Source: Desulfamplus sp. (GTDB lineage: Bacteria > Desulfobacterota > Desulfobacteria > Desulfobacterales > Desulfobacteraceae). From it: a stretch of DNA of 64,000 nucleotides. A program made the translations under genes and the position numbers. Each line of letters begins with the position of its first letter. Positions within the stretch are counted from its first letter, which is position 1. Location of the stretch: positions 1 to 64,000 of the forward strand of contig JADFZO010000007.1 of the NCBI GenBank assembly GCA_015232465.1, written 5' to 3'. This document shows, piece by piece, positions 1 through 64,000 of the stretch. Below the pieces are notes generated by a model. That model was not told where the DNA came from and searched no databases. It saw only the letters and a list, made by a program, of their open reading frames with translations.

Positions 1-43
1 AAGCGTATCAGGCTCCTCTTGAAGAGTTGCAGCAACAGCCTCA

Positions 44-862
44 ATGCCAACTGGTGAAGTTGATGGTCCTAAAATGGTTGAGGGTGATAAAAAGACTCCA
101 GAAGGGGTATATTTTATTAAAAAGGCTTATGATGATCGCTTTTTGACTCCAATATATGGAAAACGTGCATTTACAACTGATTACCCCCACTTTTTAGATA
201 TAAAACTTGGCAAAACTGGCAGTGCTATATGGATTCATGGGACAAACAAAATATTAAAGCCTATGGATTCAAATGGTTGTGTTGCAATGAATAATGATGA
301 TGTTGTTAAACTTGATCCTTACATAGTTTTAGATGAGACACCTGTTATTATAACTGATAAAGCAGATTACATCTCTTTGGAAACAAGCGTGGATCAACGC
401 ATTGATATTACCAGCTTTCTTGCTAAATGGATTGAGTCTTTAAATAGAGGCTCATATTTAGAGCATCTTTTTTACTATGATGCCACCAACTATCTGCCAG
501 ATATGCGATGGTGGGCAGAGTGGGTTGAGATTAGATCACGAAGTGCAGCGTCAAAAAATCCCATAACAGCACTGATTGATAATATTGGTATCTACAAACA
601 TAAAACTCACTTTGTAGTCCTATTTGATTTTCAACTTACATCTATCAGCCGCAAAATCTCTGTGGGAAAACGAAAGCTGTTTATAAGTGCAATTTTAAAC
701 ACTGATAAGCAATCTGCTGATTTTGGAAATAAGGGGTATAAAATTATTGGTGATCTGCTTCAGACTATTTCAATTAAAACAAGAGGCGAAGATAGCAAAA
801 GTTATTTTATAACTGCTGCATCGCAACTTAATAGCCAATATAGAGGGGATAAAGTAAAATAG
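44..862 (+). CDS. L,D-transpeptidase (YkuD family), 5' end uncertain
   Basis: TGEVDGPKMVEGDKKTPEGVYF and HGT...SNGCVAM motif typical of YkuD catalytic domains; probably frameshifted or truncated at the left edge. Confidence 0.75.
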   Translation: MPTGEVDGPKMVEGDKKTPEGVYFIKKAYDDRFLTPIYGKRAFTTDYPHFLDIKLGKTGSAIWIHGTNKILKPMDSNGCVAMNNDDVVKLDPYIVLDETPVIITDKADYISLETSVDQRIDITSFLAKWIESLNRGSYLEHLFYYDATNYLPDMRWWAEWVEIRSRSAASKNPITALIDNIGIYKHKTHFVVLFDFQLTSISRKISVGKRKLFISAILNTDKQSADFGNKGYKIIGDLLQTISIKTRGEDSKSYFITAASQLNSQYRGDKVK

Positions 863-865
863 AAC

Positions 866-894
866 TTGACATACTCTGCTATATTAGGTAATGA
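866..894 (+). promoter_or_regulatory. Possible sigma70-type promoter for rplM-rpsI (TTGACA-17-TAATGA)
   Basis: Perfect -35 TTGACA at 866-871, weak -10 at 889-894, upstream of rplM. Confidence 0.35.
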
Positions 895-930
895 AGCCAA
901 ATTATTTTTTATGAACAGGAGAATGGTAAA

Positions 931-1365
931 TTGAAAAAATATACATATAGTGCAAAACGCTCGGATAATAAAGAAAAATGGTGCATTATTGATGCCAAAG
1001 ATAAGGTACTCGGCAGAGTGGCTACTGAAGTAGCTGCCAGAATTCGTGGAAAAAACAATCCTCTTTTTACCCCTCATGCTGATATGGGAGATTGGGTAAT
1101 AGTAATAAATGCCGATAAGGTGGTATTAACGGGCAATAAGTTAGATCAAAAGATATACTATCGCCATACAGGTTATATGGGTGGAATTAAATCTATTACA
1201 GCAAGAGAGCTTCTTGAGAAGAGACCTGAAGATTTAATAAAAAAGGCTGTAAGAGGAATGCTTCCTAAAAACCCACTTGGAAGAAAACTTAACACTAAAT
1301 TGCGTGTGTATGCAGGAAGTGATCATCCACATACTGCTCAAACTCCAGAGGTTGTTGAGATATAG
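931..1365 (+). CDS. rplM: 50S ribosomal protein L13 (TTG start)
   Basis: WCIIDAKDKVLGRVATEVAARIRGK...HTGYMGG...AVRGMLPKNPLGR; followed by S9. Confidence 0.97.
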   Translation: MKKYTYSAKRSDNKEKWCIIDAKDKVLGRVATEVAARIRGKNNPLFTPHADMGDWVIVINADKVVLTGNKLDQKIYYRHTGYMGGIKSITARELLEKRPEDLIKKAVRGMLPKNPLGRKLNTKLRVYAGSDHPHTAQTPEVVEI

Positions 1366-1428
1366 TGATTAACAACTTACAGTATTGTTAAAATAGCATG
1401 AAAAAATATAAGGAAATGTTGATTAGTT

Positions 1429-1824
1429 ATGGAAAATGAGAATATCTATTACGCAACTGGGAAACGTAAAAGTTCTGTTTCAAAAACATGGATTAAACCA
1501 GGTAGCGGTAACATTACAGTAAATAACAGACCACTAAATGACTATTTTGTATTAAATTCAGCAAGAGAGCTTTTATCTTCGCCATTAGTTTTGACTGAGA
1601 ATATGGACAAATTTGACATTAAAATCACTGTTCTTGGTGGCGGAATAATGGGTCAAGCTGGAGCGGTAAGACATGGTATTACAAAGGCTCTTGTGCTTGC
1701 AAATCCTGATCTTAGAGGCGTGCTTAAAAAAGCTGGTTTTCTTACCAGAGATGCAAGGGTAAAAGAGCGAAAAAAATATGGTCAAAAGGGTGCTCGAGCC
1801 AATTATCAGTTTTCAAAAAGATAA
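1429..1824 (+). CDS. rpsI: 30S ribosomal protein S9
   Basis: [21 protein letters not shown]...[27 protein letters not shown]. Confidence 0.97.
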
Positions 1825-1870
1825 TATTATTATTTATCTATATCTACAAATCGTTCAATAAGTCTGTTTT

Positions 1871-1907
1871 AAAAAGGGGCGGGTATTTTTACCATGCCCC
1901 TTTTTTT
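1871..1907 (+). terminator. Rho-independent terminator after rpsI
   Basis: AAAAAGGGGC...GCCCCTTTTTTT hairpin with T-run. Confidence 0.85.
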
Positions 1908-1945
1908 GTTACTAACTCTTTAAAATCTATCTATTTTTTTTAACA

Positions 1946-3370
1946 ATGCGAACCTTTTTATTCTACGATATTGAAACCACAGGATTAAATACCTCATTTG
2001 ATCAAATTCTCTCGTTTGCGGCAATAAGAACTGATACCAAGCTAAATGAGATTGCAAGAGACTCTATCACTATCAAAATAAGAGCTGATATTGTGCCATC
2101 TCCCGGAGCATTTATTACACACAGACTTACGCTTGATGCTTTGGCACAAGGGGTTTGCGAATATGAAGGGGCATTAAAAATTCATAAAATTGTAAATACT
2201 CCAGAAACAGTCTCAATTGGTTATAATAGTTTAGGGTTTGATGATGAATTTCTCCGTTTTACTTTTTACCGCAACCTTATTGAACCTTATACCCACCAAT
2301 ATTCAAATGGCTGCTCTCGTATTGATTTATTGCCAATTGCAACGCTCTATAGAGTTATTAGACCCCAAATTATAAGGTGGCCCATAACTGACGATGGCAA
2401 GCCAACCCTTAAACTTGAATTAATACGTAAAGAAAATCAATTTATGGCATCAGCACCATCTCATAACGCTATGGCTGATGTTGAGACCTCTATTGAGCTT
2501 GCAAAACATCTTATTAAAGAGGAAAAAATCTGGCAATTTGCCCTCTCTCTGTTTGATAAAAATAGTGAAAAGTTAAGAGTTGATAAACTTTTCAGCCAAA
2601 CATCTAATAACACCCCCTACCCTTTTGCTGTTATGATCTCTCATAAATTTGGTACTGATTCAACCTACATAGCCCCAGTTATAGGTATTGGCAGATCGTA
2701 TCACTACCTAAATCAAACTCTATGGATTAGATTAGATAACGATATATTCTCATCATCGGAAATGCCCTTTGCTATAAGAAAAAAAGATGGTGAGATTGGG
2801 ATTATTTTGCCTCCAAGATTTAAAGACCTCCTCTCAAAAGAGCAGATTGATCTTTGTGATAAAAATTTGTCTATTATAAATCATAATCAAGAGAGTCGAG
2901 CAATTTTTGATAAAGCTGTTGAGTACCATCGCCAATTTAAATATCCACTTGTTCCAGAGGCTGATCTTGACTCTTTGCTATATCAATCAGATTTTTTTAG
3001 CAGATTAGAAAAAAATGAGATAGAGCGTTTTCACAGAGCATCGTTAGATCAAAAAGTTCAGATGGTTAAAAACTTGAACCCGTGCAGAGTTAAAGATATA
3101 GCTACTCGAATTTTATTTAGAAACTATCTTAATAATAATAGTGTTTTTGATTTGGTATCAAAAGATTATGAAACCTACATGGAACTGGTCAGATGCAGCA
3201 TTGATGATCCTGATTTTAACACAAAAAAAATTGTAGGTTTTAGGCAAGATGAGAGACTTGTGCCTCAACAAGCAATTGAAAAATTAAAAACTATAAGTAA
3301 CGAGAGAATTCTTGATAGCGAGCAACAAGAGATATTAAAATGGCTTGAAAAGTATATTTTGTCTATCTAA
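1946..3370 (+). CDS. sbcB: Exodeoxyribonuclease I
   Basis: FLFYDIETTGLNTSFDQILSFAAIRTD (ExoI) and HNAMADVETSIELAKHL (ExoIII). Confidence 0.92.
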   Translation: MRTFLFYDIETTGLNTSFDQILSFAAIRTDTKLNEIARDSITIKIRADIVPSPGAFITHRLTLDALAQGVCEYEGALKIHKIVNTPETVSIGYNSLGFDDEFLRFTFYRNLIEPYTHQYSNGCSRIDLLPIATLYRVIRPQIIRWPITDDGKPTLKLELIRKENQFMASAPSHNAMADVETSIELAKHLIKEEKIWQFALSLFDKNSEKLRVDKLFSQTSNNTPYPFAVMISHKFGTDSTYIAPVIGIGRSYHYLNQTLWIRLDNDIFSSSEMPFAIRKKDGEIGIILPPRFKDLLSKEQIDLCDKNLSIINHNQESRAIFDKAVEYHRQFKYPLVPEADLDSLLYQSDFFSRLEKNEIERFHRASLDQKVQMVKNLNPCRVKDIATRILFRNYLNNNSVFDLVSKDYETYMELVRCSIDDPDFNTKKIVGFRQDERLVPQQAIEKLKTISNERILDSEQQEILKWLEKYILSI

Positions 3371-3493
3371 AATTTTACCTTCAATTTACTTTGTGGTTTA
3401 GGCAAAAATAGGGCATAATAGCTCTTCATTTTCGTATTTTTGCTAAAAAATTTTTTGAATTATCAAAAGGAGTCTAAGGGGAAAAAACTATTT

Positions 3494-5077
3494 ATGAGTT
3501 TAAGACAAAGCCGAATTATACAATTAAAAGAGCGTATGACAACGCTTCTTGAAGCTCTTTTAAATGTACCAGAAGATCAAAGGGCAAAGACATATTATGC
3601 TATTGAAAAATGTAAAGAGTGTTTAGCCTCAGTGCCACCAATTGAGACACCTGTTTATATCCATATTATTGGCACTGATAAATCATTTAAGACAAGCTAT
3701 CTTCTTGATCTCTTTGACCACTCCCAATTACGAGAACTCTTCTCTGTAAAGGCTCATAACACATCTGAAAATACAGCAGTGCCGTGTCTTGTTGAACCAT
3801 CTGATCTTATTAAAGAGATAAAAATAAGGCAAATCTCTATAAGTTCAGGTGCAGTTATGCAGGATACTCTCTCGCCTGAGATGTTTGTTAGCCTCTATGA
3901 TCTATCTAAAGGAGCAGTGCCTGATGACTATCTTTTGCAAGTTATAATTCCAGCAGATCAGACACCAATGAGGCTTTCAGTTATTGAATATCCTGGAATC
4001 AAAGAGGGGGCTGATGCCTCAGAGTCGCAAAAAACTCTTCACAAAATATTTCAGCAAAATCTAATACAGAATCTTATAAAATTTCCCGGAATTTTAGTTG
4101 CCTGTTTTCAGCATAAGGTTGCGATACCACCTGGTCACCCAATGGATATAATTTTGAAAAAATATGGCGAAGTGCTTGATACTGATAATTCATGGTATAA
4201 TTGGCAAGATGCAACAGAATCCAACAAGGGCAACCGCAATCAGATAACAGATCCCACTTTCAATTATGTTGATGAAAAGGTTGGCAAAAATAGGTTGCCG
4301 CTTATAATCTCTTTGCAAGGGGCAAGTGCAATTACAGGCTATTGTGGCAATACAAATGTTGAAAAAGATATTGCAACTGACTTTAAAAGTTACAAATCTT
4401 TTGATACTACAATACAGTTAGTAAACCCCTATAACCATGCCTATTCAGTCAATTTTGGTCAGCCTGGACATTATGTTGATTCATGGATAAAAAATTTAAG
4501 CAGATACAAAGATGTGTATGAGATTCATGAACAGATTACACTTGATGGAGGCATAAGCTGGTCAAGAGCTTTGCTTGATGATATATGCCACAACTCCCAC
4601 ATACAAGATGCTCTTGATAATATCTTTTTTCGACCATGGGCTGTTGAGAGTCAATCTTGCATTGAAAAGTCAATTGAGATTTTACGAGAAATTGAGACTT
4701 ACGATGAGGTTAGAGAGATAACCGAAAAGATAAGGCAAGCTATTATCAATGGTAAATACCGAACAATCCGCACTTTTTTTAATAGTGAACTTGCCATTGC
4801 AACAGATGGAGTTGTTGAGAATCATAGCCGTTTTTGGAGCAATATTTTTTACCAATACCTTTTGCAATTTTTTAACGATAATGTAAGATGCAATGCCATT
4901 GCAAAGGTTTTATGGCAAAATTTGGAAAATAGACTTGATCCTGAACATAAAGGTTTTCTTGGCACCCGTGAACAAGATTTACCCTTTATTATTATGAATA
5001 CCGCAGAGCTGTATGTCCCAAATGCTGTTATACGTGGTGATATAGATGTATTTAGAGATAAAGTTGGAGATAAGTAA
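3494..5077 (+). CDS. Degenerate P-loop GTPase-like protein (possibly SrfC/dynamin-like); ORF extends up to 3440
   Basis: GTDKSFKT Walker A-like and IEYPG Walker B/G3-like motifs; next to an actin-like ATPase; ATG 3494 preceded by AAGGGG. Confidence 0.5.
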   Translation: MSLRQSRIIQLKERMTTLLEALLNVPEDQRAKTYYAIEKCKECLASVPPIETPVYIHIIGTDKSFKTSYLLDLFDHSQLRELFSVKAHNTSENTAVPCLVEPSDLIKEIKIRQISISSGAVMQDTLSPEMFVSLYDLSKGAVPDDYLLQVIIPADQTPMRLSVIEYPGIKEGADASESQKTLHKIFQQNLIQNLIKFPGILVACFQHKVAIPPGHPMDIILKKYGEVLDTDNSWYNWQDATESNKGNRNQITDPTFNYVDEKVGKNRLPLIISLQGASAITGYCGNTNVEKDIATDFKSYKSFDTTIQLVNPYNHAYSVNFGQPGHYVDSWIKNLSRYKDVYEIHEQITLDGGISWSRALLDDICHNSHIQDALDNIFFRPWAVESQSCIEKSIEILREIETYDEVREITEKIRQAIINGKYRTIRTFFNSELAIATDGVVENHSRFWSNIFYQYLLQFFNDNVRCNAIAKVLWQNLENRLDPEHKGFLGTREQDLPFIIMNTAELYVPNAVIRGDIDVFRDKVGDK

Positions 5078-5081
5078 CACA

Positions 5082-6857
5082 ATGATTTTTAATTTTTTCA
5101 AACGAGGCAAAAAGGGCGAAGACTCATTTAATATTGAACTTGAAGATGACAATAAACTCTACTATCAGACAATTGCGGGCAGAACCCCAAGAGATATAAA
5201 TAATAGAGAAGAGTATATTTTATTTATTGACTTTGGCTCATATCGAACCTCTGTTTTGTGCTGGCCCTGTTGTTATGGAAGAGAAAAAATAACCGACACA
5301 TGGAGATATGTTGTCCATTACAAAAATGGTGAAATTGAGGGGGGCGGATTTCCATCAGCTTTTATAAATCCACCATCTGGTGATGAACGTGATTTTGCCT
5401 TTATTGATAACTTTGAGGATATTACAGTTGCAAGTAGTCAGATTGTTAAAAGTGCAAAATCTGTATTTGCAAGTAAATTTGCAGCATACAAGGGGGCTGT
5501 TCCGCAATTTAGGCTCTATATCAAAAAGGTGCTTGAAGAGAGTTTTCAATATATTACAGCCCCAGTTGAGGGGCGACCGTGGAACTCTTCTGCTATCCCT
5601 GTAATTACTGAGATACGTGTTACAGTGCCTGATCTTTTTATCGAAAATTTGCGTGCTGGATACCGTGAAAATATCTACTCTGTCTGCATGGAGTTCTTAA
5701 CACATAAAAAGTGGAAACAGCTTTTTCCCACAAATTTACGAAGCCTTAAAAAGACCTTTATAAATATCTCAGCAGATGAGAGCGGGGCTTGCGAGCTATA
5801 TTTTCTTAATCTTATAAAACTTATGCCGTTTTGGGATTTATCGTCAGAAAAAGATAGGGTACCAGATTTAAAAGAGGTTGAATTTTTATTTTCTCAAAAA
5901 CGTAAGTGCATTGAAAACAATAATCCAAACAGAGATAAAAAAGAGCTAAATTTTGTGGTTTGCCACGTTGATATTGGTGGATTAACAACAGATGCAAGCA
6001 TTCTTTTGATGCGATCTTTTAATGATCACGATCTTGGCATTACAACCACCCTAAAAAGAAAAGAGTCTTTTTCTGAAAAAAAGGCGGGTGAATATTTTGC
6101 AGAGGCATTTAAAGAGATTCGGCACGAAGATGATGAAGATCACTGGTGGGAAAGCGATAGATTTATACAAAAAGAGTTTGGAAAATTTCTTGAACTTCTA
6201 TTTGGCAAGCAGTATGCACTTTTAAACGAATGGAGAAAGGAGAAATCACTTGATGGAATCTATTTTTTAATCTCTGGCAGACCAACAAAAGCACAAAAAA
6301 TAAGGGATATAATATCAAGATATATCCTAAAAGAGTTCAACAAAGAGAGCCTTCTTCTCCTTCCAGAGCACTGTCTATTTATGGCAGACTACTACCATGT
6401 TGGAAAAAATGAGGAGGGGGAGCGGTATGCCAAAAAGATCGAAAATTTTGAAAAGCTCATAACCATTCTTGGCAATGTCTATACACTTTATGATGGGTAT
6501 GAGATCGATTTTGACGAGCATAAATACTATATATCCCTTGATGTTGACACTCGTGGAGTTCAAAGAATGGAGATACTCCCTGGCAGACAGTATAACATGG
6601 AGGATTTTGAAAATTACCAAAAAGCTGCCCAAAGAAACAATGTTTTACACCTTGCCTTTACCCGTATAGCCTCTGGCGAAAACGGCACACGATTTCTTAC
6701 AGTCAAAAAAATTGCCCGCCAAACAGCCTACCCGATTATCAAAATTGCAGATAAGAACGAATTTGATGATCAGGCATGGATCACGCCATCTCTTATAATA
6801 ACCAACCTAAATGATAATGATCAGGCATTTGATTTAGCTTGGGCTTCTCATGTGTAA
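5082..6857 (+). CDS. Actin/Hsp70-fold ATPase-like protein, SrfB-like
   Basis: ILFIDFGSYRTSVL (phosphate 1-like) and CHVDIGGLTTDASILL (phosphate 2-like); start 5082 after GGAGA; ORF extends to 5046. Confidence 0.6.
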   Translation: MIFNFFKRGKKGEDSFNIELEDDNKLYYQTIAGRTPRDINNREEYILFIDFGSYRTSVLCWPCCYGREKITDTWRYVVHYKNGEIEGGGFPSAFINPPSGDERDFAFIDNFEDITVASSQIVKSAKSVFASKFAAYKGAVPQFRLYIKKVLEESFQYITAPVEGRPWNSSAIPVITEIRVTVPDLFIENLRAGYRENIYSVCMEFLTHKKWKQLFPTNLRSLKKTFINISADESGACELYFLNLIKLMPFWDLSSEKDRVPDLKEVEFLFSQKRKCIENNNPNRDKKELNFVVCHVDIGGLTTDASILLMRSFNDHDLGITTTLKRKESFSEKKAGEYFAEAFKEIRHEDDEDHWWESDRFIQKEFGKFLELLFGKQYALLNEWRKEKSLDGIYFLISGRPTKAQKIRDIISRYILKEFNKESLLLLPEHCLFMADYYHVGKNEEGERYAKKIENFEKLITILGNVYTLYDGYEIDFDEHKYYISLDVDTRGVQRMEILPGRQYNMEDFENYQKAAQRNNVLHLAFTRIASGENGTRFLTVKKIARQTAYPIIKIADKNEFDDQAWITPSLIITNLNDNDQAFDLAWASHV

Positions 6858-6969
6858 GTGTAAAATTTCCGATAAACAAATTTTCGTGTAAAAACGATGT
6901 TTCGTTTAAAGATTCAAATTTCTCTTGCAATATCTTTTCGTGTAACTATATATAAGAACAATCATGGCT

Positions 6970-7028
6970 CTATTTTATCTATTTGTTGATTTAAAATATT
7001 TAACAATAACAAATAGATAGCAAAATAG
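6970..7028. repeat. Imperfect inverted repeat CTATTTTATCTATTTGTT / AACAAATAGATAGCAAAATAG
   Basis: 18 of 21 bp arms match, 3-nt bulge, 20-nt loop, upstream of hydrogenase protease gene. Confidence 0.7.
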
Positions 7029-7094
7029 GGTAGAGTTTAATCATATTTAAGTTTACAGTAAAAAAATCTATTTTAAGGAATTTATCGAATTTTT

Positions 7095-7589
7095 ATGGAA
7101 AAATTTATCAAGCCCATTTTAATATTTGGGTGTGGGAATACGCTTTTTGGAGATGATGGGTTTGGACCTGAAGTGGTAGATAGGCTTAACAGTAACTATA
7201 AACTCCCTGAGTATGTTGTTGCAACTGACGCTGGAACAGGTATTCAGGGAGTTTTGTTTGATATTGCCTTATCTTTGGAAAAACCATCAGCTCTGTTTAT
7301 TGTAGATACAGTTCTCTTGCCAGATCGAAGTGCTGGAGAGCTGTTTGAGCTTGATATAAATCAGATACCTGAAAAGAATGTCAGCGAATTTTCTTTGCAC
7401 CAATTCCCCTCTGTTAATCTACTTCAAGAGCTTCAACAAGAGTCTGGTATTCAGGTCAGAGTGTTTGTTGTACAGGCAAAATCTATTCCTGAATATGTAG
7501 AGCCAGGCCTTTCGCAAGAGGTTTATGATGCGATAGAGCCAGCTTGTAAATGGTTGATAGATAACTCTTTAAAGATTAAAAATGGTTAG
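7095..7589 (+). CDS. Hydrogenase maturation endopeptidase (HyaD/HycI/FrhD family)
   Basis: FGCGNTLFGDDGFGPEVV and DAGTGIQG; directly upstream of the hydrogenase locus. Confidence 0.9.
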   Translation: MEKFIKPILIFGCGNTLFGDDGFGPEVVDRLNSNYKLPEYVVATDAGTGIQGVLFDIALSLEKPSALFIVDTVLLPDRSAGELFELDINQIPEKNVSEFSLHQFPSVNLLQELQQESGIQVRVFVVQAKSIPEYVEPGLSQEVYDAIEPACKWLIDNSLKIKNG

Positions 7590-7607
7590 ATTTTAATTAG
7601 TAACTTT

Positions 7608-7631
7608 GTCCTAAGAGTTATTAGGACTTTT
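7608..7631 (+). terminator. Weak terminator/attenuator-like hairpin between protease gene and hdrA
   Basis: GTCCTAA-GAGTTA-TTAGGAC followed by TTTT. Confidence 0.45.
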
Positions 7632-7657
7632 AAGAACGTTTAAAAAGCGAGGTGTAT

Positions 7658-10600
7658 ATGTCAGACAACCCAATCGGATCAGTCATGGTAGTTGGAGGAG
7701 GTATTGTTGGAATACAGGCAACGCTTGATTTAGCAGACTCTGGATACTATGTCTATCTTGTAGAAAAATCTGCCGGAATTGGCGGGGTAATGGCTCAATT
7801 GGATAAGACCTATCCAACGAATGACTGTGCAATGTGAATTTTATCGCCCAAGTTGGTTGAGTGCGGTCGGCACTTAAATGTTGAGCTTCTTACCCTTTCT
7901 GAAATCATTGCTGTCTCAGGCGAAGCAGGTGATTTCACAGTTACAGTAAAAAAGAGTCCTCGTTACATTGATATGGATAAATGTATTGCTTGCGGAATCT
8001 GCACTGAAAAATGCCCAAAAAAAGTTGCTGATGAGTATAATGCTGGAATTAGCAAAAGAAAGGCAGCATACATCAAATATGGTCAAACCGTCCCCCTTAA
8101 ATATGCAATTGACCCTAAAAACTGCATCTACCTTACAAAAGGAAAATGTCAGGCTTGTCAAAAATTTTGCCCCACTGGTGCTATAAATTTTGACGATAAA
8201 GAGGAGATTGTAAAGATCAATGTTGGCTCTGTAATATTATCTCCTGGATTCACTCCATTTGATCCATCAGGACTTGATTTTTACGGATATGGAAAATACC
8301 CAGATGTTATTACAAGCCTTGAGTATGAGCGTCTTTTATCTGCAAGTGGTCCTTGCATGGGTCATGTGGTTAGACCCTCAGATGGTAAAGAGCCAAAAAA
8401 GATAGCATGGATTCAATGCGTTGGCTCAAGAAACACAAACAGAACTGAGAATGGATTTTGCTCAAGCGTATGCTGTATGTATGCAATGAAGCAGACACGC
8501 ATCACAATTGAACATGCTGCTGGCAACGATCAAGATTTATCAATATTTTATATTGATATAAGAAGTCATGGAAAAGAGTTTGAGCGTTACTATAACGAAA
8601 CTATAAATAAAGGCGTTAAATTTATACGAGCACGTCCCCACACAATAAATCCGGGTAAAAACAATATTGGGGTTCAGATGGAGTATCTGACAGAAGATGG
8701 TCAGAAGATTAAAGAGGATTTTGATATGGTTGTCCTCTCAATTGGTCTTGGTGCCCCTAAAGATGCTGGTGATCTCTCCTCTAAATTTGGATTTAATCTA
8801 AATAATTACAGATTTGCAAAGACAACCTGTTTTGAACCTGTAAAAAGCTCTCAACCAGGAGTATTGGTAACTGGAACATTTAGATCATCTAAAGCTATTC
8901 CACGCTCTGTAACTGAGGCATCTGCTGCTGCTGCTGAAGCTGCTATTATGCTTGCTGAATCAAAAAATAGCTTAACAAAAAATAAGGTCTATCCTACTGA
9001 AATAGATGTATCTGACCAAGAGCCAAGAATTGGTGTATTTGTCTGTTCATGCGGCATAAACATTTCTAATGTTGTTAATGTTGCTGAGGTTGTTGAGTAT
9101 GCCAAAACCCTACCTTATGTTGTTTTTACTGAGAACAACCTCTTTACCTGCTCTACTGATACCCAAGTTCTGATTAGCAAAAAAATCCATGAAAATAGAC
9201 TCAACAGAATTGTTGTTGCAGCCTGTTCTCCAAGAACACATGAGCCTCTTTTTCAAGATACTTTAAGAGAAGCTGGTCTTAATGGATTTTTATTTGAGAT
9301 GGCAAACATAAGAAATCACAACTCATGGGTGCACCAGAGCGAGCCTGAAAAGGCAACTATCAAGGCAAAAGATCAGGTTCGTATGGCTGTTGCAAAAGTT
9401 GCTCAAAATTATGCACTCACTCGGCTTAAGGTTGATGTTGTTCAAAAGGCAATGGTTGTTGGAGGCGGTCTATCTGGCATGACAGCAGCATTGGCTTTTG
9501 GAAATCAGGGCTATGAGACAGTTTTGATTGAAAAGGGCGACAAACTTGGTGGTAATGCTTTAGAGCTTCTCCAAACCTATAAAGGCGAAGATATAGGGGA
9601 GCATATTAATAGCATTATAGAAAATGTTGAGAACCATGAGCAGATAACAGTATTGAAAAATACAACTATTAAGAGCTGTTCTGGTTCAGTTGGTAATTTT
9701 ACAAGCGAGATTGTTATAAACGGTTCAAATTCAGGCGATAGTGAGGTAAAAAAGATAGCTTACGGAGTTGGAGTTATTGCCACAGGTGGCAAAGCATCAT
9801 CTACTACTGAATATCTTTTTGGAACAGACGATAGAGTTATGACGCCTCTTAAATTTGATAAGTATCTTAAAAACGACCATAAATCTCTTCAAGATGCTGA
9901 TACTGTTGTATTTATTCAATGCGTTGGTTCTCGTGAGCCTCAGCGTCCATACTGTAGCCGTCTATGCTGCACACACTCTGTTAAAAGTGCTATAATGCTA
10001 AAAGAGATAAATCCTGATCTAAATGTCTATATTTTAAATCGAGATATTAGAACCTATGGTGAACGTGAAGATTTATATAAACAGGCTCGTGATGCTGGCG
10101 TAATTTTTATCAGATATGAGCCAAATAAAAAGCCAAATGTCTATAAAAAAGATAATGACATTGCAGTTGAGATATATGATCCTATTCTAATGAGAAATTT
10201 AAGAATATTCACAGATTATCTTGTGCTTGCAACTGGTGTTGAACCTAATGACGCAAAAGATTTGATGGATATATTTAAATTTGGAGTCAATGAAGATGGA
10301 TTTCTAAACGAGGCTCACCCTAAACTTAGACCTGTTGATATGCCTGTTGATGGTCTATTTGTTGCTGGTCTTTGCAACTATCCAAAGCCGATTGAGGAGT
10401 CTGTAACTCAGGCTTTAGCTTGTGTATCAAGAGCTGGTGTTATCTTGGCAAAACAGTCAATGGAGCTTGATGCCATAAAATCTTATGTAACTGAAAAGTG
10501 TGATGGCTGTGCTGTATGTATAGATGTCTGTCCATACATGGCATTAACACTTGAAGAGTATCAGTTAAATGGTAGTGGAAGGGTAGTAAAACGGATAAAA

Positions 10601-10732
10601 ACTGATCCCGCACTGTGCAAAGGTTGCGGTCTATGTCAATCTGCCTGCCCAAAAGAGGGAATTATGATTCATGGATTTACACTTTCACAACTTAAAGCTC
10701 AGGTAGATGCAGCTTTAGAGAGCGTTATATAA
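7658..10732 (+). CDS. hdrA: HdrA-family iron-sulfur flavoprotein, selenoprotein (UGA 7835-7837 read as Sec)
   Basis: [22 protein letters not shown]...[19 protein letters not shown]; 4Fe4S ferredoxin motifs; second FAD domain [23 protein letters not shown] track splits it at TGA into 7652-7837 and 7853-10732, same frame. Confidence 0.92.
7857..7877 (+). promoter_or_regulatory. SECIS-like hairpin of hdrA
   Basis: TTGAGTGC-GGTCG-GCACTTAA, 8-bp stem (one G-U), GG in loop about 27 nt after UGA. Confidence 0.75.
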
Positions 10733-10751
10733 ATTTTTAAGGAGATAGATC

Positions 10752-11183
10752 ATGTCAGATAAATATGAACCGATTATAGTCGGTTTTCTCTGTAACTGGT
10801 GTGCTTACGCTGGCGGGGATTTGGCTGGTGTTTCACGCCTTCAATATCCTCCAAATATGAGGGTTATAAGAGTTATGTGTACTGGAATGGTTCACCCTGA
10901 ACTTGTTGTCAATGCTCTTCAAAAGGGTGCTGACGGCGTAATTATCATGGGTTGACATATTGGAGAATGTCATTACCTGGACGGTAATAATAAGGCACTT
11001 TTTAGAGCAGATGCAGTGAACATAGCTTTAGAAAATCTTGCTATAGATAAAGAGCGTTTTGCCATTGAGTGGGTCTCCTCTGCCGAAGCTCCCCGATTTG
11101 CAGAGCTTGTAATCAAGTTTACAGATCAGATTAGAGCATTAGGGGCAAATCCTTTAAGGGAGTTACGAGCAAAATCTGCGTAA
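10752..11183 (+). CDS. mvhD: MvhD/VhuD-like delta subunit, selenoprotein (UGA 10953-10955 read as Sec)
   Basis: GFLCNWCAYAGGDLAGVSRLQYPPNMRVIRVMCTGMV...GADGVIIMG-U-HIGECHYLDGNNKA...; in frame to TAA 11181-11183. Confidence 0.92.
10972..10988 (+). promoter_or_regulatory. SECIS-like hairpin of mvhD
   Basis: ATTACC-TGGAC-GGTAAT, 6-bp stem, GG in loop about 24 nt after UGA. Confidence 0.7.
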
Positions 11184-11220
11184 AGTTACTTAAAATGGTA
11201 TGTCAAAAAGGAGAATATAT

Positions 11221-12639
11221 ATGGCTGACGAAATAATCGAACTTGGCAGAAAACATAAAGCCAAAAGCGATAGTAAAGTAGAAGAAAAAGAAAAAGGTAT
11301 ATTTAATACTCTTTTGAGTAAATTTAACAAACACCAGCAGCCTGAAGAACCCCAAAAAGCTCAAAAAACGCCTAAGAAAAGTATCTTTAAAGATAAGGTG
11401 ATGGAGCTTTTGCCACAAGGGGGAAATCTAAATGCCTGCCTAAGCTGTGGGGCGTGCTCTTCTGGCTGCCCTGCCTCTGGATTGGCTGATATGGATCCAC
11501 GAAAATTTTTGCGAATGGCAGCACTTGGCTTAGATGATGAGATTTTAAAAACAGAGTGGGCATGGATGTGCACAATGTGTCAAAGGTGTATCTATGTCTG
11601 TCCAATGAAGATCGATATACCACAACTTATTTTTCAAGTCCGTAAAAGCTGGCCCAGAGAGGATAGACCCAAAGGAATTAGAGGCTCATGTGATATGGCT
11701 CTCAAACATGAGACATGCAGTGCAATGGGAATCTCTGAAGAGGATTGGCGATTTGTAGTTCAAGATATAGCTGCTGAAGTAAGAGAGACGCAACCCGGAT
11801 TTGAGGATTTGGTTGCCCCTCTTGATAAAAAAGGTGCTCACTTTTTCCTAAATCAGAACTCAAGAGAGCCAGCAACCGAGCCTGACGAGATGGTGCCTCT
11901 TTGGAAGATTTTGCATACAGTTGGAGCAGATTGGACTTATGCCACAAAAGGTTGGGCTGCTGAAAACTACTGTATGTTTCTTGCTGATGATGAGTGTTGG
12001 GAGAAGGTTGTTCGCATCAAAGCAAAAGCTGTTGATGATCTGCAGTGCAAGGTGTGGCTAAACACTGAGTGAGGGCACGAACTTTTCGCGGTCCGGTCTG
12101 GACTCAAAAAATTCAACATTCCTCACAATTTTGAGATTAAAAGCATTATCCAATATTATGCTCAATGGATTAGAGAGGGGAAACTGCCTGTAAACTCTGA
12201 ATGGAATAAAAACCTTAAGGTCAAATTTACAGTTCAAGACCCATGCCAGCTTATACGTAAGACATTTGGGGATCCTGTTGCTGAAGATTTACGATTTGTT
12301 GTCAAATATGTTGTTGGCGAAGAGAATTTTATTGATATGTATCCAAATATGTCAAATAACTACTGTTGCGGTGGTGGAGGTGGCTTTTTGCAATCAGGGC
12401 TTCCAGAGGCAAGACGAGGATACGGTAAGGTCAAATTGGATCAAATAATGGCAACAGGTGCAACATATTGCATCACACCTTGTCATAACTGCCACTCTCA
12501 AATACATGATTTGAACGAGCATTATGAAGGTGGCTTTCATACTCTCCATCTCTGGACACTAATCTGCCTATCACTTGGCATACTTGGGGAAAATGAGCGT
12601 GTCTATCTTGGAGAGGATTTGGCTGAAATTGGACTTTAA
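11221..12639 (+). CDS. HdrC-HdrB fusion (HdrD-like, CCG domain), selenoprotein (UGA 12070-12072 read as Sec)
   Basis: CLSCGACSSGCPASG, CTMCQRCIYVCPMKID, then VWLNTE-U-GHELFAVRSG and YCCGGGGGF...CITPCHNCHSQ; same frame as ORF 12337-12639; AAGGAG upstream of ATG 11221. Confidence 0.88.
12091..12103 (+). promoter_or_regulatory. SECIS-like hairpin of HdrD-like gene
   Basis: GTCC-GGTCT-GGAC, loop GGUCU resembles the E. coli fdhF SECIS loop; about 23 nt after UGA. Confidence 0.65.
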
Positions 12640-12675
12640 CCTTTTAATTGCAAAGGCTTGATAACGATTATCAAC

Positions 12676-12707
12676 AACCACTACACTTAAAAAGTAGTGG
12701 TTTTTTT
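12676..12707 (+). terminator. Intra-cluster terminator/attenuator upstream of frhB-like gene
   Basis: AACCACTAC...GTAGTGGTT followed by T-run, directly before GGAGGA SD. Confidence 0.8.
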
Positions 12708-12718
12708 GGAGGATTTTT

Positions 12719-13837
12719 ATGAATAAAACTTTTTTTAATCTGATTCAAGAGGTTCAAAAGCCGGGGTTCTGCCACCATTGCGGCGGATGCGTTGCATTTT
12801 GTACTGCTATCAACTATGGAGCATTGACGCTCAATGAACAGGGAAAACCTATATATAAAGATATGGAAAAATGTATTGAGTGTGGTCTTTGCTACTCAAT
12901 CTGCCCCGAAATAAGTGAATTAGATGAAGAGATCAAACGCAAAACAGCTTGGAGCATTCCAATTGGACGTGTTATTGAGATGACAATTGCACGAGCCAAA
13001 AATCCCGATATTTTAGAGAACGCAACAGATGGCGGTGTGGTTACAGCTCTGCTTACCCACCTATTGTCAATTGGACGGATTGATGCTGCAATAGTTAGCA
13101 GATCAACAGGATTTTTTAATCGTGAACCATTTTTGGCAAGAACTGAGGAGCAGATTATAGAGTCAGCTGGCTTTCATTTTGACACATCTCATGGAATGAA
13201 GGTTTATAGCGATGAGTATTCAACATTCTCATCTTCAGTCCAGGAGCTTGCACCAATGGTTAGAAAAGGGGCAAGACGCATTGCATTTGTTGGCACACCT
13301 TGTCAGATAAATGCTATTAGAAAGATGGAGGCTCTTGGTGTTGTCCCCTCTGATAGTATTTTGTACCATTTTGGACTATTTTGTACTGGCAACTTCTCAT
13401 TTGGAGAGGCTGAGAGGAAAAAATTGGAAGAGATTGGAAAGTTCAAATGGGAAGGGGTCAGAAAGGTCAATGTAAAAGAGGATTTATTGATAACGCTTAA
13501 TAGTGGTGAAGTAAAAAAGATAAGTTTGGATAAACTCGATTTTATGAAGCGTTATGCCTGCCGCTACTGCTATGATTACTCTGCTGAATATGCAGATATA
13601 TCTTTTGGAGGGATTGGTTCAGAAGATGGCTGGACAACGGTTCTTATCCGTTCAGCTATTGGTAGGGCTGTTTTTGCAGACTCAAGAGAAGACGATGTTG
13701 AAGAGTACACACATCTTGATAATCCGAAATTTGTATCTGAGGCAATGGATATAGTCAGGAAGTGGTCATCTAAAAAGAAGAAGGCCGCAAGGGAAAATAT
13801 GAGAAATTTCGAAAAACCTGTGAACATTAAAGAATAG
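12719..13837 (+). CDS. Coenzyme F420 hydrogenase beta subunit-like (FrhB/FdhB family) flavo-iron-sulfur protein
   Basis: CHHCGGCVAFC and CIECGLCYSICPE; FrhB-like FVGTPCQINAIRKM. Confidence 0.88.
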   Translation: MNKTFFNLIQEVQKPGFCHHCGGCVAFCTAINYGALTLNEQGKPIYKDMEKCIECGLCYSICPEISELDEEIKRKTAWSIPIGRVIEMTIARAKNPDILENATDGGVVTALLTHLLSIGRIDAAIVSRSTGFFNREPFLARTEEQIIESAGFHFDTSHGMKVYSDEYSTFSSSVQELAPMVRKGARRIAFVGTPCQINAIRKMEALGVVPSDSILYHFGLFCTGNFSFGEAERKKLEEIGKFKWEGVRKVNVKEDLLITLNSGEVKKISLDKLDFMKRYACRYCYDYSAEYADISFGGIGSEDGWTTVLIRSAIGRAVFADSREDDVEEYTHLDNPKFVSEAMDIVRKWSSKKKKAARENMRNFEKPVNIKE

Positions 13838-13849
13838 GAGATACTTTAA

Positions 13850-14773
13850 ATGACAGCAAAAGTAGCAGAAGAGTGGTTGAACGCCTGTTCAGGTTGTGAG
13901 ATTTCTCTTGTGGATATGGGGGAGAGGCTTTTAGATGTTCTTCAGCTTGTTGAATTTGTCCATATTCCAGTGCTGATGGATCACAAATATTATGGTCAGC
14001 TTGGCGATAAAAAGCATATCCATATTCCAGAGGCTGATGTTGGCATAATATCTGGCGGAATCAGAAATAAGGAGCATCTTGAGATTGCTGAGGAGATGAG
14101 AAAACAATGCAAGCTCATAATTGCACTTGGAACTTGTGCAACTCATGGCGGAATACCAGCACTTGCAAACTCATACACAAACAATCAGGTGCTTGATCGT
14201 TACTACTCAACAGAGACAACAGATAAACCAGATACATATCCAAGTGAAGGGTTGCCAGAACTTTTAGATTGCACCTATGCTTTAGATGAAAAGATAAAAG
14301 TTGATGTCTATCTGCCGGGCTGTCCGCCCCATTCAGATCAGGTCTTTTCAGCTTTAGCAGGGCTTTTGACTGGAAATCCTGCAGTGCTTCCAAACAAGAG
14401 CGTATGTGATACATGCCCAACAGTTCGTAAAGGCAAGGGGGATTTGAAACAACTTCGCCGTTTTCTCCAATCACCTCATTATAATGCCCCTAACGAGCCT
14501 ATTGACAAGATGCACTGCCTTCTTGAGCAGGGATTTCTCTGCATGGGACCTGTTACAAAAGGAGGGTGTGGAGGAGATTCCATACACCCAAGATGTATAT
14601 CTGCCCGTGTCCCTTGTCGTGGCTGTTATGGACCTGTCAAGCACGATGGAAATCAGATGCTTGATATGCTAAATGCTTTGGCATCTAATCAGATTGATAT
14701 AAAATCTCTGCCAGAGACAACATCGCTATCCCGATTTTCAGGGGCGCACCACAATCTAAGACCTAAAAAGTAA
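13850..14773 (+). CDS. mvhG: [NiFe] hydrogenase small subunit (MvhG/VhuG-like)
   Basis: EEWLNACSGCEISLVDMG, ALGTCATHGGIPAL, YLPGCPPHSDQVF. Confidence 0.92.
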   Translation: MTAKVAEEWLNACSGCEISLVDMGERLLDVLQLVEFVHIPVLMDHKYYGQLGDKKHIHIPEADVGIISGGIRNKEHLEIAEEMRKQCKLIIALGTCATHGGIPALANSYTNNQVLDRYYSTETTDKPDTYPSEGLPELLDCTYALDEKIKVDVYLPGCPPHSDQVFSALAGLLTGNPAVLPNKSVCDTCPTVRKGKGDLKQLRRFLQSPHYNAPNEPIDKMHCLLEQGFLCMGPVTKGGCGGDSIHPRCISARVPCRGCYGPVKHDGNQMLDMLNALASNQIDIKSLPETTSLSRFSGAHHNLRPKK

Positions 14774-14785
14774 GCTGGAGGCTAT

Positions 14786-16228
14786 ATGGCTCAAGTTATT
14801 AATATTGCACCAATTACCCGCATTGAAGGACATGCTCAAATTGCCATCAAACTTGATGATGACGGCAATGTTGCAGATTCAAAGGTGCATTTTCAATCTT
14901 TGCGCGGGTTTGAAAAATTTGTAGAGGGAAAGCCAGCAGAGGAGATTCCCCGAATTGTAAACCGAATCTGCGGAATCTGCCCTTGGCATCACCATCTTGC
15001 ATCAAACAAGGCAGTTGATAAATGTTTTGGGGCAACTCCCCCACCTGCTGGACACAAACTGCGAGAGTTGATGCAGACTATTGCACATGCTGAGGATAAA
15101 CTTCTTCACTTCTTTTTCTTAGCATCAGCAGATTTTGTGATTGGTCCTGATAGCGACTACAAGGTCAGAAATGTTATTGGCGTAGCACAGGCAAATCCTG
15201 AGCTTGCTACAAAGGTTGTAAAAACCCGTCAGATGACAAAAATGATCTTGGAAAAGTTTGCTGGAAAGGCTATTCACCCTGTTGCTGGAGTTGTTGGCGG
15301 ATTTGCAAAGCCAATGGTTGAAGAGGATAGAAAAGAGATTTTAGCAAAAATGGAGGAGGTGCTTGAGTTTGCACTCTTTACAATCAATTTTGCTAAAACC
15401 GAAGTTTTTCCAAAATATTTAGATACAGTAAAGACACTTGGCGTAATTACAACTGGATTTCTCGGCACAGTTGATGATCAAGGTGCTTTGAACCTTTACG
15501 ACGGCAAGCTCCGTATGATGAAGCCAGATGGCACATTTACAGACTTTAGTGTTGATAACTATGCTGATTACCTTGGTGAGCATGTTGAACCCTACTCTTA
15601 CGGCAAGATGCCTTATGCAAAATTTTGGAATGAGGGTTTTTCACTTGACTTAGATAAACCCAAAGGGGTCTATCGCTCAAACTGTCTTGCACGTATAAAT
15701 GTGGCAGATAAGATGGCAACCCCGCTTGCTCAAGCTGAACTTGAAGAGTTTAGAAAACTTTTTGGAAGACCAGCTCAGGCAACTTTGCTCTACCACTGGG
15801 CAAGGTTGATTGAAGAGGTTTATGCTTGCGAGCACGCAATTGAGCTATTAAAAGACACTTCAATTACAGACACAAACATAAGGGCAAAGGTTGAGCCTAA
15901 AGCTGGAAGAGGTGTTGGCTGTGTTGAGGCACCACGCGGAACACTTATCCACGACTACTCAACTGACGAAAATGGCTTGATAACCCGTGCAAACATGATT
16001 GTTGGAACAACGCATAACCTTGGTCCTATAAATATGAGCGTTAATCAGGCAGCAAGACTGTTGATTCAAAAGGGAAAAGTTGATGAGGGCATTTTGAATA
16101 AGATTGAGATGTCTGTCAGAGCTTATGACCCCTGAGTCTCCTGTGCAACACACCGTCTGGACGGCGGTAAAAGCAGTGGAATCTCAATTAAGATAGTTGA
16201 TGCTAATGGTCAAGTTCTAAATTTTTAA
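14786..16228 (+). CDS. mvhA: [NiFeSe] hydrogenase large subunit (MvhA/VhuA-like), selenoprotein (UGA 16133-16135 read as Sec)
   Basis: RICGICPWHHH near N-terminus; C-terminus AYDP-U-VSCATHRLDGGKSSGISIKIVDANGQVLNF to TAA 16226-16228. Confidence 0.94.
16152..16163 (+). promoter_or_regulatory. SECIS-like hairpin of mvhA
   Basis: CCGT-CTGG-ACGG, GG in loop about 22 nt after UGA. Confidence 0.6.
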
Positions 16229-16251
16229 TTTAAGTTAAAAGTCAAATAATT

Positions 16252-16274
16252 GGGGCGTAGCACTCTTACGCCCC
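16252..16274. terminator. Hairpin between convergent mvhA and glgP
   Basis: GGGGCGTA-GCACTCT-TACGCCCC; no T-run. Confidence 0.4.
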
Positions 16275-16298
16275 TACCCCATTACACACTTTTAAGAT

Positions 16299-18770
16299 TT
16301 AGACTAAACTTGAGGCTTTTATATCCCAAATATCTTTTGCATATTCTCTAATAGTTCTATCGCTTGAAAATTTGCCACTTCTTGCAATATTTATAAGCGA
16401 TTTTTGAATCCACACCTTTTTATCAAGATAATCTTTAGATAATCTCTTTTGGGTCTCAACGTATGAGCCAAAATCAGCAAGATGGCAGTAAAAATCCCCC
16501 CCATTAACCAATGAGTTGTAAATTGGCTTAAATATCTCTGGCTCATTTTTGCAAAAAATATCTGAATCAAATGATGAGACAACCCGTTTAAGATTAGGAT
16601 TGCTCTCAAGCCTCTCTTTAGAGTTAAACGAATCTCTCACACTTTGAATCTCTTGAACTTTATGCCCAAAGATATAAATATTATCCTCTCCAACCTCCTG
16701 AGCAATCTCAATATTTGCTCCATCAAGAGTGCCAATAGTTAAAGCCCCATTCATAGCAAACTTCATGTTACCAGTTCCAGAAGCCTCTGTTCCAGCAGTT
16801 GATATTTGCTCACTAACATCAGCTGCTGGAATTATCCGCTCTGCAAGAGAGACTCTGTAATCTGGTATAAATACCACCTTGATCCACTTATTAGCTATTT
16901 TATCGCTATTTACAACATCTGCAACGCCATGAATCAGCCTAATTATCAGCTTTGCCATAAAATAGCCAGGTGCAGCTTTACCAGCAAATATAAATATTCT
17001 TGGGCATGATGGCATTACTCCATCATCGCGTATCACAAAAAAGGTGTTGATAATGTTCATCACATTTAGAAGTTGACGTTTATACTCATGGATTCTTTTG
17101 GCTTGAATATCAAATATAGAGTCTGGATCAACATCAATTCCAATATTTAAGCCCCTTTTGATTAAATCTGCAAGCTCTGCCTTATTGGATCGCTTTACAT
17201 CTTTAATTGACTCAAGAAACGCTCCATCATCATAAAACTTTTCAAGCTCTTTTAACTCTTCTAAATCAGTTATCCAGCCATCTCCTATTGCACTCAATAT
17301 AACTTTTGATAGCCTCTGATTTGCCCTTAAAATCCAACGTCTTGGAGTTACGCCATTTGTCTTGTTATTGAATTTATATGACCAAAGATCGTAAAAATCT
17401 GGCACAAGATTTTGCTTTACAAGCTCAGAGTGGATAGCTGCAACACCATTGACAGAGTGGCTACCCACAATTGCAAGGTGTGCCATTCTTATATTTTCAC
17501 CGCCATCAAAAGGCTCAACAATAGATAATCTTGAAGCCTTTTGACGATCTCCTGGGTATCTATTTTCAACCAGTTGCAAAAAACGGCGATTGATCTCATA
17601 TATAATTTGAAGATGGCGTGGAATTACCTTTCTAAGAATTGATACAGACCACCGCTCTAATGCCTCTGGCATAAGGGTATGGTTTGTGTAGCCAAGGGTA
17701 TTTGTCGTGATACTCCACGCATCGTCCCACTCAAGCGAATGCAGATCGATCAAAGATCGCATAAGCTCTGCAACAGTTAAAGCTGGGTGAGTATCATTTA
17801 GCTGAATAGCCACCTTTTCGTGGAATTTTTCAAAACTTTTGTGCTCTTTAAGATAGATCGAGATAATATCGTTGATTGCACATGCAACAAGAAAATACTC
17901 CTGAATCAGCCTAAGCTCCTTGCCAGTCTCTTTTAAATCTGATGGATATAAAATTTTGGATATGTTCTCAAATTTAATCTTATCTTCAACAGCCTTAAAA
18001 TAGTCCCCTTCATTAAAAATCTGTATGTCAAAATCTTCAGATGCCCATGCAGAAAAGAGCCGTAGCCGATTTACAGTTTTTGAGCCATATCCAACAATTG
18101 CAATATCATGTGGTCGCCCAACAATGAGTTTCCAATCAACCCACATGGGGTTATAATCGCCTCTCATATCTTGGCTATCTTCAATCCTGCCAAATACAGG
18201 CACCATGCACTTTTCACCAAACATCCTCATAAGCCAAGGAGATGTTTTGTTAAACCAAAAATCAGGTCGCTCACGCTGATACCCCCCCACAATTGTCTGG
18301 CGAAACAGCCCATAATCGTAATTAATTCCATATCCAAAACCTGGCATGTTAAGTGTAGCAAGCGAGTCTAAAAAGCAGGCTGCAAGCCGTCCAAGTCCGC
18401 CATTACCTAAAGCTGGGTCAGGCTCAAACTCTATTAGATCATCAAAGCTAATCCCAATTGAAAGCTCCCTATTTAACGAGTTTACAATCTCTTTGCACTC
18501 ATCATAAATCCCAAGATTTATAAGGTTATTTGCCAAAAGGGGACCTGTTAAAAACTCCATTGAGATGTAGTGCATTCGCTTTACATCACTATTTTTATAT
18601 CTTTTTTCAGTCTCAATTTTAATGTCAATAATATAGCGTCTTACAACAACGCAGAGAGCATTAAAAATATCGACTCTGCCAGCCTCTTCAATGGGTCTGC
18701 CGAATCCATATTTAACAATTGAGCACAATGACTCTTTAAAATCTGTAAGATCAATTTTTGATTTGGACAT
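16299..18770 (-). CDS. glgP: Glycogen/maltodextrin phosphorylase
   Basis: ALGNGGLGRLAACFLDSLATL, FDIQAKRIHEYKRQLLN, EASGTGNMKFAMNGALTIGTLDGANIE (PLP site). Confidence 0.97.
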   Translation of the reverse strand: MSKSKIDLTDFKESLCSIVKYGFGRPIEEAGRVDIFNALCVVVRRYIIDIKIETEKRYKNSDVKRMHYISMEFLTGPLLANNLINLGIYDECKEIVNSLNRELSIGISFDDLIEFEPDPALGNGGLGRLAACFLDSLATLNMPGFGYGINYDYGLFRQTIVGGYQRERPDFWFNKTSPWLMRMFGEKCMVPVFGRIEDSQDMRGDYNPMWVDWKLIVGRPHDIAIVGYGSKTVNRLRLFSAWASEDFDIQIFNEGDYFKAVEDKIKFENISKILYPSDLKETGKELRLIQEYFLVACAINDIISIYLKEHKSFEKFHEKVAIQLNDTHPALTVAELMRSLIDLHSLEWDDAWSITTNTLGYTNHTLMPEALERWSVSILRKVIPRHLQIIYEINRRFLQLVENRYPGDRQKASRLSIVEPFDGGENIRMAHLAIVGSHSVNGVAAIHSELVKQNLVPDFYDLWSYKFNNKTNGVTPRRWILRANQRLSKVILSAIGDGWITDLEELKELEKFYDDGAFLESIKDVKRSNKAELADLIKRGLNIGIDVDPDSIFDIQAKRIHEYKRQLLNVMNIINTFFVIRDDGVMPSCPRIFIFAGKAAPGYFMAKLIIRLIHGVADVVNSDKIANKWIKVVFIPDYRVSLAERIIPAADVSEQISTAGTEASGTGNMKFAMNGALTIGTLDGANIEIAQEVGEDNIYIFGHKVQEIQSVRDSFNSKERLESNPNLKRVVSSFDSDIFCKNEPEIFKPIYNSLVNGGDFYCHLADFGSYVETQKRLSKDYLDKKVWIQKSLINIARSGKFSSDRTIREYAKDIWDIKASSLV

Positions 18771-20538
18771 AATCAGCTCTTCTGCTCTTGTTTGACTTGT
18801 AAAGAGATGGTATTGCAATACCTTCTCTGTTTAGCCCCTCAACTCTTATCCACCTGTTTTTTTTATCTAAAGTATCGCCCCCCACTGTTACAACACCTCC
18901 ACCTTTTCTGGTGATTCCCACAAAAAAACCTTGAGGTTGATACTCATACATTGTCTCTGCTTTAGCAGAAGATGTGTTGCCATAATCATAAGTTCGCATA
19001 AACTCATCTTGAAGCTCACAGGTGTAACAGCTCATGCTTTTAGGTGCTTGAATGTTCCAAAAGACATTACGAACTCCTGAGTGGGGCATCACGCTTGTAT
19101 CTCCACCAGGACAGATATAAAATCCTTGCATGTTATCAAATAGGTTTTCATAGGGGAAAAGCCCATGAAAATCAATCACAGCATCTGTGGCATTGTTATC
19201 ATCTCTGCCATCATAAAAGGTTTTACAATCAGTTATCACGTTTCCAGATGCAAAGTTCTTCAAACTTACAGGGTGAACCAACCTTGCAAAAAAATCGGCT
19301 CGCTCAATTAAGATTCCATGACTTTGGGCAATAGTAACTCCAGCGTGCCCATCAAGCCCTTTAAATGCTAAATTTTTAGCTGTGATATATCCACTTTTAC
19401 TAAATATAACCCCTTGAGTTAAGTTGTTAAATGTGATGTTTTGTATCCAGCTATCAGAGGCAGAGCTTACCCAAATTCCGCCCCACAGATAATCTTGCTC
19501 CTTTGCTGTTCTTACAATTTTGCCATCATCTCCTAAAAAAGGCTTGTGGTGGCGATACCCCCCTTTCCAACTGCTATCTATATTTAAATTCTCAATTCCA
19601 ACCCCTTTTACGCCGTTAAACGATAAAATTCGTGGAGCATAACGGATAAAGTGGTCAAAACGGGCAGGCTCTGCAAGGATTATCCTATTGTTATCAACAA
19701 CTTTCTCAATTTTAACTATCCATGATATTGTTTTAGAGACCTTTCCAAACGTGTCTGTTTGAGCTTTGATAAGTTTTAGCGGGTAGGTCAACTGAGCTGC
19801 AATATCAACCTTATCAGGAGAGGGTTTCTTAGGATCAATCAAGGGGTCGTCAAACTCAATTATTACTGTATCCCCTGACAAAAGATTTGATGTATCCAAA
19901 ACTTCAACCTCTTTAGAGCCACGCATTACACTTTTTGTGTACCGAGTCAACTCTTTTGTCGCCTCAGAGCCTAAAATTGCAATAACTGTCCAGTGGCGAC
20001 CCTCATCTTCTGCTGGCACAGTTCCAAGTCTGTAAATTCGATCTGCCTTGCCTGGTGAGCCTAAATGTAGGGTGCTCTTTAAGATTTTACTACCATTTAA
20101 ACCATTTTCAACCTCTCCTCTCACAACAATATTGTTATGCCGAATCTGAAGAAATCCATGGTCAGGGGTTTTGTGAATCTCATAACGCCCTTTTGGCAAA
20201 AATACTATTCCACCGCCAGCCTCTCCAGCAGCATCAATTGCAGATTGTATCGCGGCTGTGTCGTCAGTTTGATCATCAGGAGTTGCTCCAAATTTTGAGT
20301 CTGTTACATCAAAAATAGGAATTTTATTTTGACTATTTTCAATATCAGGAATCTCTTTTAACCCCATCTTAAACCCAGCACGGGAAAAATCTGGCAGATT
20401 ATCTTTTGTTGGACCATATTTTAAGAACTCTAACCACACCTTTGGAATCCACTCTGATTTAGCCTCTAAAAAAGAGGTGCAAAGAGTAAGACTTAAAACA
20501 GCAATCACAATTGCAGCCAATTTGGATAAAATTTTCAA
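18751..20538 (-). CDS. Secreted right-handed beta-helix protein (pectate lyase 3/GH28-like)
   Basis: Signal peptide; DVTDSKFGATPDDQTDDTAAIQSAIDAAGEAGGGIVFLPKGRYEI. Confidence 0.75.
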   Translation of the reverse strand: MKILSKLAAIVIAVLSLTLCTSFLEAKSEWIPKVWLEFLKYGPTKDNLPDFSRAGFKMGLKEIPDIENSQNKIPIFDVTDSKFGATPDDQTDDTAAIQSAIDAAGEAGGGIVFLPKGRYEIHKTPDHGFLQIRHNNIVVRGEVENGLNGSKILKSTLHLGSPGKADRIYRLGTVPAEDEGRHWTVIAILGSEATKELTRYTKSVMRGSKEVEVLDTSNLLSGDTVIIEFDDPLIDPKKPSPDKVDIAAQLTYPLKLIKAQTDTFGKVSKTISWIVKIEKVVDNNRIILAEPARFDHFIRYAPRILSFNGVKGVGIENLNIDSSWKGGYRHHKPFLGDDGKIVRTAKEQDYLWGGIWVSSASDSWIQNITFNNLTQGVIFSKSGYITAKNLAFKGLDGHAGVTIAQSHGILIERADFFARLVHPVSLKNFASGNVITDCKTFYDGRDDNNATDAVIDFHGLFPYENLFDNMQGFYICPGGDTSVMPHSGVRNVFWNIQAPKSMSCYTCELQDEFMRTYDYGNTSSAKAETMYEYQPQGFFVGITRKGGGVVTVGGDTLDKKNRWIRVEGLNREGIAIPSLYKSNKSRRADYVQIKN

Positions 20539-20581
20539 CTAACCACCTCTTCTTCAATCTTAAAAAGATCAATTGTTTAGT

Positions 20582-22750
20582 CTAATTTGTAGGCACAACA
20601 ACGATTTCATAAATAGGATTTACCCCCTTTTTAGTGATCTGCTCTTTTATGATCTCATATATTTTGCACCTTGATAAATCTTGCTTTAAAATCAGCTTTG
20701 ATTTGCTTCCAGCTATTGATGTTTGAGCCATTATTTGGGTATTGACAACAACCTCAGCCTTTAGCTCGCTTTTTGTGGCAAACTCTTTAAGTCCTCTCTG
20801 TTTAGACTTTATCTCTTTAATCTCACCCTCAATTAGCTCAATCTTACGCTGTTTTAAAAGGTTCTGTTCAACTATGGTATCTTGGCGTTCAAAGGCTTGA
20901 TTGATTATCTTTTCTGAATTATCAACCCTTTTTTGAAGCTCTCCTACCATTTTGAGCATACGTTGAACCTGCTCAATATCTTCAGAAGCCTCTATCTGCG
21001 GAAGCTGTATTGCAACTTTTTTTAAATCTGCTTGAGCACTATCTTGCATGTTGACAGCATCAGATATTTGCTCATTTAATAGCTTCTCTTCAGACTCAAA
21101 GCTCAATATCTCATCTTTGATGGATTTAATCTCATCAGATTTTTTCTCAACTCTTTGATCTAAATCAGCAAGCATCATCTCAATTATCCCCTCAGTGCCA
21201 ACCTCAAGTTTAGAGGGTAATGACTTTGCAGTGCCAACTCTACCAGCTACAACTCCACCTCTTGAGTTTACAAATGATGATACAATCAGACCATATCTGT
21301 TAAGAGATCGCCCACCAACAAAAAGCTCTGAGTCGATAATCTCATTTTGAACAACAATATCACCTAACGCCTTTATTCTGGAACTATTTATATACTTTGC
21401 ATGGACATTACCCTGAATATTGACAATATTAGCATCAATAATACCAGCAGATACATTAAGGTCTCCTGTTAGATGGATTTGTGCCCCCTCAACTGCCTGT
21501 GCTGTAAGATTTGCACACTTTACGCTGCAACCAGCCTTTACAACACCATCTACGGTTATGTTGCCATTAAAGTTAATATCTCCAGTATCGTAATTTACAT
21601 CGCCCTTAATCTGAAGCTCTGGAAATACAGATACAACCCCCATAAAATCTAAATGTGGGTGTCCGTCAGCGGTTGAAAATATTTGGAGCTTATCATCAGA
21701 AAATCGGGTGTTTACACCTGCTGTAAAAAGAGGCTCTTTTGGCTCTTCAACTGGTATTGGATTTCCAAAAGTATCAACCCCAGCAGTGCCTGCTTTACCC
21801 TGTGTCTTCTCTGCAAGTAGGCTATTTTTTAAGACAAATGGCTTTACGCCGCTGCTATGAAAATCCTCAAAAAAATATCTGACGCTACCATCAACTGGCT
21901 CTATTGGAAGGCTTGCAATAAGATTATCATTTAATCTAACCTCTTGAGATTGACTCTTTTCAATATTGTGTAAAAAATTGCTTGCAAAAGATAATCTGTT
22001 TTGAAAAAAGAGCCTTAAAACAGTATCAATTATCTCTTTTTCTCTATCTGAAATATTGCTCTCTTGCTGCTCTTTGTTTAACAACTTTAAAAGATAAAGT
22101 TCATCTAAATCAGCAATTTTAATTGAGTTATCTGAGGATGTAGCAGATACAATATTTTCAAGAAACAGCTTAATATCAGTTGCTGCCCTTTTAAACTCGC
22201 CAATGTTACCGCTATCCATCAAAATTTTGAGCTGCTGCTTCTTCTCTTCAATCTTTTGCTTAAAAACCTCTCGCTTTTTTTTTAGATGCAGTGCAACCTT
22301 ATACATTTGGCGGTTCTGATGTTCAGTAAGATTTCTTAAGGTCTCTCGTTTTTGAATCTGTCCAAACTGTTTGCAGAGCCGTGCAACCTCAGATAGTAAA
22401 TAATCATCTTTAAACGGTATGGCAATAGAGCTATGTATGGCAGCTCTATTAATGGCATTGATTAGTATCTCCATGTCAGAGGAGTCAGAAAATAGCATTC
22501 TTTGCGTATCAGGGGAAAGAGAGCGAGCACGCTCAAGAAGCTCATCTCCATTCATTCTTGGTATTTTATAGGCAGATATTACAACAGCAAATAAAGATGT
22601 TGAAGCCCCTTCAAGTGCAGCAATAGCAGGATAGGAGGATTTGACCCATCTTACATCATATCCAGCACCAGTTAAGAGCCTCTCAACGCTCTCCCCTATG
22701 CTATTTTGACTCTCTACAACAAGAATCTTATCGCATTTTTTATCTACCAT
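20582..22750 (-). CDS. Response-regulator receiver fused to FapA/DUF342-like domain
   Basis: N-terminal receiver-like region; then FTAGVNTRFSDDKLQIFSTADGHP..GDVNYDTGDINFNGNITVDGVVKAGCSVKC.. DUF342 pattern; coiled coil. Confidence 0.75.
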   Translation of the reverse strand: MVDKKCDKILVVESQNSIGESVERLLTGAGYDVRWVKSSYPAIAALEGASTSLFAVVISAYKIPRMNGDELLERARSLSPDTQRMLFSDSSDMEILINAINRAAIHSSIAIPFKDDYLLSEVARLCKQFGQIQKRETLRNLTEHQNRQMYKVALHLKKKREVFKQKIEEKKQQLKILMDSGNIGEFKRAATDIKLFLENIVSATSSDNSIKIADLDELYLLKLLNKEQQESNISDREKEIIDTVLRLFFQNRLSFASNFLHNIEKSQSQEVRLNDNLIASLPIEPVDGSVRYFFEDFHSSGVKPFVLKNSLLAEKTQGKAGTAGVDTFGNPIPVEEPKEPLFTAGVNTRFSDDKLQIFSTADGHPHLDFMGVVSVFPELQIKGDVNYDTGDINFNGNITVDGVVKAGCSVKCANLTAQAVEGAQIHLTGDLNVSAGIIDANIVNIQGNVHAKYINSSRIKALGDIVVQNEIIDSELFVGGRSLNRYGLIVSSFVNSRGGVVAGRVGTAKSLPSKLEVGTEGIIEMMLADLDQRVEKKSDEIKSIKDEILSFESEEKLLNEQISDAVNMQDSAQADLKKVAIQLPQIEASEDIEQVQRMLKMVGELQKRVDNSEKIINQAFERQDTIVEQNLLKQRKIELIEGEIKEIKSKQRGLKEFATKSELKAEVVVNTQIMAQTSIAGSKSKLILKQDLSRCKIYEIIKEQITKKGVNPIYEIVVVPTN

Positions 22751-23516
22751 TTTGAGCCTGTAAATAGTTCTGTTTAGTAAAATGATCTGCAAGCTGACAA
22801 ATCAAGGTCGTATAAAATCTATTAATCTCTTCAGAGTCAATAAGTTCGCTCTCTTTAAGTATCTTTTTAATCCTCATTAAATCAGCAATATCATCCTCTG
22901 ATGTTACGCTATTTTGCTCCTCTTGAATAGCCCCTTTTTTATTAATCCACTCATATCTGCCCTGTTTATGAGATAATGCTGCTATTTTTGCATCTAACTC
23001 TTTTAACATATTTGCCTCTTTTACGGCAGATTCATTTAAGATGCGATTTAGCTCAACAAGTTTTGTATTTTGCTCTTTTGCAAGACGAAAAAGCTCTCTG
23101 CTCTCAACAGCAAGCTCGTACTGCTCCAGCCCCTCTTTTACAGATGCTAAAAAATCCTCATTTTTCCAAGGTTTTGTTATATATTTATGAATCTCTCCTC
23201 TATTTACAGCCTCAATCACAGATTGAATCTCTGCATATCCTGTGATCATAAACCTTATGCTGTTTGGTGAAATCCAGCTTACCTCTTCAAAAAACTCTGT
23301 CCCAGTTATGAATGGCATCTGGTGATCAGATATAATTAGGGCAAAAGGCTCTGTGGCTGATTTGAGTATCTCTAAAGCCTCTTTTGGCTCATTAGAATAT
23401 AGTGATGTAACAGAGATTTTGTTAAGCAGTGTGGAGATAATCTTTCCAACCGTAACATCATCATCAACAATCAAAACCCTTTTATCTTTAAATAGCTCTT
23501 TGTGATCTATATCCAT
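22740..23516 (-). CDS. Response regulator receiver protein
   Basis: RVLIVDDDVTVGKIISTLL...LIISDHQMPFITGTEFF...KYITKPW. Confidence 0.85.
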   Translation of the reverse strand: MDIDHKELFKDKRVLIVDDDVTVGKIISTLLNKISVTSLYSNEPKEALEILKSATEPFALIISDHQMPFITGTEFFEEVSWISPNSIRFMITGYAEIQSVIEAVNRGEIHKYITKPWKNEDFLASVKEGLEQYELAVESRELFRLAKEQNTKLVELNRILNESAVKEANMLKELDAKIAALSHKQGRYEWINKKGAIQEEQNSVTSEDDIADLMRIKKILKESELIDSEEINRFYTTLICQLADHFTKQNYLQAQNGR

Positions 23517-23733
23517 AAATCAATCTCTCTTTTGATAACTTTTTTTACAAGTTTTTTTACCTTATGTTTTTTCTTTCAACTTAACACGTTTTCCTACTGG
23601 TATAAAACACTTATCTGTTAAAATTAGACGATAACTTTATTGACATTCACCGCTCAAAGCAGATAGTTTAACAGGGCTAATTTTGGCAAACAGGCAGGTT
23701 TTGAAGTTTTTTTGAAGATGGAGCAAAAAATAG

Positions 23734-24981
23734 ATGACAGTATTTGAATACAGAGCCTTAACAGATAAAGGCAAGAAAAAAAGCGGGATTATTGATGCTG
23801 AGAGCATTATGGCAGCTGGTTCAAAACTTAGACAACAAAATATCTTTCCAACATCAATTAATGAGGTAAAAAGTGAAGTAGCAAGCCAAAATAGAGTAAA
23901 ATCTCTATCAACTCTTATAGACTCCTCTGGGATAATGCTCTTTTCTCGAATCAGTAAAAGAGAGACCGCAATAATAACAAGACAGCTTGCAACCCTTATA
24001 TCTGCTGGTTTTCCGCTTGCAGGTGCTCTTGCTACACTTGCTAACCAGACAGAATCAAAATCTTTTCAGCGTCTTTTATCTAAAATCAAAGAGTCAATTG
24101 AGGAGGGAAAGAGTTTTTCTCAGGCTTTGTCTCAATATCCATCTGTTTTTTTGCCTGTTTATGTAAATATGGTTCACGCAGGAGAGTCATCAGGCACGCT
24201 TGAGATTGTGCTTGAGCGCCTTGCAGATATAACTGAAAAGCAAGAAGATACCCGTAAAAAGATTCAATCATCTCTTGCATACCCAATGTTGATGAGTATT
24301 ACAGGGGTTGGTGTGCTTATATTTCTTATTACTTACATTGTTCCTGGAATTATCAAAATATTTACAGATATGAATCAGCAGCTTCCAGCCCCTACACGTA
24401 TTCTTATCGCTCTAAGTTCTTTTTTTCAATCTTTTTGGTGGGTTGTAATTTTGATTCCAGTTGTGCTATCAACTACCCTCTATCTTGTCAGAAAAAGACC
24501 AACTGGTTTAAGAGTAACCGACAGCTTGCTTCTTGCAACCCCGAAAGCTGGTAAGTTGATAAAAAAGAGTGAAGTGGCAAGATTTGCGAGGATTCTTGGC
24601 TCTTTACTTACTAATGGCGTTCCAATGCTCACAGCACTTGATATTGCAAGAAACACAATTAGAAACAGCGTTCTTCAAAACAGAATAACCATAGCAGCAG
24701 AGGCTGTAAAAGAGGGGGGTGATCTTGGCAATGCCCTTGATGGCACAAGCGAGTTCCCATCTCTTGCAATACAGATGATTAAGGTGGGAGAGCAAAGCGG
24801 AAAATTAGAACAGATGCTTGAAAAGACCGCCCAACTCTTTGAAAAAGAGGCTGAATCAACCATTGTTGCAATGAGTGCACTTTTAGAGCCAATCATCATA
24901 CTATTTATGGGTGTGGTAGTTGGTTTTATTGTTCTATCTATCTGTCTTCCTATTTTTGAGATGAATCAACTTGCAAGGTAA
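23734..24981 (+). CDS. gspF: Type II secretion/type IV pilus inner membrane protein (GspF/PilC family)
   Basis: MTVFEYRALTDKGKKKSGIIDAES; VYVNMVHAGESSGTLE and MIKVGEQSGKLEQML repeats. Confidence 0.9.
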   Translation: MTVFEYRALTDKGKKKSGIIDAESIMAAGSKLRQQNIFPTSINEVKSEVASQNRVKSLSTLIDSSGIMLFSRISKRETAIITRQLATLISAGFPLAGALATLANQTESKSFQRLLSKIKESIEEGKSFSQALSQYPSVFLPVYVNMVHAGESSGTLEIVLERLADITEKQEDTRKKIQSSLAYPMLMSITGVGVLIFLITYIVPGIIKIFTDMNQQLPAPTRILIALSSFFQSFWWVVILIPVVLSTTLYLVRKRPTGLRVTDSLLLATPKAGKLIKKSEVARFARILGSLLTNGVPMLTALDIARNTIRNSVLQNRITIAAEAVKEGGDLGNALDGTSEFPSLAIQMIKVGEQSGKLEQMLEKTAQLFEKEAESTIVAMSALLEPIIILFMGVVVGFIVLSICLPIFEMNQLAR

Positions 24982-25017
24982 ACCTGCTATTTAACATTTT
25001 ATGGAGAGTAAAGTTTA

Positions 25018-26397
25018 ATGATTAAAAGGTGTTATAAAAATTTAGTATTTATGGTTATAATTTTAAATCTATCTATTTTGCCAATATTTTTAAGTTTAGC
25101 TCACAGCAATAGTGGCAAAATAAATAAAAAACCGATGAGCACCAAACATCTGGTAAAAAAGAGAGGAGCTGTAAAAGATAGCAGCTCAATTATAAACAGC
25201 AAAGCTGGAATTATGCTTTTGAGTAACAATGGAACTATTTTATATTCTCAAAATCCAAATATTGGATTTATTCCAGCATCAACCATAAAAGTTCTGACAA
25301 GCCTTGTTGCACGCCACTATCTTGGTGTGAACTACCGCTTTACAACCGATTTTTTCCTTACAGTTGGAGGACAAAATAGGGTCAATCTTAAAATAAAGGG
25401 TTACGGAGATCCCCTTTTTACCTCAGCAGTCATACATGATGCCTGCCGTCAAGTTGTTGCTACTTTAAGGGCAATGAATATAAATCAGCTCAACGACATA
25501 GTTGTTGATAACTCATTTTTTACACAAAATATCAATATTGATGGAAGATCAAACACCAACAACCCCTACGATGCCCCTGTTGGAGCTTTATCAGCCAATT
25601 TTAATACTGTCTCTTTCCAATACAGCAGGTCAAAAAAAGAGTATGTTAGCGATGATCCAGAGATACCGCTTCTCCCATTTGTTATGAATCAGGTGAAATC
25701 CTCAAGGTTAAGGGGGGGGCGTGTGGTTCTATCTCAAGAGGAGAGCAGACTCTATGCTGGTATGCTGATACGCCATTTTCTTTTGCAAGAGGGGATATTA
25801 ATAAGAGGCGATGTTAAAGCTGGTATTGTAACCTCAAAAGATAAGCCAATTTATGAGTTTATATCTCCTTACAGCATAGATGAAATAATAGTAAAGCTCT
25901 TAAAACACTCGAGCAACTTTATAGCAAATCAGATATTTTTAGCCTCTGGAGCAAAAGCATTCTCACCGCCCGCAACTGTTGAAAAGGGGGTTGCTGCCAT
26001 GAGCGATTACGCCAAAAGGGCTATTGGAATTTCAATGTATAGCGGATCAAATGTCATCTTTGCAGAAGGCTCTGGTCTTTCAAGATTAAATAGAATCTCT
26101 CCAGCAGATATGGTAAAGATTTTATTTAAATTTCGACCAAATTATCAGCTTATGAGAAGTGAAACTATTGCTGATGGAGTTACTGAATATTATAAAACAG
26201 GGACACTAAACGGGGTTCGGACAAGATGTGGCTATTTTGAAACATTAGATGGTTTATACCCATTTGTGATTATGGTAAATCAAGATGGTGCGGGGTATGA
26301 AAATATAAAAAAATCTCTGTGTGAGATGGTTTTGCTTCATAAAAATGCCTCAATTCAAAACTTTTTTTCAAAAACTCAAGTAGTTTTAAATTTTTAA
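25018..26397 (+). CDS. dacB: D-alanyl-D-alanine carboxypeptidase/endopeptidase (PBP4, S13)
   Basis: IPASTIKVLTSL (SxxK), SSN, KTGTLNGVRTRCGYF. Confidence 0.88.
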   Translation: MIKRCYKNLVFMVIILNLSILPIFLSLAHSNSGKINKKPMSTKHLVKKRGAVKDSSSIINSKAGIMLLSNNGTILYSQNPNIGFIPASTIKVLTSLVARHYLGVNYRFTTDFFLTVGGQNRVNLKIKGYGDPLFTSAVIHDACRQVVATLRAMNINQLNDIVVDNSFFTQNINIDGRSNTNNPYDAPVGALSANFNTVSFQYSRSKKEYVSDDPEIPLLPFVMNQVKSSRLRGGRVVLSQEESRLYAGMLIRHFLLQEGILIRGDVKAGIVTSKDKPIYEFISPYSIDEIIVKLLKHSSNFIANQIFLASGAKAFSPPATVEKGVAAMSDYAKRAIGISMYSGSNVIFAEGSGLSRLNRISPADMVKILFKFRPNYQLMRSETIADGVTEYYKTGTLNGVRTRCGYFETLDGLYPFVIMVNQDGAGYENIKKSLCEMVLLHKNASIQNFFSKTQVVLNF

Positions 26398-27095
26398 ACT
26401 CCAGCAAGTAGCCTGAATTTATCAGTAATAAGAAGTATGCCAAGTGCGATTAAAAGCAGTCCAGATATTTTATTTATGTATATTAACACCTTTTTTGCCC
26501 GTTTCATAATCTCAAGAATCCTGTTGATAAAAAATGAGATAATAATAAACGGCAATGCTAAACCAATCGAATAGAGAGTTAAGAGAAGAACGCCTTGCAA
26601 TACGGTCTCCTGACTTCCAGCAACAATTAGTATAGAGCCAAGTAAGGGACCAATGCACGGAGTCCAGCCAGCACCAAAAGCCATACCAATAACAAATGTC
26701 CCCATAAGGTGCATAGGTTTTTCACTTATGTGCATTCTCTTTTCAAAATTTAGGCTCTTAATATTTATGATGCCAAGCAGGTGAAGACCAAAAATAATAA
26801 TTATAGCACCACCAACATATCTGATAAGCCAAGAAAATGAGGAGATAACACCCCCTAAAAACGATACAGATGCGCCAAGCAATATAAAGACAAAAGAGAA
26901 ACCGCCAATATATGCCAATGTTGCAAGCATAACTTTTACCCTTGTTTTTCTATCATCTCCAGTTGTAAGTTCATCTAAAGATAGCCCTGTGATAAAGCTA
27001 AAATAGGCTGGAATTAGAGGCAGAATGCACGGTGAAAAGAACGAGAGCAGACCCGCAGCAAGTGCTGCCTGATATGATACTGTTTCAGTAAACAA
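26394..27095 (-). CDS. ccdA: Cytochrome c biogenesis protein CcdA (DsbD family)
   Basis: AGLLSFFSPCILPLIPAYFSFITG and FGAGWTPCIGPLLGSIL. Confidence 0.93.
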   Translation of the reverse strand: MFTETVSYQAALAAGLLSFFSPCILPLIPAYFSFITGLSLDELTTGDDRKTRVKVMLATLAYIGGFSFVFILLGASVSFLGGVISSFSWLIRYVGGAIIIIFGLHLLGIINIKSLNFEKRMHISEKPMHLMGTFVIGMAFGAGWTPCIGPLLGSILIVAGSQETVLQGVLLLTLYSIGLALPFIIISFFINRILEIMKRAKKVLIYINKISGLLLIALGILLITDKFRLLAGV

Positions 27096-27218
27096 TTTTT
27101 TTCCTCCAGAGTACCTTTTGGGATTAGTTAAAGGTGAGAATAGTCTAAAATTTATAAGGTTAATAAATTAATCAGTTTTAATCTTTTTTGCAAGACTGTT
27201 TATTTACTAAAAATTATC

Positions 27219-27247
27219 TTGACCTTAAATAGTTTTTAACATATATT
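27219..27247 (+). promoter_or_regulatory. Promoter of tRNA-fMet
   Basis: TTGACC-17 nt-TATATT ending 11 nt before the tRNA. Confidence 0.75.
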
Positions 27248-27258
27248 AATAAAGTTTT

Positions 27259-27335
<77 letters not shown>

Positions 27336-27365
27336 ATTAAAAATTTAATACCGTTAAAATATTAT

Positions 27366-27395
27366 AAAAAAGCCCTGTAATGCAGGGCTTTTTTT
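27366..27395 (+). terminator. Rho-independent terminator after tRNA-fMet
   Basis: AAAAAAGCCCTG-taatg-CAGGGCTTTTTTT. Confidence 0.92.
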
Positions 27396-27675
27396 ATTCC
27401 TCTCCCTATCTTCTATGCAATAAGATTTTTTTCGCACAAATCTCTACTTATTTTTATATCAGTTTTTCAGCCTTAACATCAAAAGAGTTGCCATGCACAA
27501 AAAATAGTATAGTCTCAAGAAAATCCTCAACATTTTAAATTTTTAAAAAAAATAAACACCTCAAAAACACAACAGCAAAATTGTTAATCTTGCTTTTTTA
27601 TGCCTTCGTGTCTTATAAAAGGCAAATAAAATCTATAACTAAAATTTTAAATTGACAACAAAAAGAAGGATCACA

Positions 27676-29160
27676 ATGACATCACAACAGGTCATTTTAA
27701 GAAGAGTAACTCCAGTTCTGGTTTATGGTCGTCCAATTTTAGTTTTTGCAGGAATGATCTGCGCAATTGCAGTTATGCTTACCCGTAATTATGCAATTTA
27801 TCTTACTGGAACAATCTTGCTATTTACATCAATGATATTTGATCTTATTGATGGGTGGTTTTCTGACCGTTTTAGCCCAAATCCAACATTTGCAGAGCTT
27901 GCTGATCTTATCATGGATAGAGTTGTCTATTCTATTATATTTCCATTGGTTGCAGTTGGAATGATGTGGAGACTGCTTTTTGTTTCACCTGCACATAGCC
28001 GTTTAGAGCTTTTTCACGCCATTTTTGTCTTGATTATCTGCGTAACTGTTTTGGTTAGAAACAATTTTGCCCATTTTATGCGAGGCTTTGCTCTTCGTTA
28101 CGGACAAGAGACTGAACTTCGCGAACTTACACGACTTCGCACAATTGTGGCAGCTCCACTTGGTTTACTGCTCTATGTTCACGCATTTTACGTCCCATTT
28201 ATAGATGCCGGACCACACTATTTAACTATTTATGCAGTAATCGAAAAACTTGGAAATCTTCCATTAAGAAATCTTTTTATTATTGAAATTCTATTTTTGA
28301 TAATCAACTTTGGCTCAATTGCTGGGTATTGCCGAAAATATGGCAGATACTGCTTAGATGAGATATGCCTTGATAATAATTTGTTAAGACGTAGGATTTT
28401 ATCTGTCTTTCCAAACACTCTAACTGCAATGAATGCAATTATGGGGCTATTGGCTGTATTTTTTGCATATCAGGGAAAAATTACAGAGTCTTATCTTCTG
28501 CTTATTGGTGCTGCTGTTTTTGATAAGTTAGATGGGGCAATGGCAAGAAAACTTGGGCTAACGGAGCCTCTGCCAGGTGTAACTAAGGGGCATATCACAT
28601 TTGGTGGAATTATGGACGATATTGCTGATGGGATAAGTTTTTGCATTGCACCTGCTTGGATATTTTACATAGTGTTTGCAAACCACCCAAATATTGATAT
28701 TAGCTCACTTCCAGCAGGCACAGTTGCAATAGTTTACGCATTAGCAGGGATTGTAAGGCTTATCTATTTTACCTTAGATAAAAACTCCATTCCAGGAATG
28801 TTTAAGGGGCTACCAACACCAGCAGCAGCTCTCTTTGTAACCTCTCCACTTGTAGTTTTAGCCCACATCACAGGCTCAGAGCAAGATTGGTGCAGATTGG
28901 TTGGCTTTTTCAGCTTTGGGCTACTTATATTTACATCTATCTTGATGAACTTTTATCCAATAAAGTATCTTCACATGGGGCGATTTATGGATAGAAACCC
29001 CAAATTTATGTGGAGCACATTAACCCTTTTGATAATCTTTGTCTTTACACCTTGGTTTGGATATTTTGCCTTTTTTTTGATGCTTTTATATATCTTCTCT
29101 CCAGTCCTATCATACAAAATTGATCCTGCAACTGCTGCAAGAGAGGGTAAAGAAACGTGA
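27676..29160 (+). CDS. Tandem CDP-alcohol phosphatidyltransferase-family membrane protein
   Basis: DLIDGWFSDRFSPNPTFAELADLIMD (degenerate) and DKLDGAMARKLG...GGIMDDIADG; multiple TM helices; AGAAGGA upstream of ATG 27676. Confidence 0.8.
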   Translation: MTSQQVILRRVTPVLVYGRPILVFAGMICAIAVMLTRNYAIYLTGTILLFTSMIFDLIDGWFSDRFSPNPTFAELADLIMDRVVYSIIFPLVAVGMMWRLLFVSPAHSRLELFHAIFVLIICVTVLVRNNFAHFMRGFALRYGQETELRELTRLRTIVAAPLGLLLYVHAFYVPFIDAGPHYLTIYAVIEKLGNLPLRNLFIIEILFLIINFGSIAGYCRKYGRYCLDEICLDNNLLRRRILSVFPNTLTAMNAIMGLLAVFFAYQGKITESYLLLIGAAVFDKLDGAMARKLGLTEPLPGVTKGHITFGGIMDDIADGISFCIAPAWIFYIVFANHPNIDISSLPAGTVAIVYALAGIVRLIYFTLDKNSIPGMFKGLPTPAAALFVTSPLVVLAHITGSEQDWCRLVGFFSFGLLIFTSILMNFYPIKYLHMGRFMDRNPKFMWSTLTLLIIFVFTPWFGYFAFFLMLLYIFSPVLSYKIDPATAAREGKET

Positions 29161-29196
29161 AGCTAAATGCTATTTTGTTTTTAAGCTAACCACTTT

Positions 29197-31572
29197 TTAA
29201 TATTCGATATTCTCCACAATAACCCTGCGAGGTTTTACCCCATCTGATGGTCCAACAATCCCTCGTTTTTCCATAATATCAATGATTCTTGCAGCTCTAT
29301 TGTATCCAACCCTAAGTGCCCGCTGAATCCCTGAAATAGATGCCTGCTTTGTTGAGATTACAAACTCTAAAGCCTCATTATATTTATCATCATAATCATC
29401 GTCCATAGTCTCTTGGGGAGGCTCTTCATCTGTCTCTGTAATAACATCAAGAACATACTCAGGTCTGCCTTGAGCTTTTAAAAATGATGTTATCTCCAAA
29501 AGCTCGTCCTCTGATAGATATGTCCCATGAACCCTTGTAACTCTTGAGCTACCCGGAGGCACAAATAGCATATCACCATTTCCAAGAAGAGTCTCTGCAC
29601 CATTTGAGTCAATAATTGTTCTGGAGTCAGTCTTAGAAGAGACCTGAAATGATATTCTTGTTGGAAAGTTTGCCTTTATGATGCCAGTTAGAACATCAAC
29701 AGATGGTCTTTGCGTTGCTAAAATAAGATGAATTCCAGCAGCCCTTGCCATCTGAGCAAGACGTGTTAGAGAGAACTCAATGTCTCTTGATGCTGTCATC
29801 ATAAGGTCTGCAAGCTCATCAATTATCACAACAATATAGGGGAGTGGCTCTTGCTCTTCAAAATCTGCAACGTGCTGCCCAACTCCATTTTTTATCTTTT
29901 GATTATACTGCTCAATGTGTCTAACCTGAGATTTAGCAAGAAGGCTGTAACGCCGATCCATCTCCCTTACCAACCACTGAAGTGCAAGCGTGGCTTTTTT
30001 CATGTCAGTTATTACAGGGGTTAAAAGATGCGGAATGTCGTTGTAAAATGAAAGCTCAATCCGTTTAGGATCAACCATCAAAAATTTGACCTCTTCAGGA
30101 GATGATTTATACAAAATACTTGTAATCATCGCATTTAGACCAACGCTTTTACCTGTACCTGTTGCCCCTGCAATTAAAAGATGGGGCATCCTATCAAGCT
30201 CAACAACAACTGGATTGCCAACAATATCCTTACCAAGACAAATTGGCACTTTTGATTTGCTATTTATAAAGTCTTGAGCAGTTACAATATCAATAAATGG
30301 CACAATGCTCTTTTTGATATTTGGAATCTCAATACCCATAACATCTTTACCAGGAATTGGTGCAACAATGCGAATGCTAAAAGCACTTAACGCAAGGGCA
30401 AGATCATCTGCAAGGTTGACTATTTTGCTGATTTTTATTCCGGGTTCTGGTCTATACTCAAACGTAGTGATAACAGGTCCAGGAGAGACCCCCATAACTT
30501 CGCCCTTGATTCCAAAATATCCAAGTTTTTTTTCAAGAAGCTCTGCATCTCTTCTGATGCCGTGGTGATCAATCTCTGTTTTGCTGCTTGTATTTCTAAG
30601 AAAAGATATCTTAGGAAGCTCAAACTCCCCCTTTTTATACATCTTTGGTTTGGCAATGGCTGGCTTATTAATTGTGCTTGGCTTACTACTGATAAGAGCA
30701 TCATATTGATAAGAGTCATCCTCTATCTCATCATCTTGCGATAATATTATTGTTGATAGCTCGTCTGGCTCAACCAATATTGCATCATCTTTAGATACAA
30801 CCGCTATGGCAGACTCAGTAGGTTCAATTAATATTGCCTCCTCTTCTGTTGATGCAACTATTATTTTTTGCTCTGGAGGTTTAAAATTAACCACTGATAT
30901 TGAAAAAGGCGGCTCAACTAATGGTTGTGTTGTTGATATTAATGGTGCTGATGATGACACAGGAATAACAACATCATTGAGATTATTTGACCTATTTTGC
31001 TCCCTAATGCTCATAACTCGCTCTATTGCTTTTTGTTTTAGGGCAAGATATGAGTTATTTAGCTTCCAGTTTGATGTTTCAGACTTTTGGGGTTGGGGAA
31101 GAACTTTATCTATCTTATCTATATTCTCTATATTCTCTTTTTCTTTTTTTTCTTCATTCTCTTTTTCTTCTTCTAAATCATCTGATTCAACATTATACTC
31201 CTTAGAATCAGCTATCTCATTTATAAAGCTCTTCTCTATTGATGGCTCGGTTAGAACAGGAGCGATATTTACAGATTCCAATTTTCTATTTATAGCATCA
31301 ACTCTTTGAGTAAGATTTTTGTACTTATCCTCAAGCCTTACATATTTTTCACAAAGATTTAGATTTGTAAGGAGCAATCTGGCATACTGCCCAGATTTCT
31401 CCTTACGAAAATTTAGCTTTCTATCAACGCTATCCATCTCATTGATCATAATCTTGACGATACGTTCAGCATCGCCAAGAAGCTCAGTGTCCTCTATCTT
31501 AAATGAGTAATGACCAAAGGCTGTTATTATGGTTAATACATCTTTATTTAAATTATAGCTGTAGTTTTTCAC
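29197..31572 (-). CDS. ftsK: FtsK/SpoIIIE-type DNA translocase with ZapA-like N-terminus
   Basis: PHLLIAGATGTGKSVGLNAMITSILY, MVDPKRIELSFYNDIPHLLTPVITD, ILATQRPSVDVLTGIIKANFPTRISF, gamma winged helix; no TM segment in first 350 aa. Confidence 0.93.
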   Translation of the reverse strand: MKNYSYNLNKDVLTIITAFGHYSFKIEDTELLGDAERIVKIMINEMDSVDRKLNFRKEKSGQYARLLLTNLNLCEKYVRLEDKYKNLTQRVDAINRKLESVNIAPVLTEPSIEKSFINEIADSKEYNVESDDLEEEKENEEKKEKENIENIDKIDKVLPQPQKSETSNWKLNNSYLALKQKAIERVMSIREQNRSNNLNDVVIPVSSSAPLISTTQPLVEPPFSISVVNFKPPEQKIIVASTEEEAILIEPTESAIAVVSKDDAILVEPDELSTIILSQDDEIEDDSYQYDALISSKPSTINKPAIAKPKMYKKGEFELPKISFLRNTSSKTEIDHHGIRRDAELLEKKLGYFGIKGEVMGVSPGPVITTFEYRPEPGIKISKIVNLADDLALALSAFSIRIVAPIPGKDVMGIEIPNIKKSIVPFIDIVTAQDFINSKSKVPICLGKDIVGNPVVVELDRMPHLLIAGATGTGKSVGLNAMITSILYKSSPEEVKFLMVDPKRIELSFYNDIPHLLTPVITDMKKATLALQWLVREMDRRYSLLAKSQVRHIEQYNQKIKNGVGQHVADFEEQEPLPYIVVIIDELADLMMTASRDIEFSLTRLAQMARAAGIHLILATQRPSVDVLTGIIKANFPTRISFQVSSKTDSRTIIDSNGAETLLGNGDMLFVPPGSSRVTRVHGTYLSEDELLEITSFLKAQGRPEYVLDVITETDEEPPQETMDDDYDDKYNEALEFVISTKQASISGIQRALRVGYNRAARIIDIMEKRGIVGPSDGVKPRRVIVENIEY

Positions 31573-31594
31573 GATACCATACCATAATAATTAA

Positions 31595-32155
31595 CTATTT
31601 AAGTGTTGTCAGATACTCACCCATCTCTTTGGCTTTTGCGATTATAGCCTCATTCTTCTCAACATCTTCTTTATTACGACACCCGCCGCAAACAAGGGTA
31701 TCAACAACTTTAAATTGCAAAAATTCAAACATCTTTGCATTCATATCAAAATACCCTGCAAATGCTTTAACGTCTGGCTGCCCTTGTGTATATACAAGAA
31801 CTAAAGGCAATCCAGACTTAAACTTTACGCTATAATCAGGATTTAACATGGCAAATAGGCGATCAACAAAGAGCTTGGTCTGTGCTGAGAACTGCCACAT
31901 ATAGACAGGAGAGCCTAAAATAACCGCATCAGCAGTTAAAATCTCTTGAAGAAGAGGGAGCATATCATCTTTTACAGCACACCCATCATTGCTTTTGCAA
32001 TACATGCACGCCTTGCAACCCGCTATGTTCAACTGGCTTAAATCGTAGTAGTTGACCTCTGCCCCTTTGCCTTGTGCCCCTGCAATAATTGCCTTTACAA
32101 GCCTCTCTGTGTTACCATCTTTTCGTGGACTTCCTGTTAATGCTAAAATTTTCAT
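31595..32155 (-). CDS. NADPH-dependent FMN reductase / iron-sulfur flavoprotein
   Basis: MKILALTGSPRKDGNTERLV; GCKACMYCKSNDGCAVKDDM. Confidence 0.9.
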   Translation of the reverse strand: MKILALTGSPRKDGNTERLVKAIIAGAQGKGAEVNYYDLSQLNIAGCKACMYCKSNDGCAVKDDMLPLLQEILTADAVILGSPVYMWQFSAQTKLFVDRLFAMLNPDYSVKFKSGLPLVLVYTQGQPDVKAFAGYFDMNAKMFEFLQFKVVDTLVCGGCRNKEDVEKNEAIIAKAKEMGEYLTTLK

Positions 32156-32226
32156 TTGATTTTACACTCCTTTATAATGTGTTTAGTAATAAACTGCACT
32201 AATGAAATATAGTCAAGGGGTTGACT

Positions 32227-33747
32227 TTATTTATAATCCCTTGGCTGTATATCATATTTTTTGATCTTGTAATTAATTGCCCGTCTGCTTATGTCAAGAA
32301 GCTCTGCTGCCTTTTTTTGAACCCCTTTGGACTCTTTAAGTGCCCTGATAATTGTATGTTTTTCGCTATCTTCAATTGAAAAGCCAAGTTGGCTATCATT
32401 TTCATTAAAAGATTGAGAATCTCTGCTATCAGAAGAGGAGTTGCGAGTTGGATCAGATTTAATATTTCTCTTTGATTTTTGGTTGTTCCCAAGCTGAAGA
32501 TCAAAAGGCTGCATGATGTTATTTTTGCAAAGCACGATACCAGCCTCAAGGGCATTTCTAAGCTCTCTGATATTGCCGGGCCAATCATGGGAATCCATAA
32601 GCTCAATCGTGGCATCAGCAAAGGTTACTGGGCTAAGGTTGTGTGATTTTGTGTATCTATCGACAAAAAACTTTGCAAAATCTGCAATCTCCTCTTTTCG
32701 ATCCCTAAGAGGAGGAACCGTAAGAGTTACAACCTTTAGACGATAATATAAATCTTGACGAAAAGTTCCAGCCTCAATATCTCTGCTTAAATCTGCATTA
32801 GTTGCTGATATTATTCTACAATCCACAATCTTTTCATGCACAGAGCCAACTTGACGGATACTCTTATCTTCTAAGAAACGCAAAAGTCTGCACTGCATAT
32901 CATGGGATATGTTGCCAATCTCATCTAAAAAAAGAGTCCCCTTATCAGCAGTCTCTATAAGCCCCTTTTTATCTTTAACAGCACTGGTAAAAGAGCCTTT
33001 TAGATGACCAAAAAGCTCGCTCTCCAAAATCCCAGCAGGCGTTGATCCACAATCTACAACAACATAAGGCTGATCCCTTCTTGAGCTATTGCGATAAATT
33101 GCCCTTGCAATCCACTCTTTTCCAACACCGCTTTCACCAAGAATCATAACATTGACATCTGTTGCTGCAACCCTTTTTATCATGCTGTAAAGCTCTTGCA
33201 TAGCAGGGGTTTTATCCCAATAAAACTCATCTTCAAATATAATATACCCATCTGGCTGAACCAATTTGGCTGAATCTATTTTGCCAAAATTTGTCTGGGT
33301 TGGATGCTGATCTAATTGATGTAATTGATGCGACTGATTAGATTGATGAGCTAAAATCTGGCTATTCTGCTCTTTAGCCTCTAAAATCTTACCAATCTTT
33401 TTTATAAGCTCTCTTCCATCAAACGGCTTTGAGATATAATCAACAGCACCATGTTTAATAGCCTCAACAGCATCTGGTATTGTGCCATAAGCTGTTAAAA
33501 ATATGACTGGAAGCTCTGGCAGACTCTTTTGAACCTCTAAAAATAGATCCATTCCACTTACAACTGGCATCTTCATATCTGAAATTAAGAGATCAACCCC
33601 TTTTTGTTCCTGCTCTAATATCTGCATGGCAATCTGAGCATCGCAAGCTTTTAGAACATTAAAACCTGAGGCTGTCAGACGTGCATCAAGCACCTCCAAA
33701 ATATTGGGATCATCATCAACTATTAATATACAAGCACCCTCTTTCAT
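32227..33747 (-). CDS. Sigma54-dependent response regulator (NtrC family, GlrR-like)
   Basis: Receiver + GESGVGKEWIAR, ELFGHLKGSFTSAVKDKKGLIETADKGTLFLDEIG + Fis-type HTH. Confidence 0.95.
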   Translation of the reverse strand: MKEGACILIVDDDPNILEVLDARLTASGFNVLKACDAQIAMQILEQEQKGVDLLISDMKMPVVSGMDLFLEVQKSLPELPVIFLTAYGTIPDAVEAIKHGAVDYISKPFDGRELIKKIGKILEAKEQNSQILAHQSNQSHQLHQLDQHPTQTNFGKIDSAKLVQPDGYIIFEDEFYWDKTPAMQELYSMIKRVAATDVNVMILGESGVGKEWIARAIYRNSSRRDQPYVVVDCGSTPAGILESELFGHLKGSFTSAVKDKKGLIETADKGTLFLDEIGNISHDMQCRLLRFLEDKSIRQVGSVHEKIVDCRIISATNADLSRDIEAGTFRQDLYYRLKVVTLTVPPLRDRKEEIADFAKFFVDRYTKSHNLSPVTFADATIELMDSHDWPGNIRELRNALEAGIVLCKNNIMQPFDLQLGNNQKSKRNIKSDPTRNSSSDSRDSQSFNENDSQLGFSIEDSEKHTIIRALKESKGVQKKAAELLDISRRAINYKIKKYDIQPRDYK

Positions 33748-34541
33748 TCACTCTGCCTTTTGTTTTGGAGTTTTTGATCAATACGCTCAAGTTCAGATAT
33801 TTGATGTTTAAGGGTTTTTATGCTCTTTTCTAACTCTTTTGTTTTAGCTTCCATATCCTCTTTTGCCTTAGACTCTTTTTTGGCAATGGCATTTAAGAGC
33901 TTTATCTTCTCATTTTGCTTTTTTACAATTGCGTTAAGGGTTTTAATCTTTCCCTCCTGCTCACGTAAAAGGCGGTCAAGACGTGTATTTACCTGATTTG
34001 TCTCTTTAACAATAGCGTCAATCTCTTGAATATCGTGCATCTCACTGATAGCATTAAACTCTTTGAAATCATAGCTATCTCTATCTTTTAGAAGATTGTT
34101 ATTTTGAAGTAACGTATGTATTATTATCTCTGGATTCTCATAATAGATAGGGCTACTTTTAGAAGATTTCCACTGCATAAGTATCTTCATTGCCTCAAGA
34201 ATCTCATCATCACTCTGAGCTGTTATAATTTTTGTGCATGCAAGATTATAGATAGCTCTATTTTTATCCCACGGATTTTTGCTCTCATCAACTGCCTGAC
34301 AAAAAAGAGATTCAGCCAACTGATAATCACCAGCCATAAAAGCTCGCTCTCCAGATTCAAGCATCTGTCTTACAGATTTTGGTCTTTTATCAGTTGAGTT
34401 AAGACCAATACAACCACTAACCACAAACGATAAATATAGAGCTAAAAATATAATAAAAATAATCTCAAAAACAGAGATTTGATCAGTTACTGCCCGCCTC
34501 TTTTGTTGGCAGGGTGAAAAAGAATGAACACCCTTTATCAC
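33744..34541 (-). CDS. Coiled-coil lipoprotein (QseG-like position)
   Basis: SFVVSGCIG lipobox, TPR-like and coiled-coil regions; between kinase and regulator. Confidence 0.6.
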   Translation of the reverse strand: MIKGVHSFSPCQQKRRAVTDQISVFEIIFIIFLALYLSFVVSGCIGLNSTDKRPKSVRQMLESGERAFMAGDYQLAESLFCQAVDESKNPWDKNRAIYNLACTKIITAQSDDEILEAMKILMQWKSSKSSPIYYENPEIIIHTLLQNNNLLKDRDSYDFKEFNAISEMHDIQEIDAIVKETNQVNTRLDRLLREQEGKIKTLNAIVKKQNEKIKLLNAIAKKESKAKEDMEAKTKELEKSIKTLKHQISELERIDQKLQNKRQSE

Positions 34542-35985
34542 TGTTATTCTCCATGTAAATTGTTCCCCCGTGAGCCTGAATTATCCTTTTGGATATATTT
34601 AAACCAAGCCCTACACCGTCCATGTGTGTCCTAACCTCTTTGCTTCTGTAATACTTTTTAAAAACAAGACTCTGTTCATCTTGAGGGATACCAGGACCTT
34701 CATCAGATACCTTAAATATAACCTCGTCCCCCTTTGCTCCCTTGATAAGAGATATATCAACAAAGCTGTTTTTATACGAAAATTTGATGGCATTGCCAAT
34801 AATATTCAACAAAACCTGTAAAATCTCATTGTTGATACCCATAACTAAAGGCACTGGATCATCAACAAGCGGGTGGATCCTTAACTCAACACTGTTAGCA
34901 TTAGCAGTGCCAATAAGCCCCATTGCAGCATCGCTTATCAACTGATTAGGATCAAGAGGTTCTGGTTTTATCTTATCTGAGTCAGATTTTAGCATTGATA
35001 CATTAAGAAGGTGGTTTAAAAGTGTTGTGATCCTGCTAATTTCAGAGCTTGCAATTTCAAGAAATTTTCTCTGCTTATCGTTTATAGGACCAAAAACATC
35101 TTCAATAATCATGTTGACAGACTCTCTTATTGATGCAAGCGGAGTTCGTATCTCGTGGCTCAATATGGCAATAAAGTCTGATCTTATGCTTTCACTCTCC
35201 TTAAGCTGTGTGGTCATATCATTAAATATAGATGCAACCTCTCCAAACTCATCATTAGATTTTATCTCTATTAGATGGTCATAGTTATCATGGGCAATAA
35301 TTCGAAGTCCATTTTTCAATTTATTCAAAGGCTTTAACATAGATTGAGATATAAACCACACACCAATAATTCCAACAACAATAGAGACACCAAATCCAAT
35401 AAGCCCCTTTTTGATGCTCTCACGGCTTTTAGCATTTATATCAATAAGAGACTGCTCAATTTGACGCTCATTTTCTTGACGGCAGTTAGATATAGATTTT
35501 ATCCACTCCTCTAAAATAGGCTCTGGAATCCACGCTGGAAGTGCCTCAGAGGCAATGGTCTTATCTGGGGGTGATGAATTGGAGAGATTTTCAAAGTTAA
35601 TCTCAATATGTGGCATAAGGTAGCTGGCAAATTTTTTATCCTCTATTTTGTGCCACGATTCAGGCAGTTTATACTCATTAGACTCCAATCCCAATATCTT
35701 CTCAATAGAACCAATATAATCTTTTCTGGCTGTCTCAAAATACTCAAGATATATCTCTTTTTTAAGAAGCCTATATTTTTTATCGTTGACATCCATGCTA
35801 ATAAGGCTGTCAAGCATGGTCTTTGATAACGATGCAATCTGATTGTTAATGCTGACAATCTGCTCTGAGATTCCTGACATTGTTTGGATATTAATAAGCA
35901 GATCCAAAACAGTTCCATAAAGAATCAGGATAAAAAAGAGGCAAAAGATCGACAGTTTTTTTGCAATACCAAGTTTTAATCTCAT
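34483..35985 (-). CDS. HAMP-domain sensor histidine kinase (GlrK-like)
   Basis: Two TMs, HAMP, FIAILSHEIRTPLASIRESVNMI H-box, N, G1 and G2 boxes. Confidence 0.93.
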   Translation of the reverse strand: MRLKLGIAKKLSIFCLFFILILYGTVLDLLINIQTMSGISEQIVSINNQIASLSKTMLDSLISMDVNDKKYRLLKKEIYLEYFETARKDYIGSIEKILGLESNEYKLPESWHKIEDKKFASYLMPHIEINFENLSNSSPPDKTIASEALPAWIPEPILEEWIKSISNCRQENERQIEQSLIDINAKSRESIKKGLIGFGVSIVVGIIGVWFISQSMLKPLNKLKNGLRIIAHDNYDHLIEIKSNDEFGEVASIFNDMTTQLKESESIRSDFIAILSHEIRTPLASIRESVNMIIEDVFGPINDKQRKFLEIASSEISRITTLLNHLLNVSMLKSDSDKIKPEPLDPNQLISDAAMGLIGTANANSVELRIHPLVDDPVPLVMGINNEILQVLLNIIGNAIKFSYKNSFVDISLIKGAKGDEVIFKVSDEGPGIPQDEQSLVFKKYYRSKEVRTHMDGVGLGLNISKRIIQAHGGTIYMENNSDKGCSFFFTLPTKEAGSN

Positions 35986-36003
35986 AGTGCTATTTCTTAA
36001 GAG

Positions 36004-37566
36004 TTAAATCTCTATCTCAACAAGGTTGCCAGCCTCAAGTTCAAACTCATCAACAATTGTGATTGTAGAAGCCCCGTGCTCCTCTTGACGGTAATTAATT
36101 TTATATTTTCCGGGTTTTAAAGCAATAGGTCCAAAGCTGCCATTTAGACGAATTTTATTTAACTCTACACCATCTTTAGCAATCTCTATAAACTCAACAA
36201 AATATGGGGGCTTCATACCTTCAGCAGGGATAAGTCTAACTCCAGTGTTAATATGAAAATCGTTCATCTTGCCATCAACAACCTCAACTTCGCCAAGAAT
36301 AGAGTCAGAAGAGCCATGTTCAGATAGATCATAAACGAAATAGTATCTTCCAGATGGAACAAGTTGCGGGACAAATGTAGTGCCAAACCATGCAACAAAC
36401 TCATCTGACCCGCTGTTTGATGAGGTGCTATCTAACTGACCTAACTCTTCTCTATCCTTAATATTTTTTAACCCCCAGTAGTGAACTTTGTTTTGCATCC
36501 AATCTGCTGGCATTGGGTTTATAGCAGTCATTAAAGAGATTTCAACAGTTTTTCCTGATTCAACTCTAATAACCTCAGTAAGTGCAACATCAGAGCTGTC
36601 ATGCTCAGACTGATCCCAGACAAGCTGATAATAGCCAGGTGCAACCAAAGTTGTCTCAAGAGTCGAAAATTTGCCTTTATCCTCACCAGTCTCAGGATCG
36701 ATAAGTCTCCATGAGTATGGCTTTTTTACCCATGAATCATATTTGAATGCAATTTTACCAGGTCCCTTTGCCTTTATTTTAATAGACTTTGACGTTGTTG
36801 TGATAGGCTCTTCAATCTTTTTTGTTTTGCTCTCTTCAACCTTTTGTACAAAATCAATTGAGCTATTTTGTGCAACGCTTTTTTGAACAGCAGATAGTAT
36901 TGATACAAGTTCGCCTGAATTTGTTGTTGAAAAATATCTTCCTCCCCCAGCTTGTGCAATGCAGGCAAGCTCTTTAGATGCCTCTTTATCAACATCAAAT
37001 CCAACAACATGGAGCACAAACTTAATTCCAGAAGATTTTAACTCTGCTGTTAGTGCACAGGGATCTCCCTGGCATGTCTCTATGCCATCGCTTATAAGAA
37101 CAATGGTATTATCGTTTTCATCTGTCTGATTAGGATTACTATTTTTAATGTTATGTGCCACCTTTTCAATAGCTGCTGCAATGGGAGTTTTGCCTTTTGG
37201 GGTAATTTTACCTATTAAATCAATAGCTTGAAGGCGATCAACCTTTCCTAATGGGATAATCTCAGTAATATCAGAGCAATCCCCTTTTTTAAGGTGCCCA
37301 TAAACAGTAAGGCTACATAAAAGCTCTTCTGGCATCTCATTTATGAGCTTTTTCATGGCATCTCGTGCTGCCTCAATCTTTATCTGACCATCAACTCGAC
37401 CCCACATTGAACCTGAGCCATCAAGAATATAATACAAAGATGCAGCATTTGCCTCACATTTTAACCCTAAAATAGAAGTAAATGATATTAAAATAGATAT
37501 ATAGATACAAGTTAAAACAATCAGTTTGCACATTCCTGACAAAATAGAGACGCTCTTTTTTTTCAT
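36004..37566 (-). CDS. VWA-domain protein with three C-terminal repeats
   Basis: YYILDGSGSMWGRVDG (MIDAS), ISDGIETC; repeats centred on LVWDQSEHDSSD, FVYDLSEHGSSD, INYRQEEHGAST. Confidence 0.85.
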   Translation of the reverse strand: MKKKSVSILSGMCKLIVLTCIYISILISFTSILGLKCEANAASLYYILDGSGSMWGRVDGQIKIEAARDAMKKLINEMPEELLCSLTVYGHLKKGDCSDITEIIPLGKVDRLQAIDLIGKITPKGKTPIAAAIEKVAHNIKNSNPNQTDENDNTIVLISDGIETCQGDPCALTAELKSSGIKFVLHVVGFDVDKEASKELACIAQAGGGRYFSTTNSGELVSILSAVQKSVAQNSSIDFVQKVEESKTKKIEEPITTTSKSIKIKAKGPGKIAFKYDSWVKKPYSWRLIDPETGEDKGKFSTLETTLVAPGYYQLVWDQSEHDSSDVALTEVIRVESGKTVEISLMTAINPMPADWMQNKVHYWGLKNIKDREELGQLDSTSSNSGSDEFVAWFGTTFVPQLVPSGRYYFVYDLSEHGSSDSILGEVEVVDGKMNDFHINTGVRLIPAEGMKPPYFVEFIEIAKDGVELNKIRLNGSFGPIALKPGKYKINYRQEEHGASTITIVDEFELEAGNLVEIEI

Positions 37567-37655
37567 AAAACCTCCGCTATCTTATGATTTTAAATTTATT
37601 TTAATTTTAGGCGTATCAGTAAGCCTATCCTTTTTTTATCCTCTATCCTACCTAT

Positions 37656-39530
37656 CTATCCCCACAAAGCCTCAGATAAGCCTGAGTAACGCCTTATAGG
37701 ATTTTCTATCATGCGTGCAATTGAGCCAGTTGAAGCCAAAATAGTAACCTCTTTTTTTGCTCTTGTTATGGCTGTGTATAGCATCTCCCTTGTAAGAACT
37801 GGGCTTTTACTCTCTGGAATCACAAGAAGAACTCTGTCAAACTCTGAGCCTTGACTTTTATGGACAGTTAGCGAATATGCAATCTCATGTTCAGGAAGTC
37901 TCCCTGGCATAAATTTTCTAAAACCCTTCTGCCCTTGAAAAAAGACCCTAAGCCCATCTTTTTCTTGCAAAAATATCCCAATATCTCCGTTGTAAAGGCT
38001 CATGGAGTAGTCATTTTTTTTAACAATAATTGGAAGAGAGTTGTAAAAATTCCCTGCTTTGCCTCTAATGCCATAAACATCTCTTGATAAAATAGTGTCA
38101 ATATATCTATTTATCGCCTCAACACCGCCCTGCCCCTTTCTAATTGGTGTTAATATCCTAAATTGAGTCAAAAGGTTAAACGCCTCATTTGGGTCAGTAA
38201 CCTCTAAAAACTTTTTATATTCAGAAACTGCAATTGAATCTATCAAATCAAAATTAATGTTGCTTCTCTCTTGTAAAGATAAAGATGGATTGGTTGGTGA
38301 ACATTTTGGCTCAATAAATCGAACATCACTATATTTACCACTTAAAAGCAGATTAATAGCATCATTCACCCTTCCTCTATTTACAAAATTGCTTAATGCT
38401 CCAATTCCACTACTTTTATCAAATCTAAAACTTTTTTTAAGATGCACAATTGACTCTGCAATCAATGGAGTTTTATCAAGCCTATTTACATTTATATCGC
38501 TATTAGATGAAGAGCATATATCTCCAAGCACAGCACCAGACTCAACCGAAGATAGCTGATTGCTATCTCCTAAAAGAATTATCTTTGACTTTAAAGAGAG
38601 AGCATCAAAGAGCTTTGCCATAAGCGGCAGATCAGCCATAGAGGACTCATCAACAATTACAAGATCATAGGCAAGTAGATTATCTCTGTTGTGCTTAAAA
38701 AAAGATGACCCTTGCCTGTAACCAAGCAGTCTGTGTATTGTGTAGGCTTCAGTTGGAATACTCTGTTTTAAAATCGCTGTTGTTGACTCATCTATCTCAA
38801 ATTTTGCAATAGCAGAGTTTATAGACTCCATAAGCCGTGCAGCAGCCTTTCCAGTTGGAGCTGTAACAGCAGTTAAAAGTTTTTTACCCCTTTTTAGTTC
38901 AAGAATCGAGAGAGCTATTAATATTTTGGCAATTGTGGTTGTCTTTCCAGTTCCTGGTCCGCCTGATATTACTGCAAAATTTTTTAAAATAGCAACCTCA
39001 GCCGCAACTCTTTGTAAGTCTGGCTCTTCAAACAGATCGCTGTTTTTAGAGGGAAAAAAGGTATTTAAAATCTCTGATATATCTTTATTCAATTTTTGAG
39101 ATTTATTTAAATTTGACTCAATCCTTAGCTTTATATTCTTTGCGAGCATATCCTCATAATACCAATATCTTTGAAGATATAGCCTGCCTTTGCTATCAAG
39201 TATCATTGGGAAAAATTGATCAGGCTTTCCCACTGCTCGACTATTTTCTAAAATCTCTATCCATCTATCAAGTTGTGGCAAAACAATATCAGATGTTGCA
39301 TCAGCAATAACATCTTTAAGAGCCTTATCACGAAAAAGTGGGAGATAGAGGCAGACATCTCCCGAAGTAGTTGTAGCATAACTTACAAGAAGGGCAGCCA
39401 ATAGAGCCTCTGGGGTGTTATCTATGGCTGATATAAATAGAGCAAACTCTCTGTCTATATCTGAAAATATTGGATCAGAAAATATCTTATCAAATATCTC
39501 ATCTTTGCTCTCTTTTTGAATATCAGCCAT
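37656..39530 (-). CDS. recD: RecBCD subunit RecD
   Basis: AVISGGPGTGKTTTIAKIL, LVIVDESSMADLPLMAKL, YSLTVHKSQGSEFDRVLLV. Confidence 0.95.
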   Translation of the reverse strand: MADIQKESKDEIFDKIFSDPIFSDIDREFALFISAIDNTPEALLAALLVSYATTTSGDVCLYLPLFRDKALKDVIADATSDIVLPQLDRWIEILENSRAVGKPDQFFPMILDSKGRLYLQRYWYYEDMLAKNIKLRIESNLNKSQKLNKDISEILNTFFPSKNSDLFEEPDLQRVAAEVAILKNFAVISGGPGTGKTTTIAKILIALSILELKRGKKLLTAVTAPTGKAAARLMESINSAIAKFEIDESTTAILKQSIPTEAYTIHRLLGYRQGSSFFKHNRDNLLAYDLVIVDESSMADLPLMAKLFDALSLKSKIILLGDSNQLSSVESGAVLGDICSSSNSDINVNRLDKTPLIAESIVHLKKSFRFDKSSGIGALSNFVNRGRVNDAINLLLSGKYSDVRFIEPKCSPTNPSLSLQERSNINFDLIDSIAVSEYKKFLEVTDPNEAFNLLTQFRILTPIRKGQGGVEAINRYIDTILSRDVYGIRGKAGNFYNSLPIIVKKNDYSMSLYNGDIGIFLQEKDGLRVFFQGQKGFRKFMPGRLPEHEIAYSLTVHKSQGSEFDRVLLVIPESKSPVLTREMLYTAITRAKKEVTILASTGSIARMIENPIRRYSGLSEALWG

Positions 39531-42500
39531 TTATCTCCCCTATAAAATTAGAGCCACAAATAGCCTTTGTAAGCTCATCTATAACCTCTTTATTTGGACA
39601 ATCAAAATAGACCCCACTCTTTAGCTCAGATTGTACACCCCTCATAAATATATAAAAAACACCTCCAAAATGGCTATCATAGTTATAGTTTACAACTCTA
39701 TGTTCTAAATATGCGTTTAAAGCCACAGTGTAGATAAGATACTGAAGTGTGTAGCCTGAGCTTTTCATCTGAGATGATAAAGTATTAAATGAGTAATCCT
39801 CAAATCGATCTCCAAGATAGTTAGTTTTCCAATCAAGCAGATAATATCTGTTGTTGTGGCAAAAGACCATATCAATAAAACCCTTTAAATAGCCACCTTT
39901 TTGAGAAAAATTAAGGCTCTTCATGGTCAAAGCAAAATCTAAAATTGCTCCAGAGCCATATTTGGACATCAAAGAGCTAAGTAATGAAGAGTTTGTATCT
40001 CCAACTGGTATGTAAAACTCCATCTCATTTAACCTATCTAAATTTCTTATCTGATTAAGATAGATGGGATAAGAAGTGCCAAACATAATATTTGAATTGA
40101 GCAGACGGTTTAACATCTCCTCAACCTTTTGAAGCTCATCTTCTTCTTTAAATCCAAATTTTTCAAGTTTTTGCTTTGCTATATTAATATCTGGTCGTGT
40201 AAAATCAATACTCTCCATTATCTCATGGATACATGTTCCAGCCCTTGCACCTTTTGGAAAATCAAAAAAAGCAGCTTTTAGATTATCTTCATCTTTTGGT
40301 TTAAGCGATATAAGCGAAGATAAATCTTTTGGCAAATCTTCCACAAAATCTGGTTGTGCTCTCTTATCATAGTCAGAAATCTCATCATGGTCTGGCATAT
40401 CAAAATCCATAGCTCTGCCTGAAAATATTGATGTAAAGCTCGATATTCTCCAGCCATAAGGAATCTTACCACTGCTGCCACCTTTAAATTGCTTGTGCTC
40501 AAGTGTGATCGTTTTTTCATTTAAAGGCAGATAGGGAAGGCTCTTAATATCGCTTACCACCTCAACTTTAATCGTGGAATCTGAAAGGCTCGCCACTCTA
40601 TCAACATCAGATTTAATATCTTCCCAACTTAGCTGCTTTAAACTCTGTCGCCCCTTTGCTAAGTTTAAGCCTTTGTCTAAGAACTTGTCGCCATGAAATA
40701 GCCAAGATAATGGTGAGTTCTCAGAGCTACTTATCTTTCCCCAAACAGTAAAACAGCAATACTTTGCCCTTGTGAGTGCTACGTATGCAAGGCGGACCGA
40801 CTCTGCAAAACTCTCCTCTATCATCTTCTCTTTATGTTTATCGTAATTATCAGAGCCAATATCAAGCACCTTATGAGATTGCACATCATCGTGAAAAGAG
40901 ACAAAACCCTCATCTTTACTATCCATTGCGTGATAAAGATATGGGCAAAAAACAACATCAAACTCAAGCCCCTTACTTCTGTGAATCGTGATTATCTTAA
41001 CAGCCTTTTCGTCAGTCTCAAGCCTAAGTCTATACTCATCAGCATCTGGCTTATCAAGGCTATCAATGCTATCAAGCCGTCTTTTAGCTAAAAAGTTTAT
41101 AAGTCCATCAATTCCTGGTTTTAGCTTCATATCTGCTATATGAAGTAGCTCTGCAATGTGAAGATAGTTTGTAAGTTTACGCTCCCCGCCACTATAACCA
41201 AGCAGTTTTGCCCTTACTCCTCTTTTTTGCATCATATATCGTAACATTGAGATAAAACCAAATTGCCTCCAAATGGTGTTGTACTCTAAGAAATCGTTTT
41301 GCAAAGAGTCGTAAAGCATCTCATTGCTTGAAAGCTCAACTATCTGGTGCCCATCAAACCCAAATAGAGCAGTAATCAGAGCACCCTTTAAAAGTCTCTC
41401 GTTTGAAGGTTCAGCAGCAGCCCTCATAAATCGCTCCAGCTCAATTGCCTCCTCTTCAGCATAGACAGAGCCTGCACTGTAAATAACTCCAGGAATTTTA
41501 AGTTTTTTTAACTCCATTAGCACAATATTGCCCTGTCTGTTTGTCCTAACAAGCACTGCTATATCTTGTGGCTCTAAAGATTTTTGGCTATTTGCAACTC
41601 TATTTTTGATAACAGCCCTACCGCAAGCCCCTAAATTTATCAATTGGGCTATTTTTCCAGCAGTAAATTTAGCAGCAAACTCCTCAGTTGTCCCCTTATT
41701 TATAGAGCCAGCCTGCTTTTTAGAGTCAGATAACTTCTGATCTATAATGGCTATATTCATAGGCTTATATTGGCTATCATCAATATAGAGTGAGCCATCT
41801 TCTCTATCTGGAGCATGATTTACAGGGATAAAATCTATCCCATCAATAACAAAAGGGTTGCGACCTTTGATGTCAAAAAGGCTATTTACAGCAACAACAA
41901 GAGAGCCATCTGCCCGCCAGTTTGTGCTCAAGGTGTAGGCTGAATCTACGCTCTTTTTTGCCTTTAAATATGCGTAAATATCAGCACCTCTAAAGCCATA
42001 TATTGCCTGTTTAGGATCACCGATAAGGTAGAGTAGCCTCTCTTTATCTTTTTGAAAAATGTTTGTAAATATGCTGTATTGGATAGGATCAGTATCTTGA
42101 AACTCATCTATAAGAGCTACAAAAAATCTATCTCTTATTGCCCGAACCATAGGGGTATCGCCACCCTCTACAGCCCTATACATTGAGAGCAAAAGATCAT
42201 CAAAAGCCCTCACATTTTTTAAGGATTTCTTTTTTTTAAGCTCATCTTTTGCAGAGGTTAAAAAATCAAGTTTTATGCTAATGCAAAACTCTTCTACCAA
42301 TTTATCTATCTCATCAACCAACCCGAGAAAATCTTCAACCTTTTGAAAAAATGGGTGAGATGGTAGCTTATCAACACTCTTTGCCTTTTGACGCATAAAT
42401 CTGTTTGTGAGCTTTTCAATGTATCTTATATCGCTATTTTTATCTTTTTCAATATTCCAAAAATTTTCGCCTTGAAAGTAGTTATCCACAATAGAAAAGA

Positions 42501-43359
42501 GATTTGGATATGTTGACTCTTTTATGCTTCGTCCATCAAATGCCTTGTTTTTACAAGAAGTTAAAATAAGATCAAAAATATTGTCTCTATCTTTTATCCA
42601 GCCATCTTGAAGTGATAAGTAGAGTGGTTGAGCATCTTTAATTAATGGGGTAAGGCTATATATAATCTTATCTTTTTTATAAGAAGAGCTATCAGGAATA
42701 ATCTTAAAATTGGGATCAACCAAGAGTCGTCTTACCAGCTTTAAGAGATATGTGGTGTCAATCTTCTTAACTTTAGGGTGGCTAAATAGAAGAGGATTCA
42801 TACTAAAAAAATTGCGTCTATAATAGTCTTGGCACGCCTCAATTAAGAGATCGCTATCATCTAAAAGAAGCTCTGTATCAAAAAGGGTGTTGCTCTCAAA
42901 TGCGTTTTCAGAGAGCATCTTTTGACAAAATCCATGAATTGTAAATATAGCAGACTCATCAAAGCAGATTATAGCCTCCTTTAGCCTATTTTGAGCACCC
43001 TTATCATCACCATATTTTTGATAAGCCCACAACAAAACAGGGTCTCCGCCTTTATAGCCCCCCTTATCTGTTAGAGCCATAAGAGCATCTTTGAGCCTTC
43101 TGCGAATTCTATCTCTTAGCTCCTCTGTTGCTGCCTTTGTGAATGTAACGACAACTATCTGATTTATCTTTAAATATTGAATTTTATCAGATTGAAAAGC
43201 CCCATCTTTTTTATCTTTATCTTTATTAACTTTAAAACTCCCCTCAAGAATGAGCCTTAAAAAGATTCCAGCTATGGCATAGGTTTTGCCTGTTCCAGCA
43301 CTTGCCTCAATAACAGATAGACCTTTTAGTGGAGCTTTAGTTATATCAAATTTTTTCAT
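39523..43359 (-). CDS. recB: RecBCD subunit RecB
   Basis: VIEASAGTGKTYAIAGIFLRLI, ALIDEFQDTDPIQYSIF, LYLIGDPKQAIYGFRGADI; C-terminal nuclease YYLLDWKTNYLG; ATGA overlap with recC. Confidence 0.96.
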   Translation of the reverse strand: MKKFDITKAPLKGLSVIEASAGTGKTYAIAGIFLRLILEGSFKVNKDKDKKDGAFQSDKIQYLKINQIVVVTFTKAATEELRDRIRRRLKDALMALTDKGGYKGGDPVLLWAYQKYGDDKGAQNRLKEAIICFDESAIFTIHGFCQKMLSENAFESNTLFDTELLLDDSDLLIEACQDYYRRNFFSMNPLLFSHPKVKKIDTTYLLKLVRRLLVDPNFKIIPDSSSYKKDKIIYSLTPLIKDAQPLYLSLQDGWIKDRDNIFDLILTSCKNKAFDGRSIKESTYPNLFSIVDNYFQGENFWNIEKDKNSDIRYIEKLTNRFMRQKAKSVDKLPSHPFFQKVEDFLGLVDEIDKLVEEFCISIKLDFLTSAKDELKKKKSLKNVRAFDDLLLSMYRAVEGGDTPMVRAIRDRFFVALIDEFQDTDPIQYSIFTNIFQKDKERLLYLIGDPKQAIYGFRGADIYAYLKAKKSVDSAYTLSTNWRADGSLVVAVNSLFDIKGRNPFVIDGIDFIPVNHAPDREDGSLYIDDSQYKPMNIAIIDQKLSDSKKQAGSINKGTTEEFAAKFTAGKIAQLINLGACGRAVIKNRVANSQKSLEPQDIAVLVRTNRQGNIVLMELKKLKIPGVIYSAGSVYAEEEAIELERFMRAAAEPSNERLLKGALITALFGFDGHQIVELSSNEMLYDSLQNDFLEYNTIWRQFGFISMLRYMMQKRGVRAKLLGYSGGERKLTNYLHIAELLHIADMKLKPGIDGLINFLAKRRLDSIDSLDKPDADEYRLRLETDEKAVKIITIHRSKGLEFDVVFCPYLYHAMDSKDEGFVSFHDDVQSHKVLDIGSDNYDKHKEKMIEESFAESVRLAYVALTRAKYCCFTVWGKISSSENSPLSWLFHGDKFLDKGLNLAKGRQSLKQLSWEDIKSDVDRVASLSDSTIKVEVVSDIKSLPYLPLNEKTITLEHKQFKGGSSGKIPYGWRISSFTSIFSGRAMDFDMPDHDEISDYDKRAQPDFVEDLPKDLSSLISLKPKDEDNLKAAFFDFPKGARAGTCIHEIMESIDFTRPDINIAKQKLEKFGFKEEDELQKVEEMLNRLLNSNIMFGTSYPIYLNQIRNLDRLNEMEFYIPVGDTNSSLLSSLMSKYGSGAILDFALTMKSLNFSQKGGYLKGFIDMVFCHNNRYYLLDWKTNYLGDRFEDYSFNTLSSQMKSSGYTLQYLIYTVALNAYLEHRVVNYNYDSHFGGVFYIFMRGVQSELKSGVYFDCPNKEVIDELTKAICGSNFIGEING

Positions 43360-46300
43360 TGTTTCTCTTCTAAATAGCTTAAAATAGGTCTCCAAATAGC
43401 TGTGGATAAATCAGAGAACTCTTCATCTAACGGTGTCTCAAGATGCCTAAAACAGAGCTTTATATCTTCTGATTCCCCTTCACCTATATTATTAAAAGAG
43501 CTCTTAAATTTATCTTTTGCCTTTTTAAAAGCAGTATCTTTCAAATTTTGATCATCTAAAGAGTCCCCATTTTTATTTTTAAATATCGTATCAGCATAAG
43601 CCATTGATGATTCTGGAAAAAATTTAAGTGGACTCTTAACACCTTTTTGGTAAATTTTTATTATGGTATCTAAAATAGATAGTGGATCACAAGGTTTTAA
43701 AAGATTATAGATTTTATCTGAGCCTATTATCAAACTCTTCTCTTCTACCCTATCTTGAAAAAAAGATAGAAGGCTAAGATGGATAATCCATGCTCGTAAA
43801 ATATCTTTAGGTTTTACAGATGCAATTCTAAATCTTACCAATCTATTGCCCCACAAATCAGAGATTATACCCTTTAATCGCCAGCCATTGCCATTAAGAT
43901 CAACCTCAATGGGTGAAGATCGCCCATCTTTAATGTAATCAGCTATTTTACTAAAAAATGATTTAACACCACTTTGAGTCTCACCATAAAAAACCTCTCC
44001 AACTGCTCCATGTGGAAGAAGCCCTTTAGCTCTGTATATGTCAATGGTCATCTTACAATCACTTGGCTCTTTAGATTTTATTATCTGTTTTAACATCTCA
44101 TCTTTTATTCCGTAGCTCTCAAGAGTATCTAAGCTAAATGGTTCAGACTCCTCTAATCTCTCCCCTTCATCTTTTAGGTATATGCTTAGGCTGTTTTCAA
44201 GAAAATATCTCTGCGGAGCCAAAAAAAAATTTATAAGGTTGTTGATAGATATTAAATCATAATCGCTCGCACTATCTGTTGATTGCGATATTGATTGAGC
44301 AGATATAAATGGTTTTATATCTGATTTCTCCCCAATTAATGCTTTAGCTGCATCACAGTTGGATTTAGAGTAGCTAAAAAGCCCTAAACCGCTCTCTGAT
44401 AGATTAAAATATGCAGGGCTAAATGGCTGTAATCTATGCTGTTTAATTATGTAGGAGGATATTTTTTTTTGATTTATACAATCAGTGGTAACACCATCTA
44501 CGCAAAAAGCCTCATCAAGATAGTCAATAAGCTCGCTTACAACAACAGAGGGTAAAATTGTGCTGTTATCCTCAACCCCTTGACCAGTATAGCTTAAATA
44601 GAGCCTCTCTCTTGCTGAAATTAGGGTCTCAAGAAAAAGATAGCGATCCTCATTACGCAAAGATCGATCGCCTCTCATTGGGTGTTGACGTATTAAATCA
44701 AAGTTTGGTGCACTATCTATTCTTGGGAAAATGCCATCATTAAGACCAAGAATGCAGATAACTTTTGCTGGAATACTTCTCATTGGAAGCATTGCACAAA
44801 AGGTTACTCTGCCATTTAAAAAATTTGAGTCTCGATACTCTCTGCCAATTGCCCTATCGCACCAGCTTTTTATGATTCGTGAACTTACAGGAGTGTCAAA
44901 TTTTGTTATCTCTTCTATCTGTTTAAGTTCGCTAAGTGCATCTCGTATCTCTTGAACCATTGATATTGATGAGCTATCTGACCTATTATGGCTCCCATTA
45001 TCGCTATTTTGATCAACAAGAAAAAAATCATCAACAACCTCCATAAGAAGATCGCTCCACTGAGTAAGGCTCATCTTTTTACTCATATTATCAGCAACTT
45101 TTGATAATGTGTTAAAAAAGCAAGATAACGAACCAAGCACCCTGCTTGTGCTCCCCTCAACCAAATCGCAAGGAAGTATGTTGTTGAAAAACCGCTCCTC
45201 ATGCCCAACCATTGCATAACCAGCCATTAATCTATTAAGTCCAGCTCTCCAGCTATTCTCTTCAAAACAGGGCAGCCCAATATCTTCCTTTTGCTTGCCA
45301 TCTCTGCCCCACCTTATGGCTGTTTTTTTTATCCATGATCTAACAACATCAATATCTTTTGGCTCAAGAGAAAAACGGCGAGCAACTGCATCACACTCAA
45401 GCATATCAACAATAAAAGATGCCTCAAATCTGCTTTGAGAAATAGATAGTATATCCATAAATAGATCAACAACTCGACTTACGCTTTTAATATTAAGATC
45501 AGCAATGGAGAATCCAATTTTTAGCCTATCATCTTCTGGAGTTGTAAATATTGCCCTGATAAATGGGGCATAGGTCTCTATATCTGGGGTCATAACAAGG
45601 ACATCTGCTGGTGTAATATCTGAATTTGAATCAAAAAGCTCAAGAAGATAATCGTTTAAAACTTCAACCTCCCTCATTGGGCTATGACAGGAGTTTATCA
45701 AGATTGAGCGATCTTTTTTTATATCATCTCTTGAAATAAGATGCTCTTTTCTATCTTGCATCAAAAGTATGTCTTGCTGAACCATTGAGAGAATTGTATT
45801 GCCCTTAGGCTCAATAAATTTTATGTCAATATCGACTAAAGTATCGTAGTTAAGAAGGCTCTCCATAAAATCAGCACCAGCCCTGCCAAGTGAAGATAGA
45901 AGAGGATTTCCACTCTCTATGTGCAAAAGCTCTGGAGATACGCCAAAATAGTAGCCCTCAATATTTTCCCTCTTCAGCTTCTCTTTTGCAGATTTTAAAT
46001 CGCTAAAATAACCTTGTGCTGGGGTCATGACATAAAAAGATACATCTAAAAGATCAGATAGCGATGCCAATATATCTAAGTGAAAAAGTGGCAGTGATGG
46101 GATTCCAAATATTGATATTCTCTCTGGTAGCTTATCAGTTGGCTTTTGAAACTTTATGGCATCTAAAAAATCTTTTTTGCGTGCAGCCTTGTGTGTAAAG
46201 CTAAAATTGGTAGAGAGATACCTCCAAAGCATCATCTGCCAGTTGTTATCATTGGCTATGTTACCATACTTATCTTCATCTGTTTCAGAGGCTTCCCAAA

Positions 46301-46802
46301 GCTCAATCAGGTGCGGTCGGTAGATAAGATATTGATCAAATATCATGGCAAGCTGGCGTGCAAGTTGAAAAGCTCTAAAATTTACCTCATCAACCTCAAT
46401 AGTGTTATCAATTTTGCCCTCAATTTTATTATCGATCTTCTGAGCTTTACAATACTTTGCAAGATGAACAAGGCTCTTATTTCTACTCATCTTACTGCCA
46501 ACAAGCAGATCAAGTATCATCCATGTCAACTTATCTCTATCAAGAAAAAGCCTCTCATCAATATCAGGCAGCACTTTAGCAAAAAGTGTGTTTATGAGTG
46601 TATTGGGAAATAGTAGCTTGCCATTTGCCCAAATACCAAGCCTTTTTGCCATCTCAAGATTTAGCCATTTAGCCATTCCAAGACTCTGCACAAGAATTAT
46701 CTCAGGTGCAAATGGCGAGGATAGAGGCGTTTTAACATTCTCTGATAGAGCATCTACAAGCTCTTCAATGCTGTTACTTCTATAAAGTTTTATGCCAGCC
46801 AC
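43356..46802 (-). CDS. recC: RecBCD subunit RecC
   Basis: LYRSNSIEELVDALSENVKTPLSSPFAPEIILVQSLGMAKWLNLEMAKRLGIWANGKLLFPN; operon with recB, recD. Confidence 0.95.
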   Translation of the reverse strand: MAGIKLYRSNSIEELVDALSENVKTPLSSPFAPEIILVQSLGMAKWLNLEMAKRLGIWANGKLLFPNTLINTLFAKVLPDIDERLFLDRDKLTWMILDLLVGSKMSRNKSLVHLAKYCKAQKIDNKIEGKIDNTIEVDEVNFRAFQLARQLAMIFDQYLIYRPHLIELWEASETDEDKYGNIANDNNWQMMLWRYLSTNFSFTHKAARKKDFLDAIKFQKPTDKLPERISIFGIPSLPLFHLDILASLSDLLDVSFYVMTPAQGYFSDLKSAKEKLKRENIEGYYFGVSPELLHIESGNPLLSSLGRAGADFMESLLNYDTLVDIDIKFIEPKGNTILSMVQQDILLMQDRKEHLISRDDIKKDRSILINSCHSPMREVEVLNDYLLELFDSNSDITPADVLVMTPDIETYAPFIRAIFTTPEDDRLKIGFSIADLNIKSVSRVVDLFMDILSISQSRFEASFIVDMLECDAVARRFSLEPKDIDVVRSWIKKTAIRWGRDGKQKEDIGLPCFEENSWRAGLNRLMAGYAMVGHEERFFNNILPCDLVEGSTSRVLGSLSCFFNTLSKVADNMSKKMSLTQWSDLLMEVVDDFFLVDQNSDNGSHNRSDSSSISMVQEIRDALSELKQIEEITKFDTPVSSRIIKSWCDRAIGREYRDSNFLNGRVTFCAMLPMRSIPAKVICILGLNDGIFPRIDSAPNFDLIRQHPMRGDRSLRNEDRYLFLETLISARERLYLSYTGQGVEDNSTILPSVVVSELIDYLDEAFCVDGVTTDCINQKKISSYIIKQHRLQPFSPAYFNLSESGLGLFSYSKSNCDAAKALIGEKSDIKPFISAQSISQSTDSASDYDLISINNLINFFLAPQRYFLENSLSIYLKDEGERLEESEPFSLDTLESYGIKDEMLKQIIKSKEPSDCKMTIDIYRAKGLLPHGAVGEVFYGETQSGVKSFFSKIADYIKDGRSSPIEVDLNGNGWRLKGIISDLWGNRLVRFRIASVKPKDILRAWIIHLSLLSFFQDRVEEKSLIIGSDKIYNLLKPCDPLSILDTIIKIYQKGVKSPLKFFPESSMAYADTIFKNKNGDSLDDQNLKDTAFKKAKDKFKSSFNNIGEGESEDIKLCFRHLETPLDEEFSDLSTAIWRPILSYLEEKQ

Positions 46803-46938
46803 TATTTTCTCCGTAAAAGACCTCTTGTTGTTTAAGTTTATATTTTATTTTGTTGGAAAGTAAGGAAGATCAGGGGAAGGTGTTTTTTAAAATTTTCAAT
46901 TAAAGATAATTTTGTATATTGAAGTGCTTCAAATCGTG

Positions 46939-47520
46939 TCAACCCATCTTCATTAGCTTATTATAGGCACCTTGTATCTCAATAAATTTTCTATTTGCAA
47001 GCTCTTGAAGCTCTTTTCCAAGATGGGCAACTTTATCTGGGTGATACTGCTTTACAGCAGCTCTGTATGCTGCATGGATATCCTCTTTGGTTGCATTTGG
47101 CTCAACTCCAAGTATCTGATATGCAGATTGCAAAGGCTCGCTATTTTGCCCTTGATTTTGCTCTGCTTTTCCATCTTTTCTCTTTATCTCCTCTTTGGGT
47201 GGCTCTTTTTTATATCTATTATCTTCTGCCTGATTTTGCTGGGTAGAGTTCTCTGCATCTGATTTTTTTTGTGTAAACTGATAACTTTTTGCTTTCTCTT
47301 TACTTGCTTTTGCTTTACTCCAAAAACCTTTACCTCTACTCTTTTTATAAAAAGCCTCTGGCAGACGACCATGTTTTATGTAATAGATAATAGCTCCAAC
47401 AACAGCAGCATCATCAAACAGTCCAAAATATGGTATAAAAAAATCAGGTATTATATCAATTGGGCTTATAAGATAGGCGGCTGCAACCAATCCAAGCAAT
47501 ATTTTATGGTAGGTAGTCAT
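46939..47520 (-). CDS. DUF1232 (YkvA-like) + DnaJ-domain protein
   Basis: AYLISPIDIIPDFFIPYFGLFDDAAVV and J-domain YQILGVEPNATKEDIHAAYRAAVKQYHPDKV. Confidence 0.88.
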   Translation of the reverse strand: MTTYHKILLGLVAAAYLISPIDIIPDFFIPYFGLFDDAAVVGAIIYYIKHGRLPEAFYKKSRGKGFWSKAKASKEKAKSYQFTQKKSDAENSTQQNQAEDNRYKKEPPKEEIKRKDGKAEQNQGQNSEPLQSAYQILGVEPNATKEDIHAAYRAAVKQYHPDKVAHLGKELQELANRKFIEIQGAYNKLMKMG

Positions 47521-47545
47521 TTTTTACCCATCTAATCCTTTTGCT

Positions 47546-47604
47546 AAATAACGCCAAATTAAACGGCGGTGCTTTTTGCCGTCCGTTTGAATGATTTGTT
47601 AGGC
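47546..47604 (-). repeat. attC-like recombination site (59 bp)
   Basis: Minus strand GCCTAACAAATCATTCAAACGGACGGCAAAAAGCACCGCCGTTTAATTTGGCGTTATTT: R'' GCCTAAC, AAACGG-A-CGG/CCG-CCGTTT stem with one extrahelical base, terminal GTTA; specificity gene stop lies inside R''. Confidence 0.65.
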
Positions 47605-49029
47605 ATTTCTTTGCCCTTGCTTTATAGCCTCTTCAATTATTTTGTTAATTGCTTGTTGTTTTTCTTCTATTTGTCTGTCAATTACTTTTTGCTCGTCAAG
47701 TTGCATTTTAATTTTTGCAACTATTTCGGCTTGTTTGATATCGTCCCAATCTGGAATTGGAAACTCTTTTATTTGACTTGGGAAGATGTTTGTATTGTTT
47801 CCAAGCCCTTTTTTGTGAGTGTAAACCAAGTACTGAAAAAAGTCGCTACGCATATAATAATATGCACACAAAAGGTCAAAGCCTGTTAATCTTATTCTTT
47901 GCGTAAAGTCTGCAAAAATTCCGTTTATTTCTTCGTCTTCAATAATGGCAACTTTTCCGATTGTTCCTTCTCCTGAACGTGCTAAAAGTATGTCCCCTTT
48001 TTTAACTGTCTTGTTTAGGTTACTGGCTGCATAGCTTTCAGAAACCTTTTTACAGTCTTCGGGATCAAATGCCCAAGACTTGATATTTGACATTCCGATA
48101 TAAAAATATTCTCCGTCTTCGTCATAGTCGCTTGGTGAAACACTCTTGCCCAAAACGATAGGTTCGGAAATAAAATCTTTAATTCGCTTGTTTGTTTTGC
48201 TTCCCAAAAAAGATTGAATGTAAGCACCTGCTTTGTTATGAAAGCGAACACCCATACGGCAATCAATGTTGTTTGCAAACTTTGAAATGCTTGAAGTATG
48301 GACTTTTTCTTTTTTTATAGTTTCAAACTCTTCCCAATCAAACCCAAATGCTTCACCGAACACTTGATTGATTATGTTTAATATTTGTTTTTGGGTCGCC
48401 TTTAAATTTGCAATTTCTTGTTTTAAAGGACTAATTTTTTCAATTAGTTCTGATTGTGAATTGATAAGAGCGTCAACTATTGATTTCGGAAAACGAATAG
48501 ATTTTAAATCTTCTTCTTTTAAAGTAGGATAACCTTTGCCCTGCCTTGATACAGCATTTATTTGGCTGATAAATTTCGTTCTAAGTGCTAAAAAGAAAAG
48601 TTCAGAATTTATTTTAGGTCTGATGTGAATAAACGCTTTGGTGAAATACGTTTCTTCATTCTCAATTAGAACATTTTTATTTAGGTATGGCCTGATTTTA
48701 GAAATTAAAACATCACCTGACAAGGGTTTGATAATATCGCCTTTCTCTATCTTTTTAAACAAACTTTCGTTATCTTTTTGTCTATCATCAAATGACAATT
48801 CAACTGGCTCAACTTCACCCAATTTATTCACATTTCTTATTTCAGCATATTTAAATTGTTTAAGTATTGAAATATCAATACTTTGATATGGAACAAAATT
48901 AAACAACTGTCTGTAAGAGTAAAAGTCTTCACTGTTCGTTTCAAAAGATGAAATATACTTGTAATCGTATCGCAAACTTTCTTCTGAACGGAAATCAGAA
49001 AGTTTCTTTTTTTGAATATTTACTCCCAT
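47599..49029 (-). CDS. Restriction-modification specificity subunit (HsdS-like)
   Basis: Two TRD-like halves (GDVLISKIRPYLNKNVLI..., GDILLARSGEGTIGKVAII...) with coiled-coil spacers; overlaps upstream RM gene. Confidence 0.88.
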   Translation of the reverse strand: MGVNIQKKKLSDFRSEESLRYDYKYISSFETNSEDFYSYRQLFNFVPYQSIDISILKQFKYAEIRNVNKLGEVEPVELSFDDRQKDNESLFKKIEKGDIIKPLSGDVLISKIRPYLNKNVLIENEETYFTKAFIHIRPKINSELFFLALRTKFISQINAVSRQGKGYPTLKEEDLKSIRFPKSIVDALINSQSELIEKISPLKQEIANLKATQKQILNIINQVFGEAFGFDWEEFETIKKEKVHTSSISKFANNIDCRMGVRFHNKAGAYIQSFLGSKTNKRIKDFISEPIVLGKSVSPSDYDEDGEYFYIGMSNIKSWAFDPEDCKKVSESYAASNLNKTVKKGDILLARSGEGTIGKVAIIEDEEINGIFADFTQRIRLTGFDLLCAYYYMRSDFFQYLVYTHKKGLGNNTNIFPSQIKEFPIPDWDDIKQAEIVAKIKMQLDEQKVIDRQIEEKQQAINKIIEEAIKQGQRNA

Positions 49030-51821
49030 ACTACGTCTTTCCTAATGTTGTCTAATATGGTTAGTAACTCAGATGTGCGAAGCACAATGTCATCACTTTT
49101 GTAGCGTGATAACACTCCGTTTTTAAAGTGGCTAATCAGTTCAGTATCGGTTCTTTCAGCAAATTCTATTTTCAGTTTGTCGCTTTCGTAGTATTTTATG
49201 AAAATCTCAATTACCTGTGCTTTCTCGGTTTCTGCCTGTTCAATTTTTGTGTTTTGTGTTTCAATGTCTGCATTGAGCTTTTCAGCTTTCTTTTTCAATG
49301 CTTCGGTTTCTTTGCCATCAATTTTTTTATTAACTGCTTCTAATTCCGTTTTTAGTTCTGCCAATTGATCTTTCAAAATCTTGATGTCTTTTTCATAGGT
49401 TTCAATAATTCCTTTGGTGTCAATTGAGTTAGGTGAATACTCAATATCGTAAAGGTCATTTGGCATAGGGTTTTCGCCCCGCTTGGTGCGTTTGTAACCC
49501 ACATTTTCAGCCTCTGCCATAAAAATATCATAGTCCATTTCTTTGGCTACTTCACCAAACACCCACCAAGAGTTGTAAAAGCCAAATACATGAGTTTCCT
49601 TTTCAAATTTTGAAAGGCTGTCAATTTCTTCACTGTATTTGGTTAAAAGCTCTTTTGGGTTTAATGCTTCGTCTTCAGGTGTAATGTAGTCTTTCAGGAA
49701 GCGTTTAATGTTTTCTTTGATATGCTTTAAATCTTCTTTGTTGATTACTTCAACAGCTTCTTTGTCTTCTTTCTCTAAAAGTGTGTTTAGGTCGGTAGTA
49801 AGTTCCTTAACCCAAACAAATTTTTTGCTGGGTTTGGCTTCATTCACAAAGTAGTCGTAATAGCGAACTACACGGGTTTTGAGTTTTGCCCATTCCTTAC
49901 CGTATTTGTCCCAAAGCTCGTTCCATTGCTCAACTTGTTTTTTGGTTTTCTTTTGAGCAAACAAGAGGCTTGTTTTGGTGGAAGTGTAAGGCTCAAAAGT
50001 TACCTGCGGTAAACTTACGATTGCCTTTACATTGAAATACTTGAAAAGAAATAGGCGAATATATTTGTTTTCTGTTGTGTCAAAAACGCTTTCAGGAAGG
50101 ACAACACCCAAACGACCGCCTTCTTTCAAAAGCTGGTAATATCGTTCAATAAACAAGTTTTCAGAGTTCTTTTTCTCGCCAAATACAAAAGCGTTTTTTA
50201 CTTCTCTTTGGGTTTGAGTGTCCAAATCAACACTAAAAGGAGGATTACTTACAGCAACATCAAATTTTGCGTTTACTTCTTTGTCACTGTATAGCGATTC
50301 TATGGTAGCTGTTTCTAAATAGTTGGGTGATGTTTCTTTTACATAATTTCTGAATGGAAGAAGCCCATCTTTTATAAAAATATTTGTTGAACCATCACCA
50401 TGTAAAATCATATTTACCTTTGCAGAAATACCTAAATCTGTGTTAATTTCACAAGCATAGAGGTAATCTTTTGCCCATCTATGTTCCTTATTTTTTTCAT
50501 CAGGCTTACCGAACAAATCTTCAAACTTATCTTTGATTTGTCTGCTTGACTTTACTCGATGCACTTGTTTATACTTTAATTCTTTCGTTATTATTTTCAT
50601 AGCCTGAACTATATATGTTACACTTCCTGCCGAGGGGTCAATGACGAACGGCAATTCTCTATCATTGTTCAGTCGATCAATTGCCAAATTGTCAAGTTGC
50701 AAAGCATAAAGCAAAAAGTTTACAATTGGAGTAGGGGTAAAAAATTGCCCTTTGTTTTGCTTGAAACCGTCTCTTGTAATGCTTTCAAAGAAATCACCCA
50801 AAATATCTTTACCGTCCAATGAACTACGACCTTCCAAAAAAGAAAAGTTCTCTAAGGATTGAACTGTGTAAATGAGTTTGTTAAGTGGAAATTTGTTCCT
50901 GTTGATTACATTGTCATCATCAATTTTTTGTTGTTCCGATACGTTGAGTTGTTCCTTTAAAGCTCTTTTGTAAAGCTGATTTATTCTGTCGTAAACTTTT
51001 TCAGATGCTTCAATATGGCTTCCATATTGGTAAACCTGAAAATCGTATTCTTGTCCGTCTTCTTTTTCGTATTCGTCCTGAATTTTAGCAAGAATGATGT
51101 TTACAAGAGAATAGAAAATTTCACTGTCATTTGTTCCGCCACCGCCCCAAAGCACATTATGCAGGTTTCTGCCCAAACCTTCAATTTCTTCACGATTGAT
51201 TTTTGTTCTTAAATCGTATTTTTCGTGTCCTTTGATTAAAGGTTGTTTCTTGGGTTCTCCGTAACCTGCGGTTATTTCTGTTCCAATGGAAATAAAGCCG
51301 TCATTTTCCCAATCCGTGTAATTTCGGTATTTCTCAAAATCAATGATGATTGCCTTGTCTAAAATACCTTCGTCTTGCAGGTCGGCAGTGTAGTAAACCA
51401 AATATTTTACTTTGGTCTTAAAGTCTTTTTCTTCAGTTTGTGCTAATGAAAAAAGTTGCCCTTCGATTTTTTCTTTGTCTTTCTCAAACTTGTCGGGTGC
51501 TTTAGCTTCAATAAAAAAGAAAGGATTCCCCTTGTCGTCTTTTACAATGATGTCAATTCTTGGTAAAAGTTTTCCGTGTCCTGCTTTTACGGAATATTCT
51601 TTTTCAATTTCAATGTTCTCAGGCTTGTAGTCAAGTTCGTTGATTAATCGGTCAATAAGAAATGCTCTTACAATTTCTTCCTCGCCTGTCAGCGATTTTA
51701 AAACTCTATTTTGTTTAATTTTTTCGGAATACTGAACAGTTGCTTTATCAAGGTTGATTTTTGCAACACTATTTTTCTCTATTGTCAGTTTTTGCTCAAC
51801 GACTTTCTTCAATTCATTCAT
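49020..51821 (-). CDS. Fused restriction nuclease-N6-adenine DNA methyltransferase
   Basis: N-terminal PRIDIIVKDDKGNPFFFIEAKAP (PD-(D/E)xK), MTase motifs VIDPSAGSVTYIVQAM and FDVAVSNPPFSVD; C-terminal coiled coil; no HsdR helicase gene. Confidence 0.85.
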   Translation of the reverse strand: MNELKKVVEQKLTIEKNSVAKINLDKATVQYSEKIKQNRVLKSLTGEEEIVRAFLIDRLINELDYKPENIEIEKEYSVKAGHGKLLPRIDIIVKDDKGNPFFFIEAKAPDKFEKDKEKIEGQLFSLAQTEEKDFKTKVKYLVYYTADLQDEGILDKAIIIDFEKYRNYTDWENDGFISIGTEITAGYGEPKKQPLIKGHEKYDLRTKINREEIEGLGRNLHNVLWGGGGTNDSEIFYSLVNIILAKIQDEYEKEDGQEYDFQVYQYGSHIEASEKVYDRINQLYKRALKEQLNVSEQQKIDDDNVINRNKFPLNKLIYTVQSLENFSFLEGRSSLDGKDILGDFFESITRDGFKQNKGQFFTPTPIVNFLLYALQLDNLAIDRLNNDRELPFVIDPSAGSVTYIVQAMKIITKELKYKQVHRVKSSRQIKDKFEDLFGKPDEKNKEHRWAKDYLYACEINTDLGISAKVNMILHGDGSTNIFIKDGLLPFRNYVKETSPNYLETATIESLYSDKEVNAKFDVAVSNPPFSVDLDTQTQREVKNAFVFGEKKNSENLFIERYYQLLKEGGRLGVVLPESVFDTTENKYIRLFLFKYFNVKAIVSLPQVTFEPYTSTKTSLLFAQKKTKKQVEQWNELWDKYGKEWAKLKTRVVRYYDYFVNEAKPSKKFVWVKELTTDLNTLLEKEDKEAVEVINKEDLKHIKENIKRFLKDYITPEDEALNPKELLTKYSEEIDSLSKFEKETHVFGFYNSWWVFGEVAKEMDYDIFMAEAENVGYKRTKRGENPMPNDLYDIEYSPNSIDTKGIIETYEKDIKILKDQLAELKTELEAVNKKIDGKETEALKKKAEKLNADIETQNTKIEQAETEKAQVIEIFIKYYESDKLKIEFAERTDTELISHFKNGVLSRYKSDDIVLRTSELLTILDNIRKDVVWE

Positions 51822-51895
51822 TTATATTCAAAATCCCTAAAAATAAAAATTATCGAGTGCTTTTCTTTTCCAATGCTTGATCTGATTCCTAACCC

Positions 51896-52954
51896 CTAAA
51901 TAACACCAAGATCAATAGCCTTTATAACCTGTTTTGCCTCTTTAAAGCTGCTATCTATCTCAACAGCCTTTTGAAAAAGCTCTCTTGCCTTGTCTGTATT
52001 TTTCATATCCAAATAGATTCTTCCCATATTGTAATAGATATTTGGCTCGTCAGGGTGAATTTTTAATGCCTTGTTGTAGTGAATTAAAGCTGTATTGTGA
52101 TCACCTCGTTTTCGATAGATAACACCAAGTGAGTTAAAAACATTAAGAGATTCAGAGCCAAGTGCCAATATCTCATTTAAAATCTCCTCAGCATGTCCAT
52201 CATTATCCCTCTCAAGATGTATCTGGGCTGCATAGCTTAAACACTCGTCAGCTTTATCATTTTGCCCCAATGCACGATACGCTTTGCCCATCTCTTCGTA
52301 CGCTTTGGCAAATAACCTATCAAGCTGAGTTGCCTTTCTAAATGCAACAATAGCTTCAGAATGTTTTCCCTGAATACTCTTTATATATCCAATGTTGTAG
52401 TAATATTCAGGATTCTCCTTCTGGTTGACCATTGATTTGAACTCATTTATCGCCTCATCATATTTTCCTTTGCTAATAAGATCAGAGCCTTTGCTAATCT
52501 GCTTTTCAGCATTACCCACAACTATGGCTTTGGGTTTTCCAAGTGTAGATGTGATTTTATCTTTAAGGGTCTGTATGGTGCAGGGCATAACAATAAGACC
52601 GCTTACACCTGAATGACCAGCTTTTAGCACTTTAAGGGTTGTAAATGCTGGGTCTGTTAGAAAAAATGGGGTATCAGCATATTTATCTTTTTTTCTCATC
52701 ACCCTTAAAAAACTAAGCCCTTTAACCTTTTGTGTATCATAAGCACATATTACACAATTAATCTCTTTTTTTCCTGTAATAAGAATAGCTTGCTCATCTG
52801 TTTGGGTCGCTATTGTGTCTAAAAATCCAAGTTTTTGGATAGCTTTTGTCAACCCTGCTAACATTCTTGGATCATCATTAACAATAAGTATGCTGTTTTG
52901 TTGATTTGAGTTCTCAACAGAAGATGTCATAGAGTTTGATTCAGATGGCATCAA
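51896..52954 (-). CDS. Response-regulator receiver-like + TPR protein
   Basis: SILIVNDDPRMLAGLTKAIQKLG; repeated TPRs, e.g. ALIHYNKALKIHPDEPNIYYNMGRIYLDM. Confidence 0.8.
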   Translation of the reverse strand: MMPSESNSMTSSVENSNQQNSILIVNDDPRMLAGLTKAIQKLGFLDTIATQTDEQAILITGKKEINCVICAYDTQKVKGLSFLRVMRKKDKYADTPFFLTDPAFTTLKVLKAGHSGVSGLIVMPCTIQTLKDKITSTLGKPKAIVVGNAEKQISKGSDLISKGKYDEAINEFKSMVNQKENPEYYYNIGYIKSIQGKHSEAIVAFRKATQLDRLFAKAYEEMGKAYRALGQNDKADECLSYAAQIHLERDNDGHAEEILNEILALGSESLNVFNSLGVIYRKRGDHNTALIHYNKALKIHPDEPNIYYNMGRIYLDMKNTDKARELFQKAVEIDSSFKEAKQVIKAIDLGVI

Positions 52955-55046
52955 GATATGGTCTCCTTAAAGTGGTATTTATATCCAAATTTTCATTCAA
53001 GCTACTTCTAATAACTTTAGTATCCTCAACAATGGTTTTAATATTTTGGATAAGTTTAGATGATGGCTTTAAAGCTATCTCAAAAATTGAGTAAATAGAG
53101 CCTTTTTCATGGTATTGTAAAATTTTCATAGCTATTTGATAGCACTGTTTTTCGATATTCTCAACATTTTCAAGGTTGAGCACTTCAAAGAGTATCTCTC
53201 CCCATGAGTTTCTGATAAGAAATTCACACCTCTGAATCTGACTATTCTGCTCATTAATCACAACAAGCACAACAATCCTCTCCCAAACTGGCTCAGATAA
53301 AAACGGCTCATCAGATAGCGGCATCCATGGTTGCAGCGATAGGCATATTTCATCACAATCAGTATCTTTTTCAAGGCTCTTGTATAGCTTTAATGGTGAT
53401 TTTATCTCAAGATTGGTTGTCCCTCTAATGTAGAGATGGTTATACATGCACCAGCCAATAACCTCCATAAAATATTGAGATGAGTTCAAAAATTTGTAAC
53501 TCTTTTTTTGAGGGTTAAAAGAGAATAGTAGCCACTCTTGGTAGCTGACTAACCCATCTTGCTTTTGCTTTGGAAGTAAGCTCATAAAAGTTTGGGGCTT
53601 TAAACTTAGATATGTTGAACATTTGGGCAAAATCCCCTTTTTCTTTACAGTGATTTTGTTTACTCTATTTTTTAATATTTTTAAATCTCTCTCTTTTTTG
53701 CTAAGAGATGCTGATTTTTTAAATCCAACCAAATTGCTATTTTCAGCCTCTCCATTTTCTCCATCTTTACCAAGCGATGCTCTGTATAGTTGAGATAATC
53801 TATCAATCATGGTCTTATCAAATAGCGTCTTTTCAGATTCAGACCAATTTTGGTAATCAAGGAGCTTTTTTAACCTTGTGCTGCTTAACTTCCACAATCT
53901 TACATACCTATCTAAAATTTTGCGTTTAGGAGAATCTTTAGGGGGAAGAGTTACAACTGGAAATCCGCACAACCTAAAAAAAATAGCAGCCTTAATTTGA
54001 GATAAAGCCCTTTGATCTCCAAGCTCTGTGTAAAATTTAAGGATTCTTTCAAAGGCTATAATATAAGGGTCTGCTGCGTAATCATCAATTATTGAGTCTG
54101 CAAACCGCTGTTTTACCATATCGCATAAAAGTATTGGATTTGGCTTTTTAGGGTCATAATCTTCATCATAAACAACAACAGGCTCACTATTTTTAATACT
54201 ACTATTTACATTATAGCTTGCTGTAATTGAAGCCTTAATAACAGATTTTACAGGATCATAAGGGGCTTTGCATATCTGCCACAAGAGTCCTCGTTGAATC
54301 TCCTCAATTGGCATGGAATCAAAAGTGCCAAGATCAATAAACTCCTCATGTTTAAGAGCCTCTTGTTTCCACTCATCAATCCCTGTTGGTTTTAAATCTA
54401 ACGGCTGAACAGCCCAAAGTGGAATCTTTCCAGCAACCATTATAAATGTTCGATAAAACTCCTCTTTTAACAAAAGCTCTGGAACAGCAACAGAATCATC
54501 ATCACAGTTATCAAAAATATTATCTCTTAATTTATCTGCATAGTGAATAAAGAAGGTAACCTCTTGAGCAAATGCCTTTCTGCTGTAAGTTGTTATTAAA
54601 TTTAGCTTTTCATTCAAAATAGCTATAAAATTGCTATCATTTTTGTCGTGATTGGGTCTGTCAATAACAACCCAAAAATCAAAATCAGACTTTACAGATT
54701 GGGTAAATGTGCCAAGACTTCCAATATGATAGATTGCCTGAACAGCGGGATTTTGGCACTTTATAGAGAGAAGCTGCATTGCTGCGGGGTTGCTATTTGA
54801 AATATCTTTTGCAAATCCAGAGTTTTCAAAGTTCCACACACCAAAAATTTTACTATCAAGCATCTTTACATATCCCGGAAAATCAGGGGAGTTGATATGA
54901 ACTAAAAATGGTATCTCTTTAAAAAGGGTGAGCTTTTCAGGGGGCAGATAGCGAATCATCTCCCTTATCCTCACAATATTGTGAAGAAGAAAATCTTTTT
55001 TGCTATTTTCAATTTCTAAGTCAATATCCACGATTGATTTTGCCAA
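52941..55046 (-). CDS. Class I (CyaA-type) adenylate cyclase-like protein
   Basis: IGSLGTFTQSVKSDFDFWVVIDR nucleotidyltransferase motif, class I cyclase layout. Confidence 0.75.
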   Translation of the reverse strand: MAKSIVDIDLEIENSKKDFLLHNIVRIREMIRYLPPEKLTLFKEIPFLVHINSPDFPGYVKMLDSKIFGVWNFENSGFAKDISNSNPAAMQLLSIKCQNPAVQAIYHIGSLGTFTQSVKSDFDFWVVIDRPNHDKNDSNFIAILNEKLNLITTYSRKAFAQEVTFFIHYADKLRDNIFDNCDDDSVAVPELLLKEEFYRTFIMVAGKIPLWAVQPLDLKPTGIDEWKQEALKHEEFIDLGTFDSMPIEEIQRGLLWQICKAPYDPVKSVIKASITASYNVNSSIKNSEPVVVYDEDYDPKKPNPILLCDMVKQRFADSIIDDYAADPYIIAFERILKFYTELGDQRALSQIKAAIFFRLCGFPVVTLPPKDSPKRKILDRYVRLWKLSSTRLKKLLDYQNWSESEKTLFDKTMIDRLSQLYRASLGKDGENGEAENSNLVGFKKSASLSKKERDLKILKNRVNKITVKKKGILPKCSTYLSLKPQTFMSLLPKQKQDGLVSYQEWLLFSFNPQKKSYKFLNSSQYFMEVIGWCMYNHLYIRGTTNLEIKSPLKLYKSLEKDTDCDEICLSLQPWMPLSDEPFLSEPVWERIVVLVVINEQNSQIQRCEFLIRNSWGEILFEVLNLENVENIEKQCYQIAMKILQYHEKGSIYSIFEIALKPSSKLIQNIKTIVEDTKVIRSSLNENLDINTTLRRPYLDAI

Positions 55047-55061
55047 ATTTACCCCTTTTTA

Positions 55062-56159
55062 TCAAAAAGGTATTGTTATAGATAGTAGAGGAATTTTATC
55101 TACTCTGCCCCTCTTATCTGTTGGATCGATATTAAAGTTAAGCTCTTGATTTATATTAAAATTCCGCCCCTTTTTAATATTATCAATACCGCTATTTATG
55201 ATAGCTCTATTGTGTTTGTGGGCACTTGAGATTGCCCCATAAATGTTGCCCCCATAAAATCCAAATCCAATAAATCCAATCAAGCTACCTAATGCACTGT
55301 TTCCATCGTTAAATGATTCAGATGATGCTAAAATAAAAGCACTGTTAAGCAAAAAAGCGATAAGTGCATCTTGATACCTGTTGCAGTAAGCAAAACCTCC
55401 TCCAGGCACAATTGAAGCAACTCCAGCAACTACGGGGTTTTTCCCATGCTGATCCAAGACTTTAATTGTATCTTCAATATCTTTTTTTATTCTATCTGCT
55501 TTATAAAGTTTTATGCTAAAAGATGTCATTTTATCTATATATTCAAGGGCTTTTTCAATTGCTGCCATAGCATCTTTATTTGAAATATTGCCCTTTTGTG
55601 CCCTTGAAAGATATATCAAAATAAGGGCATAAATCGCTCTATCTTCGTTAGATGGCTCGCTATTAAAGAGAAGGAAATCTTGCAAAACTATCTCTGCAGC
55701 ACCATCTTTTTTCATTTCAAACAATGAGCTACTCAACATAAATATAGCTTCAATAGTTATAGAATCTACACTATTAGAGTTGCTAAAAAATGGGGCTGAC
55801 AGCTCCTTAAAAATTGATATTGCAGCTTCATACTGCTCTGTTTGAAGTAGAGAGACCCCTTTTTTAAATTTTGCATCATCTATCCTATTATCGTCAGGGA
55901 AAAAATAGATAAAACGGCTAAATTCAACAATAGCACTATTAAACTCATGCTGTTCAAATAGCTTTACAGCATAATTATACTGCACCTCAGAGTTTATTAC
56001 TATTGTGCTTTGACTATCAGAACGGCTATCAGAAGATGCAGCGATGGCAATTTGCGTAAAAACAACAGAGATAAAGAGATTTAAAAACAGAATAGATAAA
56101 AATAGGCAGAAATAATTGGATAAATAGTAGCCAAAAGATGATTTAACGTGAGGGTTCAT
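55062..56159 (-). CDS. TPR-containing exported/membrane protein
   Basis: YAVKLFEQHEFNSAIVEFSRFIYFFPDDNRIDDAKFKKG; VPGGGFAYCNRYQDALIAFLLN. Confidence 0.6.
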   Translation of the reverse strand: MNPHVKSSFGYYLSNYFCLFLSILFLNLFISVVFTQIAIAASSDSRSDSQSTIVINSEVQYNYAVKLFEQHEFNSAIVEFSRFIYFFPDDNRIDDAKFKKGVSLLQTEQYEAAISIFKELSAPFFSNSNSVDSITIEAIFMLSSSLFEMKKDGAAEIVLQDFLLFNSEPSNEDRAIYALILIYLSRAQKGNISNKDAMAAIEKALEYIDKMTSFSIKLYKADRIKKDIEDTIKVLDQHGKNPVVAGVASIVPGGGFAYCNRYQDALIAFLLNSAFILASSESFNDGNSALGSLIGFIGFGFYGGNIYGAISSAHKHNRAIINSGIDNIKKGRNFNINQELNFNIDPTDKRGRVDKIPLLSITIPF

Positions 56160-56529
56160 AACTGTACCACCAAAAATCATTGGACTCAAGAGGATCAAGC
56201 GTTAATAGTCTGGCGTTAGGCTCTTTGATGCTTTTAGATATTTTAACCTCATCTCGTCCGCACCTTATAAGACGATCACAAACCATAATCCAGCCTATAA
56301 AAAATCCATGCTTTTTAACAGCCTGCTTACCATAGTTAGAGCATGATGGATACATTACACATCTATCCCCATCAACTGGAGAGATATAATCTTTATAAAT
56401 GGTAAAAAAGCTATTTGCCAAATCAGATTTTATAGGCTCATCTTTTATAGAATTTGATTTGGCGTAAATTGGCAGAGCTAAAGAGCAAAGAGTATAAATA
56501 GCTATAAAGTAGGCAGCTCTTAGTATCAC
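56143..56529 (-). CDS. yidD: YidD-like protein with N-terminal signal-like segment
   Basis: FFTIYKDYISPVDGDRCVMYPSCSNYGKQAVKKHGFFIGWIMVCDRLIRCGRDE. Confidence 0.85.
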   Translation of the reverse strand: MILRAAYFIAIYTLCSLALPIYAKSNSIKDEPIKSDLANSFFTIYKDYISPVDGDRCVMYPSCSNYGKQAVKKHGFFIGWIMVCDRLIRCGRDEVKISKSIKEPNARLLTLDPLESNDFWWYSYEPSR

Positions 56530-56532
56530 GAT

Positions 56533-56823
56533 CTATTTAGTATCCTTTTTTATATCTTTTAACCTAAATACCAACTCATCTTTTGCCACCATACCAAGCT
56601 CGTGTCGTGCAATGTGCTCAATATAGCTAATATCACCCTTAAGGCGAGCCACCCTTCTCTCAAGAACTTTATTAGCCTCATCTATCGCCTCATTTTCGCT
56701 GATAATAGCCTGCTCTTGTAACCTTAAACGGTTGAGATCAATAAACCCATTTTTACCATAAAATATTAAAAATATGAGTATTATAATTGTCGATAATAAT
56801 GCAAAATAGAGGCTCTTTTCCAT
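56533..56823 (-). CDS. ftsB: FtsB/DivIC-like septum formation initiator
   Basis: Single TM + coiled coil, ISYIEHIARHELGMVAKDELVFRL. Confidence 0.85.
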   Translation of the reverse strand: MEKSLYFALLSTIIILIFLIFYGKNGFIDLNRLRLQEQAIISENEAIDEANKVLERRVARLKGDISYIEHIARHELGMVAKDELVFRLKDIKKDTK

Positions 56824-56851
56824 AAATATAAAAAAATCCCAAAGTTTTTAT

Positions 56852-58735
56852 CTATTGTTTTGATGAGTGGGCTATCATTGCCCTGTAGGTACGATTGCCT
56901 CTGTCTGCTCTTACCTCTCTTGTTCCTTTAACCAACATTACAAGATCACCAACATAATCTCTAAGCTGCTCTGCCTGTGCACTTAGCTCTTCTGAAGCAG
57001 AGGCAGACTCCTCAGCAGTTGCAGCATTTTTTTGAACAACTTTATCCATCTCTGTTATTGCAATATTTACCTGCTCAATTCCATTATATTGCTCATTAGA
57101 TGCCCCTGAAATTTCAGCAACAATATCACCTATCTTTGCTGAACTCCCAGCAACTTTACCAAAAGCCTCATTGGTTGTAGATACCAATTTAGAGCCACTA
57201 TTAATCTTTTGGACTGTCCCCTCAATCAGAGCAGCAGTATTTTTTGCAGCAGCCGCCGCTCTCATGGCAAGATTTCGCACCTCGTCAGCCACAACAGCAA
57301 ATCCAGCACCAGCTTCGCCAGCACGGGCAGCCTCAACAGCAGCATTAAGTGCAAGTAAATTTGTCTGAAAAGCTATTTCATCAATAGTTTTGATAATCTT
57401 TGAGGTCTCATCACTTGCCTTTGCTATATCAGACATGGAGCGGGTAAGCTCCTCCATTGATTGATTCGCAACTTTTACAACGCTGTTTGTCTCTTTCATT
57501 AAAGTATTTGCATAGCTTGCATTTTCTGCATTCTTTTTAGTCATAGATGCCATCTCCTCCATAGAAGATGAGGTCTCCTCAATTGATGCTGCCTGATCAG
57601 CCGCACCAACTGCAAGCGTTTGACTTGATGTCGATACCTGTCCAGCAGCAGAGGCAACCTGATCAGAACCATTGTTTAGACCATCTATGATTTTAGTTAA
57701 AGCACGATTAATAGAACGGCTTAAAAATATGCCAAAACATAAAGCAGCTAAAAATCCTATTATAGTTCCAGTTATAGCAATAAATTTGGAGCGGTTAGAA
57801 TCAAGGGCAGCCTCTTTAACTGCAATATCAGAAGTATCTTCATTAATTTTGACCAACTTTGTGAGCATATCTATTACTACAAGCTGTTTTTGACGGCTTG
57901 TTACCATAGCATACTGACTTGCACTACTAAAAAGATCAACAGCTTGCTGTGTCAGCTCACTCATAGTCTCCAACCCTGAAAATACATTTTTTGCTGCTGG
58001 CTGCATAGTATCTACAAAAATCTCTTGAGCATTATCAATCTTGCCATCTTTAACAGCCTTTTTTATGGCTACAACAGATTGATGAAAAATGCGATGGTGC
58101 TCTGTTATCTTTGCAATCTCTCTGTTGAGGTGTTCATTATTTGTCTTAAATGATTTTACCCAATTTCCATATTTACAGCTTAGATGATCCTCGCCCCCTT
58201 CAAAATTTACCCCTTTATAAATTAGTTGAGATGTGTCAAATATTACCTTATAGTGTCCCGTTCGTATCACCTCAACAGTTGCGTTTAAAACAGCAGGGTT
58301 ACCTAAATCTAATCTATTTAACTCCTCAATTAATTTAAAAAATTCGTTGTTTTCATACATCCACTCTTTCCATGCTGGAACAAATTTATCCCACAACACC
58401 TTCTCTTCTGCTGTTTGAGGTAGAACTTCATATTTTTTCCATGCTGCTTCATATCTGTTACGAACATTTTGAATATTTTTAAACTGTCTTATTCTATCTT
58501 CGCTGGTTAAATCTGGATTTAGCAGAGTTCTTTGTACCACACGGATAGATTCAGCCTCTTTTTCAATAACTAAAAGGGCAGCCACACTTGGAAGTCTCAC
58601 ATTTCCAATTTCAACTATATGGTGTGAAACTTGGTTTACCCCAATCCAACCAAAAACTCCAACTATCAGAGTTATCAGGGCAACAAGTATGAAGCAGCTT
58701 ATTAACTTACTGCTTAACTTAACATTTTTAAACAT
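56852..58735 (-). CDS. Methyl-accepting chemotaxis protein with CZB-like sensor
   Basis: [50 protein letters not shown]...HHRIFH CZB signature between the TMs. Confidence 0.94.
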
Positions 58736-58812
58736 CTCTTCTCCTGTTCATAAATATTTTTTTAGGTTAAAATTGCTCATATTATCCAAATTGGTGAATC
58801 AAGGATTTTTCC

Positions 58813-58842
58813 TTGACAAAATAGATTAATATGCAGTAAATT
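58813..58842 (+). promoter_or_regulatory. Putative rpsT promoter (TTGACA-18-TAAATT)
   Basis: -35 58813-58818, -10 58837-58842; about 125 nt upstream of the TTG start. Confidence 0.45.
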
Positions 58843-58967
58843 CATATACTTTAAATACAAGGAAAATTTAACAAAACATTAACTCCAAATAAAAGGCTAA
58901 AATTTTATAACTTTTAAATAACAATACTAATTAAAAAAAAATAAAACAATAAGGAGTGAAACAAAAA

Positions 58968-59237
58968 TTGGCTAATCACAAATCTGCTATTAAACGTGCT
59001 AAACAAAACGAGAAAAGAAGATTAAGAAACAGAGCAGCTCGCTCTGCTATGAGGACTGAAATAAAAAAGGTGTATGCTGCAAAAGATGAAGGTGCTCAAA
59101 ATACTTCAGATGTTTTAAGAAGTGCTCAGTCCATTATTGCAAAGTCAGCAAAAAAGGGTCTTATCCATAAAAATACTGCTGCTCGTAAGACTTCAAGGCT
59201 TGCAAAGTATGTGAACAAAGAGGCACAGGCAGCTTAA
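58968..59237 (+). CDS. rpsT: 30S ribosomal protein S20 (TTG start)
   Basis: (M)ANHKSAIKRAKQNEKRRLRNRAARSAMRTEIKK; AAGGAG at 58951. Confidence 0.95.
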   Translation: MANHKSAIKRAKQNEKRRLRNRAARSAMRTEIKKVYAAKDEGAQNTSDVLRSAQSIIAKSAKKGLIHKNTAARKTSRLAKYVNKEAQAA

Positions 59238-59300
59238 AAATTTTCATTGGTGTAATTTTATCAACTACGTAAACGTAAAAACATTGGTGTTTAACTAAAA

Positions 59301-59352
59301 ATAAGGTTTCAAATAGAGAATCAACTATTTGAAACCTTATTCTGTTTTTTAA
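59301..59352 (+). terminator. Terminator after rpsT (possibly bidirectional with lptE)
   Basis: 16-bp perfect inverted repeat ATAAGGTTTCAAATAG/CTATTTGAAACCTTAT, 8-nt loop, then TCTGTTTTTT. Confidence 0.85.
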
Positions 59353-59396
59353 AAAAGAGCCTGAAAATTAAAAAATCAGCTTTAAATTTAAGATGA

Positions 59397-59936
59397 TTAG
59401 AAACTATCACCCATCTGACTTACCACTCTTTTTGCAATCCGTTTAGCAACTCTTTTTAAAGCTGAATCTATAATAGCTTGATCCATAAAATTCTCCCTAT
59501 AAACTGTGTAGGACTCTCTATCTGTTAAATCTTTAACTTCAAATAGCACATCTCCTTTTTTGCTCTTCATCTCAAGATTTATAACAGCATTTATCCCCCT
59601 TTTATAGACTAAATCATAAGATGTTCGAGCTAAAGCATCAAAAGAGATAGAGACAATACTGCCTCGAATGACTGCATCAGCATCAATACTATTAATTGTA
59701 TTAGTTATCTGGTTATGGTTTATAACTTTAACTGTGGTGCTACCCATAAGCTCTTCAATCAAGGCATTTGTGAAGATTATCTCAGCACCAGTTTGCGAGC
59801 TACTATTTTTAAACACCATAACAGAGAGAGTCTTAATATCGTTTGGCAACTTGTATCCCTCCTGCAGCGTATAACCGCAAGATGATATAAAAAAAGTAGC
59901 TGCAACAAAAATGGCAAAAAAAGGGTTCAGTCTCAT
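59397..59936 (-). CDS. lptE: LPS-assembly lipoprotein LptE
   Basis: FFISSCGYTLQEGYKLPNDIKTLSVMVFKNSSSQTGAEIIFTNALIEEL; downstream of leuS. Confidence 0.85.
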   Translation of the reverse strand: MRLNPFFAIFVAATFFISSCGYTLQEGYKLPNDIKTLSVMVFKNSSSQTGAEIIFTNALIEELMGSTTVKVINHNQITNTINSIDADAVIRGSIVSISFDALARTSYDLVYKRGINAVINLEMKSKKGDVLFEVKDLTDRESYTVYRENFMDQAIIDSALKRVAKRIAKRVVSQMGDSF

Positions 59937-59947
59937 AATTGTTTAAA

Positions 59948-62548
59948 TCAGACCACAATGTTGACAAGTTTTTTTCTGACCACAATCACCTTTTTAATAG
60001 CTTTTCCATCTATATATTTTTGCACAACCTCATCAGCAAGGGCAGTTTTCTGGATCAACTCATCACTGCTCTCTGCATCAATAGAAAATTTTGATCTAAG
60101 TTTGCCATTAACCTGCACAACAACCAAAATCTCATCACTCAACAGAGCATCTTCACGATAAGTGGACCATTTTTGCTCTGTTATACCCTCAGATTTTCCC
60201 ATTAGCATCCAGACCTCTTCTGCAAAATGGGGAACAATTGGAGATAGAAGCAAAATAATATGTTCAATGCAAAATAGGGCAACAGATTTGACCTCATCAG
60301 ATGAGTTACTTGTCAACTCAACGCTATACATAGCATTTACAAGCTCCATCACAGCACTGATTGCAGTGTTAAAGTGAAAACTCCCATCAATGTCATCTGT
60401 AACTTTTTTGATTGTCTGGTGAGCTTTGGTATAGAGCTTTTTTGCATCACTATCAGATAGTTGAGATAACGATCCACTGTAAGGTTTTGCCCCTTTTGTT
60501 ATTTCGATACAGGTTGCAGCAAGTCTCCAGACACGATTGATAAATCTATAACACCCCTCAACTCCATCGTCATTCCACTCCAGCCCCTTTTCAGGAGGTG
60601 ATGCAAAAAGGCAAAATAGACGGGTTATATCTGCACCATATCTGTTTAAAAGATCATTTGGATCAATAACATTTTTCTTAGATTTGGACATCTTGATAAC
60701 ACGCCCAATCTCAACATCATTTCCACACTTTTTGCATGTAGCTTTACCATCAGCAATTTGAGCCTCTTCAGGAAATATATAATTATGCTCTGGACATTTT
60801 AATGTCTCTTTTAGAACCATTCCTTGAGTTAAAAGATTTGTAAATGGCTCTTTAAAGTCAATCAGCCCTAAAGTGTTTAAGACACGCATAAAATATCTTG
60901 AGTAGAGAAGATGCAAAATCGCATGTTCAACACCTCCAATATATTGATCAACAGGCATCCAATATTTAACCGCCTCTTTATCAAACATTGCAGTATCGCA
61001 ATGGGGGCTACAATATCTGATAAAATACCACGAAGATTCAACAAAGGTATCCATTGTGTCAGTATCACGCTTTGCATCAGCTCTACCACACTTTGGGCAG
61101 GTTGCTTTTTTGAAAAAATCGAGTGTTGGAAGAGGTGATCCCCCATTTTCCAAAAGATGGGCATCTTCTGGCAGAACTATCGGTAGATCAGACTCTGGAG
61201 TAGGCACAACACCGCAAGTTTGGCAGTGGATTACAGGAATTGGAGTGCCCCAATAACGCTGGCGTGAAATCCCCCAATCTCGAAGTCTAAAACTTATTGT
61301 CTTTTTTCCAAGCCCCTCTTTTTCAAGCCAATCTGTTATCTTATCCATTGCCTCAGAGTTATCCATGCCATCATATTTTCCAGAGTTTGCAAGCAGACCA
61401 GGATCAGGACAAGCCTCAGTCATGGTTGCAGAATCAAGCGGGGTACCCTCTTTTGGCTGAATAACAACAACAATATCAAGGTTATATTTTTTTGCAAAAT
61501 CAAAGTCTCTCTGATCGTGTGCTGGAACAGACATTACAGCCCCAGTTCCATACTCCATCAATGCAAAATTTGCAGTGTAGATTGGCATACGTCTGCCATT
61601 GGCAGGGTTAATGCACCACGCGCCAACAAAAACCCCCTCTTTTTCATACTTCTCAATTGAAGATGATGATCTCTCCTGTTTTGAGATTTTATCAACAAAT
61701 GCAGCAACTTGAGCCTCTTGAGGTCTCCCTTTTGAGAGAGATTCAACTAACGGGTGTTCAGGGGCTAAACACATAAAAGTTGCACCAAACAGGGTATCAG
61801 GTCTTGTTGTAAATACTTTTATGTAATCTTCCTGCCCCTCAATCTTGAACGAGATTTCAGAGCCTGTGCTTTTGCCGATCCAGTTTTTTTGCATCAATGT
61901 AACTTTTTCGGGCCACCCTGGAAGGTTATCACAGTAAACAAGCAGATCATCAGCATAATCTGTAATTCTAAAGAACCACTGCCACAACTTCTTTTGCTGC
62001 ACCATCTCACCGCACCGCCAGCACAAATCTGACTCTACCTGCTCGTTTGCAAGAACAGTTTGGCAATGTTCGCACCAATTTACATAGGACTCTTTTCTAT
62101 AGACCATATCTTTTTCAAGCATCTTTAAAAAGAGCCACTGCTCCCATCTGTAGTATTCTGGTTTGCAGGTTGCAACTTCACGCTCCCAATCATAAGAAAA
62201 GCCCATTCTTTTGAGCTGACTCTGCATTGTGCTGATATTTTGGTATGTCCATGTTGCGGGGTGAGTTTTATTGTCAATTGCAGCATTTTCTGCTGGCATA
62301 CCAAATGCGTCCCACCCCATTGGATGTAATACATTGTATCCATTCATTCTTTTATATCTTGCCACCACATCGCCAATGGTGTAGTTTCTTACATGACCCA
62401 TGTGGATTTTGCCAGAGGGGTAGGGAAACATCTCCAGCAGGTAATACTTACTCTTTGACTTATCTTCAGATGCACGGAAAATGTGATTCTTTTCCCAGTA
62501 TTCCTGCCATCTGGACTCTACTTTTTCAGGATTGTAACGGTCATCCAT
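59948..62548 (-). CDS. leuS: Leucyl-tRNA synthetase
   Basis: [63 protein letters not shown]. Confidence 0.98.
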
Positions 62549-62658
62549 ATAAAAACGCCTCCGCAAAAAACATATATTTTATTTAAATTACTAAAATTGT
62601 AGGTTGAAAATTGGTTCAACTTATTTAAAAGCAGTTAGTTGTCCTAATTTTTATGTTT

Positions 62659-64000
62659 TTAAAGAACCTCCAACTTTTTAAGAAGTGTTACAACTGGAGT
62701 GCCATTTGAATCATAACCCCTTAACTTATAATACTTTTGCAGCATCTCTTTTAGTGGCACAACCCGCTTTTTTTCATCTCCTAATATTGTCTGATTTACC
62801 ATTCTATCTGGTAGGGTGTCATCTTTAACAGTTATACCCTCTTTAGTGTTCATATACCTTTCAAGAACATGGATACGCTCCCCAGCTTTTAAAAATTGCC
62901 TTGAAGATGTTTTGATTCCAGTTATTGATGAAAAAAGGTCAGGATAGATAGAAAAATCAAACAGAGCCAATGCAACCTCTGGCAGCCAAAGCATTAAGTT
63001 TTTTAGTATAAATTTTGGCGTATATTTTGTGAGAGCTGGCTCAAGGGTGTAGGCATACATTGTAAAGTGACAGGTCTGCAAAGCATTTACGCTGCATGTC
63101 AAATCTTCGACAAACTTAACAAATTGAGGCTTTGCACGGGCTGTATCTGGTTTTAAAAGTGATAAAAAGACCTCAAACGCCATAAGAGATGCAGATAGAT
63201 GACAAGCCCCTCTGTTTGCAACTGAATATGCAAGACCCAAACCATAAGAGCCTCTTGGGTCATAGCCAGCCATCTCAAGCCCTTTGACTTGAATGGCAAA
63301 ATCTTTTCCACCATATTTTTGAGAGAGTGCCCGTGATCCAAGCCCCATCTCTTTGCCAAAACCTTTGAATTTTGCAATGCTCTCTAAAGCCTCTGCAACC
63401 CCTTTTGGTGAGCCAAACATCAGTTGGTATCTGTTTGCATTTCCATCTTTATCTTGATTTAAAGTATCATAAGAGATTAACCCCTTTTCAAGAGCCTCCA
63501 TAACCCACGCAAGAGTGCCACCTGCTGAGATTGTATCCATTCCAGCCCTGTTGCAAATATCGTTAAATCGTGAGATTGCATCTCTATCAAAAATACCAAG
63601 ATTTGAGCCAAGCAGAGCGATTGTCTCATATTCTGGCACTGATGACTCTTTTGCGTTAAATTTGCCTTTATGCCCACACATAATTGAGCATGGTTTGCAG
63701 GTGGAGAGCTTTGTATTGTGCTTTTCTTTAATCATCTCACCAGATATTCTAAACGCCTGATCATGATTGCCAAATGAGTAGTTCCAGACAGGCAGCATAT
63801 TTGCCTTGTTCACAAATTTAACATTGGTTGCTGTTCCAAATTTACCCATTGAGACTGTTACAGATTCACGTTTTATAAACTTATTTGCCTTTTTCTTTAC
63901 CTTTTCAAATTTTGCAGAATCTGCTGGTACAATCTTGTAATATCCACCTTTTGCAACCACAGCCTTTAAGTTCTTTGAACCCATAACAGCACCAAGCCCG
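62659..64000 (-). CDS. Aldehyde:ferredoxin oxidoreductase-family protein, partial (runs off right edge)
   Basis: GLGAVMGSKNLKAVVAKG, STCKPCSIMCGHKG, GMDTISAGGTLAWVMEA. Confidence 0.93.
   Translation of the reverse strand, partial: GLGAVMGSKNLKAVVAKGGYYKIVPADSAKFEKVKKKANKFIKRESVTVSMGKFGTATNVKFVNKANMLPVWNYSFGNHDQAFRISGEMIKEKHNTKLSTCKPCSIMCGHKGKFNAKESSVPEYETIALLGSNLGIFDRDAISRFNDICNRAGMDTISAGGTLAWVMEALEKGLISYDTLNQDKDGNANRYQLMFGSPKGVAEALESIAKFKGFGKEMGLGSRALSQKYGGKDFAIQVKGLEMAGYDPRGSYGLGLAYSVANRGACHLSASLMAFEVFLSLLKPDTARAKPQFVKFVEDLTCSVNALQTCHFTMYAYTLEPALTKYTPKFILKNLMLWLPEVALALFDFSIYPDLFSSITGIKTSSRQFLKAGERIHVLERYMNTKEGITVKDDTLPDRMVNQTILGDEKKRVVPLKEMLQKYYKLRGYDSNGTPVVTLLKKLEVL

Follow-up and report, generated by a model that had tools for sequence, protein, structure and literature searches.

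In this work we ask how a two-gene restriction-modification (R-M) operon came to lie between two host genes of Desulfamplus sp., and whether the attC-like sequence at its 3' end marks it as a gene cassette of an integron. The analysis covers a 64-kb stretch of one contig, referred to here as the window, from a 3.0-Mb genome that is about 86% complete. An earlier note on this DNA had proposed that the operon is packaged as a cassette recombined into a secondary GTT site. We put a probability of about 0.8 on the reading that the unit is an integron gene cassette, complete and of unusual size (~4.34 kb), which combines a BsaXI-type operon with a canonical 59-bp attC site and lies outside any integron.

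The operon and its attC site

All four genes of the interval 46939-52954 are carried on the minus strand. In reading direction they encode a protein with receiver and TPR domains (51896..52954), an RM fusion (49020..51821, 933 aa), a specificity subunit, S (47599..49029, 476 aa), and a protein with DUF1232 and DnaJ domains (46939..47520), the outer two being host genes characterized through Pfam. With regard to descent, the inner two bear out the claim of a two-gene R-M system. RM, in which Pfam recognizes HSDR_N_2 and N6_Mtase, matches RM.BsaXI (Type IIB; PDB 8w0p chain A) along its whole length (1431 bits, E 0) and is 79% identical to it over 609 aligned residues (4-615). It joins a PD-(D/E)XK nuclease, with E105 and K107 kept, to an N6-adenine methyltransferase, while the separate, two-domain S, assigned to Specificity_I by PADLOC, matches S.BsaXI (8w0p chain C) at E 5.8e-74. 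The arrangement is that of the BsaXI system (PMC9159934, PMC11997821), with proteins of 933 and 476 aa here compared to 916 and 476 aa. The predicted enzyme would be an (RM)2S complex, in which recognition of a bipartite site would fall to S, marking of the host DNA to the methyltransferase, and cleavage on either side of the site to the nuclease.

The system differs from BsaXI in being carried as an attC cassette, a context for which the text of PMC11997821 does not use the term 'integron', as well as in both of its proteins. The two halves of S have diverged unequally, the first (TRD1) being 54% and the second 26% identical to S.BsaXI. A duplication of TRD1 in BsaXI reads AC N5 GT (PMC9159934), and by analogy the first half-site recognized here is probably AC, while the second, given that this half of S is only 26% identical, probably differs from that of BsaXI. 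In RM, methyltransferase motif I reads DPSAGSV rather than the DPSAGSG of BsaXI and six relatives, with V401 in place of an invariant glycine. As judged from the residues, this SAM-binding motif, which bears on activity rather than on descent, is not intact, and because its invariant glycine is gone the function of the methyltransferase is doubtful. Private substitutions of RM are clustered, 16 of 32 falling in residues 378-512 (p 2e-6), an excess that is absent in four of five relatives and mild in the fifth. Methylation needs SAM and cleavage needs a divalent metal (PMC11997821), so that the host should suffer if the nuclease were active and the methyltransferase dead. The change may be tolerated by the methyltransferase, or else the system may be silent or decaying; V401 could also be a sequencing error in this metagenome-type assembly. 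We therefore use the name BsaXI-type in the sense of descent and make no claim to a working R-M system. A promoter scan between the TPR gene and RM revealed no promoter-like site and no excess over shuffled sequences, which suggests that the R-M genes are probably transcribed by read-through from the host genes.

The attC site, 59 bp in length, occupies 47546..47604 of the minus strand (GCCTAACAAATCATTCAAACGGACGGCAAAAAGCACCGCCGTTTAATTTGGCGTTATTT) and is delimited by R'' GCCTAAC (47598-47604) and R' GTTATTT (47546-47552), the outer bases of the latter being host sequence. Its stem, TTCAAACGG-A-CGG / CCG-CCGTTTAA, leaves two bases, C and A, outside the helix, the canonical number, at the positions where an alignment places those of aadA-type sites, whose layout is followed throughout (GCCTAACAA.TC.TTCAA...GAC...TTTAAT...GGCGTTA). 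The stop codon TAA of S sits within R'', with the attC starting inside that codon, as the earlier note had described.

For detection, a regular-expression search proved too strict and was superseded by a covariance model (R1), which was used because BLAST of the attC against plasmids and E. coli returned chance-level pieces or nothing. The 12 attC sites on which the model was trained, the window's own being excluded, came from resistance plasmids (seven), another genome of the order (two), an integron of the same genus (one) and a cyanobacterial plasmid (two). The attC is the sole match in the window up to E 10 (36.8 bits, E 1.9e-8) and ranks first of three matches in its own 3.0-Mb genome (E 9.1e-7, the others having E 0.0016 and 0.10), in both cases far above background. 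In folding energy alone the site is weak (z -1.3 and -1.1); since energy-only folding is not significant, the signal lies in the attC pattern rather than in the strength of the stem. The weaker attC-like sites elsewhere in the genome are found at 5491-5576 of contig C87 (L115) and 5872-5968 of contig C140 (L116), one of them between two LamG-domain genes.

The unit thus carries at the 3' end of its genes an attC with R'' and R' cores and extrahelical bases, as is characteristic of an integron cassette, and it is solitary, with a single attC in 64 kb and no integrase in the neighbourhood. The window as a whole is devoid of integrase genes, in agreement with the earlier note, and an Rfam scan of it identified one tRNA and nothing else.

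Ends of the unit and possible routes of insertion

At the 5' end of the unit, the sequence GTTAGGA (51887..51893, minus strand; TCCTAAC on the plus strand), which had been pointed out as a possible alternative junction, is the candidate 5' core. Set against the complement of R'' GCCTAAC it agrees at 6/7 positions, and it is the sole GTTRR sequence to reach at least 6/7 within 5 kb upstream; compared to the GTTRRRY consensus, its last base is not Y. With this core as R', the proposed cassette extends over 47552..51892 of the minus strand, 4341 bp from G|TTAGGA (5' end, 51892) to ...GGCG| (3' end, 47552).

A direct repeat suggests a different end. The 9-mer CTAAATAAC occurs exactly at 47544-47552 and 51896-51904, as had been noted, and these are its only two plus-strand copies in the window, a third lying on the opposite strand at 31054. 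It forms part of a longer repeat of 14 bp, of which 13 are identical (CTAAATAAC[G/A]CCAA, 47544-47557 and 51896-51909), and the chance that a 9-mer taken at a GTT recurs in a random 50-bp stretch is ~7e-4. The right copy, TTGGCGTTATTTAG (47544..47557, minus strand), spans the attC crossover point and enters the host at G|TT, with TTGGCG belonging to the attC and TTATTTAG to the host, so that the right end of the unit reads GGCG|TTATTTAGC. The left copy, TTGGTGTTATTTAG (51896..51909, minus strand), coincides with the last bases of the TPR gene, its stop codon TAG among them. In another genome of the genus (G001) the orthologous TPR gene ends in the same GGTGTTATTTAGC, as would be expected of an uninserted site.

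The position of the left crossover is consequently ambiguous. A crossover at GGGG|TTAGGA would give the cassette a proper 5' core, yet require that the repeat predate the insertion, and the 13/14 match, which simple insertion at this point does not predict, counts against a cassette placed by an integron integrase (IntI). A crossover at GGTG|TTATTTAG would account for the repeat and leave the 5' core unexplained, extending the cassette to a 5' end at 51903 (4352 bp). These alternatives predict different uninserted alleles, GGTGTTATTTAGCAAAAGG if the crossover was at GGTG|TT with a true duplication and GTTATTTAGGGGTTATTTAGCAAAAGG if it was at GGGG|TTAGGA. The empty site that would support insertion at a secondary GTT was sought by reading the neighbourhoods of orthologues, and in no relative are the TPR and DnaJ-like genes adjacent; there, a dihydrodipicolinate-reductase-like gene precedes the DnaJ-like gene in place of the TPR gene. 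Of the insertion originally proposed, the attC and the G|TT right end stand, while the lack of an intact empty site among the relatives counts against it.

The same repeat lends itself to a Campbell-type integration, in which a circle bearing TTGGCGTTATTTAG recombined with TTGGTGTTATTTAG in the host, a 14-bp near-identical site that closes the TPR gene. Such an event would restore the TPR gene, leave direct repeats and carry the attC along, with no need of IntI for the crossover. It would explain why the unit is surrounded by a 13/14 repeat whose left copy is a gene end with its stop codon, a repeat of which even the 9-mer is improbable by chance, and why the right copy covers the attC crossover point. 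Several observations nevertheless make it unlikely. The unit carries no integrase gene of its own. The R' of the presumed circle, GTTATTT, pairs poorly with R'' GCCTAAC, whereas GTTAGGA, 11 bp further in, pairs at 6/7 positions, and two homologous cassettes, in Anabaena and Leptolyngbya, begin with a core of this kind. Nor do 34 further attC sites in the genus show a repeat of this length, the longest upstream repeat among them being 8 bp; this also led us to reject direct repeats as a general trait of dispersed cassettes. An uninserted allele that already reads GTTATTTAGGGGTTATTTAGC would contradict Campbell-type integration.

Far less probable is the insertion of the operon by a transposon or illegitimate recombination, with the attC as an incidental passenger. 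Repeats of 9 bp are typical of the target-site duplications of some transposons, and some relatives of RM are found without an attC; however, terminal inverted repeats are absent (the longest outer match is 4 bp), the genes of the unit include no transposase, and its right end coincides with the attC crossover. With neither inverted repeats nor a transposase, we rejected a transposon as the vehicle. It is similarly improbable that the unit is left over from a larger, decayed cassette array, an integron that has lost its integrase. The genus is rich in dispersed attC sites, some of which form short arrays, but here a single attC is present in 64 kb, and both neighbours are host genes. The TPR gene, whose start overlaps the gene before it, has orthologues at 74-89% identity in seven same-genus genomes, and genes of the DUF1232-DnaJ type are present across the family. 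That an attC-like sequence arose by chance next to an ordinary R-M system of the chromosome, as the weak folding z-scores might suggest, is refuted at the level tested (E 1.9e-8), and the genome's best score, the exact placement at the S stop codon and a 5' core that matches R'' leave it a negligible probability.

Under the preferred reading of a cassette inserted by an integron integrase, we infer that the unit was acquired by horizontal transfer out of a pool of cassettes. Most likely, an integrase encoded elsewhere in the cell would have joined the folded bottom strand of the attC to a double-stranded G|TT site of the attG type in the last bases of the TPR gene. The stop codon of that gene would have been retained, rendering the insertion harmless, and the cassette would follow the reading direction of the host genes behind which it came to lie.

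Integrases, attC sites and relatives of the operon

The earlier note had called for a search of the genome for IntI and further attC sites, and both were identified in the genome and the genus. Integrase genes above the TIGR02249 cut-off are present in the Desulfamplus genome itself, on contig C3, and in six of nine other genomes of the genus. The genome's own copy (L071, C3, 142-1104), on a different contig from the window, carries an in-frame TAA. This counts against the preferred reading, under which the integrase at work must have been a different one or an intact predecessor of this copy; intact integrases do exist in same-genus genomes. This copy is 99.77% identical over 2614 bp to one in genome G005 (L075, contig C163). 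The TPR orthologues of the two species are ~81% identical, and the near-identity of IntI may reflect a recent transfer or a misassigned contig.

R-M genes are among the cargo of integrons in the genus. In G005 an intact integrase is followed by an AccI-like R-M system with its own attC as first cassette (L074, contig C77, 11742-14393), and a second array (L075, contig C163, 2794-8899) contains a TraB-family gene, a fusion of N6-methyltransferase and specificity domains, and an MjaI-like R-M system. The first of these arrays continues beyond the AccI-like system with PIN-type genes and long attC sites. Across ten genomes the covariance model returned 70 attC matches at E <= 0.05, many of them widely separated and some in short arrays. 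On the basis of these integrases, R-M-bearing arrays and attC matches, the movement of cassettes, R-M cargo included, is common in this genus. Dispersed matches number 24 in G008 and 17 in G001, spread over many contigs, and the same 15-mer, GTTATATGAAGCCTT, follows three of the G001 sites.

The operon itself is sporadic in its distribution. The possibility that the same R-M genes occupy this locus in all relatives, raised as an objection to the insertion of a cassette, finds no support, as a close relative of RM is present in none of the nine other genomes of the genus and, at E <= 1e-200, in no genome but the window's own among 395 of the phylum. RM relatives at 76-89% identity were found instead in other phyla, in Ignavibacteria, Anabaena, Kaistella, Alteromonas, Melainabacteria and Leptolyngbya. 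The S of the melainabacterial system (L069) is 88% identical to that of the window, and the two should, to judge by this similarity, share their specificity. In a search of plasmids, S had no match, and RM relatives among the matches listed were below 40% identity.

Two of these operons, in Anabaena (L066) and Leptolyngbya (L070), start with GTTAAGT or GTTAGGC and end in an attC that overlaps the S stop codon. In the 238 kb searched, the attC sites themselves score low (16.2 bits, E 0.07, and 13.0 bits, E 0.64) but are in the expected place; both operons look like single attC cassettes as well. The covariance model found no attC at four of the six relatives, which indicates that the operon also moves without one. 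The Leptolyngbya attC resembles that of an integron on a Kovacikia plasmid. This plasmid, pB of Kovacikia minuta (L094), carries the integron at 6702-8651, with a first cassette annotated as DNA cytosine methyltransferase. The Leptolyngbya RM homologue (L070) is broken at 6880-8280 by a foreign stretch of ~1.4 kb that has an ORF on the opposite strand.

Relation to known cassettes and implications

Both cassettes at attG sites and cassettes that encode defence systems have already been published, and the present unit, a 4.3-kb full-length BsaXI-type cassette, is large for its kind. The insertion of cassettes at attG sites was described by Loot et al. 2024 (Nat Microbiol 9:228-240; cited in PMC12901181 and PMC12690207). 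The unit resembles these in being a single attC cassette, probably at a chromosomal G|TT, away from any attI, and differs in its 13/14-bp end repeat, in being a natural two-gene R-M system of 4.3 kb and in having been read from sequence alone. According to the summary in PMC12409362 (Darracq, Littner et al.; Kieffer et al. 2025), phage-defence cassettes occur in integrons, in which defence systems, type II and IV restriction genes included, are streamlined to small size. With the cassettes so summarized the unit shares a defence operon with its own attC; it differs in being full length (~4.3 kb) and outside an integron. The unit also recalls a SALIN (single attC lacking integrase; a term used in PMC12690207), with one attC in 64 kb and no integrase nearby, except that another contig of its genome bears an integrase gene, itself broken by an in-frame stop.

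More tentatively, at somewhat less than even odds, BsaXI-type systems may travel from phylum to phylum as solitary attC cassettes of full length and become established behind host genes outside integrons, a process that would be routine in this genus, with its dispersed attC sites, R-M arrays and seeding of defence genes. The locus would represent a natural example of a complete two-gene defence operon that exceeds the streamlined defence cassettes of integrons in size and that landed, as one cassette, outside an integron and behind a host gene. Taken with two similar cyanobacterial cases and the dozens of attC sites dispersed through the genus, it makes the share of integron integrases in the spread of R-M systems testable, and would set these enzymes beside transposons and conjugative elements as distributors of R-M systems over bacterial chromosomes.
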